Assembly (NCBI GenBank): GCA_017643365.1
Contig: JAEPNO010000001.1
Location: 1-64,000, forward strand
Origin: Balneolaceae bacterium
GTDB taxonomy: Bacteria > Bacteroidota > Rhodothermia > Balneolales > Balneolaceae
Reading direction: 5' to 3'
DNA length: 64,000 bases
Made by a program: the position numbers and the translations under genes
Notes under the pieces: model-generated
Told to the model about the DNA's origin: nothing
Databases searched by the model: none
What the model saw: only the letters and a program-made list of their open reading frames with translations
Part shown: piece by piece, positions 1 to 64,000 of the stretch
How positions within the stretch are numbered: position 1 is the stretch's first letter
Layout: every line of letters starts with the position of its first letter

Positions 1-41
1 AACTTAGAAATGATTTGAGAAAACAATGTTATATTTGTCAT

Positions 42-117
42 AGAGAGAAAGTTTCTTTGGTGTTGTGCAACTCAAATATACATTTGAGATACACAAAGTT
101 CTTTCTCTCTTTTTTTA
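42..117 (+). terminator. Branched terminator-like hairpin of an upstream gene
   Basis: AGAGAGAAAG at 42-51 pairs perfectly with CTTTCTCTCT at 101-110, followed by a run of T. Inside, CTCAAAT (71-77) pairs with ATTTGAG (82-88) across a 4-nt loop, giving a stacked or branched structure. It most likely ends a plus-strand gene to the left of the window. The outer loop is unusually long for a simple intrinsic terminator, so a small RNA is an alternative. Confidence 0.5.
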
Positions 118-196
118 TAACGTTTAGGACGCTATTGATTAAGGATTAAAAATTGTGATTCATTTGAGCTTTGGAATTTGGTTTTTGGAACTTATA

Positions 197-343
197 ATGA
201 TTCGCATCAATCGGTTTTTTTCTGTTGCACTAGATATGGCGATCAATAAAAAATGGATGGATATCCTGATAGTTTGCGTTTTTTCTTTAGGGCTACTCGG
301 CTGGTTCCACAGTTTGATTGATACCGAAGTATTATCCTGGTAA
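197..343 (+). CDS. Possible small membrane protein (48 aa)
   Basis: A short open frame encodes about 48 residues from ATG 197, or 62 residues from a GTG at 155. It has one hydrophobic stretch near the middle (DILIVCVFSLGLLGWF), so a single-pass membrane peptide is possible. No family is recognised and no convincing ribosome binding site precedes either start. It lies alone between a terminator-like hairpin and the heptamer array in front of the SatD gene. It may be a chance frame. Confidence 0.22.
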   Translation: MIRINRFFSVALDMAINKKWMDILIVCVFSLGLLGWFHSLIDTEVLSW

Positions 344-410
344 TTTACTTACTGCTATGTTATACAGAATTTTAGGTTCGTTGCTTAGGTTTTATATCAA
401 GTAGGATTAT

Positions 411-489
411 TGATTCACCTTTTTTGATACAAATATATATGTTTCATTATTATTGATACATATTGCTTTGTTTCATTTTTTTTGATACA
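411..489 (+). promoter_or_regulatory. Phased array of six TGWTWCA heptamers upstream of the SatD gene
   Basis: Six heptamers of form TGWTWCA start at 411, 425, 440, 454, 469 and 483, a spacing of 14, 15, 14, 15 and 14 bp. Variants alternate: TGATTCA, TGATACA, TGTTTCA, TGATACA, TGTTTCA, TGATACA, so the last five also read as a 29-bp tandem repeat. The last heptamer ends 7 bp before the ATG at 497, where a ribosome binding site would normally lie. The regular spacing suggests an operator for a multimeric regulator. The downstream SatD-like protein, with its putative C-terminal helix-turn-helix, is a candidate ligand (inference). Confidence 0.6.
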
Positions 490-496
490 ATAGAGC

Positions 497-1135
497 ATGT
501 CTAAAATCTATACCATACTCATGGGCGATGTAGAAGGAAGCTCTGATCTTGACGCCGAAATGGTGCAGCAGAAGCTCAAATCTTTCGTGGAAACGGTGAA
601 TAAAATTTTCAGCGAGTCCATTCTGTCTCCGCTCACCATTACGTTAGGAGATGAATTTCAGGGAGTGTGCAAAAACACGGAGTCAGGCATCCATTTATTG
701 CTAGAAATGGAGAAACTGTCATTAGCACAACAACTCCCCTTTCGCATGCATTTTGTGCTGATGGAAGGTGAAATTGAAACCGAAATCAATCCCGAAACTG
801 CTTATGGCATGTTGGGAGCAGGATTAACAAAGGCTCGGGAATTGCTAAGTTCTAAAAAGCGCGACCGCAAACGATTTGAACTGCGCCTGTCCGATGAATT
901 TAAAATTACTCAACTCAGTCGATTATTTGAGGTGCTCGATGCACTTTCACAAAACTGGAAACCCGAAGATTTCGAACTGATTTTATCGATGTTAGAGTAT
1001 CAAAACAATCAAACGGTGGCAGATCAGCATCAGAAGAACAGAGCGCAAATCTGGAAGCGCAGAAACACCTTGCAGATTGAAGCATATCGCTTAACTTCTC
1101 AGGTAATCATAGATTTAACAGTGTATAAAGCATGA
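497..1135 (+). CDS. SatD family protein with putative C-terminal HTH
   Basis: The 212-residue protein matches the SatD family pattern: an N-terminal strand with a GD pair (residues 10-11), a TITLGDEFQG block at about 47-56, and a GEIETEINPE...GAGLTKAR block at about 91-116. SatD proteins are named for an acid-tolerance locus of Streptococcus mutans; their biochemical role is not established. The C-terminal ~45 residues (TVADQHQKNRAQIWKRR and following) look like a helix-turn-helix, so a DNA-binding role is plausible but inferred. The stop overlaps the start of the next gene (ATGA), indicating translational coupling with a small membrane protein. There is no obvious Shine-Dalgarno sequence; the heptamer array runs almost to the start codon. 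Confidence 0.75.
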   Translation: MSKIYTILMGDVEGSSDLDAEMVQQKLKSFVETVNKIFSESILSPLTITLGDEFQGVCKNTESGIHLLLEMEKLSLAQQLPFRMHFVLMEGEIETEINPETAYGMLGAGLTKARELLSSKKRDRKRFELRLSDEFKITQLSRLFEVLDALSQNWKPEDFELILSMLEYQNNQTVADQHQKNRAQIWKRRNTLQIEAYRLTSQVIIDLTVYKA

Positions 1136-1467
1136 GCGGTCCTTTTATTCTCCTTTGGTTGTTGATGGAATCCATACTAACCGTGGTATTTCATTTTTTG
1201 AACACCCGAGTATTCTCAAAAAAAGAAGATGACCAAAATGGGCTAACTCTCATTGCTGTATTGAAAGGAATTATGGAGAGGCTTCTGCTCATACTCGGAT
1301 TGATGAATGGGTATCCGCACGTAATAACCGCCTTTGCCGCACTCAAAATCGGGACACGCATCAACGATAAAGAGCATAAAATCTCGAACGATTATTTTCT
1401 AATCGGCAATCTGATCTCGCTACTTGCTGCACTGGCTTTTGTGTTGATCTTGCAAACCCAAGATTAG
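1132..1467 (+). CDS. Small integral membrane protein coupled to the SatD gene
   Basis: The 111-residue protein has about three hydrophobic segments (around residues 4-25, 40-72 and 88-108) separated by short charged loops, so it is probably an inner-membrane protein. Its start overlaps the SatD stop by 4 nt, so the two are almost certainly co-expressed. SatD genes are often paired with a DUF3307-type membrane protein. This protein could be a short or diverged equivalent, but I cannot confirm membership. No catalytic motif is visible. Confidence 0.65.
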   Translation: MSGPFILLWLLMESILTVVFHFLNTRVFSKKEDDQNGLTLIAVLKGIMERLLLILGLMNGYPHVITAFAALKIGTRINDKEHKISNDYFLIGNLISLLAALAFVLILQTQD

Positions 1468-1515
1468 AAAAAGTCCCTTCACCTTTTCTTCACAATTATC
1501 CTCTACGTTGATTTG

Positions 1516-3339
1516 ATGTCCAAATTATATGCCAGAGGTACAATGAGTTATAATAGCCCCCACACTTTCCATATTCCTGTTATGGGTACAGGATATACCA
1601 TCGATACGCCCATTAAAGTAGCGCACTATGGGATTTCATCAGTAATTTCGATTATAGATCACCGCCTAACCGAAAAGATGCGCGAGTTCTATTGCGAGAA
1701 GTATCAGCAAGAGTTTATCCCAATAAAAGAAACCGAAGGTGATTGCAGAGCTCGTAGAATAACGGCATATCTGAATCTTGTGAAGCAGATTGTTGATCAG
1801 AATACGGAAGCATTGCGGACTTCTGCTTTTGAAGAAGGCTCAGAAATCACCAAATATTTCGAAATGCTACCTGAAAACTCCCCGCTAAAAGTGCATTACC
1901 AGAACATGCTTACGCTGGTTGGATCGGAAAGAACACAGGCAGAGAGTGAATTACGAGCACTAATCATACCGGGTTCAATTGACGTTAACATCATGACTAA
2001 AATTGATGGTGGTGGAATCAAACGTGCAAAAGATGAAGATTCGGTTGAGTTTAACGACGCTCATGCTGCCCTTCGCGGTTTTGCACACAGTAATTTAGAA
2101 TCTTCGGTGGTGTTCTCAGCGGGATTAAATCCGCGTTTATATGGCTATTTATCTCAATTTGAGGATTTTCTACCTGATGAAAACGGTGACATCAAAAAGA
2201 AAGTGATTCTTAAAATCAGCGACTACCGTTCCGCTTTAATTCAGGGAAAATTTCTTGCCAAAAAAGGAATTTGGGTATCTGAATATCGTTTAGAATCTGG
2301 TCTGAATTGCGGTGGACATGCTTTTGCCACCGATGGCTATTTGATGGGTCCGATCTTGAAAGAATTCAATGAGAATAAACTAGCTCTCAAAGAAGCACTT
2401 CTACCGTTGTTGACTGATGCTTTAGCTGATATCAAACATAGTGTGCAAGATCAAAAGCTTGACATTCACCTTACCGTACAAGGCGGTGTGGGTACTTCTA
2501 TTGAACATGAATTTTTACTTACTCAGGAACACGCTAATTCCGTAGGTTGGGGCTCCCCTTTCCTACTTGTTCCCGAAGCTGTTTCTATTGATGAACAGTC
2601 GTTGAATTTACTAACCAACGCCAAAGAAGAAGACTACTACCTGAGTGAAGTTTCGCCATTGGGAGTTTCTTTTAACACGATTAAAGGGAATTCAGCTGAG
2701 TTAGAACGCGAAGCGCGCATTGATGCCGGAAAACCGGGCGCTCCATGTGTGAAGAAACATCTTGCCTTCAATAATGAAGTAGGCGATGAACTGCTGTGCA
2801 CAGCTTCGGTAACATATCAAAAAGCCAAAATTGATGAACTTTTAGCGAAAGAGTTACCACACCTGGAAATGAAGGCTGAGTTCAAAAAAATCGTAGAAAA
2901 AGTATGCCTTTGCGTTGGCCTGGGTAATGGTGCACTTATAGAAAAAGGTGAATCTGTGAACAAGGGAACTCAAGGTGTGGCTATTTGTCCCGGACCAAAT
3001 ACTGCATATTTTAAAAATGTGGTGAGCTTAAAAGAAATGGTGGATCACATTTACGGCCGGGTGGATTTGATCGCACTACAGGACCGACCAAACATGTTCA
3101 TTAAAGAGCTGGAACTGTATGTGAAGTATGTTAAAAACCTGAAGAATGATTTAAAAGAACAATCCGGTAAGCAGTTTAATTACCTAAAAAAGTTTCTTCA
3201 AAATCTGGAAGATGGAATTACTTTCTATGAATCCTTTTTCGATGAAAAATCTGAGCAATGGGGCGAAATCAGCCAAAAAGCAAAAGCTGAAATTGAACGG
3301 TTTAAAACTGATTTGGCTGGGTTGGCGGTTAGTTTATAA
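1516..3339 (+). CDS. Conserved protein of unknown function, possible TIM-barrel flavoprotein
   Basis: The 607-residue protein starts at ATG 1516 (a TTG lies directly before it; ATG 1543 is an alternative). The N-terminus (SYNSPHTFHIPVMGTGYTID) is followed by motifs reminiscent of FMN-dependent TIM-barrel enzymes: a SGLNCGGHAFATDG segment near residue 258, VQGGVGTSIEHEFL near 323 and GWGSPFLLVPEA near 345. A Cys-containing stretch near 470 (VCLCVGLGNGALIEKG) precedes a charged helical C-terminus. I recognise it as a conserved soluble protein without an assigned function; resemblance to nitronate monooxygenase or glutamate synthase domains is my inference from local motifs. There is no signal peptide. 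It stands alone, followed by a stop-adjacent hairpin repeat. Confidence 0.7.
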   Translation: MSKLYARGTMSYNSPHTFHIPVMGTGYTIDTPIKVAHYGISSVISIIDHRLTEKMREFYCEKYQQEFIPIKETEGDCRARRITAYLNLVKQIVDQNTEALRTSAFEEGSEITKYFEMLPENSPLKVHYQNMLTLVGSERTQAESELRALIIPGSIDVNIMTKIDGGGIKRAKDEDSVEFNDAHAALRGFAHSNLESSVVFSAGLNPRLYGYLSQFEDFLPDENGDIKKKVILKISDYRSALIQGKFLAKKGIWVSEYRLESGLNCGGHAFATDGYLMGPILKEFNENKLALKEALLPLLTDALADIKHSVQDQKLDIHLTVQGGVGTSIEHEFLLTQEHANSVGWGSPFLLVPEAVSIDEQSLNLLTNAKEEDYYLSEVSPLGVSFNTIKGNSAELEREARIDAGKPGAPCVKKHLAFNNEVGDELLCTASVTYQKAKIDELLAKELPHLEMKAEFKKIVEKVCLCVGLGNGALIEKGESVNKGTQGVAICPGPNTAYFKNVVSLKEMVDHIYGRVDLIALQDRPNMFIKELELYVKYVKNLKNDLKEQSGKQFNYLKKFLQNLEDGITFYESFFDEKSEQWGEISQKAKAEIERFKTDLAGLAVSL

Positions 3340-3400
3340 TCAATTATCAATTAAGGTGGATTCTTAAAACGAATCGCCAAAACCTAATTGACGGAGAAGA
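3340..3400. repeat. Stop-adjacent inverted repeat, copy 1
   Basis: Directly after the TAA stop comes TCAATTATCAATTA, then an interrupted hairpin: CAATTAaGGT pairs with ACCTAATTG near 3391, and inner GGATTC pairs with GAATC near 3381. The same stop-adjacent layout recurs after the genes ending at 6433 and 9089 and, on the minus strand, after the M16 peptidase at 15238. It may act as a terminator, but there is no clear T-run. Confidence 0.5.
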
Positions 3401-3481
3401 ATTTTAAATAGTTTTAAAGACCTGTACAATAAATTAATTTTATGTTAGTTAGTGGTAAAACATCAATTTAAAATCGGGCAT

Positions 3482-6433
3482 ATGATCAGGGCATTATTCT
3501 TTATCTGGGCATCATTATTCTTCTTCACTTCCGCAAAATCACAAACCTATTCAACTTCTTACACCATTAAATCAGCGATCGAAAATACTTTCGAATTCGC
3601 AAACTCAATCGATGTACAAGGCAATATAATTGTAGCAAGTTCTCTACATCGATACTCCGATGCAGCTAGCAGTTACTATAATGGACAGATTCAGATATTT
3701 GAATATAATCCTGAGTCGCCCGAAGTGGTAAATATAAAGCAGATAATTTATCAAGAGGATACCACCAGGACGAGAAGCTTTGTGAAGAATCTACATTTGC
3801 AAAATGATTTTTTGGTAGCAGGTTTAAAAACAAACTATGTTCGAATCTATAATAAAAACGAGTTCGGGGAATTTACCTTAGCTCAAATTCTCCCCCCTCA
3901 AGATTCTACCAATTATATTTCGAATGCTTCATCCATAGCTGCAGATGATTCAACCTTATTCGTATCAGATCACAACAGCACTTTTGCAGGAGAAAATGCC
4001 GGTTCGGTTGATGTGTATACATTAAATAAAACCATTGGTGAATGGGAATTTAAAAAACGACTTCTCCCAGAAACAGTGTCCGCATTCGATACTTTCGGTG
4101 AAGAGATCAAACTTTTAGGCGATATTTTGGTTGTTGGTGCAGATAATGACGACCGTGAAGGGGAAAACTCCGGAGTCGTTTATATTTTTGAGCGAAATCT
4201 AGGCGGTGAAGGTAACTGGGGACTCCAAAAAACACTGACTATTCCGGGTGGTAGAGACAGAGCCAGATTTGGGCATTCTATTGATTTGAAAAACGATTTA
4301 TTAGTAGTTGGTGCCCCCCGAAGTAACGTAACTGCTCTAGATGGAGGTGCTGTTTATGTATTTAAACGTAATTTAGGAGGTGAAAATAATTGGGGACTTG
4401 CTCAGGAAATCCTACCGGAACCAACCAAACAATATGGTCAATTTGGGCAATCTGTTTTTTTCACCGACGAACAGTTATTGATAAAATCAGATATCACATC
4501 TCAAAATAGTAGAGAGCGATTTCATCAATACTCTTTCAATTCAGATGACGATTCATGGTTCGAAACAACTTCAATTTATGGAGGCTACTGCTTTGGTGAT
4601 AATTTAAAATCTGAAATGGAAACACTATTTGTGACCTATTGCGGAGCCAATGGTGCAATTAGAATTTTAACTTATTCACCTCTCAGTTATAATCGACTTA
4701 TAGACTTTGGAGATGTAAATCAATTCGATTTAAAACATAAAAACTTGTCCATTACCAATGTAAAAGATGAGTCGTTTGAACTCGAAGTAGTCTCGATGCC
4801 AGATCATGTCAAAATTTTGAATCAAGAGTCACTGCAATTGACATCAAAAAATAGCATGTCGTTAAGCTTCGAATTTACCCCTCAACAACCCGGCGAATAC
4901 CTGGATACGCTGGTTTTAAAGGATCAGAACGATAGTCAATACCTCTTTCCGGTGTATGCATCTGTAGACTCGCATCCCATCGAGATCGAAGAATTATATT
5001 CTGATATTTATGGTACCGATGTATTGAGATTTATTTTTAAGCTCGATCGACCGGTATTAGATCAACACTTAGGTGGGTTTAATAAAATTGATGAAATGCA
5101 TATTGAGGAAAACTCAGTAACAAGAAATGTAAAGGATATTCACCCTTCTCTTTCTTCCGTAAATGAGTTACCAAGTTCCTTAAAAACGATTTTAGTAATT
5201 GATACTAACTTAGAGACAGAAAGTGATTTGGAGCTACTTAAATCGGCATTAATTGATTTTGTAGGGCATAAAATCGATAAACATCAACTGAAGTTAGTGG
5301 TGATGAATCAAGGCCCTACTACGGTTCAAAATTTTACCGCTGATGTATCTGAATTAAAACAGGCGATTGAGACATTATCTATTATTGATTCCAAAGCTGA
5401 ACTGTATTACTCTATGAAACAAGCATTTGATGATGTTGAGAGTGTCGTGTTCGGGGATTCACTCGTACTTGAAAATGTTGTTGTATTTACTACTTCAAAT
5501 TTCGCATTAACAGAGAACGAAAAAGAAGAGTTGGAAGAAGCTACAGTTAATAAAAGTATTTACATCCATGCACTAGGTGAAATGGAGCACAGCTTATCTC
5601 AAGATTTATTTGACCTACAAACCGAAGGATATTATTACAATAAAAATTTTAGTGAATTAAGAACACAATTACCTGAAACATATGGAGCCTTAAAAAATCA
5701 CTTTAACAGTTATTACGGCCTTACTTTTTTCACCACATTTGTAGGTGAAAATGAACCACATATTTCACTCAGGTTTCTGAGTTCAAACAATCAATATTTT
5801 GATGAAAGATTCGACTCATTTTCATTTTCTCCCTCAGACGATCAGATTATTATAAATAGAACGTTTAAATATCCTTTTGGGACCGGTTCCATTACTAGTG
5901 AACCATCTGCTAAAGTTGAAATTAAAGCAGAAACGAATGTTGATAATTCTCTTTCTGATTTTACCTGGTCAACTAATGATTCGAGTGTTGTTTCTATTCA
6001 GGCGCACCCATTTCATAAAAATAAGGTTGTTTTAAAAGCAACGGGCGAAGTTGGCGAAAGCGCAGATATAACTATTGTAGATGAAATAACAGGGTTATCA
6101 AAAACCATCACTTACACAATTGAAGGAATGGGCGTTGCTAATGAGTTAGATGAAGCAAGTGATCGCGTAGCCGAATATAAACTGCATCAAAACTATCCGA
6201 ATCCATTTAATCCGTCTACCAATATCAGTTTTTATTTACCGCAAAGCGCAGAGGTGAATTTAACGGTATATGATGTAACAGGCAGGTTGGTAGCAACACT
6301 GGAAAATGGTTTAAGAAATGCGGGGAGCCATGTTGTTCCATTCGATGCCTCTGCCCTTTCGAGCGGTATGTATTTCTATAAAATTGAGGCAGGCGACTTC
6401 TCTGAAACCAGAAAAATGATGTTGATCAAGTAA
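3482..6433 (+). CDS. T9SS-exported protein with FG-GAP-like repeats and VWA-like domain
   Basis: ATG 3482 gives 983 residues and a good signal peptide (MIRALFFIWASLFFFTSAKS); the frame opens 30 nt earlier at a GTG, which is less likely. Residues ~30-400 contain repeats of the FG-GAP/integrin type (LVVGADNDD, LVVGAPRSN, GAVYVFKRN). A region near 560-760 resembles a von Willebrand factor A fold (KTILVIDTN...NVVVFTTSNF), but a canonical DxSxS metal site is missing. A bacterial Ig-like stretch near 840-900 precedes the T9SS tag (NYPNPFNPST...MMLIK). The protein should be secreted or surface-attached. Its sorting tag is nearly identical at DNA level to that of the neighbouring amylase. Confidence 0.8.
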   Translation: MIRALFFIWASLFFFTSAKSQTYSTSYTIKSAIENTFEFANSIDVQGNIIVASSLHRYSDAASSYYNGQIQIFEYNPESPEVVNIKQIIYQEDTTRTRSFVKNLHLQNDFLVAGLKTNYVRIYNKNEFGEFTLAQILPPQDSTNYISNASSIAADDSTLFVSDHNSTFAGENAGSVDVYTLNKTIGEWEFKKRLLPETVSAFDTFGEEIKLLGDILVVGADNDDREGENSGVVYIFERNLGGEGNWGLQKTLTIPGGRDRARFGHSIDLKNDLLVVGAPRSNVTALDGGAVYVFKRNLGGENNWGLAQEILPEPTKQYGQFGQSVFFTDEQLLIKSDITSQNSRERFHQYSFNSDDDSWFETTSIYGGYCFGDNLKSEMETLFVTYCGANGAIRILTYSPLSYNRLIDFGDVNQFDLKHKNLSITNVKDESFELEVVSMPDHVKILNQESLQLTSKNSMSLSFEFTPQQPGEYLDTLVLKDQNDSQYLFPVYASVDSHPIEIEELYSDIYGTDVLRFIFKLDRPVLDQHLGGFNKIDEMHIEENSVTRNVKDIHPSLSSVNELPSSLKTILVIDTNLETESDLELLKSALIDFVGHKIDKHQLKLVVMNQGPTTVQNFTADVSELKQAIETLSIIDSKAELYYSMKQAFDDVESVVFGDSLVLENVVVFTTSNFALTENEKEELEEATVNKSIYIHALGEMEHSLSQDLFDLQTEGYYYNKNFSELRTQLPETYGALKNHFNSYYGLTFFTTFVGENEPHISLRFLSSNNQYFDERFDSFSFSPSDDQIIINRTFKYPFGTGSITSEPSAKVEIKAETNVDNSLSDFTWSTNDSSVVSIQAHPFHKNKVVLKATGEVGESADITIVDEITGLSKTITYTIEGMGVANELDEASDRVAEYKLHQNYPNPFNPSTNISFYLPQSAEVNLTVYDVTGRLVATLENGLRNAGSHVVPFDASALSSGMYFYKIEAGDFSETRKMMLIK

Positions 6434-6525
6434 TCAATTATCAATTATCAATTCAATAAAGATTGGATCGTTAATTTCTAACAGCCAATCTTTATTGATC
6501 TCTGAAGTATTCTTAATTGAGCGTT
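6434..6525. repeat. Stop-adjacent inverted repeat, copy 2 (14-bp stem)
   Basis: After the stop, TCAATTATCAATTATCAATT leads into a 14-bp stem: TCAATAAAGATTGG pairs with CCAATCTTTATTGA across a loop of about 18 nt. The segment after the stem (ATTGATCTCTGAAGTATTC) matches the ends of the copies near 9140 and 15205. It could end transcription of the upstream gene; no T-run follows. Confidence 0.6.
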
Positions 6526-6566
6526 TACTTTTTTACCTTTCCTGCTCACGCTTATTCATCAGGTTT

Positions 6567-9089
6567 ATGAAGTTTACACTCACTATTCTATTTGTTTCAG
6601 CTTTAGTTAGCTATCATACTTTCGCACAATCGGTTTCAATCACTTTTGAAGTGAATATGGTGTACCAGATTGATTTGGAGGACTTCGACCCTGAAACCGA
6701 AACCGTGGATATTGCAGGAAGTTTTAATGGATGGGGAGCCACCGAGCATCAGTTAATGGATGAAGACGGCGATTCAACCTACTCAATTACGATTTCAGGA
6801 TTTTCTTCAGGTACATCCATCGCGTTTAAATTTCGTCAGAATTTTGCTTGGGATGGTAGCGAAGAATTTCCGGGCGGCGGACCAAATCGCACGTATACCG
6901 TTCCTGATTCAAATAGTGTGGTTTCGGTGTGGTACAACGACGAGGCCGCTCCAACGGGGCCACCTGTAGCTGATTTTTCTGCACTTTCGACCCAAACTTT
7001 TTTAGGTAGTTCGGTGCTTTTTAGTAATCAATCTTCAGGTAGGATTACCAATTTTGAATGGACTTTCGAAGGTGGAACTCCAGAAAGCTCCAGCGAAGCC
7101 GAACCAAGCGTGCGTTACAGCGAAATTGGTTCTTACGATGTCCAGCTCATCGCCTCTAACGAAAATCAATCGGATACTCTGCTTATCGAAGATTACATCA
7201 CTGTTACTGAGCGGGAACTCGGCGAGCCTAAATGGTGGAACGAAGTGGTTTGGTATGAGATCTTTGTTCGTTCGTTTTATGATTCGGATGGAGATGGAAT
7301 CGGAGACTTTAACGGACTTACCCAAAAGCTCGATTACCTTAATGATGGCGATCCTAATACCGATACTGATCTTGGAATTGGTGGGATTTGGTTGATGCCC
7401 ATTCATCCCTCTCCTTCTTATCACGGTTATGATGTGACTGATTACCGAGGCATCCATCCCGATTACGGTACAATGGAAGATTTCAAAAACTTTTTGGCTG
7501 CAGCCCACGATCGAGGTATTAAGGTGATCATCGATTATGTGATGAATCACACTTCAACCGAGCATCCTTGGTTCCAGGCTTCTGCAGCTGGAGATACTCT
7601 TTTCCGGGATTTCTATCGATGGGAAGAATCGAAACCCAATTATACTGGTCCGTGGGGACAAACGGTGTGGCACCAACGAAACGGTGATTATTACTACGGC
7701 CTGTTTTGGGGTGGAATGCCTGATCTGAATTATGAAAACCCGGCAGTAAAAGATTCGATGTTCGATATTTCTGATTTTTGGATCGAAGAAGTTGGCATCG
7801 ATGGATTTCGCCAGGATGCTGTGTTATACATTGATGAAGACGGCGATAAACTCAAAAATACTCCTGAGACCTTTCAGTTCTGGCAAGATTTTACTGCCAA
7901 TTTAAAAGCAGCCAATTCAGATGCATTTTCGGTAGGCGAAGCCTGGGAACCCACGGAAACAGTGCTACAATATATCAACAACGATCGTTTAGATTACGCA
8001 TTCGAGTTTGATTTAGCCGGTGCCATTTTGAGTGGGGTAAATAATGGCGATGCAAGCGGTATTATCCGGCAAATGCAAAAAGTGTACGATAATTATCCGT
8101 TTTTACAGTATGGCAATTTTCTTACTAATCACGATATGAACCGGGTGATGAACGTTTTGGGGAGTGATATTGATAAAGCCAAAGTTGCTGCTTCTTTATA
8201 TCTCACTTTACCGGGTATCCCTTATCTGTATTATGGCGAGGAAGTTGGAATGTTGGGGCAAAAACCCGATGAGGATATTCGCCTGCCCATGCAATGGAGT
8301 GATGAAGCCAATGCCGGGTTCACTTCGGGAAATCCCTGGCGACAACCCAATGCTAACTTTCGGGATTTCAACGTAGAAGTGATGCGGGAAGATGAAAACT
8401 CTTTGTTTAATCATTATCGAAGATTGATTCAATTACGATCTTCGCGTTCAAACCGTGGGTTTCTAAAATACCCGAGTTTATCAACAGGACAGTTTGAAGC
8501 TGGTAGTTCTTCAAATTCTGAAATATTAAGTTTTGTTCGGATGAATGAACCAGGTGGAGTTGGAACATTGGTTATTCAAAATGTATCCGGTGAAGATATT
8601 ACTGAAGCAGATATCCGATTTTCAAACACTCTTCTCTCAAATAACTATTGTACTACAAGCCCATCAAGCAATAATTTATTAAACGATGAGTATAAGTCGT
8701 TTGAATGGGAACCATATGGTGGTACGGATGAAATCCAAATTTTGAGTTTAGATATTTCGGCATTCGAAACCCAGATTTTCTCTTTAGATACGTACTGTAC
8801 TTCAAATGAAAGCCTAGAAGATCCTCAGTCTTTCCAACTCCATCAAAACTATCCGAATCCATTTAATCCTTCTACCAATATCAGTTTTTATTTGCCACAA
8901 AGCGCTGAAGTACAGTTAACGGTGTATGATGTTACAGGAAGGTTGGTTACAACATTGGAAAACGGCTTAAGAAATGCGGGTAGCCATGTAGTTCCATTCG
9001 ATGCCTCTGCCCTTTCGAGCGGAATGTATTTCTATAAAATTGAGGCAGGTGATTTCTCTGAAACGAGAAAAATGATGTTGATTAAGTAA
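6567..9089 (+). CDS. Secreted GH13 alpha-amylase with CBM, PKD and T9SS tag
   Basis: ATG 6567, with AGG just upstream, gives 840 residues and a signal peptide ending HTFAQ; longer in-frame starts have no signal-like beginning. Domain order: an AMPK/CBM20-48-like starch-binding module (IAGSFNGWG, ~residues 45-120), a PKD domain (~135-215), the GH13 barrel (~220-640) and the T9SS tag (last ~80). GH13 motifs are visible: DYVMNHTS, the nucleophile Asp in GFRQDA, the acid Glu in VGEAWEP and the transition-state Asp in FLTNHDMNR. The enzyme should hydrolyse alpha-1,4-glucans such as starch or glycogen outside the cell. The DG-rich segment DSDGDGIGDF near residue 236 probably binds calcium. Confidence 0.93.
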   Translation: MKFTLTILFVSALVSYHTFAQSVSITFEVNMVYQIDLEDFDPETETVDIAGSFNGWGATEHQLMDEDGDSTYSITISGFSSGTSIAFKFRQNFAWDGSEEFPGGGPNRTYTVPDSNSVVSVWYNDEAAPTGPPVADFSALSTQTFLGSSVLFSNQSSGRITNFEWTFEGGTPESSSEAEPSVRYSEIGSYDVQLIASNENQSDTLLIEDYITVTERELGEPKWWNEVVWYEIFVRSFYDSDGDGIGDFNGLTQKLDYLNDGDPNTDTDLGIGGIWLMPIHPSPSYHGYDVTDYRGIHPDYGTMEDFKNFLAAAHDRGIKVIIDYVMNHTSTEHPWFQASAAGDTLFRDFYRWEESKPNYTGPWGQTVWHQRNGDYYYGLFWGGMPDLNYENPAVKDSMFDISDFWIEEVGIDGFRQDAVLYIDEDGDKLKNTPETFQFWQDFTANLKAANSDAFSVGEAWEPTETVLQYINNDRLDYAFEFDLAGAILSGVNNGDASGIIRQMQKVYDNYPFLQYGNFLTNHDMNRVMNVLGSDIDKAKVAASLYLTLPGIPYLYYGEEVGMLGQKPDEDIRLPMQWSDEANAGFTSGNPWRQPNANFRDFNVEVMREDENSLFNHYRRLIQLRSSRSNRGFLKYPSLSTGQFEAGSSSNSEILSFVRMNEPGGVGTLVIQNVSGEDITEADIRFSNTLLSNNYCTTSPSSNNLLNDEYKSFEWEPYGGTDEIQILSLDISAFETQIFSLDTYCTSNESLEDPQSFQLHQNYPNPFNPSTNISFYLPQSAEVQLTVYDVTGRLVTTLENGLRNAGSHVVPFDASALSSGMYFYKIEAGDFSETRKMMLIK

Positions 9090-9167
9090 TCAATTATCAA
9101 TTAAGATTGATTCGTTAAAATTAAAAAGCCAATTCTTAATTGATCATTGAAGCATTCTTAATTGATT
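9090..9167. repeat. Stop-adjacent inverted repeat, copy 3, running into a convergent gene
   Basis: The amylase stop is followed by TCAATTATCAATTAAG. ATCAATTAAGATTG pairs with the CAATTCTTAATTGAT segment after a spacer (one bulge). The distal part (CTTAATTGATCATTGAAGCA) matches the copy at 15203-15222 with one difference and encodes the last ~10 codons and stop of the minus-strand gene ending at 9136. Confidence 0.6.
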
Positions 9168-9354
9168 TCATCACCCGAAGTCGCTCCATCAGGTTTTTGC
9201 CATCTTTCGCGGAGAATGCCAGTTCTCGAAGTTGATCATCGGTAACTAACACCTCCTCGAAAGTGTCTCTCTCGGTGGTCGTCAAACGATCTTCTGTGTA
9301 ATCGTTTACAAATTCTTCGATAACCGGGTGTAATTCTTTTTCTAAAAAATCCAT
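9136..9354 (-). CDS. Small anti-sigma-like protein downstream of the ECF sigma gene
   Basis: The 72-residue protein resembles the N-terminal helical domain of anti-sigma factors (FVNDYTEDRLTTTERDTFEE, then a loaded helix ending DDQLRELAFSA), but has neither the zinc-binding HxxxCxxC nor a transmembrane helix. It lies 46 nt downstream of an ECF sigma gene on the same strand, which supports a cytoplasmic regulator of that sigma factor. The C-terminal ~10 residues (KSIKNASMIN) and the stop are encoded inside the intergenic repeat family, so the original end may have been different. A non-functional remnant is possible. Confidence 0.6.
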   Translation of the reverse strand: MDFLEKELHPVIEEFVNDYTEDRLTTTERDTFEEVLVTDDQLRELAFSAKDGKNLMERLRVMKSIKNASMIN

Positions 9355-9400
9355 ATTAAAAGGGCTCAGTAATTATTCTTCACCCCTTTAAAGTCGAGTT

Positions 9401-10012
9401 TTAGAAAGAAGTTCCCAGATCGACGTAAGATTTTATTTTGTGGCTGATTTGAGCACGTCCGCGGTTAATTCGCGACTTCACAGTTCCCATCGGAACATCC
9501 AATTTTTCTGAAATCTCTTCATAGCTCAATTGCTCAATATCACGAAGAATAACTACGCTTTTAAAATCTTCTGGAAGCGACTCTAGCGCTGCTTCCAAGG
9601 CTTGCATACTAAATTTTTGATGCAGTTCTTGATCCGGTAAGATGTTGTGGTCTTCTAAAATCATTTCGTACGAATCAGGATTCGACTCATCTCTGTGAAT
9701 GGAAGTCAACTGCATTCTCTTTTTCTTTTTATATAAACTCTTCGCCAAGTTGATGGCAATGGTGTACATCCAGGTGCTAAACTTTGCGATGCGCTCGTAG
9801 CTGTGCTTACTTTTATGCACTCTTAAAAAGGTCTCTTGTACCAGATCCTGGCAATCGTTGTGGTTCTGTGTGTAACGGAATAAAAAGTTGTGAAGTCTAT
9901 CAGTGTAGCGACGAACCAGCTCATTAAATGCTGTCTCCTTTCCGTCTTGAAATAGTTCCATTAAATCTTCGTCGCTTAGGTTAGTTAATTTAGCCCTTTT
10001 AACCGCAGTCAT
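9401..10012 (-). CDS. ECF (sigma-70 family) RNA polymerase sigma factor
   Basis: ATG at 10012 gives 203 residues; the frame extends five codons to a TTG, which is less likely. Region 2 is visible as NFLFRYTQNHNDCQDLVQET with FSTWMYTIAINLAKS (residues ~43-90), and region 4 as LPEDFKSVVILRDIEQLSYE through a helix-turn-helix (MGTVKSRINRGR). No extra C-terminal domain is present. It should direct core polymerase to a stress- or envelope-type regulon. Downstream lies a small anti-sigma-like gene; upstream, 55 nt away, is holA on the same strand. The target promoters cannot be deduced from the window. Confidence 0.92.
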   Translation of the reverse strand: MTAVKRAKLTNLSDEDLMELFQDGKETAFNELVRRYTDRLHNFLFRYTQNHNDCQDLVQETFLRVHKSKHSYERIAKFSTWMYTIAINLAKSLYKKKKRMQLTSIHRDESNPDSYEMILEDHNILPDQELHQKFSMQALEAALESLPEDFKSVVILRDIEQLSYEEISEKLDVPMGTVKSRINRGRAQISHKIKSYVDLGTSF

Positions 10013-10066
10013 TATGATGTTTCCCAATATTTTATTTCGTGTTCCAGTTCAGAACGAAGATGGCTT

Positions 10067-11119
10067 TTAGCCGATCATTCGCTTGACAAGGAGAAATAAA
10101 ATCGCGGTGGAGTCGAGTGTGGAAAATCCTTTTATGGATTTGTCTGCATCAAGCAGCGCCTCAAAAATTCGAGGCATATCGGCATTGCTATAATTAGCTG
10201 AGTCTTTCCAAAGTCGGTCGAAGTACCAGCCATTCATTCCCATTCGAGATTGAATGTCTGCTTTCGAAACACCTTTTTCGGCAAGACGTCGAATTTGCCA
10301 GATATTCACAAACACACTGTAAAAGAACCCCACGAGTCGAATTAATTCTCCCGTGTCTGATTTACTGTGTTGCAATATCTGTTCCGATATAAAAAGGGCT
10401 TGTTCCAAATTTCGCCGAATAACCGCTTCTTTTAGCTCAATCGCCGAATATTCGCGATATGAGCCGATTATTTGCTTTACATCGGCTTCTGAAACTTCAT
10501 TTTTAGTGTCTACAAAAGTACACACTTTGTCTATTTCGCTAGACAACAGCTGTAGATTATTACCTACAAATTGGGCCAATAACTGAGCTGCAGCTGGCTG
10601 TATTTTCTTTTGGTGATGAGATTGTGCCCATTTCATCACCCATTCGCCGGCCATATAATCGGGAATCGGTTCGAAGTGAAAAAAGCCTACATTTTTATTT
10701 TTTGATAAGGCTTTCCCGATTTTGGTATTTCCGGCAGGCTTACCGGTATCGAACATCACCAATAAACAGGAAGGATTAGGCTGCTCGAAATATGGAATGA
10801 AATCGTTCATGTCTCCCTCGCCTGAAGCACCTTTTGCCGTTTGCAGAAAGTTTCGAACAATTAGCACTCTGCGTTCAGCCATCATCGGAAAACTGCGGGC
10901 AATGGCTAATACTTTGGCGGGGGTTACTTCCTGTCCATACAACAAATCGAAATTGAAGTCTTTCTCGTGTGCAGGTAACAAATTTCCAAAGAATTCAACC
11001 AACCGATCCAAATAAAACTCTTCTTGTCCATACAAATAATACACCGATTTTGGGTTACCGGATTGAACCTGTTGAAGAATAGTTTGATAGTGATCTGCAC
11101 TTGTTGCTTTTCGAGCCAT
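10067..11119 (-). CDS. holA: DNA polymerase III delta subunit
   Basis: The 350-residue protein has the HolA pattern: KSVYYLYGQEEFYLDRLVEF at the N-terminus (nucleotide-fold start), MMAERRVLIVRNF at about residue 80, and the C-terminal collar domain with SNADMPRIFEALLDADKSIK and LDSTAILFLLVKRM. It acts in the clamp loader, opening the beta sliding clamp during replication. The length is normal for the family. ATG 11119 is used. It is the first minus-strand gene before the divergent lipoprotein gene at 11191, so the 71-bp gap between them should hold both promoters. Confidence 0.93.
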   Translation of the reverse strand: MARKATSADHYQTILQQVQSGNPKSVYYLYGQEEFYLDRLVEFFGNLLPAHEKDFNFDLLYGQEVTPAKVLAIARSFPMMAERRVLIVRNFLQTAKGASGEGDMNDFIPYFEQPNPSCLLVMFDTGKPAGNTKIGKALSKNKNVGFFHFEPIPDYMAGEWVMKWAQSHHQKKIQPAAAQLLAQFVGNNLQLLSSEIDKVCTFVDTKNEVSEADVKQIIGSYREYSAIELKEAVIRRNLEQALFISEQILQHSKSDTGELIRLVGFFYSVFVNIWQIRRLAEKGVSKADIQSRMGMNGWYFDRLWKDSANYSNADMPRIFEALLDADKSIKGFSTLDSTAILFLLVKRMIG

Positions 11120-11190
11120 TGATCGAAAATATCACATTATGAATTCCAATTGCCAATGCATTTTCATATTTATGGGCTAAAAATTATACG

Positions 11191-12573
11191 ATGAAAAAAC
11201 TGCCCCTCTTATTTCTTGTATTAGCATTGAGTTGCTCTACCCCAAATCAGGTCGATTTACTGATTACCAACGTTCATATCATCGATGTAGAAAATGGTGA
11301 AGTGAGCAAAAATCAAATGATTGCCATATCCGATAATAGAATTATTGCTGTAGATGAAGCTTCGAACTCAGCGAATTACATGTACAAAGAAATTATGGAT
11401 GGCGATGGTACTTTTGCGATGCCGGGCTTATGGGATAATCATGTTCATTTCCGTGGTGGTGAGAATCTTATCGAACAAAACAAAGCAATGTTACCCATGT
11501 TTCTGGCATTTGGGGTTACCACCGTTAGAGATGGAGGTGGCGACATCACTCCTGCCATTCGGGATTGGCAGACAGAAATTGAAAACGGTGAACTTGCCGG
11601 CCCAACGATCTTTACACCCGGACCAAAGATAGACGGCTCAAATCCGGCTTGGGATGGCTCAATCAAAGTTTTAGCCGTAGAAGACGCCCTGACCGCTCTC
11701 GAGTCTTTAGAAGGTATTTTTGCCGATTTTGTGAAGATTTATGACGGCAACCTATCCCCCGATGCGTACTATGCAGTTATTACGGAAGCAGAAGCCCGTG
11801 GATTAAAAGTTACCGGACACATGCCACTTTCGGCTGATTTGATTACGGCTGCAAATCTTGGGCTAGATGGCATCGAACATTTATACTACGCGCTTACCGA
11901 AACTGCACTTAATGCCGATGAAATCCAGCAAGAAAATCCCGGCTATGCTGCCATTACTCCGTTAATGGATAACTATAATGCCGAACTTGCCAATCAGACA
12001 TACGCTCAACTTGCCGAATCCCAATTTTATGTAACCCCTACCCTACATATTGGTCGTACTTTGGCTGAGTTGAATATCACTGATCACTCCAACGATTCGT
12101 TGCTGGCTTACATGTCACCGGAAATCGTAGATACTTATCAACGCAGAATTAGGTCGGCAGCTCGTGGCGGTGAAATTTACACCAATCAACGCCAACGTTG
12201 GGGCGAGGCTTTTCGGGCAATGGTTAAACCAATGCATGATGCCGGAATTCATATTTTGGCGGGATCTGATTGCGGACCGTTTAATTCGTATGTATATCCG
12301 GGAGCTTCGATTCACGAGGAATTAGAAGAATTGGTGAATGCCGGACTTTCGCCTCCAGAAGCTCTGTCTACCTCCATTATAAATGGTCCACGCTTTTTTG
12401 ATTTGGAAGATAAGTACGGAAGCCTTGAAGCAGGAAAAGTGGCTGATATCATTCTACTCAAAGAAAATCCGCTTGAAAACATTTCGCATACGAAATCAGT
12501 AATCATTACCATCAAGAATGGGACTTACTATTCTACTAAGAATCTGCGTCAACAATTAAACTCAAAAAACTAA
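11191..12573 (+). CDS. Amidohydrolase-family lipoprotein
   Basis: The 460-residue protein begins with a lipoprotein signal (LVLALSC, Cys15), so it is probably anchored in the envelope. The metal-dependent amidohydrolase fold is shown by NHVHF (His84, His86), the KIYDG segment with a probable bridging Lys near 192, HMP and EHLYYAL histidines near 220 and 240, and AGSDCG (Asp) near 356. The C-terminal GSLEAGKVADIILL is typical of imidazolonepropionase- or prolidase-like members. The substrate is unknown; peptides or cyclic amides are common for the family. It is followed after 4 nt by a small coiled-coil gene, so the two probably share a transcript. Confidence 0.88.
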   Translation: MKKLPLLFLVLALSCSTPNQVDLLITNVHIIDVENGEVSKNQMIAISDNRIIAVDEASNSANYMYKEIMDGDGTFAMPGLWDNHVHFRGGENLIEQNKAMLPMFLAFGVTTVRDGGGDITPAIRDWQTEIENGELAGPTIFTPGPKIDGSNPAWDGSIKVLAVEDALTALESLEGIFADFVKIYDGNLSPDAYYAVITEAEARGLKVTGHMPLSADLITAANLGLDGIEHLYYALTETALNADEIQQENPGYAAITPLMDNYNAELANQTYAQLAESQFYVTPTLHIGRTLAELNITDHSNDSLLAYMSPEIVDTYQRRIRSAARGGEIYTNQRQRWGEAFRAMVKPMHDAGIHILAGSDCGPFNSYVYPGASIHEELEELVNAGLSPPEALSTSIINGPRFFDLEDKYGSLEAGKVADIILLKENPLENISHTKSVIITIKNGTYYSTKNLRQQLNSKN

Positions 12574-12577
12574 CACT

Positions 12578-12769
12578 ATGGGCATCTTTTTCGATTTAAT
12601 GCAACAAAGCATGCTGGATGATCAGCAAAAACAAGCCGATTCAATAGAAGATCGGGTTGAAATGCTGGAATCTGAACTTAAAGAAACGCGAGATTTACTT
12701 CGCAAAACATTACAGGTGTTGGAAGAGCATGTGGGTACCGACATCGACGGTGACGGAAAAACCGGATAG
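12578..12769 (+). CDS. Small coiled-coil protein
   Basis: This 63-residue protein follows the amidohydrolase gene by 4 nt. Residues ~15-50 form a clear charged coiled coil (QADSIEDRVEMLESELKETR, then DLLRKTLQVLEEH), and the tail DIDGDGKTG resembles a single calcium-binding loop. There is no signal peptide or membrane segment, so it is probably cytoplasmic and oligomeric. I do not recognise a family. The operon position suggests co-expression with the upstream lipoprotein but gives no function. Confidence 0.7.
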   Translation: MGIFFDLMQQSMLDDQQKQADSIEDRVEMLESELKETRDLLRKTLQVLEEHVGTDIDGDGKTG

Positions 12770-12814
12770 CCATTTTTATTGAACGTTTAATTCGAGTGAA
12801 ATGGTTTGGTAACC

Positions 12815-13117
12815 ATGGCACAAGATATCATCGAAAAACACAACTTAGGTAAGTTTGATCTGGACAGAATTGTAGAAATGGCATGGGAGGATCGAACTCC
12901 TTTCGATGCTATTGAATTTCAATTTGGTGTGACCGAATCAGAAGTAATCCGAATCATGAAAGATCAAATGAAATTGAAAAACTGGAAGAAATGGAGAGCC
13001 AGAGTTTCAGGACGTAGCACTAAACATCGAGCACTCAGAAGTGAAGGGGTAAAGCGTTTTAAATCAAGTGCCCAAAAAGTTCTCACAAATAACAGAATTT
13101 CCAAAAAGAAGTACTGA
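12815..13117 (+). CDS. DUF2805 / TIGR03643 family protein
   Basis: From ATG 12815 this is a 100-residue basic protein. It matches the small family with the core FDLDRIVEMAWEDRTPFDAI, then a helix-turn-helix-like stretch (FQFGVTESEVIRIMKDQMK) and KNWKKWRARVSGRSTKH. The family is conserved in Bacteroidota and others without assigned function. The HTH-like centre and basic C-terminus (KHRALRSEGVKRFKSS) suggest nucleic-acid binding, which is inference. The frame can be extended to a TTG at 12806 but the ATG is preferred. It sits 45 nt after the coiled-coil gene. Confidence 0.85.
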   Translation: MAQDIIEKHNLGKFDLDRIVEMAWEDRTPFDAIEFQFGVTESEVIRIMKDQMKLKNWKKWRARVSGRSTKHRALRSEGVKRFKSSAQKVLTNNRISKKKY

Positions 13118-13203
13118 TTGTTCCGTAAATTGTGCACTAAGAAGGACTACAAAAAAATTTAGAGAAATTCGTAATAACTACGGTCAAGGCTACTCTTAGT
13201 ACT

Positions 13204-13599
13204 ATGAAAAAGCAATCCAATCCGAATAACACCAGCTTTATTGCTGAAGGGACAACGATCACAGCAGATATCAACTCAGATGGAAACATTCATATTTCCG
13301 GATCTGTTTTGGGTGAAATTAAAACCAAGCTGCATTTAATCTTGAACAACAAAGGAAAGATTTCCGGCAATACTATTGCGCAAACAGCTATGATCTCGGG
13401 AATCATTGAAGGCGACATTCGCGTGACACAAACGCTCACCTTACATGCCAGTGCCAAAGTAATCGGCAATATTTATGCAAAGCATTTGATCACCGAGCAC
13501 GGCGCTGAAATCAACGGTACTATTAAAACAGGCTCGATTGTAAACGTGCTTGAAGAACAATCGGTTAAGGAAGTTTCAATGCAGAAAAAAGCAGGATAG
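13204..13599 (+). CDS. Bactofilin (polymer-forming cytoskeletal protein)
   Basis: The 131-residue protein has the bactofilin beta-helix: short repeats rich in Gly and Ile/Val (SGSVLGEIKT, KGKISGNTIA, SGIIEGDIRV, SAKVIGNIYA, GAEINGTIKTG) from about residue 17 to 112, flanked by short polar tails. Bactofilins polymerise without nucleotide and scaffold cell-wall or polar structures. No transmembrane segment is present. It is the last gene of the plus-strand run and converges on asnS, with a long hairpin in the 64-bp gap. Confidence 0.92.
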   Translation: MKKQSNPNNTSFIAEGTTITADINSDGNIHISGSVLGEIKTKLHLILNNKGKISGNTIAQTAMISGIIEGDIRVTQTLTLHASAKVIGNIYAKHLITEHGAEINGTIKTGSIVNVLEEQSVKEVSMQKKAG

Positions 13600-13603
13600 G
13601 ATT

Positions 13604-13655
13604 AGTTATTGGTTAATAGTTAATGGGAACTCTCCCACACTATCAACCAATAACC
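13604..13655. terminator. Long hairpin between convergent bactofilin and asnS genes
   Basis: GTTATTGGTT pairs with AACCAATAAC (10 bp), extended inward by ATAGT/ACTAT after one mismatch and capped by GGGA/TCCC. It sits in the 64-bp gap between two convergent genes, so it probably works as a bidirectional terminator. T-runs are weak on both sides. Confidence 0.55.
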
Positions 13656-13663
13656 TATAACTC

Positions 13664-15157
13664 TTAAGGCTTCAATCTGCCCATCATTCGCGGAAACGGA
13701 ATGGTTTCCCGAACATGAGATAAGCCACAGATCCACGCAACCGTTCGTTCAATGCCCAGCCCAAAACCTGAGTGTGGTACGGAACCAAATCGACGTAGAT
13801 CTAAATACCATTCAAACACTTCTTTGTCGAGCTCTTCTTCGGCAATACGTTCTTCAAGCACTTCCAAGCTATCCTCACGCTGTGAGCCGCCGATAATCTC
13901 TCCGTAGCCTTCCGGAGCAAGCACATCCATACCAAGTGCCAACTTATCGGTCTCGTCGCGTTTCATGTAGAATGCTTTGATCTGAGCCGGCCAGTGCGTC
14001 ACAACTACAGGTACATCATATTGCATCATTAGCACAGTTTCGTCGGACCCACCAAAATCGTTACCCCATTCGAAATTCTGTGCAGATTCTTTCCATTTCG
14101 GGATGTTTCGATAATCTTCTTCAATCTGATCTAAACGCTGAGCAATTTCAACTTGTCGACTTTCGATCAGCTTTTTTCGCCACTTCTTTGCTGATCCATG
14201 CTCTTTTTTGATCGCCTCTCTTTCATCTTTCAAGGCTTTTTCTTCTTCTTTTCGGGATGCAAGCATATCATCCAGCAATTGTGCGGTTTCTTCACTTTTC
14301 AGAATATCAACCGCTTCGGTATATTGCATCCGAACGAACGGTTTTTCAACCAAAGGCTGTAATTTCGAAATATCACGTTCAAGAATTTCAAGTTCTTTGG
14401 ATCGCTTTTCGATAGCCGTTTTCACTATGAAACGGATCATTTCTTCTGCCAAATTCATGTTCATTTCCAGATCATAAAAGGCCATTTCCGGCTCCATCAT
14501 CCAGAATTCAGTCAAGTGTCGACGGGTTTTCGACTTCTCAGCTCTAAACGTAGGACCAAAGGTGTAAATCAGCCCATGCGCCATGGCTAAGGCCTCGCCG
14601 TAAAGCTGACCGGTTTGCGCCAGATATGCTTTTTCATCAAAGTAATCGGTTTCGAACAAAGTCGTGCTTCCCTCAGCGGCATTTCCGGTGAAGATCGGGG
14701 AATCCATTTGCACAAAATTCCGATTCTGGAAAAAGGTATGGATCGCAAAAATGATCTCATTTCGAACCCGCATCGCCGCCCACTGCTTTTGGCTTCTCAA
14801 CCACAGGTGACGATTATTCATTAAAAACTCGACGCCGTGTTCTTTGGGAGTAATCGGATAATCTTCAGCAATCTGAATAACTGCTACATTCGAAACATGC
14901 ATTTCATGTCCGCCAACGCTTCGTTCATCGGCTTTCACTATACCGGTAATTTCCACCGAACTCTCCTGTTTCAACGTGGTTGCTGCTTCCCAGGCTTCTT
15001 CTGAAACTTCGTCTTTAGCCACCACACATTGGGTAATTCCGGTTCCATCACGCAGTTCGATAAATACCAGGCTTCCACTGCTTCGGTAATTATACACCCA
15101 TCCTTTTAAAGTGATTTCAGTGTCAACGTGATTCGCAAGTTGGTTGATGTAGATCAT
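13664..15157 (-). CDS. asnS: Asparaginyl-tRNA synthetase
   Basis: The 497-residue protein has an OB-fold anticodon-binding domain (GWVYNYRSSGSLVFIELRDG, residues ~19-38) and a class II catalytic core: motif 2 (GPTFRAEKSKTRRHLTEFWM) and motif 3 (GFGLGIERTVAWICGLSHVR) ending PFPRMMGRLKP. It charges tRNA-Asn in the cytoplasm. It is longer than the ~466-residue E. coli enzyme: a charged helical insert (SRKEEEKALKDEREAIKKEH and following, ~residues 310-350) accounts for the difference. ATG 15157 is clear. It lies downstream of the M16 peptidase gene, separated by a hairpin repeat. Confidence 0.96.
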   Translation of the reverse strand: MIYINQLANHVDTEITLKGWVYNYRSSGSLVFIELRDGTGITQCVVAKDEVSEEAWEAATTLKQESSVEITGIVKADERSVGGHEMHVSNVAVIQIAEDYPITPKEHGVEFLMNNRHLWLRSQKQWAAMRVRNEIIFAIHTFFQNRNFVQMDSPIFTGNAAEGSTTLFETDYFDEKAYLAQTGQLYGEALAMAHGLIYTFGPTFRAEKSKTRRHLTEFWMMEPEMAFYDLEMNMNLAEEMIRFIVKTAIEKRSKELEILERDISKLQPLVEKPFVRMQYTEAVDILKSEETAQLLDDMLASRKEEEKALKDEREAIKKEHGSAKKWRKKLIESRQVEIAQRLDQIEEDYRNIPKWKESAQNFEWGNDFGGSDETVLMMQYDVPVVVTHWPAQIKAFYMKRDETDKLALGMDVLAPEGYGEIIGGSQREDSLEVLEERIAEEELDKEVFEWYLDLRRFGSVPHSGFGLGIERTVAWICGLSHVRETIPFPRMMGRLKP

Positions 15158-15164
15158 TTTTCAA

Positions 15165-15237
15165 TTTAGAATTAAGAATGTTTCAATTAAGAATGACAAA
15201 ATAGTTCTTAATTGATCATTGAATCATTGATAATTGT
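15165..15237 (-). repeat. Stop-adjacent inverted repeat, copy 4
   Basis: Immediately after the M16 peptidase stop (minus strand) lies the same repeat family. An 11-bp stem, TCAATTAAGAA with TTCTTAATTGA, has a 10-nt loop. The segment CTTAATTGATCATTGAATCA (plus strand) matches the copy near 9143 with one difference. It occupies almost the whole spacer before asnS. Confidence 0.6.
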
Positions 15238-16488
15238 TTACTCTTCAGGGGTTAGAACGGCGTCCATAAAGTGTGTTTGATCGAAGAAATTTTTGGCGAA
15301 TTCGAGTACATCTTCGGCCTTCACGCTGTCGATATTTTCTTCTAATTCATCCAAAGTGATAAATCGCTCGAAATACATTTCACTTTTTGCCAATCGCATC
15401 ATGCGGTTACTGGTATTTTCCTGGCTGAGGAGCAACTTCCCTTTCAGTTGCGATTTCGCTTCTTCGAATTCCTTTTCGGGGATCAATTCCGTGCTTATTT
15501 TATCCAACTCGGCCACAACCAATTCGTGTACGTGATCCACGTATTCCTGATCGGTTCCTACGTAAACGCCCCAAATTCCGGCATCCGAGTAACTTTGATT
15601 AAAAGCCTGAATAGAATAGCAGTACCCATATTTCTCACGCACATTTTGATGCAAACGAGAACTCATTCCTCCACCCAGCACCGTATTGGCCAGCAAAAGC
15701 AGATATTTATCTTCATGATCAAAATGCAGTCCGCGACGTCCCATCACGTAATGCGTTTGTTCGATTGCCTTAGTGAGTTTCAACTTCTCAGGTTTAAATT
15801 CAGTCATCGGCTGAATGGTCTTATCAGTAGTTTTTGCCTCCAAATCAGCAAAGTATTCTGAAACCACTTTTACCACTTCCTCATGTTCCACATTACCGGC
15901 AATCGCAATCAGCAAATTATCCGGACGATAGCGATCGCTCATGTACTGATAAAGATCTTCGCGATTAAATGCGTTTACAGTATCCTCAAAACCGATAACA
16001 GGTCGACCTAGCGGGTGCCCTTCAAATAACTTTGTGGTAAATTCCTCGAAAAGATAGTCGTCGGGAGAATCGCGATACATCTTCATCTCCTCTACTACCA
16101 CTTTCTTTTCCTTTTCGATTTCCTCTTCTGGAAAAATCGGATTCAGCACCATATCAGACAAAACATCCAATGCTCTACCTAGTTGATCATCTACACAGCG
16201 GGCGTAGTAACAGGTGTATTCGCTGGAAGTAAACGCGTTCAGATATCCACCAACCGATTCCATGCTCTGGGCAATATCGAATGCTGTGCGCTTATCGGTG
16301 CCTTTAAAAAGCATGTGCTCCAAAAAGTGAGTGATTCCAGCTTGTTTTGCCGTCTCGTTTCTTGACCCTGTTTTCACCCAAATCCCTACCGAGATGCTTT
16401 TAACGCTTTCGATGCGCTCGGTTACAATGCGTAAACCGTTTGGCAGGGTCGATTTAGTGACGTAGTCAATTTCTTTTAAGTTTTCCAT
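15238..16488 (-). CDS. M16 family (processing-peptidase-like) metallopeptidase
   Basis: ATG 16488 gives 416 residues; an in-frame TTG lies one codon before it. The inverted zinc motif HFLEH is at about residues 50-54, in HFLEHMLFKGTDKR, and the distal Glu ligand lies in VVVEEMKM near 130. A second half, with RRGLHFDHEDKYLLLLANTV and SSRLHQNVREKYGYCYSI, forms the non-catalytic lobe. There is no signal peptide, so it is likely a soluble cytoplasmic peptidase of the YmxG/PqqL-like single-domain type that degrades or processes peptides. The gene is the first of its strand beside a repeat-filled gap and precedes asnS. Confidence 0.92.
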   Translation of the reverse strand: MENLKEIDYVTKSTLPNGLRIVTERIESVKSISVGIWVKTGSRNETAKQAGITHFLEHMLFKGTDKRTAFDIAQSMESVGGYLNAFTSSEYTCYYARCVDDQLGRALDVLSDMVLNPIFPEEEIEKEKKVVVEEMKMYRDSPDDYLFEEFTTKLFEGHPLGRPVIGFEDTVNAFNREDLYQYMSDRYRPDNLLIAIAGNVEHEEVVKVVSEYFADLEAKTTDKTIQPMTEFKPEKLKLTKAIEQTHYVMGRRGLHFDHEDKYLLLLANTVLGGGMSSRLHQNVREKYGYCYSIQAFNQSYSDAGIWGVYVGTDQEYVDHVHELVVAELDKISTELIPEKEFEEAKSQLKGKLLLSQENTSNRMMRLAKSEMYFERFITLDELEENIDSVKAEDVLEFAKNFFDQTHFMDAVLTPEE

Positions 16489-16600
16489 CAAATGTGTTTG
16501 CTGTGTGCGTCTCTATTTTGGTGGGCAAATATACGAGGTTACACACCGAGAAACACCCGATTTGATGTGAAATCTGGCAATAATGTTGGGGGAATTGAGG

Positions 16601-16710
16601 GTCAGAGGAGCAAAGGAGCAAAGGATCATCCCTCGACAGGCTCGGGAACCGGGACAAAGGATCAGTGGATCAGAGGATCAAAGGTACTTTGGCACTTTGG
16701 CACTAAGATC
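16601..16710. repeat. GGATCA/AAAGG low-complexity intergenic repeat
   Basis: This stretch is built from variants of AGGAGCAAAGG, GGATCAGAGG and GGATCAAAGG around a CCCTCGACAGGCTCGGG element at 16630-16646, and ends with a doubled TTTGGCAC. Two of its 10-mers (GGATCAGAGG, GGATCAAAGG) recur in the same order inside the coding gene at 39488. It encodes nothing recognisable. Confidence 0.6.
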
Positions 16711-16808
16711 AAAATTGCTTGTAAAGGAGCATTTCGTTGTTTCGTTCTGTTCGCACCATTGAATAGCATTGAAATGAGTGGAAACGTTGTCAAATATCGA
16801 ACATAATC

Positions 16809-17037
16809 AAGAAGGGACTTCAGTCCCGCACTTACATACTACAGAGATCACTTCGTCGCGAGCTCCTCGTGAATGGTGGCGTCCAGCAATCCATTTGTCT
16901 GGCGAATGCACGGCTGATGGAATTATCGATAACCCTCTATTCCAGTTGTTTAAAAGGTTCCATCACCCCGCTTTCAGCGAAATGATGGTTGAGATACTTA
17001 TATCAAATTATAACGTGATTCTGGCTAGAACATAAAA
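16809..17037. repeat. ~229-bp tandem unit, copy 1, with REP-like head
   Basis: The unit opens with GAAGGGACTTCAGTCCCGC, a hairpin (GGGACT/AGTCCC; effectively GGGAC/GTCCC with a TTCA loop). Next comes a segment resembling common bacterial interspersed repeats (CAGAGATCACTTCGTCGCG and a CTCCTCG tail), a conserved GCGAATGCACGGCTGATGGA block, and a second hairpin (CCATCA...CGCTTTCAGCG...TGATGG). The 85-codon open frame across it is not coding-like. Confidence 0.8.
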
Positions 17038-17267
17038 AAGAAGGGACTTCAGTCCCGCACTTACATACTACAGAGATCACTTCGTCGCGGGCTCCTCGTG
17101 AATGGTTTAGGAGACCAACCATCTTTCGGGCGAATGCACGGCTGATGGAATCATCGATGAACCTCAGGTACAGCAGTTTTAAATGGTTTCCAGCACCCCG
17201 CTTTTAGTGAAATGATGGATGAAATACTTATATCAAATTATAACGTGATTCTGGCTAGAACATAAAA
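17038..17267. repeat. ~229-bp tandem unit, copy 2
   Basis: This is a second full copy beginning with the same GGGACTTCAGTCCC head. Its first ~70 bp and last ~40 bp are nearly identical to copy 1; the middle differs at many positions. In the distal hairpin CGCTTTCAGCG becomes CGCTTTTAGTG, which keeps one pair as a wobble. The arrangement is head-to-tail with no spacer. Confidence 0.8.
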
Positions 17268-17460
17268 AAGAAGGGACTTCAGTCCCGCAGTTACAAACTA
17301 CAGAGATCACTTTGTCGCGGGCTCCTCGTGAATGCTTTAGGATACCAATCCATCTTTCGGGCGAATGCACGGCTGATGGAATCGTCGATAACCCTCACTT
17401 CCAGTCGTTTAAAAAAAATCCATCACCCCGCTTTCAGCGAAATGATGGATGATATATCAA
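17268..17460. repeat. ~229-bp tandem unit, copy 3, truncated
   Basis: The head hairpin is intact. The unit follows copies 1 and 2 through the CCATCA...TGATGG hairpin, then ends early: the terminal AAATTATAACGTGATTCTGG block of the other copies is missing. It abuts the terminator of pnp. Confidence 0.75.
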
Positions 17461-17465
17461 AAAAA

Positions 17466-17490
17466 AGCATCCCCACAAAATGAGGATGCT
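17466..17490 (-). terminator. Intrinsic terminator of pnp
   Basis: On the minus strand AGCATCC and GGATGCT form a 7-bp stem around an 11-nt loop, followed by a run of at least seven T (plus-strand A-run 17459-17465). It lies about 60 nt beyond the pnp stop. Confidence 0.8.
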
Positions 17491-17516
17491 TTTAAATATT
17501 ATCAGATTTACCAAAC

Positions 17517-17534
17517 GAAGGGTTTCAACCCTTC
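17517..17534. repeat. REP-like hairpin between pnp and its terminator
   Basis: GAAGGGTTTCAACCCTTC is a perfect 8-bp palindromic stem, with the same GAAGGG...TTCA...CCC layout as the three tandem-unit heads but different stem bases. It falls in the 3' untranslated part of the pnp transcript and could affect mRNA stability. Confidence 0.6.
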
Positions 17535-17551
17535 ATTAATAAATAAACTAG

Positions 17552-19663
17552 TTAGTCTTCTCGTTCGATCAGAGCTTTTCTGGAAAGACGAAGTTTTCCG
17601 CCGTGTTCCACTTTCAGCAATTTCACGTCTAACTCGTCACCTAATTGAAGGTAATCGGTTACTTTTTCAACGCGTTTGTGATCGATTTCAGAAATGTGAA
17701 GCAGACCGTCTTTACCCGGTGCAATTTCAATAAATGCTCCGAAGTCTTTGATCGACTTTACGATTCCTTTGTAAGTAGCACCTTCTTCCAGGTGACCTAC
17801 AATCATTTTAATACGTTTTTTGGCTTCTTCTGCTTTATCAAGATCGTTCGCAGAAATGGTGATCTGACCTTTTCCTTTCGAATCTTCTTCGATCAGAATT
17901 TCAGTTCCGGTTTCTTTTTGAAGCGTCTGAATCACTTTACCACCAGGCCCGATTACCGCGCCAATATCGCTGCCATCGATTTCCATTTTCAGGAACTGAG
18001 GTGCGTATTGAGAGATGCTTTCTCTTGATGAAGAAATGGTTTTAGCCATTTCGCCAAGAATATGCATACGGCCATCATGTGCCTGATCCAAAGCTTTTTC
18101 GATAATTTCGAAGCTGATGCCCTGAACTTTCATATCCATTTGGCAAGCGGTGATACCATCAGCAGTTCCGGCTGTTTTGAAGTCCATGTCGCCCATGAAA
18201 TCTTCTTCGCCACGGATATCAGAAAGAACAACTGTCTTTTCTTCGCCCACAATCATACCCATTGCAATACCAGCAACCGGCTTTTTGATTGGCACACCGG
18301 CATCCATTAATGCCATAGAACCGCCACAAACAGACGCCATTGAAGACGAACCGTTAGATTCAGTGATATCAGAAATCAAACGAACAACATATCCGAATTC
18401 TTCGAACGTTGGCATCATCATACGAAGCGAACGCTCAGCTAAATGACCGTGACCGATTTCACGACGACCAGGGCCTCTCATAAATCCGGCTTCACCTACA
18501 GAGTATGGAGGGAAATTGTAGTGTAAGTAAAAGGTCTTAGCTTCCTGATCAAACAGAGTATCAACAGATTGCTCATCACGACGTGTACCTAAGGTAGCAG
18601 AAACTAAAGCTTGAGTCTCACCACGTGTAAACAAGGCAGAACCGTGAGCACGAGCAATGTATCCAACTTGAGACCAGATATCGCGAATGTCAACCGGAGT
18701 ACGGCCATCAATACGACGCTCTTGCTCAAGAATCATGTTACGAAGTGAGTCTTTCTCGATCTTACCAAGAAGCTTTTTCACTTTTTTCATAACATCGTCG
18801 TCAGCTTCGTCTTCTTCAAATTTAGCGACAACAGCAGCTTTTACTTCGCTGATTTTCTCGTTGTATTCTTCTTTACCAAGACCGATGTTTACGATGTCTT
18901 TGATTTGAGACTCAGCAAGTTCATTAACTTTGGTCTCTAAATCAGCATCAACCTGAGCAGGAACAAATACACGCTTTGGTTTACCAAGTTCTTGACGGAG
19001 TTCTTCTTGGAAAGCACATAACTTTTGGATGGCTTCGTGAGCAGCTTTAATAGCTTCGAGCATTTCTTTTTCAGAAATTTCTTTCATCTCACCTTCAATC
19101 ATAAGAATTGAATTGGCAGTACCACCCACAACCATGTCGATGTCGCTTTCTTTAAGCTCAGAAACAGTTGGGTTAATTACGAAATTACCATCGATGCGAC
19201 CTACACGAACTTCAGCCATTGGGCCGTCGAACGGAATATCAGAAAGGTGAATAGCTAGCGAAGCACCTACGGCACCTAACACATCACCATCGTTCTCATC
19301 ATCAGATGAAATTACGCTTGAAATAACCTGCGTATCGCATACATATCCTTTAGGGAAAAGCGGACGAAGAACACGGTCGATTAAACGACTTGATAAAACT
19401 TCTTTCTCATTTGAGCGCCCTTCGCGCTTCATAAAGCCACCCGGGAAACGTCCGGCAGCTGAAAAACTTTCTTTATGATCAACAGTAAGCGGGAAAAAAT
19501 CCTGTCCCGGCTTTGGCTCCTTAGCACTTACAGCTGTACAAAGTACCATGGTATCTCCCATGCGTACTACAACCGATCCATCGGCTTGCTTAGCAATTCT
19601 TCCGGTTTCTACGGAAAGCACCTTGCCCGGTGCAAATTCTACACTTCTAAAATCTTCTTTCAT
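17552..19663 (-). CDS. pnp: Polyribonucleotide nucleotidyltransferase (PNPase)
   Basis: The 703-residue protein has the full PNPase layout: RNase PH domain 1 (GRFPGGFMKREGRSNEKEVL), a helical linker, the catalytic RNase PH domain 2 (RRDEQSVDTLF, DITESNGSSSMASVCGGS), a KH domain (GAVIGPGGKVIQTLQKETG near 560) and a C-terminal S1 domain (YKGIVKSIKDFGAFIEIAPG). It degrades RNA 3' to 5' by phosphorolysis, usually as a trimer and sometimes with RNase E and helicase. It follows rpsO in the usual order; a terminator for rpsO lies between them and the leader carries two hairpins. Confidence 0.97.
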   Translation of the reverse strand: MKEDFRSVEFAPGKVLSVETGRIAKQADGSVVVRMGDTMVLCTAVSAKEPKPGQDFFPLTVDHKESFSAAGRFPGGFMKREGRSNEKEVLSSRLIDRVLRPLFPKGYVCDTQVISSVISSDDENDGDVLGAVGASLAIHLSDIPFDGPMAEVRVGRIDGNFVINPTVSELKESDIDMVVGGTANSILMIEGEMKEISEKEMLEAIKAAHEAIQKLCAFQEELRQELGKPKRVFVPAQVDADLETKVNELAESQIKDIVNIGLGKEEYNEKISEVKAAVVAKFEEDEADDDVMKKVKKLLGKIEKDSLRNMILEQERRIDGRTPVDIRDIWSQVGYIARAHGSALFTRGETQALVSATLGTRRDEQSVDTLFDQEAKTFYLHYNFPPYSVGEAGFMRGPGRREIGHGHLAERSLRMMMPTFEEFGYVVRLISDITESNGSSSMASVCGGSMALMDAGVPIKKPVAGIAMGMIVGEEKTVVLSDIRGEEDFMGDMDFKTAGTADGITACQMDMKVQGISFEIIEKALDQAHDGRMHILGEMAKTISSSRESISQYAPQFLKMEIDGSDIGAVIGPGGKVIQTLQKETGTEILIEEDSKGKGQITISANDLDKAEEAKKRIKMIVGHLEEGATYKGIVKSIKDFGAFIEIAPGKDGLLHISEIDHKRVEKVTDYLQLGDELDVKLLKVEHGGKLRLSRKALIERED

Positions 19664-19690
19664 TCTATTTTTTACTTTGATTGTTGCTTT

Positions 19691-19744
19691 ATTCCCGCTC
19701 GGGAATTGTTGATAGGCTTTGTATAGTTAGCAAATGTTAAAGCC
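19691..19744 (-). promoter_or_regulatory. Two hairpins in the pnp 5' leader
   Basis: ATTCCCG/CGGGAAT (19691-19706, 2-nt loop as drawn) lies about 28 nt upstream of the pnp start. GGCTTT/AAAGCC spans 19715-19744. In E. coli pnp is autoregulated through a leader hairpin cut by RNase III and bound by PNPase; a similar role here is inference. Confidence 0.4.
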
Positions 19745-19760
19745 GAACGGGAAGGAATTG

Positions 19761-19787
19761 AAAAAGGCTCCGATTGACCGGAGCCTT
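19761..19787 (-). terminator. Intrinsic terminator of rpsO
   Basis: GGCTCCG (19766-19772) pairs with CGGAGCC (19779-19785), and the flanking AA/TT add two more pairs. On the minus strand it is followed by five T. It lies just past the rpsO stop and separates rpsO from pnp, with possible read-through. Confidence 0.85.
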
Positions 19788-19793
19788 GATATA

Positions 19794-20063
19794 TTATTTA
19801 CGAATACCGAGCTCTTTGATAAGCTCTCTGTATTTCTGAATATCTTTTTTCATTAGGTAGTTGAGTAAACGGCGACGCTTACCTACCAGCTTTAATAGGC
19901 CACGACGAGAGGCGTGATCTTTCTGGTTAGTTTTTAAATGCTCTGTCAGATGGTTAATTCTGTGAGTAAATAAAGCGATCTGGCCTTCAGTTGTGCCTGT
20001 GTTAGCTTCTTCTCCGCCAAATTTCTTAAAGATATCCTTTTTTTCTTCTGCAGTTATGCTCAT
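19794..20063 (-). CDS. rpsO: 30S ribosomal protein S15
   Basis: The 89-residue protein is standard S15 in length and sequence: [20 protein letters not shown], then the helical core [20 protein letters not shown] and [16 protein letters not shown]. It binds the central domain of 16S rRNA early in 30S assembly. It is followed by an intrinsic terminator and then pnp, the classical gene order. Upstream on the same strand is katG instead of ribF. About 200 bp of leader with no coding potential precede it and should hold its own promoter. Confidence 0.97.
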
Positions 20064-20272
20064 TGCAATATTCAGTTATAACTATTAAAATCGATTTACA
20101 GACCTCAAAGATACGGTATTTGAGTCTAAGCAACAATCAATTCGCAATAGAATTATTCATTTTACCCGATTGCCGGTTTGTCGAATAATATTATCGGTAT
20201 AGAGTGCTTTTTATTAAGCGATTTTTTAAGAATTAAAATTATTTAAAGTCCGTGTAGATTTAGTAAATGAAA

Positions 20273-20299
20273 AAGGGCAGCCATAATTTGACTACCCTT
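20273..20299 (-). terminator. Intrinsic terminator of katG
   Basis: On the minus strand AAGGGTAG pairs with CTGCCCTT (one G-U pair) around an 11-nt loop, followed by a T-run. It sits 23 nt past the katG stop. Confidence 0.75.
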
Positions 20300-20321
20300 C
20301 TAAAATTAAATCGATGATTGA

Positions 20322-22571
<2,250 letters not shown>

Positions 22572-22615
22572 TTAGATTTTCGTTTATTTGCGAAACTATT
22601 ACAAAAGGGAATAAA

Positions 22616-22648
22616 AAGAATATTGAATATTCTTATTAGCCTAATAAG
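22616..22648 (-). promoter_or_regulatory. Two overlapping palindromes upstream of katG (Fur/PerR-type geometry)
   Basis: AAGAATATTGAATATTCTT (22616-22634) is a perfect 9-1-9 inverted repeat, and CTTATTAGCCTAATAAG (22632-22648) is a perfect 8-1-8 repeat; they share 3 bp. Both contain the 7-1-7 layout of Fur-family boxes; the PerR consensus is TTATAATNATTATAA. They lie 57-89 bp upstream of the katG ATG, so peroxide-responsive control is a reasonable inference. No fur or perR gene is in the window. Confidence 0.65.
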
Positions 22649-22681
22649 CTAATTTTGATTGAACAATTTTTTAAAAAATCG

Positions 22682-23611
22682 TCAATTCAATAGCCGAAGA
22701 ACTGCTTCTTTATCAGCTTTTAGTTGAGCGACTAGCAGATCAACGGATGAAAATTTTTGTTCGTCACGGATTCTGTCAATAAAACGTATCTGAACCGTTT
22801 TTCCGTAGATCATCTTGTCAAACCCGAAAATATTTACTTCCAGAGATTTGGTCACCCCATCGAAAGTTGGACGAACTCCGATATTCATCATTCCCGAAAA
22901 CCATTCGCCATCTACTCTCACTTTAACGGCATATATTCCATTTTTTGGGATGGCTTTATCTTGATGTTCGGGTTGCAGATTCGCTGTTGGGAATCCAATT
23001 TTACGTCCTCGTTCATCCCCATGGATTACCAGCGCATTTAACATGTACGGCCGACCCAATAACTCAGCAACTTTTGGCATGTTTCCTTCGTCGATGATTT
23101 CATTTCGAATTACCGTACTGCTGATGGTGGTATCTCCCATCTCTTTTTTTGAGACAACCTGAACATCAAAATTAAGTTCCGGGCCAAGTCGCTCTAACGT
23201 TTCGATGGTCCCAGATCGATCTTTCCCAAAATGATGGTCGTAGCCAATGATAAATTCAGAAATGCCGATTTTTTTATGGATCACATCTTTCACAAACTCT
23301 TCGCTGCTTAACAAAGAAAAATCACGGGTAAAGGGAATTACCACTAACACATCCACCCCTAAGGTCTCAAGAATTTCAGCACGTTCTTTTAAAGTGGTAA
23401 GAAGTTTTATCCCATCCGATTTGGAATGGATAATGGTTCGTGGATGAGGATCGAAAGTAACTACTACACTTCGGGCGTTACGCTGTTTTGCCTTTTCTAC
23501 TACCGTTTCCATCAACGCACGGTGCCCTTCGTGTACTCCATCGAAAGTACCAACCGTAAGCACGGTATTTCCTACTCTTTCAACTTCGTTTAGATGGGTT
23601 AATTTAGCCAT
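22682..23611 (-). CDS. ribF: Bifunctional riboflavin kinase / FAD synthetase
   Basis: The 309-residue protein has an N-terminal nucleotidyltransferase domain (VGTFDGVHEGHRALM near residue 18, VVTFDPHPRTI near 50, TTISSTVIRNEI near 160) and a C-terminal riboflavin kinase domain (IHGDERGRKIGFPTANL near 198, KNGIYAVKVRVDG). It phosphorylates riboflavin to FMN and adenylates FMN to FAD in the cytoplasm. Its start overlaps the end of truB by 8 nt, so it is the last gene of the rimP-nusA-infB-rbfA-truB-ribF operon. Confidence 0.96.
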   Translation of the reverse strand: MAKLTHLNEVERVGNTVLTVGTFDGVHEGHRALMETVVEKAKQRNARSVVVTFDPHPRTIIHSKSDGIKLLTTLKERAEILETLGVDVLVVIPFTRDFSLLSSEEFVKDVIHKKIGISEFIIGYDHHFGKDRSGTIETLERLGPELNFDVQVVSKKEMGDTTISSTVIRNEIIDEGNMPKVAELLGRPYMLNALVIHGDERGRKIGFPTANLQPEHQDKAIPKNGIYAVKVRVDGEWFSGMMNIGVRPTFDGVTKSLEVNIFGFDKMIYGKTVQIRFIDRIRDEQKFSSVDLLVAQLKADKEAVLRLLN

Positions 23612-24341
23612 CGGCGTTCAAAATATCGTTGTATTGATGTGGGGTAAGCGCATCAGCGTTTGCAAAATTACCGATGAAGATTCGTTCCAATGCCGATAAA
23701 TGAGCCAACGAATTTAATGCTTTTCCAAGATCGTGAGCAATGGATCGAATATAGGTTCCTTTGCTGCAAGTGATGTCCATATCTAAAACGGGAGCGTTAA
23801 AAGAATGAATTTTAGACTCGTAAATCGTAACAGGACGAGGTTGCAACTCAATTTCTTTGCCTCTGCGTGCCAGTTCGTACAGCTTTTTTCCACCGCGTTT
23901 TAATGCGCTGTACATGGGTGGAACCTGCTGAATTTGACCCGAAAATTCCTTTGAAATTTTATCTTCGATCATCTCAAGCGTGATATGATCGGTATCGGCG
24001 GTGGCATTCGGTTCCGATTCGGCATCGTAGCTTGGGGTACTGCTACCAAAAGTAATTTCTGCGCGATACGCTTTTTGCTGGCTTTGAATTTGCTCGATGG
24101 ATTTAGTGGCCTTGCCAGTGCAAATCACCAATAATCCGGTCGCCATTGGATCTAAAGTTCCGGCATGCCCCACTTTCTTGCACTTTACCCTTCCACGCAG
24201 GTATTTAACGGCATCGAAACTGGTCCAGGTTTTTGGTTTATTCACCAATAATATAGCGCCCTGTTGAAAATCGAATTCGGGCGATGGTGGATTATGAGCC
24301 CCGAACACCGGCAGATCGGCAATGTCGATGGGCTTTGCCAT
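23604..24341 (-). CDS. truB: tRNA pseudouridine-55 synthase
   Basis: The 245-residue protein has the TruB signature LLVNKPKTWTSFDAVKYLRG and the catalytic motif KVGHAGTLDPMATGLLV, where Asp is the nucleophile. QVPPMYSALKRGGKKLYELA and CSKGTYIRSIAHDLG are also conserved. It converts U55 in the T-loop of tRNAs. It is somewhat short at the C-terminus and lacks a clear PUA domain, as in many members. Start and stop overlap rbfA and ribF, indicating tight coupling. Confidence 0.96.
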   Translation of the reverse strand: MAKPIDIADLPVFGAHNPPSPEFDFQQGAILLVNKPKTWTSFDAVKYLRGRVKCKKVGHAGTLDPMATGLLVICTGKATKSIEQIQSQQKAYRAEITFGSSTPSYDAESEPNATADTDHITLEMIEDKISKEFSGQIQQVPPMYSALKRGGKKLYELARRGKEIELQPRPVTIYESKIHSFNAPVLDMDITCSKGTYIRSIAHDLGKALNSLAHLSALERIFIGNFANADALTPHQYNDILNADG

Positions 24342-24712
24342 TATTCCTCTTCGTCGGTGGGTGCTTTCGGCTGATCGTCAACCTTTTTGAAAAGGTTTTC
24401 CATTTTATTCACGTACTCAGCGGTATCGTCAGCATAAAAATGAAGTTCAGGAATTTTTCGAACCTGATTTTTAATTCTGCTGGCGAGCTTGTAACGAATT
24501 TGTGTTACTCGCTCATCGATGAATTCGTACACCACTTCTTTATCCCTTCCGGGAGCAAATACGCTCAGATACACCTTTGCAATCGACAAATCGGGTGTAA
24601 CTCTCACGTTTGTTACTGTTACAAAAGTGCCCTCCGGTTGAAATTCGCGTTGTATGATTTCACCAAGATCTTTCTTGATCAAAGCGCCAAGGCGTTCTAC
24701 TCTTATACTCAT
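24341..24712 (-). CDS. rbfA: Ribosome-binding factor A
   Basis: The 123-residue protein matches RbfA: RVERLGALIKKDLGEIIQRE at the N-terminus, a KH-like core with VTNVRVTPDLSIAKVYLSVF, and RIKNQVRKIPELHFYADDTA near the end. It helps mature the 5' end of 16S rRNA and is used during cold adaptation. Its stop overlaps the truB start by 1 nt and it begins 18 nt after infB, within the translation operon. Confidence 0.95.
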   Translation of the reverse strand: MSIRVERLGALIKKDLGEIIQREFQPEGTFVTVTNVRVTPDLSIAKVYLSVFAPGRDKEVVYEFIDERVTQIRYKLASRIKNQVRKIPELHFYADDTAEYVNKMENLFKKVDDQPKAPTDEEE

Positions 24713-24730
24713 GGTAATTTGGATTACGCG

Positions 24731-27619
24731 TTAGTTGGCGTCTTCCAGGGTACGTTTCTCTTCAGTGATCTTATAGCTCTCGAACATGTCGCCAACTTTA
24801 ATATCGTTGTAACCCTGAATACTAATTCCACATTCGTAGCCGGCTGCAACTTCTTTCACGTCGTCTTTGAAGCGCTTAAGTGCTCCAATTGCGCCGTCAT
24901 AAATTACAACACCTTCACGGATAATTCGGATTGGATTATTGCGATCGATCTTACCATCGGTAACATAACATCCGGCAATAGTACCAACTTTCGATACTTT
25001 GAAAATCTCACGAACTTCCACATTACCCAACATTTGCTCTTTCAATTCAGGACTTAACAGACCTTCAAGAGCATCTTTTACTTCGTCGATAGCATCGTAG
25101 ATTACAGAGAATAATCGGATATCGATTTCTTCTGTTTCAGCAAGTTTTCTAGCTTGTTGTGTAGGACGAACCTGGAAACCGATGATGATCGCATCAGAAG
25201 CTGAAGCAAGCAATACATCCGATTCAGAAATAGCTCCCGCTCCGGTATGAATTATGTTTACAGCAACTTCGTCGGTACTAATTTTTTGTAGCGATCCGGA
25301 AAGTGCTTCAATCGAACCATCCACATCAGCTTTAATAATGATGTTAAGTTCAGAAACTTCACCAAGTGCAAGTCGACGAGAAAGATCGTCGAGCGTCATG
25401 TGCTTGGTCTTACGCAGCGCTTGCTCTCTTCTAATTTGCTTACGTTGATTTGCAACTTCTTTCGCTGTTTTTTCATCTGCAGCAACTACAATCTTGTCAC
25501 CTGCTTGTGGCATTTCATCAAAACCGGTAAGCTGTAATGGAGTTGCAGGGCCTGCTAATTCAATTCTATTTCCACGCGAATTTTCCATTGCACGAACTCT
25601 ACCAAAACATGGTCCTGCCACAAATGGGTCACCAACATTCATAGTACCATTTTGTACAAGAATATTAGCTACAATACCTTTTCCTTTATCCAAGCGAGCT
25701 TCTAGAACAACACCGTCAGCACGACGATCGGGATTGGCTTGTAATTCAAGCAGTTCAGCTTCGATCAATACTTTTTCAAGTAGATCATCGATTCCCATTC
25801 CCGTTTTGGCAGAAACTAGCGCGTACTGAACAGTACCGCCCCAATCTTCAACCAATACATCGTGATCGGTAAGCTGTTGTTTAATTCTGTCTGGTGTTGC
25901 GCCATCTTTATCCATCTTGTTGATGGCAACTACCATTGGTACACCTGCGGCTTTGGCGTGATTAATCGCCTCAATCGTTTGCGGCATCACTGAGTCATCG
26001 GCGGCTACTACCAAAATTACGATATCGGTAGCTTGAGCACCACGAGAACGCATTGCGGTAAAGGCCTCGTGACCAGGAGTATCCAAAAATGTGATTTTCT
26101 TCTCGTTGTGTACTACTTCATACGCACCAACGTGCTGAGTAATACCACCGGCTTCACCTTCGGCCACACGAGCTTCACGGATGTAATCAAGTAACGAAGT
26201 TTTACCGTGATCAACGTGACCCATAACGGTAATGATTGGCGCTCGAGGCTGAAGATCTTCTTCCGAATCTTCCTCAACTTCTAGTTCAACAACCAATTCT
26301 TCGGCGTCGATAAATTTAACTTCTTTATCAAATTCGCTGGCTACCAATTCAATGGTTCCGGCATCTAGACGTTGGTTGATGGTAATCATCAAGCCAATGC
26401 TCATGCACGCAGATATAATATCGTTAACGCCTACGTTTAATTCTTCAGCAAGATCATTTGCAGTGATAAACTCGGTAACCTCAATTACCTCGCTCTCCAT
26501 ATCCTGCAATTCCTGCTGCTGTTGCAATTCCTCTTCACGTTCTTCTTTACGTTGACGGCGACGCTTACCTCGTTTACTACCAACTGTAGCTTTACCCTGC
26601 ATTTTTTTCAGGGTTTCGCGCATCATCTTATCAACATCAACCACATCAACTTCCGTCTTTTCCTTTTTAGGCTTAGACGTTTTCTTAGGTGATGGTTTTC
26701 TAGTTTTTTTAGTCTCTTCGTCCTTCTTTTTATTCGTCTTCAGATCATCATCAGAAGGGCGATCTTTTCTTCTTTTACGTTTCTTTCTAACTTTTGAATC
26801 AGAGGTTAAGTCGTTAGTAAAAGATGTTTTACCAAGAACTTTTGTTCCTTTTAGCTGTCCGGCTTTAGCGCGGATGATAGGCTTTCCTTTTTCAGGCTGT
26901 TCGTCATCCCCTTCTTCTGAGTCTTCAGTGTCAGAATTTTCGTCGGAGTCTTCATCATCATCTTCGTCTTCGTCCTCCTCTTCATCGTCAGAGTCATCTT
27001 CTTCTACTACAGAATCCGGATCGTCTTCTTCTACTTCTTCTGTTGATTCTTCTTCAACTTCAGCTTCAACAGGCTCTGCAGTAACTTCTTTTTCAGCAAC
27101 CGGTTCTTCAACTTCTTCTTTGGCAGATTCTTCTTCAGACTCTACCTCGGCTGTCTCGGCAACTTCTTCTTCAACTTCAGGCTCTGCTTCAATTGTTTCT
27201 TCTGCAGTTTCTTCAGCTGTTTCGTGCTCTTCGGGCGCAAGCTCTTCTTCAGGCTCGGCTAAAGGCTCAAGTCCACCCATTAATTCTTCTTCGATGCTAC
27301 TGCCGGGTGCTTCGTCTTTAGGCTCAAGTTCATCGAGTGGCTCAAGAATATTATCCAAAGTAACACTATCGTTACGTTGGTTAATCATGTGGCTACGTCG
27401 ACTTTCATACTCTTCTTTAGCACGTTCATGATCAAGACTTTTTGCTTTGTCTTCCCCATACACGTTATCCAATACTTCATACATCTCTGAGGTGATTTTG
27501 AAGTTTGGTCGATTAGCTGCAGTAAAGCCATTATCCGAAAGTGTATCTATAATGGTTTGAGTAGATACATTAAACTCAGATGCTACTTTGAATAATGGTT
27601 TTGGTCGATTTATGGGCAT
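24731..27619 (-). CDS. infB: Translation initiation factor IF-2
   Basis: The 962-residue protein starts with an IF2 N-terminal helical domain (LFKVASEFNVSTQTIIDTLS). A very acidic, low-complexity segment (about residues 95-245, almost only Glu, Asp, Ala, Ser) follows, then a Lys/Arg-rich stretch to ~360. The GTPase core has G1 (GHVDHGKTSL), G3 (DTPGHEAF) and G4 (NKMDK) near 465-580, followed by the beta-barrel and C-terminal tRNA-binding domains. It places initiator tRNA on the ribosome. The long charged linker is typical in position but strongly polarised in composition. Confidence 0.97.
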   Translation of the reverse strand: MPINRPKPLFKVASEFNVSTQTIIDTLSDNGFTAANRPNFKITSEMYEVLDNVYGEDKAKSLDHERAKEEYESRRSHMINQRNDSVTLDNILEPLDELEPKDEAPGSSIEEELMGGLEPLAEPEEELAPEEHETAEETAEETIEAEPEVEEEVAETAEVESEEESAKEEVEEPVAEKEVTAEPVEAEVEEESTEEVEEDDPDSVVEEDDSDDEEEDEDEDDDEDSDENSDTEDSEEGDDEQPEKGKPIIRAKAGQLKGTKVLGKTSFTNDLTSDSKVRKKRKRRKDRPSDDDLKTNKKKDEETKKTRKPSPKKTSKPKKEKTEVDVVDVDKMMRETLKKMQGKATVGSKRGKRRRQRKEEREEELQQQQELQDMESEVIEVTEFITANDLAEELNVGVNDIISACMSIGLMITINQRLDAGTIELVASEFDKEVKFIDAEELVVELEVEEDSEEDLQPRAPIITVMGHVDHGKTSLLDYIREARVAEGEAGGITQHVGAYEVVHNEKKITFLDTPGHEAFTAMRSRGAQATDIVILVVAADDSVMPQTIEAINHAKAAGVPMVVAINKMDKDGATPDRIKQQLTDHDVLVEDWGGTVQYALVSAKTGMGIDDLLEKVLIEAELLELQANPDRRADGVVLEARLDKGKGIVANILVQNGTMNVGDPFVAGPCFGRVRAMENSRGNRIELAGPATPLQLTGFDEMPQAGDKIVVAADEKTAKEVANQRKQIRREQALRKTKHMTLDDLSRRLALGEVSELNIIIKADVDGSIEALSGSLQKISTDEVAVNIIHTGAGAISESDVLLASASDAIIIGFQVRPTQQARKLAETEEIDIRLFSVIYDAIDEVKDALEGLLSPELKEQMLGNVEVREIFKVSKVGTIAGCYVTDGKIDRNNPIRIIREGVVIYDGAIGALKRFKDDVKEVAAGYECGISIQGYNDIKVGDMFESYKITEEKRTLEDAN

Positions 27620-27678
27620 ATGTGGTGCTTAATTCTGGTCTTTTAAACTAAAGAAAATTGTTTGTAAATGCGTAATTA

Positions 27679-28929
27679 CTACTCGTCAAATTCGTAAGCA
27701 ATTACCTGTATAATTTTAGCCGCTTGTTCAGCGCTAATATCGCCATTAGTTCTACGAACAATTTCATCTTTATCAAGGTCGAGTACAGAGCGAGCTGTAT
27801 CACAACCAATATCATGTAACATTTTGATAGTATCTGGTCCGAAGTCTTCCTCAAACTCATTAATATCAATATCGTCTTCTTCTTCAACTTCGCGATAAAC
27901 GTCGATTTCGCATTCGGTTAAACGAGAAGCTAAACGAATGTTAACCCCACCTTTTCCAATTGCTTTCGACACTTCGTTAGCCGGTACAAGTACATTCGCT
28001 TTCTTACCATCATCGGTAAGCTCAACTTTTAGTACATCAGCCGGTTGAAGTGCTCGCTTAATGAACTCGATTTTATCATTGGTGTAGTTGATAACATCAA
28101 TATTTTCGTTTTGCAGCTCACGTACAATGGCATGAATTCGAATTCCTTTCATACCAACGCAAGCGCCAACCGGATCAACGCGTTCATCGTGCGATTGAAC
28201 CGCAACTTTTGAACGATCGCCCGGTGCACGAGCAATTTTCACTAAGTCGATGATACCATCGAACACTTCTGGAATTTCGTTTTCAAATAATCGCTCAAGA
28301 AACAGTTCCGATGTTCGTGAAATGATAACCGTTGGGTTACCATTTTTCATGTGAACACCAATTACAACCGCACGGATAGTATCTCCCTTACGGTAACGAT
28401 CTTTGTAAATCTGTTCGTTTTTAGGCAATAACAGTTCAACACCATTGTGGTTTACAAGGATGTCTTTATTATGACGAACCTGATACACATCGCCTAAAAT
28501 GATTTCACCAACACGATCGGTGTAATCTTCGTAAATATTATCTTTTTCAATCTCGCGGATACGTTGCGCTAATTGCTGACGCGCCATCATCACTGCACGG
28601 CGACCAAAGTCAAAGATTTGCACTTCTTGAGCAAGCTCATCATAAAGCTCGATATCCGGATCGATTTTCTGCGCATCTTCTAAACTGATTTCAGCAACCT
28701 CGTCCGACAATTCCTCGGCAGGTACAACTTCTTGCACATGCAAGATTTGAATCTCGCCACGGTCGGCATTCAAAATCACTTCAAATGCGTCATCAGTCTC
28801 ATACTTTTTCCGAATCATAGTTCGGAAAACATCCTCTAGAATAGAGAGCAGTAAATCGCGGTCAATGCCTTTGTCTTTGGCAATTTCCGCAAATGACGAG
28901 ATAATTTGTTTAGATAGATCGTTCTGCAT
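27679..28929 (-). CDS. nusA: Transcription termination/antitermination factor NusA
   Basis: The 416-residue protein has the N-terminal polymerase-binding domain (LLSILEDVFRTMIRKKYETD), an S1 domain (~135-205), and two KH domains (VGACVGMKGIRIHAIVRELQ and AIGKGGVNIRLASRLTECEI). The C-terminal part is short, with one helix-hairpin-like segment (LHDIGCDTARSVLDLDKDEI), like NusA proteins without the acidic repeats of E. coli. It binds RNA polymerase and modulates pausing, termination and antitermination. It follows rimP by 14 nt. Confidence 0.97.
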   Translation of the reverse strand: MQNDLSKQIISSFAEIAKDKGIDRDLLLSILEDVFRTMIRKKYETDDAFEVILNADRGEIQILHVQEVVPAEELSDEVAEISLEDAQKIDPDIELYDELAQEVQIFDFGRRAVMMARQQLAQRIREIEKDNIYEDYTDRVGEIILGDVYQVRHNKDILVNHNGVELLLPKNEQIYKDRYRKGDTIRAVVIGVHMKNGNPTVIISRTSELFLERLFENEIPEVFDGIIDLVKIARAPGDRSKVAVQSHDERVDPVGACVGMKGIRIHAIVRELQNENIDVINYTNDKIEFIKRALQPADVLKVELTDDGKKANVLVPANEVSKAIGKGGVNIRLASRLTECEIDVYREVEEEDDIDINEFEEDFGPDTIKMLHDIGCDTARSVLDLDKDEIVRRTNGDISAEQAAKIIQVIAYEFDE

Positions 28930-28943
28930 GAATTTATTTCAAC

Positions 28944-29411
28944 TTAAATTTGAGGAATTACTTTGGCTTCAATCACCGATTCAAATGCGATCTTTTCGGT
29001 AATCTCTTCCTTTCCTTCAGTAATAATAACAGTTAGTTCATTGGCGTCGACAGCCTTTAGCTGGGCGACATTTTTGTTTACATCGCCGTTGGTTCTGTAT
29101 CGGAGTTTCAGCATTCTTCCTACATTCTTAGGATATTGCCTTATGTCAGATAATGGACGGCTTAATCCGGGTGAGGATACATTTAAACGATACTTACTGT
29201 CTAACAGCTCATGAGCATCAATCAAAAAGCCTAATTCACGGCTAATATCAGCACATTCATCCAGATTAACACCTCGGTCTTCGGCATCTAAATATACCCA
29301 TAGCTCGGTGCCACCGCCGCTTTTAAGCTCGATGTCAACCAAGAATAACCCACGTTCCTCTGCCAGGGGAGCCGCGAGTTCCTTTATTTGAGTAGTAATG
29401 TCAGGGGTCAT
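28944..29411 (-). CDS. rimP: Ribosome maturation factor RimP
   Basis: ATG 29411 gives 155 residues; the frame extends upstream through the leader hairpin, but that part is not protein-like. Conserved features are LAEERGLFLVDIELKSGG, the DECADISRELGFLID segment, YRLNVSSPGLSRPL and a C-terminal SH3-like domain. RimP is needed for 30S subunit maturation. It is the first gene of the rimP-nusA-infB-rbfA-truB-ribF operon, and an attenuator-like hairpin with eight T lies 18 nt before its start. Confidence 0.94.
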   Translation of the reverse strand: MTPDITTQIKELAAPLAEERGLFLVDIELKSGGGTELWVYLDAEDRGVNLDECADISRELGFLIDAHELLDSKYRLNVSSPGLSRPLSDIRQYPKNVGRMLKLRYRTNGDVNKNVAQLKAVDANELTVIITEGKEEITEKIAFESVIEAKVIPQI

Positions 29412-29428
29412 ATCCAAATTCCAGAAAC

Positions 29429-29458
29429 AAAAAAAAGTGAGTGCCTTTCGACGCTCAC
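29429..29458 (-). promoter_or_regulatory. Terminator-like hairpin in the rimP-nusA leader (possible attenuator)
   Basis: On the minus strand GTGAG pairs with CTCAC and an inner GTC pairs with GGC (one G-U) under a GAAA tetraloop, followed at once by eight T. No minus-strand gene lies upstream before the divergent start at 29601, so this structure is inside the operon's own leader, 18 nt before the rimP ATG. NusA-stimulated leader termination would give autoregulation; this is inferred. Confidence 0.6.
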
Positions 29459-29600
29459 CGGGCAATAAAGGTATGCTTATTTGTGCAGAATTTCAATGAT
29501 TTTACCAGCAATATTTATTAATGATGATGCAATGATTTTTTAAGAAAATTAATAACTGCATTTTATATCATCATGCTGCAAAACTAACCAACTTAATTCC

Positions 29601-32393
29601 ATGCGCCATATCTATCGCATTCTGTGTATTTCATTATTGATTTCATCCCCTCTTTGGGCACAAATACAACCTTCAACTGTTTCCGAGATTGAAGAATCCG
29701 TCGAACTAAGGCAACAACATTACGAACAAAGTATTCTAAAAGCATACCCGGTTCGCAATGTAGGTCCTGTTGTTATGAGTGGCCGAGTTTCTGATATCGC
29801 CGTTCATCCCGACAACCCCAGAATATTTTATACTGCATTTGGTAGCGGTGGAATCTTCAAAACAACTAACAGTGGAAACACAATGTTTCCTGTTTTCGAT
29901 CATGCCGGAGGTGCACTTGGTATTGGGGATATTGCACTTTCTCCGGCAAACCCGAATGTAATTTGGGCCGGAACGGGCGAAAACAATAGTTCGCGCTCAA
30001 CTTATGCGGGTACGGGAGTGTACAAAAGCATGGATGGTGGTGAAACTTGGATCTATACAGGTTTAAGAAATACGCAGCACATCGGTCGCATTATTGCGCA
30101 TCCAACCGATGTAAACACGGCATGGGTTGGTAGCATGGGTGCCTTATACAGCAATAACGAAGAACGTGGTGTTTACAAAACTACCGACGGCGGCGAAACA
30201 TGGTCCAAAACGTTATTTATCAACGACTCTACCGGTGTTATCGATCTTGTGATGCATCCCGAAAATCCAAATGAGCTTTGGGCTGCTACTTGGGAGCGCG
30301 ATAGAAAAGCCTGGAATTTTAAAGAAGGCGGCGTTGGTAGTGGGCTTTATCATTCTTCCGATGGTGGTGAAAATTGGACTAAAATAACCAACGGCTTACC
30401 CGATGGTGCGCATGTTGGACGAATTGGAATCGATATCAGCCAAAGCAATCCGGATATCATGTATGTGCTGATTGATAATCAGGAAGAAACTAAAACTGAA
30501 CGTGAAGTTAATCCGGATCAAGTCACCCAAAACACCTTTGTTAATATCTCGAAATCTGATTTCATGAAACTCGACAATCAGAAATTGAATCAATATTTGC
30601 GAAGAAGTGGTTTTCCAAGCGAGTATGATGCCTCTAAAGTTAAAGCTGATGTTGAAGCTGGCGAGTACGAACCAAAAGCTTTAGCCGAATTTGTAGGCGA
30701 TGCTAACTCAGCCTTATTCGATACAGAAATTAAAGGAGCCGAAGTTTATCGTTCTGATGATGGAGGTGCTTCATGGAATCTGGCTAATGAGTACAAGCTT
30801 GATAATGTGTACTTCACCTATGGGTACTATTTTGGGGAAATACGTGTTGATCCTAACAACTCAGATACCATTTACATTTTAGGTGTGCCCTTCCTTAAAT
30901 CTACCGATGGTGGAAAAACCTGGGAGCAGAAAGCTAGAAACCAGCGAGTGCATAGCGATTATCAGGCGATGTGGATCGATCCCGCTGATTCGGAGCATTT
31001 GCTCGTCGGAAACGATGGCGGTTTGTACGAAAGTCACGATGGTGGTGAAAACTTTATCCACCATAACACTCCGGCAGTTGGGCAATTCTACACCGTAAAT
31101 GTTGATATGGAGGAGCCTTATAATATTTATGGTGGCTTGCAGGATAACGGCACTTTTAAGGGGCCATCTACAAGTACCGGAAATCGTGAACAACCATGGA
31201 CTCGCCTTTTTGGTGGTGATGGAATGCACGTTGCTGCTAAACCCGGTAATGCCGATATCGTTTATGTTGGATTTCAGTATGGCAATTATTTCAGAAGTAA
31301 TCTAGATGATGGTTCTTTCAATAGAATTACTCCTCGTCATGATGTGGGAGAGCCAAGATACCGTTACAATTGGAATACTCCGGTTACCATCAGCCATCAT
31401 AACCCTGATATCATTTATTTTGGTTCGCAACGTTTAAATCGAAGTATGGACGAGGGTAAAACTTGGACGCCAATAAGCCCCGACTTAACCAACGATTTAC
31501 CAAATGGCGATGTGCCTTACTCTACCCTCACTTCAATCGCTGAATCACCGCTAAACTTCAGCGTGATTTGGGTAGGAACCGACGATGGCAATATTCAACT
31601 AACAAAGGACGGCGGCGCAACTTGGACTAAGGTTTCTGATTTTCTACCGCAAGGGCGCTGGATAAGCGAAGTGCATGCATCAAAATTTGATGAAGCCACA
31701 GCCTACGTTTCTATGAACGGTTACCGTAACGATGAGTTTAAAACGTACATCTACAAAACTACGGACTTTGGCCAGACTTGGAGTTCCATAAATGGGGACT
31801 TACCGGAAGACGTGGTAAATATCATAGTTCAGGATCCGGTGAATCCATCGATTTTATACGCTGGACTGGATCACGGTTCTTATGTGAGTTTAAATGATGG
31901 CGAAAACTGGCATTTCCTTTCTTCGATTCCCAACGTGTCGTCGTATGATATGGTGGTGCATCCCCGTGATTTAGACCTTGTAATAGCAACACACGGTCGC
32001 TCCATTTATGTAATGGACATAGAGCCTCTCCATCAGGTATTTGATCGCTTAGAAGAGCGAATTACAGGTATTAAACCCGCTGATGTTCGTCATTCTAACC
32101 GCTGGGGAAGTCAACCCGTTGCCTATCGTGATCCGTTCTTGCCGGAGCATCAACTTGTTTATTTCTTAGGCAATGAAGGTGAAAATCAACGTGTTACCAT
32201 CGAAATTAAAGATGAGAATGGCGATGTACTTACCGAGTTGAATACCGAAGGTAATCACGGATTTAATGTGTACGATTGGAACCTAATCATTGATGAAAGC
32301 GATGGCGAATACGAATTCTTATCGAAAGGAACGTACACCGCGACTTTCAAAACCGGACGATCTAACCACGAGGTGAGCTTTGAGATTAAGTAA
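29601..32393 (+). CDS. Exported sortilin/BNR-type beta-propeller protein
   Basis: The 930-residue protein has a signal peptide (ISLLISSPLWAQ) and many BNR/Asp-box units of form S/T-x-D-G-G-x-T-W: KSMDGGETW, KTTDGGETW, HSSDGGENW, KSTDGGKTW, LTKDGGATW. These occur mainly in residues ~55-760, forming one or two large propellers of the sortilin/VPS10 or glycoside-hydrolase-like type. A C-terminal beta domain (~810-930) is present but no T9SS tag is visible. Such proteins are often labelled glycosyl hydrolase without proof; catalytic residues cannot be identified. Its stop overlaps the start of the DUF192 gene. Confidence 0.82.
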   Translation: MRHIYRILCISLLISSPLWAQIQPSTVSEIEESVELRQQHYEQSILKAYPVRNVGPVVMSGRVSDIAVHPDNPRIFYTAFGSGGIFKTTNSGNTMFPVFDHAGGALGIGDIALSPANPNVIWAGTGENNSSRSTYAGTGVYKSMDGGETWIYTGLRNTQHIGRIIAHPTDVNTAWVGSMGALYSNNEERGVYKTTDGGETWSKTLFINDSTGVIDLVMHPENPNELWAATWERDRKAWNFKEGGVGSGLYHSSDGGENWTKITNGLPDGAHVGRIGIDISQSNPDIMYVLIDNQEETKTEREVNPDQVTQNTFVNISKSDFMKLDNQKLNQYLRRSGFPSEYDASKVKADVEAGEYEPKALAEFVGDANSALFDTEIKGAEVYRSDDGGASWNLANEYKLDNVYFTYGYYFGEIRVDPNNSDTIYILGVPFLKSTDGGKTWEQKARNQRVHSDYQAMWIDPADSEHLLVGNDGGLYESHDGGENFIHHNTPAVGQFYTVNVDMEEPYNIYGGLQDNGTFKGPSTSTGNREQPWTRLFGGDGMHVAAKPGNADIVYVGFQYGNYFRSNLDDGSFNRITPRHDVGEPRYRYNWNTPVTISHHNPDIIYFGSQRLNRSMDEGKTWTPISPDLTNDLPNGDVPYSTLTSIAESPLNFSVIWVGTDDGNIQLTKDGGATWTKVSDFLPQGRWISEVHASKFDEATAYVSMNGYRNDEFKTYIYKTTDFGQTWSSINGDLPEDVVNIIVQDPVNPSILYAGLDHGSYVSLNDGENWHFLSSIPNVSSYDMVVHPRDLDLVIATHGRSIYVMDIEPLHQVFDRLEERITGIKPADVRHSNRWGSQPVAYRDPFLPEHQLVYFLGNEGENQRVTIEIKDENGDVLTELNTEGNHGFNVYDWNLIIDESDGEYEFLSKGTYTATFKTGRSNHEVSFEIK

Positions 32394-32859
32394 GTTATTC
32401 ACTGTTTTAGTATTTGGGTGTGCACTTGCATGCTCAAATACTGAAAAACAGCCTACAACTGACAACAAGCCGGTCGGCAGAATTGTAACTCCTGAAGCAG
32501 AGTTATCCTTTATTGCTGAAGATGGAAGCATCGTATCAACCATTGATATTGCCATAGCCGATGAACAGCCGGAACGCAATCAAGGTTTAATGGATGTGCG
32601 TTCGATGGACGAAAATCTAGGTATGCTTTTCATTTTTGAGGAAGAACGACCGCTTAGTTTTTGGATGGCGAATACTCCCCTCTCGCTCGATATCATGTAT
32701 GTGAATAGCGATTCAACTATTGTTCGAATTTATTCGAATACAACTCCCTATTCAGAAACTACGCTTCCTTCAGAAGCACCGGCTATTTTTGTAGTGGAAA
32801 CCAATGCCGGTTATGCTCTAGCAAAAGGGATCACCGAAGGAATGAAAATCCGATTTTAG
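32380..32859 (+). CDS. DUF192-domain lipoprotein
   Basis: A TTG start at 32380 gives 159 residues with a sensible lipoprotein signal (MRLSKLFTVLVFGCALAC, lipobox Cys18); no in-frame ATG precedes the signal. The mature part carries DUF192 features: IAIADEQPERNQGLMDVRSM, FIFEEERPLSFWMANTPLSL and FVVETNAGYALAKGITEGM. The family is small, often exported, and its function is unknown. It overlaps the 3' end of the propeller gene by 14 nt, indicating translational coupling. Confidence 0.87.
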   Translation: MRLSKLFTVLVFGCALACSNTEKQPTTDNKPVGRIVTPEAELSFIAEDGSIVSTIDIAIADEQPERNQGLMDVRSMDENLGMLFIFEEERPLSFWMANTPLSLDIMYVNSDSTIVRIYSNTTPYSETTLPSEAPAIFVVETNAGYALAKGITEGMKIRF

Positions 32860-32936
32860 AATTCGGTGAATGATTCGAAAAAGCGTTCGATTGAACTCTT
32901 GTGTATACAAGTGACCCAAATCGTGTAAGAATTATC

Positions 32937-32979
32937 GTCGATGGTTAAGAAGTCACAAAAGTGATTTTAAGCCATCGAC
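32937..32979. repeat. Inverted repeat spanning the fbp stop codon
   Basis: GTCGATGG (32937-32944) pairs with CCATCGAC (32972-32979), with TTAA pairs and an inner TCAC/GTGA hairpin. The right arm encodes the last codons of fbp. It may end fbp transcription and shield the mRNA end; there is no T-run. Confidence 0.45.
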
Positions 32980-33998
32980 TTTTCTTCAGCATATTCAACT
33001 AAAAAGTCTAACGCTTTACGCACATTCGATGGCGAGCCCATATAAATTGGAGTTCGCTGGTGAATGGCGGTTGGTTCGATTTCCATTATTCGGCGTTCTC
33101 CGTTCGATGCCATCCCTCCTGCCTGCTCAATAATCATGCTTAGTGGATTGCATTCATACATTAAACGAAGTTTGCCCTCTGGGTAACGGCTACTATGTGG
33201 ATAAATAAAAATCCCGCCTTTTATCAACGTACGGTGCACATCTGCAACCATCGAACCAATATAACGCGCTGTATAAGGTCTTCCCGTATCAGGATCATCT
33301 TCTTGGCAATATTTAATGTATTTCTTTAGCCCTAGATCCCAAGTGTTGTAACTGCCTTCGTTGATACTATAAATATACCCTTTTTGCGGAATTTTAATAT
33401 TACGATCGCAAAGAATGAACTCGCCGATGCTTGGATCCAACGTAAATAGGGATACACCTAACCCTGTGGTGTAAGCTAATGTGGTGCTGGAACCGTAGAG
33501 AACATATCCGGCGGCAACCTGACGAACACCTGGTTGTAAAGCGTCAGATTCTTTAACTGTGGGATCGAAACGAGCTTCTCGCATGTAAATCGAGAAAATT
33601 GATCCAACCGACACGTTAACATCAATGTTGGACGAGCCATCGAGAGGATCTAAATACACAATGTACTTCCCTCCTTTGCTACTCAGCCGAACAATGCCGT
33701 CGTTTTCTTCTGAAATCACCATACAAGTGATTTGAGATCGTTCAAGTGCTGATATTAATTGATGATCTGAAAAAACATCTAGTTTCTTCACTTCTTCGCC
33801 GTGCACATTTTTGGAACCATCTACCCCTAGAATATTTGTGATTCCTGCTTTGTTTACCTCACGCGAAATTATTTTTGCGGCAAGGCCGATATCGCGTAGT
33901 AATTGTGAAAGTTCCCCTTTTGCACCCGGAAAGCGATTTTGTGATTGAATAATGTACTCTTCGAGAGTAACCAATCTAGCTTCTGATACTGTATGCAT
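32967..33998 (-). CDS. fbp: Class 1 fructose-1,6-bisphosphatase
   Basis: The 343-residue protein has the class 1 FBPase motifs: VISEENDG and YIVYLDPLDGSSNIDVNVSV (metal-binding Asp residues), ARYIGSMVADVHRTLIKGGI, and the C-terminal GKLRLMYECNPLSMIIEQAGG. It removes the 1-phosphate from fructose-1,6-bisphosphate in gluconeogenesis. The length is normal. It lies 79 bp after coaE on the same strand with a 10-bp hairpin in the gap, so it may be partly independent of the prfB-nadB-coaE group. Confidence 0.96.
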   Translation of the reverse strand: MHTVSEARLVTLEEYIIQSQNRFPGAKGELSQLLRDIGLAAKIISREVNKAGITNILGVDGSKNVHGEEVKKLDVFSDHQLISALERSQITCMVISEENDGIVRLSSKGGKYIVYLDPLDGSSNIDVNVSVGSIFSIYMREARFDPTVKESDALQPGVRQVAAGYVLYGSSTTLAYTTGLGVSLFTLDPSIGEFILCDRNIKIPQKGYIYSINEGSYNTWDLGLKKYIKYCQEDDPDTGRPYTARYIGSMVADVHRTLIKGGIFIYPHSSRYPEGKLRLMYECNPLSMIIEQAGGMASNGERRIMEIEPTAIHQRTPIYMGSPSNVRKALDFLVEYAEEKSMA

Positions 33999-34019
33999 GT
34001 GATTTTGTTTTGGAAGCGC

Positions 34020-34057
34020 TTTTCTGATAAATATAAGAATGTTTTTGTATCAGAAAA
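34020..34057. repeat. Hairpin between coaE and fbp
   Basis: TTTTCTGATA (34020-34029) pairs perfectly with TATCAGAAAA (34048-34057) across an 18-nt loop. It lies in the 79-bp gap between two minus-strand genes and could be a processing or stability element. No T-run follows on the minus strand. Confidence 0.4.
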
Positions 34058-34077
34058 CAGTAGAAATTTTAAATTTT

Positions 34078-34674
34078 TTACACCTCTTCAAAAACTCGAT
34101 CGAACAATTCACTGGCTTTTATCTTCAAATCTTCAAGAGAACCATCATTTCTGATTACGTAATCAGCCAGATGTGTTAGCTCTTCAAATGAATTTTGTTT
34201 GCTGATTCTATCCTTCACCTGCTCTTCTTTCGCTCCATCTCTGTAAACCACTCTTTTAATACGTTGTTGTTCATCTGCCAACAATAAAACTACACGATCT
34301 ACATTTTTAGGGCGACCTTTTTTTAATAATAGTGCTGCCTCATAAACAAACGCTTCAATGCCTTCTCTTTCTTTGATAAGTGCAAGTTCATCGATATGCT
34401 TCCACAGAACAGGATGAACAAGCGCATTCAGTTCTTCAACTCGGTTTTTTGCAAAGGCTTCTTCGGCTAGATATTCTCTGTTTAAACTTCCATCATGAAG
34501 ATACGCTTCATCCCCAAACGTGTCTTTAATCTGCTGAATTAGTTGTTCATCTGAAACCATTAGTTCTTTTGCAACATCATCCGCAAAAACAACAAAGGCA
34601 CCGCGTTTCTCCCATTCTTTACAAAATGTAGTTTTACCGGATCCGATTCCCCCTGTTACTCCAATCCGAATCAT
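34078..34674 (-). CDS. coaE: Dephospho-CoA kinase
   Basis: The 198-residue protein has the P-loop GVTGGIGSGKTTFCKEW at the N-terminus, VFADDVAKELM, the NALVHPVLWKHIDEL segment and a lid region ending in HLADYVIRNDGSLEDL. It phosphorylates dephospho-CoA to CoA, the last step of CoA synthesis. Its start overlaps the end of nadB by 4 nt (ATGA), so both are translated from one transcript. Family length is normal. Confidence 0.95.
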   Translation of the reverse strand: MIRIGVTGGIGSGKTTFCKEWEKRGAFVVFADDVAKELMVSDEQLIQQIKDTFGDEAYLHDGSLNREYLAEEAFAKNRVEELNALVHPVLWKHIDELALIKEREGIEAFVYEAALLLKKGRPKNVDRVVLLLADEQQRIKRVVYRDGAKEEQVKDRISKQNSFEELTHLADYVIRNDGSLEDLKIKASELFDRVFEEV

Positions 34675-36239
34675 ATTGTCTGTCCAATGCTATCTTCAAA
34701 ATCAATATTATAATGCAAGCCACAGCTTTCTTTTCGATCCATTGCCGCTCGAATAATCAGATACGCAATGCTGATCAAATTTCGGAGCTCGAAAAGTGGA
34801 ATACTAACTCTGGTACGGCTGTAAAAATCTTCCACTTCTTCGTAGAGCAAAGTTTGCCGACGAAGCGCTCGTTCTAGTCGCAAATCACTTCGTACAATGC
34901 CCACGTAATTGCTCATAATCTGTTGAAGCTCTTCGCGGTTGTGAGAAATCAACACCCACTCTTTAGTGTTGAATGTCCCGCTCTCATCCCACTGTGGAAT
35001 TTTCTCGTTAAAAGTGGTTTTATCAACACCAATTATAGCCGCATCAACTGCCCGATCCGCAAAGTAAAGTGCTTCAAGTAAGCTATTGGATGCCAATCGA
35101 TTTGCACCATGTACCCCGGTATAAGCAACTTCCCCACAGGCATACAATTGTTGCACCGAAGTTTTGCCAACTAAATCAGTTTCTACACCCCCACAAAAGT
35201 AATGGGCTGCAGGCACCACCGGTATTAATTGTTTGGTGATATCGATGCCATATTGCAGACAGGTTTCATAGATATTTGGGAATGCATTTCGGGTTTCATC
35301 ATCAGGTAAATGCGTTATATCCAAAAAGACTGACTTATCCCCTCTTTTCTTGAGTTGATCATCAATAGCACGGGCAACAATATCGCGTGGGGCAAGCTCT
35401 TTGCGTGCATCGTATTGTTCCATAAAAGCCACGCCATCAGCATTTCTAAGGATGGCTCCGTGTCCACGCAATGCTTCTGAAATCAGAAAAGAGTCGGCTT
35501 CCGGAACATTCAGGGCGGTGGGATGAAACTGCACAAACTCCATGTTTCTGATTTTAGCTTTGGCTCGATATGCCATCGCTATTCCATCTCCCGTGGCAAT
35601 ATCAGGATTGGTTGTTTTTGCGTACACCGCTCCGGCACCACCAGTTGCTAAAATCGTGCGTTTAGCCAACATTCGATGAACTTTTCCGGTAGCTTCATCC
35701 AACACATAGGCACCGTAACAATGTATGTTTTTTAAATACTTCGCTTTTTTTCCCAGATGATGCTCGGTGAGCAATTCCATCGCAAAATGGTGCTCAAAAA
35801 CAGTGATGTTCGGATGATTACGCACATTTCGAACCATCACATTTTCTACTTCCATTCCGGTTGCGTCGTCAACATGAACTACCCGATTTTCCGAATGTCC
35901 ACCTTCTCTACCTAAATGAAGTTTGCCATTTTTTTTGGTGAATTCGACACCCCTGGTCATCAATTCGTTGATTAATCGTGGTGCTTCTTTCACCATCGCT
36001 TCAACGGCTTTTTTATCGCATAATCCCGCCCCGGCAACCAGCGTATCATTGATATGCTTCTCGTAAGAGTCATCCACAAGGTTCATTACCCCGGAGATTC
36101 CGCCTTGAGCATAGCTTGTATTTGCTTCGTTGATTTCCCTTTTGGTAACAATAGCCACCGAACCGAACTCTGCAGCTTTTAGCGCAAATGTGAGTCCGGC
36201 AAGCCCGCTACCGATAACAAGGAAATCGAAGTTATACAT
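34671..36239 (-). CDS. nadB: L-aspartate oxidase
   Basis: The 522-residue flavoprotein starts with the FAD-binding Rossmann motif DFLVIGSGLAGLTFALKAAE. TSYAQGGISGVMN, HLGREGGHSENRVVHVDDAT, GGAGAVYAKTTNP and YTGVHGANRLASNSLLEAL are characteristic of the family. It oxidises L-aspartate to iminoaspartate, the first step of de novo NAD synthesis. nadA and nadC are not in the window. It begins 4 nt after prfB and overlaps coaE, forming a compact three-gene unit. Confidence 0.95.
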   Translation of the reverse strand: MYNFDFLVIGSGLAGLTFALKAAEFGSVAIVTKREINEANTSYAQGGISGVMNLVDDSYEKHINDTLVAGAGLCDKKAVEAMVKEAPRLINELMTRGVEFTKKNGKLHLGREGGHSENRVVHVDDATGMEVENVMVRNVRNHPNITVFEHHFAMELLTEHHLGKKAKYLKNIHCYGAYVLDEATGKVHRMLAKRTILATGGAGAVYAKTTNPDIATGDGIAMAYRAKAKIRNMEFVQFHPTALNVPEADSFLISEALRGHGAILRNADGVAFMEQYDARKELAPRDIVARAIDDQLKKRGDKSVFLDITHLPDDETRNAFPNIYETCLQYGIDITKQLIPVVPAAHYFCGGVETDLVGKTSVQQLYACGEVAYTGVHGANRLASNSLLEALYFADRAVDAAIIGVDKTTFNEKIPQWDESGTFNTKEWVLISHNREELQQIMSNYVGIVRSDLRLERALRRQTLLYEEVEDFYSRTRVSIPLFELRNLISIAYLIIRAAMDRKESCGLHYNIDFEDSIGQTI

Positions 36240-36243
36240 AGAG

Positions 36244-37363
36244 TTATTCTTGGTCTTCGGTGGAAATCATCAACAAGTAAGCTTTGATAAAGTCATCCAG
36301 ATCACCATCCATAACCGCACTTACATTCGATGTTTCGTGGTTGGTGCGATGATCTTTCACCCGTTGATCGTCGAATACGTAACTACGAATTTGTGATCCC
36401 CATTCGTTTTTACCTTTCGAGCCTTCAAGTCGGGCTTTTTCGGCTTCTTGAATTTCTTTTTCGTGCTCGTAGATGCGCGATTTCAACAACACCATTGCCT
36501 TTTCGCGGTTCTGTAACTGCGATCGCTCCTGTTGACATTCAGCCACCACTCGCTTTTCAGTGCCATCGGATAATGTTCCTGTCCAAATCAATCGAACGCC
36601 GGTTTCAACCTTGTTTACGTTCTGTCCACCGGCTCCACTCGAGTGAAATCGTTGCAATTCAACATCACTTTCGTTGATGTCTACTTCGATGGTGTCATCT
36701 ATCAATGGCGAGACAAACACCGAACAAAACGAGGTGTGCCGACGAGCATTGCTATCAAACGGTGATACACGAACCAATCTGTGAACGCCACTTTCAGCTT
36801 TCAAAAAACCGTAGGCGTTGGTGCCTTGCACTTCGATGGTTGCACTCTTAATACCAGCAACGTCTCCATCCTGATAATCAATCACTGACACCTTAAAATC
36901 GTTTCTATCGGCCCAACGCGTGTACATGCGATACAGCATTTGTCCCCAATCCTGACTCTCGGTTCCGCCCGCTCCCGGATTAAATGAAACCACTGCATCG
37001 CGATGATCATCCGATCCTTTAAGCATGTTTCGAAGTTCAAGCGACTCTAAACCTTTCAGCAGTTTTTTGTACTCGGCGTCAAGTTCGTCTTCAACATCCT
37101 CGCCCATCTCGGCAAATTCTAAATAGACATTGATGCTTTCACGGATGGCGTTCAAATCGTCCCATGCCTTAACAAGACTCTTCTCGTTATCAAGTTCCTG
37201 CATCACAACGCGAGCGTTGTCCGGGTCGTTCCAGAATTCAGGATTTTGAGTGCGCTCGGTTAGTTCTATTACACGTACTTTTCGTTTATCGTAGTCAAAG
37301 ATACCCCCTGAGCGCGTCCAATCGCTCGTAGTTTTCTTGTTGATGATCTTTATTTATAGCCAT
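36244..37363 (-). CDS. prfB: Peptide chain release factor 2, with programmed +1 frameshift
   Basis: Translation begins at ATG 37363 and reads 22 codons to a UGA at 37297-37295. After a +1 shift it continues to 36244, giving about 372 residues. The site is AGGGGGTATCTTTGAC, the same as the classical bacterial signal: an internal Shine-Dalgarno (AGGGGG), the CUU slip codon and UGA-C. Skipping T 37297 restores frame at GAC. The RF2 motifs SPF (VSPFDSNARRH) and GGQ (SSGAGGQNVNKVETG) are intact. RF2 releases at UGA and UAA, so low RF2 favours frameshifting: an autoregulatory loop. nadB follows after 4 nt. Confidence 0.97.
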
Positions 37364-37410
37364 GTGTTATGTGAAAAATGAAAATGATAAGTGAATGTAA
37401 AAATAATTGG

Positions 37411-37680
37411 TTACTTCGATGATCGGCCTAGAAGAATCCCGATAACGATGCCGGCAGCCAGCGCAAAACCAACTCCTTTCTCGGGATTTGCACGAACATA
37501 TCTGCGGGCGTTGCGGTACTCGTGGCGTAATTCTCGCTCGATCCAGTCTCTTTCGTCTTTAAGTCGATCGATAACATCATCGTATTTCATTTCTACTTTC
37601 TCTTGAATAATCTCGGAAGTATCTGAAACTGCACGTCCGATTTTCTTTTGTACGTCGTCTATTTTATTTGATTCTGCCAT
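37411..37680 (-). CDS. DUF883/YqjD-like membrane-anchored protein
   Basis: The 89-residue protein has a charged helical N-terminal part (residues ~8-60, KMKYDDVIDRLKDERDWIERE-like heptads), a short link ANPEKGVGFALAAG and a single membrane helix ending GILLGRSSK. This is the layout of the DUF883/ElaB-YqjD group, which anchors to the inner membrane and in E. coli associates with ribosomes in stationary phase. It stands alone, divergent from btaA, with a 96-bp shared upstream gap. Confidence 0.75.
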   Translation of the reverse strand: MAESNKIDDVQKKIGRAVSDTSEIIQEKVEMKYDDVIDRLKDERDWIERELRHEYRNARRYVRANPEKGVGFALAAGIVIGILLGRSSK

Positions 37681-37776
37681 GGTAAATTTGTTTTAAGTTT
37701 GATTTGAAAATACAAATATGAACCGAAATAGTTTGTAAGTTTATTTGTTCAAAGAAAGCCCCAAACTCACAGATTA

Positions 37777-38901
37777 TTGCGATTTACTCCCTCTTATTTT
37801 TGGTTCCGGTTAATACATCAGCACTATCTTATTTATAACATGTGTTGGGAGGATGCATCGATTGACCGGCAATTACTTGGCATCGACGAGCAGAGTAAAA
37901 TTATGATGATAAGCTCAGCTGGGTGTAATGCGCTAAGCTATCTTTTAGACAACCCGAATTGCATCCACAGTGTAGATATTAACCCGAGGCAAACAGCGTT
38001 GCTTGAGCTGAAGTTGAGCATCCTAAAACAAAGTGACTATCCAATATTTTCTTCTTTTTTTTGGGATGGATGGTGTGAGGATTATCACAGTGTTTATTCA
38101 AGCATTCGAAGTTCGCTTATTGAAGAATCGAAGGCGTTTTGGGATGAACACATCGATTATTTCTCTCCAAGTAGTCGCGGTTTTCATTTTGAAGGTGGAA
38201 GCGGAATGTTTGCTCGATTTTTGAATAAGATTGTTGATCGAAAATCACTTCGAGAACAGATTATTGAAATGAGCATATCGAGTGATAAAAAAGAACGTGA
38301 ACGAATTTTCAATCGTGTAGAAAAAGTACTTTGGAGTGGTGCAGAAGCTAAAATTTGGCAAACTAATGGGGTGTTAAGTCTTGCCGGAATTCCTGCCGTT
38401 CAACGTAATGCCATTGGCGATATTAATCAGTTCATGCAAAAAGTACTGCGACAGATATTTGTAGATCAACGAGCAGATAATAATCCATATTGGGGTCGAT
38501 ATTTAAAACTACCAACACTTAACAAACCCACTCTCGATTATCTTCAAGAAGAGAACTTCAATTTATTGAGAGATCGATCAGATCGAATCCACTTTTCAAC
38601 AATTTCGTTTTCCGATTACTTGAGCCAAACGACTCAAAAGTTCACTCATTTTGTACTTTTAGATCATATGGACTGGATGGTTGGTCATGATAAACAGGCA
38701 TTGGACAAAGAATGGGAATACATCTTAGAAAGAGCCGAACCTGGTGCAAAAGTACTATTTCGAACGGCTTTTGATCATCTTGATTTCATTCCTAATTTTG
38801 TCCACGAGCGCTGCAAAATTGATCAAGTTGATCCCCAATGGCTGAAAGAAAATGATCGTGTCGGAACCTACACCGGAACGTATTTTGGAGTGATAGAATG
38901 A
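37777..38901 (+). CDS. btaA: BtaA-like S-adenosylmethionine:diacylglycerol 3-amino-3-carboxypropyl transferase
   Basis: The 374-residue protein belongs to the DUF3419/BtaA family: LIYNMCWEDASID at residues ~18-30, a SAM-binding loop (MISSAGCNALSYLL, then HSVDINPRQTALLELKL), and VLLDHMDWMVGHD near residue 290. BtaA transfers the aminocarboxypropyl group of SAM to diacylglycerol, giving the homoserine lipid. Start is a TTG; the next Met (residue 22) would cut the conserved N-terminus and a stop lies upstream. It overlaps the next gene by 4 nt (ATGA); that gene is the expected N-methyltransferase, which strengthens the assignment. Confidence 0.85.
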   Translation: MRFTPSYFWFRLIHQHYLIYNMCWEDASIDRQLLGIDEQSKIMMISSAGCNALSYLLDNPNCIHSVDINPRQTALLELKLSILKQSDYPIFSSFFWDGWCEDYHSVYSSIRSSLIEESKAFWDEHIDYFSPSSRGFHFEGGSGMFARFLNKIVDRKSLREQIIEMSISSDKKERERIFNRVEKVLWSGAEAKIWQTNGVLSLAGIPAVQRNAIGDINQFMQKVLRQIFVDQRADNNPYWGRYLKLPTLNKPTLDYLQEENFNLLRDRSDRIHFSTISFSDYLSQTTQKFTHFVLLDHMDWMVGHDKQALDKEWEYILERAEPGAKVLFRTAFDHLDFIPNFVHERCKIDQVDPQWLKENDRVGTYTGTYFGVIE

Positions 38902-39491
38902 TTCCTTCTTCAATTTCGAATTATTACAAATGGCATGCGCCGATATACGATTTCACGCGGTGGAGTTTTTTATTCGGACGATCATCGCTCATGCACCATT
39001 TCCCTTTATTGGCAGATAATGCATCCATTTTGGATTTAGGGTGTGGCACGGGCGCAATCACCGAAGTCCTTTGCTATTCATATCCAGAAAGTGAAATAAT
39101 TGGGTTAGACGCTTCATCCCACATGCTCGAACGAGCAAAATCTAGAAACCTTCAAAATGTTAGTTGGATTCACCAACCTTATCAAAGCAACAGTTTTGAT
39201 AACGGGCAATTTGATTTAATTACGGCTTCGTATTCACTCACCATGATGAATGACATCGAACAGGTACTTCATGCCATTAAAATGCATTTGAAACCGGATG
39301 GAAAACTAGTGGTTGTAGATTTTGATTCCACTCCTTTCCCCCAGTTTTCAAAATGGATGAAGCGAAATCGTGTTAACTTTGATGTCCAATTATTTAACAA
39401 GCTGGAAAAAGGTTTCGCAGCAACATCGATTCAAACACAATCTGCTTTTGGTGGATTGTACTCGTATTCCACATTCGTTGGATCAAAATGA
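38898..39491 (+). CDS. btaB: BtaB-like SAM-dependent N-methyltransferase
   Basis: The 197-residue protein has class I methyltransferase motifs: YYKWHAPIYDFTRWSFLFGR at the start, motif I LDLGCGTGAITEVL (~residues 46-59), EIIGLDASSHMLERA and FDLITASYSLTMMND. The N-terminal YxxxAxxYDxxR pattern is typical of lipid and quinone methyltransferases, including BtaB and PmtA. Its position overlapping btaA makes methylation of diacylglyceryl-homoserine to the trimethyl betaine lipid the best guess. Sequence alone cannot exclude another lipid substrate. It overlaps the next gene by 4 nt. Confidence 0.75.
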   Translation: MIPSSISNYYKWHAPIYDFTRWSFLFGRSSLMHHFPLLADNASILDLGCGTGAITEVLCYSYPESEIIGLDASSHMLERAKSRNLQNVSWIHQPYQSNSFDNGQFDLITASYSLTMMNDIEQVLHAIKMHLKPDGKLVVVDFDSTPFPQFSKWMKRNRVNFDVQLFNKLEKGFAATSIQTQSAFGGLYSYSTFVGSK

Positions 39492-39997
39492 GTCTTCGAA
39501 AAATCATTTCGGGTGGACAAACAGGAGTTGATCAGGCTGCTTTGCAGGCAGCCATAGATTCAGGCTTTGAACATGGAGGTTGGTGCCCACCGGGTCGAAT
39601 TTGTGATTCAGGAGAAATTCCAATTCATTTCAAACTGAAAGAAACACCGGAAGAACGAGATAAATCAGCTCTTGAAATTCCACGTTCACAACGAACCATC
39701 TGGAATGTGCGGGACTCGGATGGATTATTGGTAATTGAACAGGATCAGAGGGGTAAAGGATCAAAGGCACAAAGGGATCTTGGAACAGAGTTAACTATTG
39801 AGTCCGCAAAAAAGCTTGGAAAGCCTTTCTTAATAGTTTATTTCAACAGAAAATTGATTCTTACTCAAATTTCAAACTGGATTTCAACTAATAAAATAGA
39901 AGTTCTGAATGTAGCCGGGCCGAGTGAAAGAAACTGTCCCGGAATCTATGATCGGGTGTATGATTTGAAGATGGAAATACTTACGAATTCTGTTTAA
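39488..39997 (+). CDS. Putative molybdenum-carrier/YpsA-like Rossmann protein with repeat-derived loop
   Basis: The 169-residue protein matches the putative molybdenum carrier family: RKIISGGQTGVDQAALQAAI at the N-terminus, GGWCPPGRICDSGEIP, TIWNVRDSDGLLVI and GTELTIESAKKLGKPFLIV. It is a small Rossmann-like fold of unsettled function. Between the DSDG strand and the GTELT motif lies a polar stretch, DQRGKGSKAQRD, encoded by 39741-39777. This DNA matches the intergenic GGATCA repeat at 16601-16690 and looks like an in-frame insertion in a loop. The gene overlaps btaB at its start and, convergently, the toxin gene by 17 nt at its end. Confidence 0.8.
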   Translation: MSLRKIISGGQTGVDQAALQAAIDSGFEHGGWCPPGRICDSGEIPIHFKLKETPEERDKSALEIPRSQRTIWNVRDSDGLLVIEQDQRGKGSKAQRDLGTELTIESAKKLGKPFLIVYFNRKLILTQISNWISTNKIEVLNVAGPSERNCPGIYDRVYDLKMEILTNSV

Positions 39998-40340
39998 GTT
40001 TTTCGGATAGAGTCTTAATTTCCTGAATCAAGATTGGTTCAAACTCAGTTAAATTTTCAATCACATTTCTTGATGTGAGTATAATAGTTAATACAATCAC
40101 AGTTTCTTTAAATCTATGACAGATTAACCAATGTTTATTAACAAGATAAGTATTGAAACTTGGACAGATGGAATCTCGAGTTGTTAATACATCTGGGTTT
40201 AGACTAATTAAATCTAAAGCACCATCTATATCTTCTAAATATTCCTGAGTTAGTTTTACTCCCCATTCATTTGTTGAAAACTTAATAAGCTTCTCCAATT
40301 CTTCGTAAAAATGATCGGTTAGAAGTATCCGAACCTTCAT
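39981..40340 (-). CDS. ParE/RelE-superfamily toxin
   Basis: The 119-residue protein resembles ParE-type toxins: an N-terminal pair of helices (YEELEKLIKFSTNEWGVKLT, QEYLEDIDGALDLISLNPDV) followed by strands with YLVNKHWLICHRFKETVIVL and a terminal ILTSRNV. ParE toxins act on DNA gyrase and RelE members cleave mRNA; the target cannot be decided here. The C-terminal helix (EFEPILIQEIKTLSEKLKQN) is longer than usual. The start overlaps the antitoxin stop by 4 nt, the standard TA arrangement. Confidence 0.75.
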   Translation of the reverse strand: MKVRILLTDHFYEELEKLIKFSTNEWGVKLTQEYLEDIDGALDLISLNPDVLTTRDSICPSFNTYLVNKHWLICHRFKETVIVLTIILTSRNVIENLTEFEPILIQEIKTLSEKLKQNS

Positions 40341-40594
40341 TCTTTATTCGCTTTATACAATTCCAATCCGGATTGAATGTCGCCCTTATAGGTATTCAGT
40401 TTCCCCTTAATTGCATCCTGATAGCCTTTTAGAATATTGCTTCGAGCCTGTTCTGCTTCTTTCCTATCCATTTCATGACGAATGAGGTCTCTAACAAAAT
40501 CACTAGGAGTGCTGTGCAAAGTACCATCACCCGAATTGTTTTGAATAAATTCTTTTAGTTCGTCGGTAAGAGAAAGGTTGATTGTTGAAGGCAT
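40337..40594 (-). CDS. ParD/CopG-like antitoxin
   Basis: From ATG 40594 the protein has 85 residues (a TTG ten codons earlier is less likely). The N-terminus MPSTINLSLTDELKEFIQNN is a ribbon-helix-helix of the ParD type, followed by SDFVRDLIRHEMDRK and a basic helical tail that would wrap the toxin. It should neutralise the downstream toxin and repress its own promoter. It overlaps the toxin gene by 4 nt. Confidence 0.78.
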   Translation of the reverse strand: MPSTINLSLTDELKEFIQNNSGDGTLHSTPSDFVRDLIRHEMDRKEAEQARSNILKGYQDAIKGKLNTYKGDIQSGLELYKANKE

Positions 40595-40694
40595 AGTGAA
40601 ACGATCTAATTCATTATTTGCCAATATATGAAAGAATGATGCTTTGATAAAGTGACTACTGATGAGAATTTATCATCGTTAAATATAAAAATTC

Positions 40695-40770
40695 GCCGAA
40701 TGACGAATGACGAATGACGAAAAAGTATTTTCTTCATTTAGAGAATCAATTGTCTTTCGTCAATCGTCGT
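40695..40770. repeat. TGACGAA tandem/inverted repeat
   Basis: Direct copies of GAATGACGAATGACGA are followed after about 40 bp by an inverted counterpart (TTTCGTCAATCGTCGTTAGTC-like). The same short motif occurs at 48184-48215, where it encodes the end of an ABC transporter. It lies downstream of the LRR gene and may contribute to its transcript end. Confidence 0.45.
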
Positions 40771-40782
40771 TAGTCACGATTT

Positions 40783-43395
40783 CTATTTAATCAACATCAT
40801 TCGCTTAGTTTGAACAAAGTTTCCCGCTTCGATGCGATAGATATACACGCCTGAGGCTAGATTTCCGGCATCAAATTGAACCGAGTGCCACCCAGCCTGC
40901 ATCTTATCCCCAGCTACCAAAGTGCTAACTTTTTGTCCGAGCAGATTGAATACTTCCAATCGAACACTCGAAGCTTCAGGTATACCAAATTGAATGGTAG
41001 AGCTCGGGTTAAATGGGTTTGGATAGTTTTGGTTGAGGGTGAACACTTCCGGTAATCCCGAGTTTGAATGTTCGTCCTTGGTGTTCGTAATCTGACCATC
41101 CTCTGACACATAAAATGGTTCACTTTCAATAATTAAATCTGGTAGTGAGTCATGACGAACTTTAACTACGTATTTACCGTAATCATTTTGGGTAACATCA
41201 GTTATTGTTATTGTAGCACTATTCTGTCCTGTAATCTCAACCCCATCCTTTTCCCATTGGTATTTATTTCCAACAAAATCTATTTCATCTACTCCAAAAG
41301 TCACATCCGATCCAATGGTAGCCTGTACAGCAGTTGTATCCCCAAATGGAAATTGAGGGGCATAACTCATTGAGTCTTCAGCAATTCCTAAGTTTGGTAC
41401 AATATCTTTAAAAGTGAGTTTTAAACTATCTATATGAAGGCTTACTAAAGTATTTATTGCAGATAAATCAGGTAAAGAAGTAAACCGATTTCCATCCAAA
41501 TGTAAATAATTCAATTCGTCCATATTCGCGAGTGTATTTGGAACTTGACCTTCAAAATCGTTTTGATCCAATCGTAATCCGTATAAATCCAGCTCCCAGA
41601 TTTTTTCGGGTACTTCGCCGTGCAGCTGATTATCGTAAACATAAAAATACCTTAGGTTCGGGCTTTCTGTAAATGCATTTAATGATTCAGGAAGTGTACC
41701 TGTTAGATTATTTCTACCCAACGAGATGTAAATAATGGATTCCATTTCGGTCAACCACTCAGGAACCTCACCAGTAAGCTGATTTCCAAATAGCCTTAGA
41801 TAATATAAATTATCCAGATTTTTCAACTCTTCCGGAATTACTCCCGAGAGATTATTATCGCTAAGAAATAGATATCTCAATGAACTCAGATTACCTAGTT
41901 CAGCAGGAATTTCTCCACTCAGTTCATTTCCATCGAGGTACAGCCACTCTAATTGTGAAAGATGACCTAGCTCAGCAGGTATACTTCCACTTAACTGATT
42001 CCTATCGAGATTTAACCTCTCTAAATTTGACAATGAACTGATTTCAGTCGGTATTTCACCGCTTATATTGTTCCTGGATAAATATAAATTTTCCAGAAGT
42101 GTTGACTGTTCAACTTCTTTCGGAATATCACCAGTTAACTGATTATTATTGAGATATAAATCTTTCAAAGTGGATATGGAAAAAATTTCTTTAGGAATCT
42201 CACCATATAACTTATTAAAACTCAAATGAAGACCTTCAAGAGATAGATAATTTGAAAACCAGGTAGGAATTTCCCCTGTAAGATTGTTTCCCCATAAAAA
42301 AAGTGAATATAAATTAATTAGATTCGAAAATGATTCTGGTATCTCCCCTTCCAGATTATTTTGCGACAAATAGAGGTATCTTAGTTTATTTAATGCCCCT
42401 AATCCATCCGGAATTTCCCCTGTTAAATTATTACTCCATAAAGAAAGAGTAGTTAAATTAATTAGTTCAGAAAATGACTCTGGTATCTCTCCGGTTAGAT
42501 TGTTTTGTGAAAGTTGTAGGTTTTCAAGTTTAGTTAATACCCCAATTTCCTCCGGTATTTCTCCAGTAAATTCATTGCCCCAAAGATAAAGTTCTGTCAA
42601 CTCTTTCAGTTCTCCAATTTCAGCCGGAATCTCTCCGGAAAATTCGTTACCGCCTAAAGCTAATTCATCTAATGAATCCAGGTTAGCTATGTCTGCACTT
42701 AATGTGCCTGAAATCTTATTCCGTGTCAGACTTAGATAAATCAGTTTATCTAATGTCCAAATTGATGATGGAACTTCACCATTCAAATCATTACTTCCCA
42801 AGGAAAGCCTTCTTAATTCACTCAGCGTGCCAATTTCTTCAGGGATAGAACCAGTTAAAGAGTTACCCCACAGATATAATACCTCTAACCCATTCAAGTT
42901 TCCTACTTCGCTGGGTATTTCACCTGATAACTCATTATCGTACATATATAATTGCTTTAATGAAGCGAGATTCCCAATTTCGATAGGTATTTCACCTTTT
43001 AGTGAATTACGGCCTAAATTTAGTTGTACAACTCTTCCGGTCGAATCCAGCACAACTCGACTCCAACTACTTACAAGACCTGTTAGCCAATTGGTATTAG
43101 TAGACCAATTTTCGCCATCTGTGTTATTATATAATGCTACCAAAGCTAGTGAGTCATTATCATTTGCTTTAACCTTGTAGCTTTTCAAATTTATATTTTC
43201 TTCTGTGTACCCCTTGAATTTCCCTATTGAATTTTGAATTCTATCCATCGGTAAATAATCGGCAGAATTAATCAACTCTTGTTCCGGTAAGCTTATTTCG
43301 TTTTTAAAACCCGGATCTCCAGAATCACTATTTTGTCCATATGCTAATTGAACTGTTAATAAAATAATCCCTATAGTTGTGATTAGCTTTTTCAT
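40783..43395 (-). CDS. T9SS-exported leucine-rich-repeat protein with Ig-like domain
   Basis: The 870-residue protein has a signal peptide (IGIILLTVQLAYGQ), a Leu-rich N-cap with DNDSLALVALYNNTDGENWS, and over twenty LRRs of about 24 residues (~110-640) of the LxGxIP type best known from plant receptor kinases, e.g. NNLTGEIPESFSELINLTTL. An Ig-like domain (~690-770: YQWEKDGVEITGQNSATI) and a T9SS tag (NYPNPFNPSS...RMMLIK) follow. It is probably a surface adhesin or binding protein. Its tag resembles the adjacent 1151-residue protein's at DNA level. Confidence 0.88.
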   Translation of the reverse strand: MKKLITTIGIILLTVQLAYGQNSDSGDPGFKNEISLPEQELINSADYLPMDRIQNSIGKFKGYTEENINLKSYKVKANDNDSLALVALYNNTDGENWSTNTNWLTGLVSSWSRVVLDSTGRVVQLNLGRNSLKGEIPIEIGNLASLKQLYMYDNELSGEIPSEVGNLNGLEVLYLWGNSLTGSIPEEIGTLSELRRLSLGSNDLNGEVPSSIWTLDKLIYLSLTRNKISGTLSADIANLDSLDELALGGNEFSGEIPAEIGELKELTELYLWGNEFTGEIPEEIGVLTKLENLQLSQNNLTGEIPESFSELINLTTLSLWSNNLTGEIPDGLGALNKLRYLYLSQNNLEGEIPESFSNLINLYSLFLWGNNLTGEIPTWFSNYLSLEGLHLSFNKLYGEIPKEIFSISTLKDLYLNNNQLTGDIPKEVEQSTLLENLYLSRNNISGEIPTEISSLSNLERLNLDRNQLSGSIPAELGHLSQLEWLYLDGNELSGEIPAELGNLSSLRYLFLSDNNLSGVIPEELKNLDNLYYLRLFGNQLTGEVPEWLTEMESIIYISLGRNNLTGTLPESLNAFTESPNLRYFYVYDNQLHGEVPEKIWELDLYGLRLDQNDFEGQVPNTLANMDELNYLHLDGNRFTSLPDLSAINTLVSLHIDSLKLTFKDIVPNLGIAEDSMSYAPQFPFGDTTAVQATIGSDVTFGVDEIDFVGNKYQWEKDGVEITGQNSATITITDVTQNDYGKYVVKVRHDSLPDLIIESEPFYVSEDGQITNTKDEHSNSGLPEVFTLNQNYPNPFNPSSTIQFGIPEASSVRLEVFNLLGQKVSTLVAGDKMQAGWHSVQFDAGNLASGVYIYRIEAGNFVQTKRMMLIK

Positions 43396-43468
43396 AATCT
43401 ATTTCCCCTTTATGTTCTCAATCTCTATTAATCTGTTGTGTACGATAGACCAACAGCTGCAATTAATC

Positions 43469-43483
43469 ACTACATGTTTATGT
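43469..43483 (-). promoter_or_regulatory. Promoter motif shared with the beta-helix gene (LRR gene copy)
   Basis: ACTACATGTTTATGT lies 74 bp upstream of the LRR gene start. It matches the palindrome ACTACATGAATATGTAGT 57 bp upstream of the beta-helix gene, and both are preceded by CAACAG and AATT within ~20 bp. The right half is less palindromic here. A common regulator is inferred. Confidence 0.45.
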
Positions 43484-43523
43484 CGATCTTTCACAATCGT
43501 ACAATATTTACATAAAAGTGTAT

Positions 43524-46500
43524 TTACTTAATCAACATCATTCGCTTAGTTTGAACAAAGCTCCCCGCTTCGATGCGATAGATGTAAACACCTGAGGCCA
43601 GGTTTCCTGCATCGAACTGAATGGAATGCCATCCCGCCTGCATCTTATCCCCTGCTACCAAAGTGCTAACTTTTTGTCCGAGCAGATTGAATACTTCCAA
43701 TCGAACGTTCGAAGCCTCAGGTATCCCAAACTGAATGGTTGAGCTCGGGTTAAATGGATTTGGATAGTTTTGATTGAGAGTAAAATCCCTAGGAACACTC
43801 GAAGTCATTTCATTCGATACTTTTTGTGTGATTTCAAAAGAGAATGGCTCATTTTCTGAATTAGATGCCCAGGTTACCAGGCTATCCGTATCAACAGCAG
43901 CAACTTGCCAGAAGTAAGTGCCTATATCTAAATCCGTTTCTGGTACAAATGTCGTATCTGCCTGAGATACACCTTCGAAAATTACTTCATTAAACATCGA
44001 ATCAGAACTAATTCGATACCGATAGGTCACATAATCAAAAAGATCAGAATCGGATGTGGATTGCCACACAAATGTTGGTGTTGTTGTTAAAGTATCTACC
44101 GTGTTTAACGGCGAAAGCAATTCAAATGGATTTGGTGGATCCAGTTTTTGATTAATGATAAATGCCTGTACCGCACTCCAAGGTGATTCAACCCAATCAT
44201 CATCGCGCACCTTAACTCGCCAAAAATAGATGGCTTCATCGTTCAAACTTTTTGCCTTAACAGAATTCACTCCTAGTGCAGTAGTATCGATAAATTGAGT
44301 TTGGGTAAATTCATTTTCTGATGACAACTCAACAATGTAGCTCAACCGATTTGGGGTATCACTAAAATCAGGATCTGAACCGGCATTCCAGCTCAACACC
44401 GGATTTACCGAACTTACCGTAATGCTGTCAGCGGGAGTAAATCCATCTTTGGCTAACATTGGGGCATCATTTTCGAGATTGAGCCAGAAATTCCATGGCT
44501 CTGACCAAACCGATGCCGAATCTTCGTTATCTACCGAACGAACTCTCCAATAATAATGCACATCGTCTTCGAGTAAATCACTTCCATTTAACGAACCTAA
44601 TCGCACTGCAAAAACGCTATCCTCATCACCCGGTTCTTGTTGTACACTTGGGAACATGGATTTCATCGAAGTTGCTTTCAGAATGGTAGACAATCCAATA
44701 TCTGATTGATTTACTACCGGATTTTCAAATGTAGTAGTGCTGTCAATCTGAATCTGATAAAGCGGTCGAGGATCTTCAAATGCTACCGTGTCTTTTGCGA
44801 GTGACCAAACTAAATAGGCGTTTATTGTCGACTCAGAGTGCATATTTGGAGCCAATAATACAGGTTGTGTAGGTGCGGCATCATTGATTGATCGAACCGA
44901 AATAACCAAGGTGTCATTTATTTGAAATTCACCATCCGTTGCTGCAATAACGACTTCTTGCATTCCATTCCAATTCGGATCAGCCGATACAATGAGTTCA
45001 TTGGTATCTTTAATTAATAGATGGATATTAGCTGGGTTATTAACGACCTCAAATTCAAGTTCGCTATCTACATCGCGGAAATAATCAGAAAGAGTAAGCA
45101 ATGAAAATTCAGCGGCATCTTCATCCACACTGGTGTCAGGGAGTGCTTCAATTAGATAAGGTGCGTCATTAACCGCTTGTACAATTCCGGAAATTTCGAT
45201 TGAATCCGTTGCGGCGCTGTCATCGGTGGCCATGACAGTAAACGAGAATTCTCCATTAGCGTCCAGTCTTGAATTCAGGATTATATTACCGTCTTTAATG
45301 CTTGCTGATATATTTCCGGAGCCATCGGCATTGATTGCAAAACGAAGTGAATCATTTGGCAAATCCGGATCACTAAATAGTGTATCCAAGTTCGCCATTA
45401 AAAACGCTTCAAAATCTTCGAGCAACTCCACAGCTGGTATCTCTTTAGTTGCTATCGGCTCGTCGTTGATAGGCAAAATTGTAACCGATAGAGAATCTTT
45501 TAATTCTAAACCGTTTGAGGAAACTCGCAATTGAATCTGTCCCTCTCCGAACCAATTCTCAGTAGCAGTTATATACAAACTGTCTGCGATTAGCTGTACA
45601 CCTATCTGTTCCGTTTGTGATGTGGCAAAATATTCGATAGGTGAATCTACATCTCTAAAGTAGCCTGACAATGTTATCACTAACGAATCGCTCACATCTT
45701 CAGGTAAGTGTATGCCGGGGAGTTCAGCAAATTTCTCCGGTAGATCATCAACAGCCGTAACCTGAATTGTTCTACTAGCAACTTCGGAGGAATCATCATT
45801 ACCAAACACTTGAAAGCTTATGGTTTTCGGAGCTTCACTCGGAGTCTCACTAAATGTTGAATAACTCACCGATCTCAACATTTGTTGATAGCGAGCAGCA
45901 GATGCCGATCCAGTTAGTTTAAAATACCCCGGTTGTTGTTCAATTTCGATCGAATCAAATGGTGATATAAAAAGCATCTCTTCATTTTCAAGGACAAACT
46001 CTCGCATGTCTACAATTGCACTGTCGATTAGGAAGTCACCATCTGCTTTTATGATCAGAGAATCGGTAATCGATATATTTTCAGAATTCTCAACTACAAA
46101 CAGCGTATCGCTTTCCAGGTTTTCAAGTTCAGGTGGAATGGTGACCGTAATCTCTTGATTCACAATCATACTCCATTCTCCGTCTTCATCAAGTACACGG
46201 ATGTATAACGTATGTAGACCTACTGTGAGTGAATCTGCAATTAATGACACAGTTTCTTCCAGTTCAGAAGCATCTTCAAGTTCCAGGAATTGAGCATTTC
46301 CAAAACCGGGATCGACATCGAAGAAATATTCAGCAGAAACAATTTGGCTGATGGTTGATGGATCGTCTTTATCGATGAGTACAAGTTTTTTAATGGGTAG
46401 TCCCCAGTTTCCAGAGGTACTCTTTGCACGGATAAATAAAGTATGAATACCCAAAGAAACTCCGCTCGCATCTATATCGGTAGTCAGATCTATTTCTGTT

Positions 46501-46979
46501 CCCGTTGAAACTGAAATTAAGCTTCCAGTGCCCACTCCCGGATCGGTATCAAAGAAATATTCCATTGCTTCTATTTCAATTACTGAACCCTCATCAACTA
46601 GAACTAGTTTTTTAACGGGTAAACCCCAATTATCATCCGAATCTTTTGCTCGAATGAATAACGTATGTATTCCTTTAGGTAGCGATGAAGCGTCTATATC
46701 ACCAGTAAAGGTAATTTCGTTGCCAGTAGTAAACGTAGTTATGGAAGTTGCAGCTCCTACTCCCGGATCGGTGTTAAAGAAATACTCTAGTTCGGTAATA
46801 GTTTGCGCTTGAACTCCACTCCCTACTAGTAGAAGGAGAATAATGATATAGCTTAGTTTTTTCTTTAAGTCATCCAGAACAAACTTGCGAAGAATTTGCA
46901 GAGCCATTCTTTGCAATGTTTGATGTTGTGAGGGCTCTTCGCTTCGCTCTGAGTGACCATACAAATAGTACGTATCCAT
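43524..46979 (-). CDS. T9SS-exported multi-domain (cadherin/FN3-like) protein
   Basis: The 1151-residue frame starts at ATG 46979 behind a strong Shine-Dalgarno (GGAGG, 6-nt gap). Residues ~2-35 (with GHSERSEEPS) are encoded by a known type of interspersed repeat and precede a signal peptide near 43-59 (IIILLLLVGSGVQAQ). Three similar ~65-residue units follow (EYFFDTDPGVG ... GIHTLFIRAK ... WGLPIKKLVLID), then cadherin-like tandem domains with NDAP motifs (~285-700), FN3-like domains with WRVRSVD/WRVKVRD (~730-1050) and the T9SS tag. It is probably a surface or extracellular protein. ATG 46907 is an alternative start but lacks the good ribosome site. Confidence 0.82.
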   Translation of the reverse strand: MDTYYLYGHSERSEEPSQHQTLQRMALQILRKFVLDDLKKKLSYIIILLLLVGSGVQAQTITELEYFFNTDPGVGAATSITTFTTGNEITFTGDIDASSLPKGIHTLFIRAKDSDDNWGLPVKKLVLVDEGSVIEIEAMEYFFDTDPGVGTGSLISVSTGTEIDLTTDIDASGVSLGIHTLFIRAKSTSGNWGLPIKKLVLIDKDDPSTISQIVSAEYFFDVDPGFGNAQFLELEDASELEETVSLIADSLTVGLHTLYIRVLDEDGEWSMIVNQEITVTIPPELENLESDTLFVVENSENISITDSLIIKADGDFLIDSAIVDMREFVLENEEMLFISPFDSIEIEQQPGYFKLTGSASAARYQQMLRSVSYSTFSETPSEAPKTISFQVFGNDDSSEVASRTIQVTAVDDLPEKFAELPGIHLPEDVSDSLVITLSGYFRDVDSPIEYFATSQTEQIGVQLIADSLYITATENWFGEGQIQLRVSSNGLELKDSLSVTILPINDEPIATKEIPAVELLEDFEAFLMANLDTLFSDPDLPNDSLRFAINADGSGNISASIKDGNIILNSRLDANGEFSFTVMATDDSAATDSIEISGIVQAVNDAPYLIEALPDTSVDEDAAEFSLLTLSDYFRDVDSELEFEVVNNPANIHLLIKDTNELIVSADPNWNGMQEVVIAATDGEFQINDTLVISVRSINDAAPTQPVLLAPNMHSESTINAYLVWSLAKDTVAFEDPRPLYQIQIDSTTTFENPVVNQSDIGLSTILKATSMKSMFPSVQQEPGDEDSVFAVRLGSLNGSDLLEDDVHYYWRVRSVDNEDSASVWSEPWNFWLNLENDAPMLAKDGFTPADSITVSSVNPVLSWNAGSDPDFSDTPNRLSYIVELSSENEFTQTQFIDTTALGVNSVKAKSLNDEAIYFWRVKVRDDDWVESPWSAVQAFIINQKLDPPNPFELLSPLNTVDTLTTTPTFVWQSTSDSDLFDYVTYRYRISSDSMFNEVIFEGVSQADTTFVPETDLDIGTYFWQVAAVDTDSLVTWASNSENEPFSFEITQKVSNEMTSSVPRDFTLNQNYPNPFNPSSTIQFGIPEASNVRLEVFNLLGQKVSTLVAGDKMQAGWHSIQFDAGNLASGVYIYRIEAGSFVQTKRMMLIK
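46905..46960. repeat. HSERSEE-type interspersed repeat inside a coding N-terminus
   Basis: On the minus strand the DNA around GGTCACTCAGAGCGAAGCGA followed by TGCAAAGAATGGCTCTGCAA is the kind of element that is often mis-annotated as an HSERSEE peptide. Inner AAGAAT and ATTCTT arms give it a palindromic part. Here it lies between a start codon with a good Shine-Dalgarno and a signal peptide, and keeps the frame open. Confidence 0.65.
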
Positions 46980-47017
46980 AATAAACCTCCGTTTGGATTT
47001 GAATTTAAACGTGAGGC

Positions 47018-48049
47018 CTAATTGCCTTTGGCTTTGATCGTAACTTCGAAACTATGTCCAGATTTTATTTTTAATGGACTTAATAAGTCTTTTATTATTG
47101 GAAGTGGACTATCCTCAGTTCTATATGGTTCATTACCGCCCGATGGTCCAATATCAGTCCCATCAGTCCCAGCATTTTTCAATTCTTCAGCTTGAATTTC
47201 AGTATTCCAATATGATTGCCAACCTCCAAAGAAATCTTCGTCTATACGAATATCAACAAATATTTCACCATCTACAGAGGTTATGTTATTCTCACTAATA
47301 TTTGTTCCATAGTTGGGAAGATCAAAGAGTGAGTAATTATTCCTATAAATACTATTGCTTGAGTTTGATCTCCCAAAATTAAAAAGAGCTGTTATATGCC
47401 AAAAAATATTATTCTCAAATACACAATTTCTAATAACTTGAGTATTAGACCAAAAATCTTCAGTATTAGTTAGAATATTATTCGTAAAGTTCGTGTTGTT
47501 AATATCTCCTTGCCTTCCCTTAATAATGCTATTGTTGACATATATTTGCTCAACTTGACCTGTAATTGCAAGTTGGCCACTAAAACTATTATTTATTGAT
47601 AATGTTGAAGCATCTACGATGCTAGCTTGTCCTAAGTTTGTTTGGTTGAAAAGTATATTAGTGGGGATTTTTGAATCATTAGAATTTGAGCCTACGAACA
47701 CTGAAGAAATTTTTAAACCAGAAAAAAATAAATTTTCTCCATCCAATATTATTAAATCACCAAGTTCCGAAACATTGGTTTCTAAATTATTGTTTAAATA
47801 TGGGTGCATACCTATTCCTACAAAAGACAGATTTTTTAAACCATCAATATTTAGGTCTCCATAACTAATTGAACTCGGCATCACATGAATAATATCCCCT
47901 TCTTCGGCGGCATCAATTGCTTCTTGTAAATCAGAGTACACATGATCGCCGTTTGGTGCGCTTCCGGTATTGTCTACGATTAAAGTTCGCTGTGCCAGTG
48001 CACTTACTGAGAAAAGAATTATTGCCAGAAAAGATACTGTTGCTTTCAT
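47018..48049 (-). CDS. Exported right-handed beta-helix protein
   Basis: The 343-residue protein has a signal peptide (VSFLAIILFSVSALAQ). After that, DLQEAIDAAEEGDIIHVMPS near residue 42 is the usual opening of pectate-lyase-like or DUF1565-type beta-helices, and the following region contains many Asn-rich short strands (FVGIGMHPYLNNN, NTNFTNNILTNTEDFW, SIYRNNYSLFD). There is no T9SS tag, so it may be periplasmic or exported by another route. Catalytic residues cannot be identified. It lies 38 bp upstream of the 1151-residue protein gene and is the first gene of that run. Confidence 0.75.
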   Translation of the reverse strand: MKATVSFLAIILFSVSALAQRTLIVDNTGSAPNGDHVYSDLQEAIDAAEEGDIIHVMPSSISYGDLNIDGLKNLSFVGIGMHPYLNNNLETNVSELGDLIILDGENLFFSGLKISSVFVGSNSNDSKIPTNILFNQTNLGQASIVDASTLSINNSFSGQLAITGQVEQIYVNNSIIKGRQGDINNTNFTNNILTNTEDFWSNTQVIRNCVFENNIFWHITALFNFGRSNSSNSIYRNNYSLFDLPNYGTNISENNITSVDGEIFVDIRIDEDFFGGWQSYWNTEIQAEELKNAGTDGTDIGPSGGNEPYRTEDSPLPIIKDLLSPLKIKSGHSFEVTIKAKGN

Positions 48050-48105
48050 AACACCCCTGTTACATTTCGGTTTATCTCATGGTAATAGTTGAACAACAGA
48101 AATTC

Positions 48106-48123
48106 ACTACATGAATATGTAGT
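48106..48123 (-). promoter_or_regulatory. Palindromic promoter motif upstream of the beta-helix gene
   Basis: ACTACATGAATATGTAGT is a perfect 7-4-7 inverted repeat, 57 bp upstream of the start at 48049. A related site lies upstream of the LRR gene at 43469. It is a candidate operator for a dimeric regulator of surface-protein genes (inference). Confidence 0.5.
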
Positions 48124-48193
48124 ATTGAAATGTATGGTTTAAGCACGTTAGACCAATAATAGACTACGATTTATGCTAAACATTCGTCGTTCG

Positions 48194-49981
48194 TCAATCG
48201 TCCTTTGTCGTAGCCAACACCTGCTCTTTGTACTGAAGCTCGTACAGTTTTTTATAGATACCGTTTTCTTGTTGGATGAGTTCTGCGTGTGCCCCTTTTT
48301 CTCGGATTTCTCCTTTGTGCATCACCAGAATGGTATCGGCGTCTTGTATAGTGGATAAACGGTGAGCGATAACGATAGACGTTCGGCCTTTCATCATTTT
48401 TGATGAGGCTTCGGTTACCAGACTTTCAGTTTCGGAATCAACGCTAGAAGTTGCTTCATCCAACACCAAAATCTTTGGATCAAAGACCATTGCCCGAACG
48501 AAACAAATCAATTGTTTCTGCCCCATAGAGAGGGATTTACCCTGTTCTCTTAGCACGTAATCGTATTTGCCCGGCAATTTCTCGATAAAGCGATGCGCCT
48601 CAACCTGGTGACTCGCAGCGATTACCTCTTCTCTGGAAATCCCTTCTTCCCCGAGCGTGATGTTATCCAGAATGGAACCGGTGAACAGGGTATGATCTTG
48701 CAAGACCAACGAGAAATAGTAGCGTAAATCTGACAAGCCCAATTCTTTGATGTCAATTCCATCGAGCTTAATGGAGCCCTTTTGAATTTCGTAAAAACGA
48801 AGTAAGAGGTTGATGATGGTGGTTTTTCCGGCCCCGGTTGCACCAACAATCGCAATATTTTCACCGGGTTTAGCGGTGAATGATACATCGCGAAGTACCC
48901 ATTCTTCCCCCTCGTTGTACTTAAACCACACATTTTCGAATCTGATTTCTCCTTTCGGATCCTCGATGCGTTTGGGCTTTTCTATTTCTTTAATATCGGT
49001 ATCGGTATCAATTACATTGAAAATTCGCTCAGAAGATGCCAACGCCGATTGTAGAGTATTGAATTTTTCTGAAAGTCCGCGAATGGGCATAAAAAACTGG
49101 CGAGCATACTGGATAAAGGCTAAAAGAACACCAAAAGTGACTCCCCCCATCATAGCCCGTCCGCCGCCATACCAAACGATTAACGCCATCGCAAAACTGG
49201 AAAACACTTCAACTAATGGCCAAAAGATCGAGAAGTAAAAGATGGTTTCGACGTGCGCTTCTTTGTGCTTCGCATTAATTTTATTGAACTTTTCACGTTG
49301 TTTATCTTCTCGGTTAAACAACTGAACCACATCCATTCCATTAATGTGTTCTTGAACAAAGGAATTAAGATTTGATATTTGATCACGCACATTCAGGAAG
49401 GCGACACGTACTTTTTCTTTGAACCAAAACGTGGCGTAAAAAAGGATTGGGAGTACCGCAATGGTAACAAAACTCAATTCCCAGTTCATACTGAACATGA
49501 AGTACAGTATAAAAATGATGCGGAATAGATCACCGATTATGGCTACCACTCCATCCGAAAGTAATTCACTCAATGCTTCAACGTCACTCGTGGTTCGGGT
49601 TATGAGTCGCCCGATTGGGTTTTTGTCATAAAACTGTACATGCAACGATTGAATCTTTTTGAAGATCGCATTCCGTAACGAATAGAGCGTACCCTGGCCA
49701 AACCAACGCGTTAGGTATGTGTTACTCATCTGAAGAAGGAACTCGCCAATCAGGGCTCCAAAAAGCAGTAGAATGATATTGAATAAGCCTTCAAAATCAT
49801 CCACAGCGATATAATCATCGATGGCAACCTGCGTAAGTTTGGGGCGAATGGTGCCTAAAAATGACGCAGAAAGAGTAAGTACTACCGCAAGAAGTACGAA
49901 ATACCTATATGGACGCACAAAAAAGTAAAGCCGTTTGATCAGAGTTCTGTCAACGGCTTTAGTAGAATTGTTCTTACTCAT
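48194..49981 (-). CDS. ABC exporter half-transporter, canonical-glutamate subunit (BmrD-like)
   Basis: The 595-residue protein has six transmembrane helices (~25-310) and a C-terminal NBD. Walker A is GATGAGKTTI, the signature is LSMGQKQ instead of LSGGQ, Walker B with catalytic Glu is ILVLDEATSSVD, and the H-loop is IAHRLST. A deviant signature plus an intact Glu is what the TM288/BmrD-type subunit of heterodimeric exporters shows. The partner is the gene at 51429. Substrates are likely hydrophobic compounds or lipids, but this is not shown. The last codons and stop fall in a TGACGAA-type repeat. It begins 9 nt after rnz. Confidence 0.88.
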   Translation of the reverse strand: MSKNNSTKAVDRTLIKRLYFFVRPYRYFVLLAVVLTLSASFLGTIRPKLTQVAIDDYIAVDDFEGLFNIILLLFGALIGEFLLQMSNTYLTRWFGQGTLYSLRNAIFKKIQSLHVQFYDKNPIGRLITRTTSDVEALSELLSDGVVAIIGDLFRIIFILYFMFSMNWELSFVTIAVLPILFYATFWFKEKVRVAFLNVRDQISNLNSFVQEHINGMDVVQLFNREDKQREKFNKINAKHKEAHVETIFYFSIFWPLVEVFSSFAMALIVWYGGGRAMMGGVTFGVLLAFIQYARQFFMPIRGLSEKFNTLQSALASSERIFNVIDTDTDIKEIEKPKRIEDPKGEIRFENVWFKYNEGEEWVLRDVSFTAKPGENIAIVGATGAGKTTIINLLLRFYEIQKGSIKLDGIDIKELGLSDLRYYFSLVLQDHTLFTGSILDNITLGEEGISREEVIAASHQVEAHRFIEKLPGKYDYVLREQGKSLSMGQKQLICFVRAMVFDPKILVLDEATSSVDSETESLVTEASSKMMKGRTSIVIAHRLSTIQDADTILVMHKGEIREKGAHAELIQQENGIYKKLYELQYKEQVLATTKDD

Positions 49982-49990
49982 TTAAATGAT

Positions 49991-51361
49991 TTAGAAGCGA
50001 TCGAAATCGTCGTAGGATGTTCTAGGACTGATTGACCGTTTAGGCATTTCCTCTTTGTTGTCATCGTTTTTATAACGTGGCTTAAATCGATCAGGATCGT
50101 CGTTTTTGTACCTGCGGTCGTCGTTTCGGTCACTACGATTGTAGTCGCTACTTCCGCCATAGCGATCTCCGCGATTGTTATCGTAACGACCGCCACCTCC
50201 ACTACTTCTGTTATTATCGTAACGGACACCGCCGCCGCCTCGGCTGCGATATCCTCCGCCGCCACCACCGCGATCATCTCTGCCTCTAGGCTTTCTGGAT
50301 CGGAAGTTTCGGTTTCCACCACCACGGCTATCTCGGCCACCGTGAGAACGGCCTCTGCCGCCTCCACCGCCTCGATAATTGCCTTCATCCGGCTTGGTAA
50401 GATCTTTGAGTTCAACCTTTGCTTCTACAATGCCGCGCTCGTGCGAAGGATCGGTAAAAATTGGTCGTAGCTCATTTGCTAACCACGTTGGATAAAATCC
50501 ATCACGTGCCTCCTTGAGGAGAACATGCAGATTTGTATAGCGAGCTGAAAAATGACCTAATACCAATAATTTAGTTTGAGCCTCGGTAGCAACTCGAGCT
50601 GCATCTGATGCGGTTGAATGCCCCGTTTCGCGTGCTTTATCAGCAAGTTGGTTACTGAATGTTGCCTCATGATAAAGGATGTTGGTGTTCATCGCCAACT
50701 TTACAGAATTTGGGCAGTACTCGGTATCAGAAACATAGGCAAAACTGTCACCCGGGCGTGGATGACCAACTATTTCATAGCTTTCAATTACCGTTCCGTC
50801 TTCAAGAGTGATATCGTTGCCGGCTTTCAATTCTTTAAATTGATCGTCTTCGGTAATACCTAACGAAGCCGCTTTATCCGCATCAACTTTACCGGGTTTA
50901 TCTTTTTCCTGGAAACGGTATCCAAGGCAAAATCTCTTATGCTTTAAAGGACGAGCTTCAACATAAAAATCGTCCTCATCGAGAACTCTTTGTTCTTCAA
51001 TATCTTCTTCAACCTCAACGAAGTTTACTTCAAAACTTAGCGTAACTCCCGAAAAGTTGAGGTTCCACTCTACAAACTCTTTAATTCCTTTAGGTCCAAC
51101 AATATTCAACATTTTATCGCGACGCTGCAACTGAAGCGTTGAGATCAGTCCCATTAATCCCGAATAGTGATCAACGTCAAAATGTGAAATGAAAATACTG
51201 TCGATTTTGGATCGTTTTAATCCTGCTTGAAGCATTCTCATTTGTGCGTTTTCTCCGCAATCGAATAGAAAAACGCTTCCTTCTCTCCAGAGTGCTACAG
51301 CGGGTAGGTGTCGTATTGCTGTTGGTGTGGCGGATGCAATGCCTAGTGGTACTACAATCAT
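49991..51361 (-). CDS. rnz: Ribonuclease Z-like MBL enzyme with RGG-rich C-terminal tail
   Basis: The 456-residue protein has an RNase Z domain (~1-325): the metal motif is HFDVDH (residues 60-65) in place of HxHxDH, so the second His is Asp. Other ligands look intact (ARPLKHKRFCLGYRF, YVSDT, LYHEATF, GHSTASDAARVA, LVLGHFSARY). RNase Z removes 3' trailers from pre-tRNA. From ~330 the chain becomes a Gly/Arg/Asp/Asn-rich tail with many RGG-like units (YRGGGGGRGRSHGGRDSRGG) to residue 456, which is likely disordered and RNA-binding. It lies between the two halves of an ABC exporter on one strand. Confidence 0.85.
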   Translation of the reverse strand: MIVVPLGIASATPTAIRHLPAVALWREGSVFLFDCGENAQMRMLQAGLKRSKIDSIFISHFDVDHYSGLMGLISTLQLQRRDKMLNIVGPKGIKEFVEWNLNFSGVTLSFEVNFVEVEEDIEEQRVLDEDDFYVEARPLKHKRFCLGYRFQEKDKPGKVDADKAASLGITEDDQFKELKAGNDITLEDGTVIESYEIVGHPRPGDSFAYVSDTEYCPNSVKLAMNTNILYHEATFSNQLADKARETGHSTASDAARVATEAQTKLLVLGHFSARYTNLHVLLKEARDGFYPTWLANELRPIFTDPSHERGIVEAKVELKDLTKPDEGNYRGGGGGRGRSHGGRDSRGGGNRNFRSRKPRGRDDRGGGGGGYRSRGGGGVRYDNNRSSGGGGRYDNNRGDRYGGSSDYNRSDRNDDRRYKNDDPDRFKPRYKNDDNKEEMPKRSISPRTSYDDFDRF

Positions 51362-51428
51362 TTTGTTCTCCCAATTACCTGTGGTACGATGCGTTCAACA
51401 TCGTTGCCTGTTGGTTTTTATTTTTTAG

Positions 51429-53222
51429 TTAGATTTGTGCTAGTTCTTGTTCAAGTATTTGTTTTTTATACATAGCCTTATAGCGACCGTCGTATTTTAA
51501 AAGCTCTTCGTGGGTGCCTTTTTCTGTAATCTGCCCATCTTCGATGTAAAATATTTTGTCTGCGTCTTTTATTGTAGAGATTCTATGACTTATCGTGATG
51601 GTAGTTTTATCGCCCAGCTCGTTCTTTAAGTTCTTCAATATTGCGTCTTCAGTTTTTGTATCTACTGCACTTAAAGAATCGTCGAATATAAGCATTTCAG
51701 GACTCTTAATTAATGCTCTTGCGATAGCTGTACGTTGCTTCTGTCCTCCGGATAATGTTATTCCCCGTTCGCCGAGCATAGTCTTAAATTTTTTCTCAAA
51801 ATCCAAAATATTCTCTTTAACCATTGCCATTTCTGCGGCTTTTTCAATTTGTTGATCCGATGCGTCTTGAATACCGAACGCTATATTATCACCAATCGTA
51901 TCCGAGAACAAAAACGTTCCCTGAGGAACAAAGCCAATATCACGGCGAAGGTTTTCTAAAGGTAACTCCTTTACATTTATATTATCGATAAAAACATCCC
52001 CTTCAGTTGTATCAAATAACCGTGGAATTAATTGAATCAATGTAGTTTTACCCGAACCTGTTCGTCCAACAATGGCAACATTTTGTCCTGCCTCGATGGT
52101 TAGATTTAGATTTTTGATTACAAACTCATCTGAATCGGGATACTTGAACCACACATTTCTGAATTCAATTTTTCCGGCGATTGGTTTGTAATCATCACTT
52201 TTCTCGGATTCTATTTCCAATGGGTAATCCAGAATTTCTTTAATGCGATACCAAGAAGCCAACGATTTCTGAAAACGATTTGTGGTGTATCCCAAAGCTG
52301 CAACCGGCCAAATCAAATACGCTACATAAATCAAGAACTCGGCAATATTCCCAACCGACAAGCTCCCTTCAATTATCATGTTACCCCCCTGCCAGATAAC
52401 GATGATGAGCGAAATGCCAATTAAAAAATTAAGTCCCGGATGAAACAACGATTCGATCATATCCAGACGTAACTTCTTTTTTCTGTAATCCTCGCTCAAT
52501 AATTCAAATTTATCTTGTTCGCTTTGAACTCGATTATAGGCTTTGATGAGACGGATGCTCGAAAAAGTTTCTTTGGCTTGCCCGGCAAGTTTAGAATATT
52601 GTTCCTGAATAATTATGCTGTGTTTATGGATGTATCCGGTAATCCAATATGCAAATAGGGATAACAACGGAAGTGGTAGCAGCGCCCAAAGCATGAGTTC
52701 GGAGTTAACCAAATACATCATTGTAATTACGAATCCGGCACGAGTTACCGTATTTATGCTGTACATAATCACAGGGCCATAGTATTCGCGTACTTTGTTG
52801 ATGTCTTCGGTAGCGCGTACATACACCTCACCTTGCGAGTACTTTGCATAGAAGCTCTGTGGTAATGCCATCAGTTTACGAATCATATCGTTTCTGATAT
52901 CATATTCCACTTTCCGAGAACTTACGATGAGAGTCTGACGAGTTAGAAAGAGAAAAAATCCGTACAGTATTACTGCTCCTAATAAGTACAGCGAATTCAT
53001 CGCCAAAATTTTACCAACCTCGCTAGCAAAAAGAGTATCCAATAAATTATCCGGAACTTCGTAATCTCCTTCCGATAGCTGTTCAATTCTATCCATAGTC
53101 TTTCGGATAAGAACCGGGATCCAGACTAGGAAAAAATTAGCAGCCGTTAGAAATATCGCACCTAACACTACGGTTAGCTTATATTTCTTCAGATACTTAT
53201 TTAACTCTTTTAATGCTTCCAA
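51429..53222 (-). CDS. ABC exporter half-transporter, degenerate-site subunit (BmrC-like)
   Basis: The 597-residue protein begins at a TTG (53222); an in-frame stop lies four codons upstream and the next Met would remove the first membrane helix. Six transmembrane helices (~15-320) precede the NBD: Walker A GRTGSGKTT, signature LSGGQKQ, Walker B MLIFDDSLSAVD, H-loop ISHRIST. The catalytic Glu after Walker B is Asp, as in BmrC/TM287-type subunits of heterodimeric exporters. Together with the 48194 gene it would form one active and one degenerate ATP site. It starts 15 nt after the AtuA-like gene. Confidence 0.88.
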   Translation of the reverse strand: MEALKELNKYLKKYKLTVVLGAIFLTAANFFLVWIPVLIRKTMDRIEQLSEGDYEVPDNLLDTLFASEVGKILAMNSLYLLGAVILYGFFLFLTRQTLIVSSRKVEYDIRNDMIRKLMALPQSFYAKYSQGEVYVRATEDINKVREYYGPVIMYSINTVTRAGFVITMMYLVNSELMLWALLPLPLLSLFAYWITGYIHKHSIIIQEQYSKLAGQAKETFSSIRLIKAYNRVQSEQDKFELLSEDYRKKKLRLDMIESLFHPGLNFLIGISLIIVIWQGGNMIIEGSLSVGNIAEFLIYVAYLIWPVAALGYTTNRFQKSLASWYRIKEILDYPLEIESEKSDDYKPIAGKIEFRNVWFKYPDSDEFVIKNLNLTIEAGQNVAIVGRTGSGKTTLIQLIPRLFDTTEGDVFIDNINVKELPLENLRRDIGFVPQGTFLFSDTIGDNIAFGIQDASDQQIEKAAEMAMVKENILDFEKKFKTMLGERGITLSGGQKQRTAIARALIKSPEMLIFDDSLSAVDTKTEDAILKNLKNELGDKTTITISHRISTIKDADKIFYIEDGQITEKGTHEELLKYDGRYKAMYKKQILEQELAQI

Positions 53223-53237
53223 ATTGATGATTCAGTG

Positions 53238-54602
53238 TTAAACTGAAAATACCTCTACGGTTGGTGTAACTGCTTTTTTATCTAACAATGCGGGCCAGTA
53301 GGCAACTATCTCACTTGCTTTAGGTCTTCCACCGGCAAAACCTGTAACTCCACTTGGTCCGGTAAGAATTAAGGGTGCAATTTCCATCCCAAACCGATTG
53401 ATGTCATTTTTGTTCATCCCACAAATTGAAACGCGCATCTGAATTTCATCGAAATCGTCATTATCAGCATCCGATGCAGGTTTTTCTGTGGTTCCGTTAT
53501 AACCAACAAATTCGCTATGAAATTCATCGATAGAGAGATTTAGTGCTTTGGCTCGTTCTTCAAGAATCTCAGCCCCTTTTTGAGCTTTCTTCAATGCATC
53601 AGGCCAGCAATACACCAAGGTTGCTGAAAGCTTGTAACCATCGTTATAGCTTGCTGATATTTTATAGGTTGGTGTTTCCGGTCTACCTTTTATGCCGGTT
53701 ACTTTAACTCGATTTTTGCCCGCATCTTCAAGATGAACAGTAGTAAAATCAGCAATTACATCAGGTGTGATGTATTCTTTCGGATTGCCGATTTCGTACA
53801 ACAATTGCTCTTTAACCGTCATTTGATTTACTAGCCCACCGGTGCCTTCGTGTTTTGTAACGAAGAAAGTTCCATCGGGTTTGCCTTCGATAATTGGGAA
53901 TCCAATATTGGTGAAATCTTCAACTTGTTCCCAATCGGTGAAATTACCGCCAGAAACTTGAGCTCCACATTCGATAATATGACCGGCAATGGTGCCAATC
54001 GCCATTTTATCGTAATCAGAATAGTCCCAACCGAACTCATAAATCATTGGAGCGAGTGTTAGGCCGGTATCAGTTACGCGACCAGTAATAATTACATTTG
54101 CTCCTTTTTCGAGTGCTTCAACAACAGCCCTGCATCCAAAATAAACATTGGCGCTGAGTAGATTTTCTTTAACCGTTGTAATAGGTTCGCCGGTTTCCAT
54201 GTTTTTCAGAGCGTGCCCATCGGCTATTAACTCGTCAATATTTGGTAAGATATTATCGCCGGCTACTACGGCCACTTTGATATTCTTAACGCCTTTTTCT
54301 TTGGCGATTTTTAAAATTTCGTCTTTACAAGCGTGAGGATTTACACCACCTGCATTACTAATTACTTTAATGCCGTCGTTTTCAATTTCCGGTAAAATTT
54401 GGTCTATTACATTAACGAAATCACGTGCATAGCCCCATTCGGGATTTCTTAATTTCTGTTTTTGCATGATGCTCATGGTTACCTCTGCGAGGTAGTCCAT
54501 TACTAAATAATCGATTGGACCCTTTTTAACTTGATTAACGGGTGCGTTAGGTAAATCACCCCAAAATCCCTGACCGGACGCGATACGAATAGATTCTTTC
54601 AA
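53238..54602 (-). CDS. AtuA-like (DUF1446) protein
   Basis: The 454-residue protein belongs to the DUF1446/AtuA family: IASGQGFWGDLPNAP, DYLVMDYLAEVTMS, SNAGGVNPHACKDEI, and NVIITGRVTDTGLTLAPMIY. AtuA is linked to acyclic terpene degradation in Pseudomonas, but family function is poorly defined. It starts at TTG 54602; no Met lies before the conserved N-terminus. It is the first gene of the exporter-rnz group, with a 15-nt gap to the ABC subunit. A link to transport is not evident. Confidence 0.85.
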   Translation of the reverse strand: MKESIRIASGQGFWGDLPNAPVNQVKKGPIDYLVMDYLAEVTMSIMQKQKLRNPEWGYARDFVNVIDQILPEIENDGIKVISNAGGVNPHACKDEILKIAKEKGVKNIKVAVVAGDNILPNIDELIADGHALKNMETGEPITTVKENLLSANVYFGCRAVVEALEKGANVIITGRVTDTGLTLAPMIYEFGWDYSDYDKMAIGTIAGHIIECGAQVSGGNFTDWEQVEDFTNIGFPIIEGKPDGTFFVTKHEGTGGLVNQMTVKEQLLYEIGNPKEYITPDVIADFTTVHLEDAGKNRVKVTGIKGRPETPTYKISASYNDGYKLSATLVYCWPDALKKAQKGAEILEERAKALNLSIDEFHSEFVGYNGTTEKPASDADNDDFDEIQMRVSICGMNKNDINRFGMEIAPLILTGPSGVTGFAGGRPKASEIVAYWPALLDKKAVTPTVEVFSV

Positions 54603-54668
54603 CTGATTTTATTTTTTATAGATGTTATATGAATATCGGAAGATGAGTGATGGTAGTAAAATAAAAAA

Positions 54669-54695
54669 CCCTGCCTGAAGACAGGCAGGGTTTTT
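54669..54695 (-). terminator. Strong intrinsic terminator of the S8 peptidase gene
   Basis: CCCTGCCTG (54669-54677) and CAGGCAGGG (54682-54690) form a 9-bp GC-rich stem with a 4-nt loop, flanked by A-runs and T-runs on both sides, so it would work in either direction. It lies 28 nt beyond the S8 stop. Confidence 0.92.
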
Positions 54696-54717
54696 GTAAA
54701 AAGCTTGAAAATGATTG

Positions 54718-57700
54718 TTACTTAATAAGCATCATTTTCTTGGTCTGAGAGAAAGCTCCTGCTTTTATCTGATATACATACATACCAGAAGAAAGTGCAG
54801 ATGCATCAAAAGTTACAGTATGGTAACCCGCCGATTTCTCAGAGTTAACTATCTCAGCTACGCGTTGGCCAAGCATATCGTACACAACGATGGATACTTT
54901 AGAAGCCTCAGGTAAGCTGTAGTTAATGTTTGTTGATGGGTTGAATGGGTTCGGATAGTTTTGCTCGATTGCAAACTCGGTTGGAACCGCACCATCTACT
55001 TCGTTAGAAACAGACATGATATTCACGTTTTCTTCGAAAGTATCAGTTAATCCACCATTATCAGTTACCGTTAATGTAACAGTAAAGTCACCGGTAGTAC
55101 CGTAATCGTAGGTTGGATTTTGATCGGTACTGCTTGTTCCGTCACCAAAGTTCCATTCCCACGCAACAATTCCACCTGCCTGCATATCAATAGCATCGCT
55201 AGACATGTCGGCGAAGGTTACCGTTGAGCCGTCTACATTAGCAGAAAATTCTGCTGTTGGGGCGTCATTAATTGGAGTAATGATGATTGAAACCATCATA
55301 GAATCCATTGGTTCGCCTTCATGTCCTACGTAGAACATGGCATCTGTTTGACCGAAGAAGTTATCATCAGCTGAGAATGTAACCGTATGATTATCACTGT
55401 CGTGGCTGATTGATACTGCGTCATGCATCGGGCTTGCCCACACGAACAGATCTGCATCTTGCCCACCTACACCAGCAGCCATACGAACAGTACTCAATGT
55501 CAGACTTTCGTCTTCAAGGAATACATATTGTTGATCGCTACCTGTTGGGAAATGCGGAGTATTTCTCACAGAAATAAATACTGTGGCAGTATCGGTTAAC
55601 TGTCCATCGGTAATTACATATCTGAACCAATCCCAACCATCGAAGTTATAAGGTGCAACATACATTGGACCATCCAATGTGTATTTTACCTGTCCTCGAT
55701 ATGGTTCTTCGATGTCGTATAGCCAAATATTACCATCAACATCGAAATCATTCGAAAGGATGAATCCAATCATTTCGTATTCAACATCAATAACGCTTCC
55801 TTCAAGCACTGCTGTGAAGTCGTCGTTAGCTATTGGCTTCATGTTTGGAATCTCGAAATGAGTTACCTGTTCTGCATATCTGCTTACAAACAGATCATTG
55901 CTGTAATAATCGATAAATGTTACTGCAGCATAATAGCCAGGCCATAACCAAGGTGTATTAACTGTAACATTGAAAGACTGAGTAGCAGCTGAATCAATTA
56001 CACCTTCTGCCGGATCAACATAAGCCAATCTATCAGCAGTGTAAACATCCAGATCATCCCAACTTGCCCAAGCAGACTGAACAGACTGATCTGTTTCTAC
56101 AAGGAAGGCTAAGAATACATTTTCTTGTCCTGCAAACTGAGAAATATTGAATCCTGTGCGATGGAAACCGCCATCATTAAAGAAAGCGTCTTCACTGCTT
56201 CCGGCATAGATCAAATCAATACCTTCATCAGTTTCAACACCAACCCATACAGAGGCGAAATCCCAGCCTGATTCCAGTAAGAAGCTATAGGTGAATTCCA
56301 TTATAACTGCTTCACTAATCGGAACATCTGATAAATCAAATGTTGGTGAGAATGCAAGTGTATACGTGTTATTTAGGATATAGTAACCCCAAACAGTACC
56401 ATTTTCACTTTGATCCCCTACATCCAGCATATGGAATGGATTTTCATCTGTACCGAAGTTTTCTACCTCAAAAGTATTACCAAGTCCGAATGATCCATCA
56501 AAAACAGTCCATTCTTCTGATAATTCACCGGTTTCGAAATCTTCGAAATAGATATCCATAGCATCTATAGCAGGAGTCATTCGCGGACGGTCTGAACTAC
56601 GAACTTCAGCACGTGCAACAGAACGTTTTTCTGCATTTGCAAGAACTGTATTTCTGTGTTTTACAAGATCGATGCCTTCGCCTTCGCCTTTATCAGACGC
56701 AGCAAAGCGTTCGAGTGCTTTATCTCTGGATTCAGTCATTGTTGAGTTCAGGAAATCATCCGGCTGATCCCAGAATACGTAGGTTCTGGCAAAGTAGTCA
56801 ACATCCACTGTACCTGCGTTGTATGCATCGAAACTAAAGCTTAATGGTTCTTCGGTTGATACTTCGCCTAACCAGATTTCCATTGGATCAATTTGCAATG
56901 CTACGTTTCGTGCAGAGAATTCTGCAACGTGGCCGGCGTAATTTCCACCATTACCGTAGTATGAAATAAAGCCATTGGCGAATATGTCCGTGAACATTAC
57001 GAAATCACCAGGAGGTAATAATTCTGTTCTTATGGTATAGTCGATATCCATAGACTCACCCGGTGCCAGTTCACCACCTTTGTCGGAAGTGAAGTATGGG
57101 AAGTCATCAACAATAATACCAACATTATCAAATAATGCTCCAAAGCCACCGGCATAACTGAAATCAGAAGTAGCGATGAACCAGAATTCAACATTTTCGA
57201 AACCTGAGAATGCAGAAATATCAACCCAAACACGGTAGTAACCACCGTAATTGATGATTTCACCGGAATTGGTTCCACCGATGTATGCATAAGGCACACC
57301 ATCAACTACAATGTTAAGGAAGAACTCGTCCCAATAATCCTCTAATGCTACGTCAACATCAAAAGATAGGTAAGCCGGGCCACGCCCTGCTTCATATCCA
57401 CTGAAATCAAATGTTGGAGTAGCGGCAACAGTAACTGAGTTATCAGCATAACCATCAAAGAAGTCACCAAACATAAATACGTTGTTAACTCCACCTTCTC
57501 CGTCACCAATATCCACAAGATTCCAAACATCACCTTCTCCACCACTGAAATCAAGTACATCCCAATACATATCAACAGTATCGGCATCATTTAGATCATC
57601 CCACCAGATCCATTCAGGACCGGCAAGTTCAGCAGTTTCATTTGGGGTAGGATTTGCTTTAATAACCGGACGTTCACGGTCTCCACGTTCCAACATAACT

Positions 57701-60700
57701 TTAGCAGTAATATCGTTCAGGAATTCGATTTCGTTGTTATCTCCTACTTTATTAATTGGAGCCGCTTCTTTCTCGAAAGAAACCAAATCACTTACATAAT
57801 TTGACCACTCAAGATCGTAGTAAAACATGGCCTGAAACAGGCTGAATTCCATGTCAGCATTACCAATGTTTGATACCGTAAAGGTCGAGTTTAATTCTTC
57901 GCCATATGGCACAGAACCAAAGTTTTCGTAACCTGGAGTTACATCAACAAATGCGAAGCCTTGCTCGTGACCGATCAGAGCTAATCCAACACCACCAGCT
58001 GAAGTTTGAACATCCAATGTAGCTGTAAGATCTCCGGTCATTCCTTGATTATCAAAACCAACGAGTATACCAAATGCCTCACCAGCTGCAAGAGTTGGCA
58101 GTTCATCAGTAATCAGGTAGAAATTATCGGCATTATCACCGGTAATGGTTAACGATTGAACAGTTACATCACCATCGGTGTTGTTAACAATACCGGTTGT
58201 TTCCATTGCATCACCATCCACAAAAGTTCTCTGGAATTGATTAGTACTTCCACCGGCAATATCACCGCTGTTACCATAGGCAGTTACATCAAGAGCACCT
58301 AATGCACTTACACGTCCGCCTGCTCCGGTAACACCATCAAGTGAAGATACGGGCTCATTACCAGCTAATAAACGAGTCATTAACGCGTAGCCATCTTCAT
58401 CCGGATACATAGATTTAGCCAATGCTAAAATACCGGATACGTGTGGTGTAGCCATTGAGGTTCCACTTAGGTAAGCGTATTCCAGACCTGTAATGCTTGG
58501 TGGCAATGTAGATAGGATTGAAGAACCCGGAGCAGATACATCAACAGTGAAATAACCGAAATCAGAGAATCCAGAAAGGTTATCAGCATCATCAGAACTG
58601 GCTACAGTTATGATGTTTGGTGACTGAATATTATTTGGATAAGAGTAGAAAGGTAAATCATCTCTGTTAGAAGCACTGTTACCGGCACTTACTACCCAAA
58701 GAGCAGCATGTTCTGCATGGTCAAGTGCAAAATCAGTCATTACACTTACGAATTGCTGATCAGATTCAAGATCGAGGTAACCACCTCCACCCCACGATTG
58801 GTTAATACCGGTTATATCAACGCCAACATCTAAAAGGTCTGTGATATATTGGTAACCTGCCATAATGGTAATTGCATCTGTGCCACCCCATTCGTTGAAA
58901 ATCATAACGTTTATGATTTTTACATCCTGAGCTACACCAGAAACACCAATACCGTTGTTACCTTGTGCACCTAAGATACCAGCAACGTGTGTACCATGGA
59001 AACTACCGGGATTTAAGAAGCTGTTATCATTATAAGCAGGACTCCATCCCCAGAAATCATCCACGTAACCATTACCATCGTCATCAATGCCGTTCCATTC
59101 GTCATCGCTGATCATACCATCACCGTTCAAATCCTCGCCTGGATTCACCCAACGGTTTTCGTATAAATCAGGGTGCGAGAAATCAACACCATCATCATAA
59201 ACAACCATAACCACATCATCGCTACCAGTTGTCATTTCCCACGCAGCGAAAGCGTCAACATCAGCACCTTCTAAAGAATAGCCTGGGTTGAACGAACCGT
59301 CATTATTAAGGCCATATTGCAATGTTAACAGCGGATCGTTTGTTGGAAGTCCATTGTCGTAGAAGTACAAATTATCAATTGCTAAAATTGATTCTCCGGT
59401 AGGATTAGCACTAAAGATAATTTGAGCAATATTTGTAGTGTTTTGTAATCCTTCAAATGCATTTAGTGAGATATCTGCATATAACCATGTACTTTTTGGA
59501 TATCCGGTAAATTCGATTTCATGTTCTGAATCGTCACCACCGCCAAATGCTCCATCCGGACCAAAATCAACTAACTTAATGCGCATTGCATCGGTATTAG
59601 GCGTCCACACATTGAAGTGAAGGTTAGACATTTCAGTAATGTCAATTTGATTCGATACTGTTTCGATTCCAACAAAATCTAAATCTGAATAGCTTAAGAA
59701 AGCATTTCCATCTACTGTATCTACTTCGAAGGTAGCTGATGACCAATCCGTACGGTATGTATCTACAGGCACATCATCATAAGAGTCACTGAAAATAGAA
59801 ATTACCATTGAAGAGTCTACATCAGGAGATGGCGCTGCAGTGATCGGGGTATTCACTTGACGAATGGAAACGTCATCAAAATATACTGAGCTAGCATCAA
59901 AACCAGCTTCGAGGCTGAGTTTCATTCCTGGAATAACACCATCCGGTGAATAGAACTTTTCATACAGGTAAAACTGGAAAGTGAACATCGTTGGTTGATC
60001 ATCAACCGTTACAACTTCATTAAAAACTGGCACGAAAGCATCAAAATTCTGGCCAAAGTAAGCGGCAATATCTTTTACTACGCCGGAATCTGCCCAGGCA
60101 GTAAAGCTAATTTCGTATGCTCCGCCAATTTCCATTTGATCAATATCGCTGTCACTAAATTCGTTGATCAATTGAATGTACCAAGCCTCACCGGTAGGCC
60201 CGGTAATATTTGTTACAGATGCAAAATCATTTGTTCCGCCATCATCTAGAGAGTCGGTCATAACAGTAATGTCTGCATTTGTACCTTGCCAATCAGCTAA
60301 GAACGAAACCCAGTTTGAAGTAAAGCCACCGGTAAAATCTCCACCTATAACTAATTCATCTCCATAGATGGCAGTTAGTGAAGGAAATGGATTTTCTCCA
60401 ATTGCGTTAATGGTTATCTGATTTGAAAAATCTACGGGAGTAGACTTCATTTCATCTCTGTAAAAAACATAGTTTGGAAATGCTTGTACGCCAGGAATTC
60501 GATTTAAACGCGAAATTGCGTCTTCCATATTACCTGAAACAATCCATTCTTCTACGCCCTGTGCTTTAATAGTTCTTCCTATTGTAGCATTTAGTTGCGT
60601 GCGAAGTGTAGCAGTCATTTGTTTTGGGGAATATGCTTTCCCTTTAACTATAACAGCTTCGTCGCTGATTTTAACAACAATACTGTTTTCGGCAACAGTA

Positions 60701-60804
60701 TTATTATTTAATGTCGTTGTTTTGATCTGAGCCTGTACACTCGAACTGTACCCTAGTACAACTGCAAGCAACAAAAGCAGACCCCTTATTGATCTATTAA
60801 TCAT
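54718..60804 (-). CDS. Giant T9SS-exported subtilisin-like (S8) peptidase with CBM, MAM-like and PKD modules
   Basis: The 2028-residue protein has a signal peptide (LLLLLAVVLGYSSSVQAQ) and an S8-type propeptide (~30-130). Two CBM4/9-like beta-sandwich modules (~150-475) sit before the catalytic domain (~490-830). The triad is visible: Asp in VVYDDGVDFSHPDL (~536), His in FHGTHVAGILG (~601), Ser in LSGTSMATPHVSGI (~782). A calcium-type loop (DLNGDGMISDDEW) is inside the domain. After it come two [ASH-like plus MAM-like] modules, tandem cadherin-like domains, a PKD domain and the T9SS tag. It should degrade proteins at or outside the cell surface. Confidence 0.93.
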   Translation of the reverse strand: MINRSIRGLLLLLAVVLGYSSSVQAQIKTTTLNNNTVAENSIVVKISDEAVIVKGKAYSPKQMTATLRTQLNATIGRTIKAQGVEEWIVSGNMEDAISRLNRIPGVQAFPNYVFYRDEMKSTPVDFSNQITINAIGENPFPSLTAIYGDELVIGGDFTGGFTSNWVSFLADWQGTNADITVMTDSLDDGGTNDFASVTNITGPTGEAWYIQLINEFSDSDIDQMEIGGAYEISFTAWADSGVVKDIAAYFGQNFDAFVPVFNEVVTVDDQPTMFTFQFYLYEKFYSPDGVIPGMKLSLEAGFDASSVYFDDVSIRQVNTPITAAPSPDVDSSMVISIFSDSYDDVPVDTYRTDWSSATFEVDTVDGNAFLSYSDLDFVGIETVSNQIDITEMSNLHFNVWTPNTDAMRIKLVDFGPDGAFGGGDDSEHEIEFTGYPKSTWLYADISLNAFEGLQNTTNIAQIIFSANPTGESILAIDNLYFYDNGLPTNDPLLTLQYGLNNDGSFNPGYSLEGADVDAFAAWEMTTGSDDVVMVVYDDGVDFSHPDLYENRWVNPGEDLNGDGMISDDEWNGIDDDGNGYVDDFWGWSPAYNDNSFLNPGSFHGTHVAGILGAQGNNGIGVSGVAQDVKIINVMIFNEWGGTDAITIMAGYQYITDLLDVGVDITGINQSWGGGGYLDLESDQQFVSVMTDFALDHAEHAALWVVSAGNSASNRDDLPFYSYPNNIQSPNIITVASSDDADNLSGFSDFGYFTVDVSAPGSSILSTLPPSITGLEYAYLSGTSMATPHVSGILALAKSMYPDEDGYALMTRLLAGNEPVSSLDGVTGAGGRVSALGALDVTAYGNSGDIAGGSTNQFQRTFVDGDAMETTGIVNNTDGDVTVQSLTITGDNADNFYLITDELPTLAAGEAFGILVGFDNQGMTGDLTATLDVQTSAGGVGLALIGHEQGFAFVDVTPGYENFGSVPYGEELNSTFTVSNIGNADMEFSLFQAMFYYDLEWSNYVSDLVSFEKEAAPINKVGDNNEIEFLNDITAKVMLERGDRERPVIKANPTPNETAELAGPEWIWWDDLNDADTVDMYWDVLDFSGGEGDVWNLVDIGDGEGGVNNVFMFGDFFDGYADNSVTVAATPTFDFSGYEAGRGPAYLSFDVDVALEDYWDEFFLNIVVDGVPYAYIGGTNSGEIINYGGYYRVWVDISAFSGFENVEFWFIATSDFSYAGGFGALFDNVGIIVDDFPYFTSDKGGELAPGESMDIDYTIRTELLPPGDFVMFTDIFANGFISYYGNGGNYAGHVAEFSARNVALQIDPMEIWLGEVSTEEPLSFSFDAYNAGTVDVDYFARTYVFWDQPDDFLNSTMTESRDKALERFAASDKGEGEGIDLVKHRNTVLANAEKRSVARAEVRSSDRPRMTPAIDAMDIYFEDFETGELSEEWTVFDGSFGLGNTFEVENFGTDENPFHMLDVGDQSENGTVWGYYILNNTYTLAFSPTFDLSDVPISEAVIMEFTYSFLLESGWDFASVWVGVETDEGIDLIYAGSSEDAFFNDGGFHRTGFNISQFAGQENVFLAFLVETDQSVQSAWASWDDLDVYTADRLAYVDPAEGVIDSAATQSFNVTVNTPWLWPGYYAAVTFIDYYSNDLFVSRYAEQVTHFEIPNMKPIANDDFTAVLEGSVIDVEYEMIGFILSNDFDVDGNIWLYDIEEPYRGQVKYTLDGPMYVAPYNFDGWDWFRYVITDGQLTDTATVFISVRNTPHFPTGSDQQYVFLEDESLTLSTVRMAAGVGGQDADLFVWASPMHDAVSISHDSDNHTVTFSADDNFFGQTDAMFYVGHEGEPMDSMMVSIIITPINDAPTAEFSANVDGSTVTFADMSSDAIDMQAGGIVAWEWNFGDGTSSTDQNPTYDYGTTGDFTVTLTVTDNGGLTDTFEENVNIMSVSNEVDGAVPTEFAIEQNYPNPFNPSTNINYSLPEASKVSIVVYDMLGQRVAEIVNSEKSAGYHTVTFDASALSSGMYVYQIKAGAFSQTKKMMLIK

Positions 60805-60850
60805 AGAACCCTCTGGTATGATTGGTTATTATTTAACTAGATGTGATAAC

Positions 60851-60874
60851 CCCTTATTTCCCCCGAAATAAGGG
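60851..60874 (-). promoter_or_regulatory. Perfect hairpin upstream of the S8 peptidase
   Basis: CCCTTATTTC (60851-60860) pairs with GAAATAAGGG (60865-60874), 4-nt loop, 47 bp upstream of the start. No T-run follows on the minus strand, so it is likelier an untranslated-leader structure or operator than a terminator. Confidence 0.5.
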
Positions 60875-61060
60875 TATGTATCAAGGTGGGTAATTACGTA
60901 AAATCTAAGTTGAATTGCACCCTATTTTTTTACAATCTGATACAAATCATACCGTTCCGATAATAAATTTGGATGCTGTAAGTTCCTCTGTTTCAAGGCA
61001 CCTACTAACTCAATGGGTATAGAAAAGCGCTTTCTTAAAATTTTCTAATAAATAACAGTG

Positions 61061-61603
61061 TTAATTGCTAAAAGAAGATTGATATGCAGCGGTTCCTGAA
61101 AATGCAGCCCAATATCGTGGATGGCCATTAAAACCAGATTTGAACATTTGGTGGGCCTGATCTTTAGTGATTGAAATCTGAACAATCGCTCTATAACTGT
61201 TATCATGGCTTGATGTATAGCTATTTTTACTTTCAGAAAAAGTGCTTACATCACTATGAGCGTTTCTTAAAAGTAGTATAAAATCTGCGTTTTTTGAAGC
61301 CGCAATATTATCTCTTTCCATGTCGAGGCGAATATCTTCGGCTAGTTTACCTAAGCTGGTACTTAATTTATTTTGGGCATCGATGGTAGCTCGAGAAATG
61401 GCATCGGTTGAGTCTGCCGCAATTGCGACTCCATAGCCGTAAAACGCTAGTGAATCAGACGAAAACCCATTACTACTATACCAAGAAGGAAATATACCGG
61501 AGGATGTTGGTGTAGTTGAAACAAGTTCTTTCGTGCTTCCAGTACACGAAACTAATACAGTTATTAGTAAAATTGATCCGAATAGAAAAGAAGAAAATTT
61601 CAT
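61061..61603 (-). CDS. LPP20-like lipoprotein
   Basis: The 180-residue protein has a lipoprotein signal (GSILLITVLVSC, Cys20). The rest resembles the LPP20 family: FPSWYSSNGFSSDSLAFYGY, AIAADSTDAISRATIDAQNK, KLSTSLGKLAEDIRLDMERD and YRAIVQISITKDQAHQMF. Members are outer-membrane or periplasmic lipoproteins of unclear role. Its ATG follows the HtrA-like stop with no gap, so it is translated from the same mRNA, which suggests an envelope-stress context. Confidence 0.8.
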   Translation of the reverse strand: MKFSSFLFGSILLITVLVSCTGSTKELVSTTPTSSGIFPSWYSSNGFSSDSLAFYGYGVAIAADSTDAISRATIDAQNKLSTSLGKLAEDIRLDMERDNIAASKNADFILLLRNAHSDVSTFSESKNSYTSSHDNSYRAIVQISITKDQAHQMFKSGFNGHPRYWAAFSGTAAYQSSFSN

Positions 61604-63127
61604 TTAGTTTTTTTGCAGCTCGATGTAGCCTATTGCGTTTTCGTCGTTTACAACTTTCAAGATAATTGAATCATCGTTAGAAAGTTTATCTGCAACAAGT
61701 TCTTCTAAAGTTTCGAGATCTTCAACTGTTTCTTCATTTACAGCAATAATTATTTGAGATTCTCTTAGGCCTCTATTCCAGGCTTCAGAATACTTGTAAA
61801 CATGCGAGATTATTAAGTCGAACTCTTGGTCATTTTCGGGTTTGGCCAATGCCATTACCCTAAAGCCTAAATCAAATTCGTGAAAATCTACCCCGTAATT
61901 ATTGTCTTCCGGTGATGTATCTTCTAAAATTGGTTCGTCCTCAAAAGCTAATTCCTCAACCGGTGCAGGTTCCAGTTTTTTTAGCTGAACATCTAAATTG
62001 AAAACATCTCCACTACGCCAAATAGTCAAATCTACATATTCGCCGGGACGCATTACAGCTACTTTTTCTTGTAACTCGTTCGATTCGTTTACGGTTTGCC
62101 CGTTTACTGATAAGATGACATCCCCGGATTTTAACCCTGCATTATAGGCGGCACCATCTTGTGGAGTACCAATAATTTCTACGCCTTTTACTTCTTCAAG
62201 GCCAATATCCTTTGCTCTTTCAAAATCGACTGCAGCTATTGTTACTCCAAGTAATCCACGCTGTACTTCACCAAATTCTATGATATCGGTGGCTACTTTT
62301 AACGCTAAATTACTTGGTACAGCAAAACCATACCCTTGATATGATCCACTTTGAGATGCAATTGCCGTGTTAATGCCAATCAATTCTCCAGCGGTGTTTA
62401 CTAGTGCACCACCACTGTTTCCTTTATTTATGGCAGCATCTGTTTGGATAAAACTTTCGATGCGCATTCTATCGTTGATGATTTGTACATCACGACCTAA
62501 AGCACTTACGATTCCAGCGGTAACAGTGGATCTGAGCCGAAATGGATTTCCTATTGCCAATACCCATTCCCCAACATCAACGGTATCAGAATTACCAATA
62601 ATTACTGCGGGCAGGTTTTCTGCATTTATTTTGATGACAGCTAAATCGGTACTTGGGTCCTGCCCTACTAAACGGGCTGGATATTCTCGTTTATCGTTTA
62701 ATACCACTTTAAGTCCATTGCGAACGGCACCTTCAATTACATGATAATTGGTTAAAATGTATCCATCTTTAGTTATAAGCACGCCGGAACCAACCGTTCG
62801 GGCTCTTTGTGGCATCAATCTATCCCAAAGTTCATCACTAAAATTGTGTATCTCATCTTCCGGCACATTTACCGGAATAATTGTTTCTATATAAACTACG
62901 GTGGGAGTTACTTCTTCGGCTATTTTTTTGAATATGAATCGGGCATCGTAATCGGCAAGGTCTTCGTCTTCGATAAATGGAGTTTCGCTGCGAGTAACTT
63001 CGGTTACAGTAACTTCGCTTAGAGGTGCCAACTCAGGATTGATGCTGTAAAGTGCTACAATAGTTCCAATTGAAATCCCAACAAGAAGTAGTAGTAATGC
63101 TGTTAAATAGAGTTCTCTTTTTTTCAT
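61604..63127 (-). CDS. HtrA/DegP-like serine protease with two PDZ domains
   Basis: ATG 63127 overlaps the recO stop by 1 nt (TGATG) and gives 507 residues. A membrane anchor or signal (LTALLLLLVGISIGTIVALY) comes first. The trypsin-like triad is visible: His in TNYHVIEGA (~133), Asp in STDLAVIKI (~164), Ser in NKGNSGGALVN (~238). PDZ1 (~285-385; LLGVTIAAVDFERAKD, AYNAGLKSGDVILSVNGQ) and a C-terminal PDZ2 (~415-507) follow. It should act in the periplasm on misfolded proteins. The neighbouring lipoprotein may be a co-factor or client (inference). Confidence 0.93.
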   Translation of the reverse strand: MKKRELYLTALLLLLVGISIGTIVALYSINPELAPLSEVTVTEVTRSETPFIEDEDLADYDARFIFKKIAEEVTPTVVYIETIIPVNVPEDEIHNFSDELWDRLMPQRARTVGSGVLITKDGYILTNYHVIEGAVRNGLKVVLNDKREYPARLVGQDPSTDLAVIKINAENLPAVIIGNSDTVDVGEWVLAIGNPFRLRSTVTAGIVSALGRDVQIINDRMRIESFIQTDAAINKGNSGGALVNTAGELIGINTAIASQSGSYQGYGFAVPSNLALKVATDIIEFGEVQRGLLGVTIAAVDFERAKDIGLEEVKGVEIIGTPQDGAAYNAGLKSGDVILSVNGQTVNESNELQEKVAVMRPGEYVDLTIWRSGDVFNLDVQLKKLEPAPVEELAFEDEPILEDTSPEDNNYGVDFHEFDLGFRVMALAKPENDQEFDLIISHVYKYSEAWNRGLRESQIIIAVNEETVEDLETLEELVADKLSNDDSIILKVVNDENAIGYIELQKN

Positions 63128-63864
63128 CAAAAATCCTTTAGCATCTGATCAAAAATCGAATCTGATTTACGATCCTGATAACCGTCAATATGATACTTAT
63201 AATAAACATCTAAATGATGTATTAATTGCTTTAGTTCCGAGCCTGCTAATCCTAATTGTAAAATGCTCATACTTCTTGAGCTAATTGCAAGATGAAGAAA
63301 CCGACTTTGTTTCACGGTTAACTTATAAGAAAGTTCCGTTTGGTAATTTTGAGATACCTGCCCATGCGATATATCAAAAAACATGTTATTAAATGTATCG
63401 GCTTCATCAAAGCTGATATTAAATCCTAACAACTCAGCGCAACGCACTTGTATATACGGAAAAATTGAAGGATCAACAGAATCTACCTTTGCCAACCATG
63501 TAATAAAGGTAGATAAAAAATTGAACAGCGATGAGTTTTCTTCGTTCTCGTGGATTAGCTGGCTAGAAAACTCAAGAACACTATATAATATAGCCGCTTT
63601 GTGGAAATCGCTTCGAAATGCAAGCGATCCTGAATTTATGGAAGCTTCGGTAAGGCTTTGAACCGAGCGAGATGATTTATAATAATAAACAACGTCTAGA
63701 ATGTTCCCTATTTCGATAACGCCTGCAAGTTTACTTTTTGGACGTTTAACCCCTCTAGCAATTAATGCAATTTTGCCGTGTTTTTGCGACAGAACAGTCA
63801 GAATTTTACTGGAATCCTGATAATCTACACTTTTTAAAATAATGGCTTGAGTATGAGTGATCAT
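63127..63864 (-). CDS. recO: DNA repair protein RecO
   Basis: The 245-residue protein has the RecO OB-fold N-terminus (HTQAIILKSVDYQDSSKILTVLSQKHGKIALIARGVKRPKSKL) and a helical C-terminal domain without clear zinc-binding cysteines. RecO loads RecA at gaps and anneals strands in recombination repair. Length is normal. It is the first gene of the recO-HtrA-LPP20 unit, an unusual pairing of repair and envelope genes. Its start is 43 bp from the stop of the upstream response-regulator gene. Confidence 0.92.
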   Translation of the reverse strand: MITHTQAIILKSVDYQDSSKILTVLSQKHGKIALIARGVKRPKSKLAGVIEIGNILDVVYYYKSSRSVQSLTEASINSGSLAFRSDFHKAAILYSVLEFSSQLIHENEENSSLFNFLSTFITWLAKVDSVDPSIFPYIQVRCAELLGFNISFDEADTFNNMFFDISHGQVSQNYQTELSYKLTVKQSRFLHLAISSRSMSILQLGLAGSELKQLIHHLDVYYKYHIDGYQDRKSDSIFDQMLKDF

Positions 63865-63907
63865 ACTACAAATTAGCCTTGCTGTAGTTTAATTAAAACC
63901 CTGAATA

Positions 63908-64000
63908 TTAAACTACTTCTTTAAGAACAAGATCAATCGTTTCAACTAGGGCAATAGTTTCAAATGGTTTGCCCAGCATTTTTCGAGCCCCTAAATTTAT
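63908..64000 (-). CDS. Response-regulator receiver domain, C-terminal fragment
   Basis: A minus-strand frame running off the right edge encodes 30 residues ending GARKMLGKPFETIALVETID followed by a short helix and a TAA stop at 63910. The GA...L.KPF pattern with the conserved Lys-Pro is the beta5-alpha5 part of CheY-like receiver domains. No output domain follows, so it ends as a single-domain or C-terminal receiver. The rest of the gene lies outside the window. Confidence 0.6.
   Translation of the reverse strand: MNLGARKMLGKPFETIALVETIDLVLKEVV

Follow-up and report, generated by a model that had tools for sequence, protein, structure and literature searches.

The SatD family (PF16264) is named after the sat (secretion and acid tolerance) genes of Streptococcus mutans. 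In Streptococcus pyogenes, satD is reported to be essential in transposon screens yet accessory, being present in only 71% of genomes (PMC11323703), a pattern that would be expected of a repressor or an antitoxin. In the open-access literature that we found, SatD has no described operator, DNA-binding activity, or molecular role and is otherwise only annotated in connection with acid tolerance; SatD and DUF3307, which are widespread and paired, have no molecular function assigned to them there.

Among well-described regulators, NrdR offers a useful comparison. It is a nucleotide-sensing repressor of ribonucleotide reductase genes, often including its own, and it acts at paired palindromes located at a fixed phase over the promoter (PMC9110341). 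NrdR boxes have to be spaced by whole turns of the helix (PMC12051234). SatD appears similar in outline, with a nucleotide-binding-fold domain and a DNA-binding domain, which would make NrdR its nearest working analogue. The two are not homologous, as NrdR consists of a Zn-ribbon and an ATP-cone whereas SatD combines a cyclase-like fold with an HTH, and in the SatD protein studied here, Pfam gives only SatD above the cut-off. The organization of their sites also differs. Instead of whole turns, the distance between SatD dyads amounts to about 2.7 turns (28/29-bp period), and while NrdR boxes are highly conserved, those of SatD diverge between clades. Class III nucleotidyl cyclases (Ma1120, Rv1264, and Rv1900c) resemble SatD in the fold of the N-terminal domain and in two metal-site aspartates, but SatD is small, has a C-terminal HTH, and has I, V, or L in place of the base-specifying lysine.

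Here, we analyze a satD gene of a Balneolaceae bacterium. It is located in a window of 64,000 nucleotides, which is the whole stretch of DNA that was analyzed, and is preceded by an array of short boxes (table 1). The encoded protein has the same two-part build as the family.

Table 1. Locations of boxes, proposed promoter elements, genes, and protein domains in the window.
Feature	Position	Strand	Remarks
Box 1, TGATTCA	411..417	+ as listed; reverse expected from alternation	Weakest half-site, fits either orientation
Box 2, TGATACA	425..431	+	Forward half-site
Box 3, TGTTTCA	440..446	-	Reverse half-site
Box 4, TGATACA	454..460	+	Forward half-site
Proposed -35, TTGCTT	463..468	+	17 bp from the -10; kept in relatives
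Box 5, TGTTTCA	469..475	-	Reverse half-site, within the spacer of the proposed promoter
Box 6, TGATACA	483..489	+	Forward half-site, overlapping the proposed extended -10
Proposed -10, TACAAT	486..491	+	Extended (TG before); 5 nt before the ATG
satD	497..1135	+	212 aa; SatD family PF16264, 68.3 bits (cut-off 29)
Class III nucleotidyl-cyclase-like domain (N-terminal)	497..940	+	Residues 1-148; AF2 model and fold match
HTH region (C-terminal)	959..1096	+	Residues about 155-200; family profile; proposed DNA-binding domain
Membrane protein, proposed co-regulated partner	1132..1467	+	111 aa; ATGA overlap with satD; three hydrophobic segments

The Array Upstream of satD

A preliminary description of this DNA noted six TGWTWCA heptamers phased at 14/15 bp in front of satD, and all six are at the positions it gave. 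What it missed is that their orientation alternates, with TGAWACA in the forward direction (425, 454, and 483) and TGTWTCA in the reverse (440 and 469), so that the 14/15 spacing corresponds to a single 29-bp repeat with two dyads. It also considered chance to be an unlikely source of the array, and shuffling bears this out. Across 20,000 dinucleotide-preserving shuffles of positions 381-496, the maximum phased chain was 2, reached 4 times, compared with 6 in the real sequence. Under an alternating half-site model applied to 38 genes of the window, the region upstream of satD has a z of 10.4, the runner-up has a z of 2.9, and satD is alone in exceeding 3. Across the genome (3.77 Mb), pairs of boxes with the array spacing are limited to the satD array and a few isolated pairs or direct repeats, and triple arrays in this genome and its family occur almost exclusively at satD. 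A SatD regulon in this genome was considered and rejected because the genome is without a second array of the satD build.

Arrays in the Phylum and Beyond

SatD homologues are present in 20 of 58 genomes of a first sample of relatives; phylum-wide, 78 of 394 genomes encode a PF16264 member. Arrays upstream of these homologues, on which the preliminary description had staked its reading, were found. Orthologues with ∼50% identity have identical boxes and phase, many at an equal distance from the start codon. In a sister clade, the boxes are TGCAACA, TGTTGCA, and TGCATCA and the phase is unchanged. Boxes of further clades are TTAACC..GGTTAA, TTCAACC..GGTTGAA, TGAACC..GGTTCA, TATCGGC..GCCGATA, TATCTGC..GCAGATA, TATATGC..GCATATA, TATAAGT..GCTTATA, and TTTCA..TGAAA.

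When 130-bp regions were scored under an alternating-dyad model with a threshold of z 3, 84 of 96 SatD upstream regions exceeded the threshold, whereas of the 96 control stretches taken from within these genes, 2 did; some loci are near-copies and these counts, like those of the periods below, therefore overstate the number of independent events, while the clade-level pattern of boxes is independent of near-copy loci. At least three of the failing regions have mis-called start codons and pass z 3 once these are corrected. With the period left free to vary from 16 to 44 bp, the 80 significant arrays have periods of 27 bp (n = 1), 28 bp (n = 24), and 29 bp (n = 55), whereas periods fitted to shuffled regions are flat and widely spread. 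The number of half-sites per array ranges from 4 to 10 and is mostly 5 or 6, and the median distance from the end of the array to the start codon is 15 bp. A pattern scan for TTAACC arrays yielded no match, the pattern being so strict that known arrays were missed too. Upstream of the satD gene of locus L103, near-identical asymmetric repeats (ATATCAC..GCGCATAT) recur every ∼28-29 bp but are not clean palindromes.

The comparative sample also included plasmids of haloarchaea, alphaproteobacteria, and gammaproteobacteria, with satD genes of Firmicutes, such as the streptococcal ones, outside it. Plasmid satD genes are preceded by GTTCGCC..GGCGAAC boxes in Halorientalis and Haloplanus and by TACAACC..GGTTGTA boxes in Natronosalvus, all with a period of 29. 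The period is 28 in arrays on the pAt plasmid of Agrobacterium and on plasmids of Sphingomonas parapaucimobilis, Vibrio lentus (boxes TTAGCCATAAATGGCTAA), and Pseudoalteromonas. The array of a Salinivibrio plasmid is weak (z 2.5), and the same fit identified no array upstream of plasmid satD genes in Arthrobacter, Segatella, and S. insulae. No array precedes some of the satD genes (loci L080, L085, L094, L158, L161, and L163). A scan of genome contigs uncovered one relative, in an alphaproteobacterial MAG (L061; SatD identity of 37%), with the same small membrane gene next to satD and boxes at the 14/15 phase by eye, though the automatic fit is weak (z 2.8). There was no match in a viral scan that used an alignment of closer SatD relatives, and none in phages. 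The geometric rule of 28/29 bp and two dyads persists from haloarchaea to bacteria.

Box Sequences and SatD Proteins

The sequence of the boxes tracks the SatD protein. When box classes are mapped to a maximum-likelihood tree of SatD, 18 changes are needed compared with a mean of 50 for shuffled classes, and none of 200 shuffles is as low; the class labels were assigned with crude patterns. Because identities of the HTH and N domain are collinear, a partial correlation between box and HTH that controls for the N domain cannot single out the HTH (0.11, uninformative), and paralogues were compared instead. Paralogues that share a genome carry different boxes. In seven genomes with two arrays, the boxes of 13 of 14 satD genes are closer to those of the nearest HTH relative, from another genome, than to those of the genome-mate. 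Box type is thus linked to satD in cis and independent of the host, as self-recognition predicts. Among close relatives, the recognition-helix motif is QIWKR where boxes are TGWWWCA and QIYRR where boxes are TGCAWCA, and locus L022 has an intermediate motif, QIYKR, along with both types of boxes.

Domains of SatD and Its Membrane Partner

The Pfam score of the gene downstream of the array agrees with its earlier identification as SatD-like (table 1). An AF2 model of residues 1-148, built from only two sequences, has a pTM of 0.72, and its best solved match is 5d0e_B (Z 12.8, rmsd 3.2, 136 aligned residues). Foldseek matches the model to the cyclase fold with an E of 6.5e-5, and a profile-profile comparison with class III cyclases is weak alone (probability of 15%). 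The metal-site aspartates D11 and D52 are invariant in 46 of 46 SatD sequences, and the lysine of KxxGD that specifies the base is replaced throughout the family. At transition-state positions, there is no conserved Asn, and an Arg is near (R114), where the register of the alignment is unsure. We infer from sequence and model that SatD probably binds a nucleotide without classical cyclase activity.

The HTH-like C-terminus put forward in the preliminary description holds at the level of the family, for which the profile matches HTH proteins (2lvs, E 1e-4) and Pfam HTH families are matched by several of the members, but the window protein alone has no Pfam HTH match. The HTH part of the SatD model is of low confidence, also when modeled alone. 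PADLOC reported no anti-phage system, such as Pycsar, for SatD or its partner.

A membrane protein is almost always encoded by the gene after satD, and the two genes often overlap by 4 bp (ATGA). The partner is 104-115 aa, as in the window, ∼245 aa, or a DUF3307 protein (∼235 aa), and in haloarchaea, Vibrio, and Bacteroidota, the gene that follows satD is annotated as DUF3307. The partner in the window has no Pfam match and is much shorter than DUF3307, but the two have a C-terminal G-x-LER...AxK...YxLIG motif in common. By inspection, a core motif of G-x-LER...AxK...R...YxLIG is common to all forms of the partner, which suggests that they are one family.

Proposed Promoter and Predicted Autoregulation

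The last two boxes of the array (5 and 6) sit within a promoter-like element, TTGCTT/TACAAT. A TANNNT hexamer is located exactly 5 nt before the ATG in 15 of 28 close relatives, although TACAAT at 486-491 is absent from the list of a generic promoter scan. A -10-like hexamer this close to the ATG suggests that the satD mRNA is leaderless and consequently that the operator boxes overlap the promoter. The preliminary description proposed an operator that is bound by SatD itself and that also masks the ribosome-binding site. Self-binding is strongly supported by arrays of homologues, the 28/29-bp period, and the tracking of boxes with paralogues. Masking is not supported, as there is no Shine-Dalgarno-like sequence between the array and the ATG and the position of the hexamer in relatives implies a leaderless mRNA.

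We consider it likely that the array serves as operator for an operon that regulates itself, in which SatD would bind cooperatively and repress itself and the membrane-protein gene. SatD dimers are predicted to line up on the alternating half-sites, forming a chain that repeats every 28-29 bp. The chain would cover the -35/-10 region and repress satD along with the overlapping membrane-protein gene. Its occupancy may be set by a nucleotide, through the cyclase-like domain, or by a signal from the membrane partner. A chain in which two dimer interfaces alternate, the HTH and the cyclase domain, would be in keeping with two alternating dyads separated by 14-14.5 bp. However, a period that is not a whole number of helical turns is unusual for cooperative binding to one face of DNA and counts against the proposed chain.

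Other explanations differ in how well they account for these patterns. The AT-rich composition of the stretch would be compatible with an array that arose by chance or tandem duplication, but the shuffles, control stretches, and scan of 38 genes speak against this, and the array is kept in relatives with 50% protein identity and beyond; the comparative data already refute such an origin, to which we assign essentially no probability. Inverted repeats near a start codon could also function as RNA, by forming hairpins in a 5' leader and thereby masking the ribosome site or causing attenuation of transcription. Yet the array would not be transcribed if the -10-like hexamer is used, and a constant 28/29-bp phase across several palindromes has no rationale in RNA. 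With scans for Rfam families and terminator-like sites also empty, an RNA structure or attenuator was rejected as very improbable.

Explanations that invoke DNA binding are harder to set aside. That some satD genes have no array would be consistent with a regulator encoded elsewhere that binds the boxes and controls satD, with SatD itself not binding. But the boxes vary by SatD subfamily, even between paralogues of one genome, and the combination of gene pair and array recurs in unrelated phyla and plasmids, such that the regulator must travel and diverge in step with satD; we give this explanation little credence. Alternatively, SatD may bind the array and activate, or be an enzyme that its HTH mainly localizes, with autorepression being secondary. 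Invariance of both class III metal-binding aspartates and the location of some boxes upstream of the promoter are in its favor, whereas the final boxes lie over the spacer and the -10, where repressors usually sit, and the cyclase lysine is missing family-wide. We regard this alternative as rather unlikely.

Autorepression by SatD would give the family a concrete candidate role, that of autoregulator in a two-gene operon. The essential yet accessory status of satD in S. pyogenes may have the same cause, as loss of the repressor would unleash the partner. More speculatively, SatD could represent a new class of bacterial and archaeal regulators, in which a catalytically altered nucleotide sensor with a cyclase fold polymerizes along DNA via alternating dyads of HTH dimers and cyclase-domain dimers, coils around the helix at one repeat per 28-29 bp, and restrains a potentially harmful DUF3307-type membrane partner. 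This broader proposal is tentative, and we hold it to be possible but doubtful. Cognate pairs of SatD and operator would be a ready set for reading the recognition code.

Neighboring Genes and Additional Repeats

In the window, the SatD operon is immediately followed by an ORF of ∼600 aa (1513-3339) with no Pfam match. On the plasmid of Sphingomonas insulae (L163, 1741-2591), the SatD/DUF3307 pair adjoins a gene annotated as a Pycsar system effector family protein. Direct tandem repeats of 15 bp (TGATTCAATTAAGAA), with a build unlike that of the satD array, are present at L132 (175-211; G000:C16) and L133 (G103:C11), and those of L132 in G000 adjoin a gene for an ABC-2 type permease. At L131 (G034:C1:690024), three phased TGAAACA/TGTTTCA boxes are flanked by a Fic-like gene and a tRNA-like stretch; the genome also has SatD, and this triple is possibly a second SatD target or due to chance.
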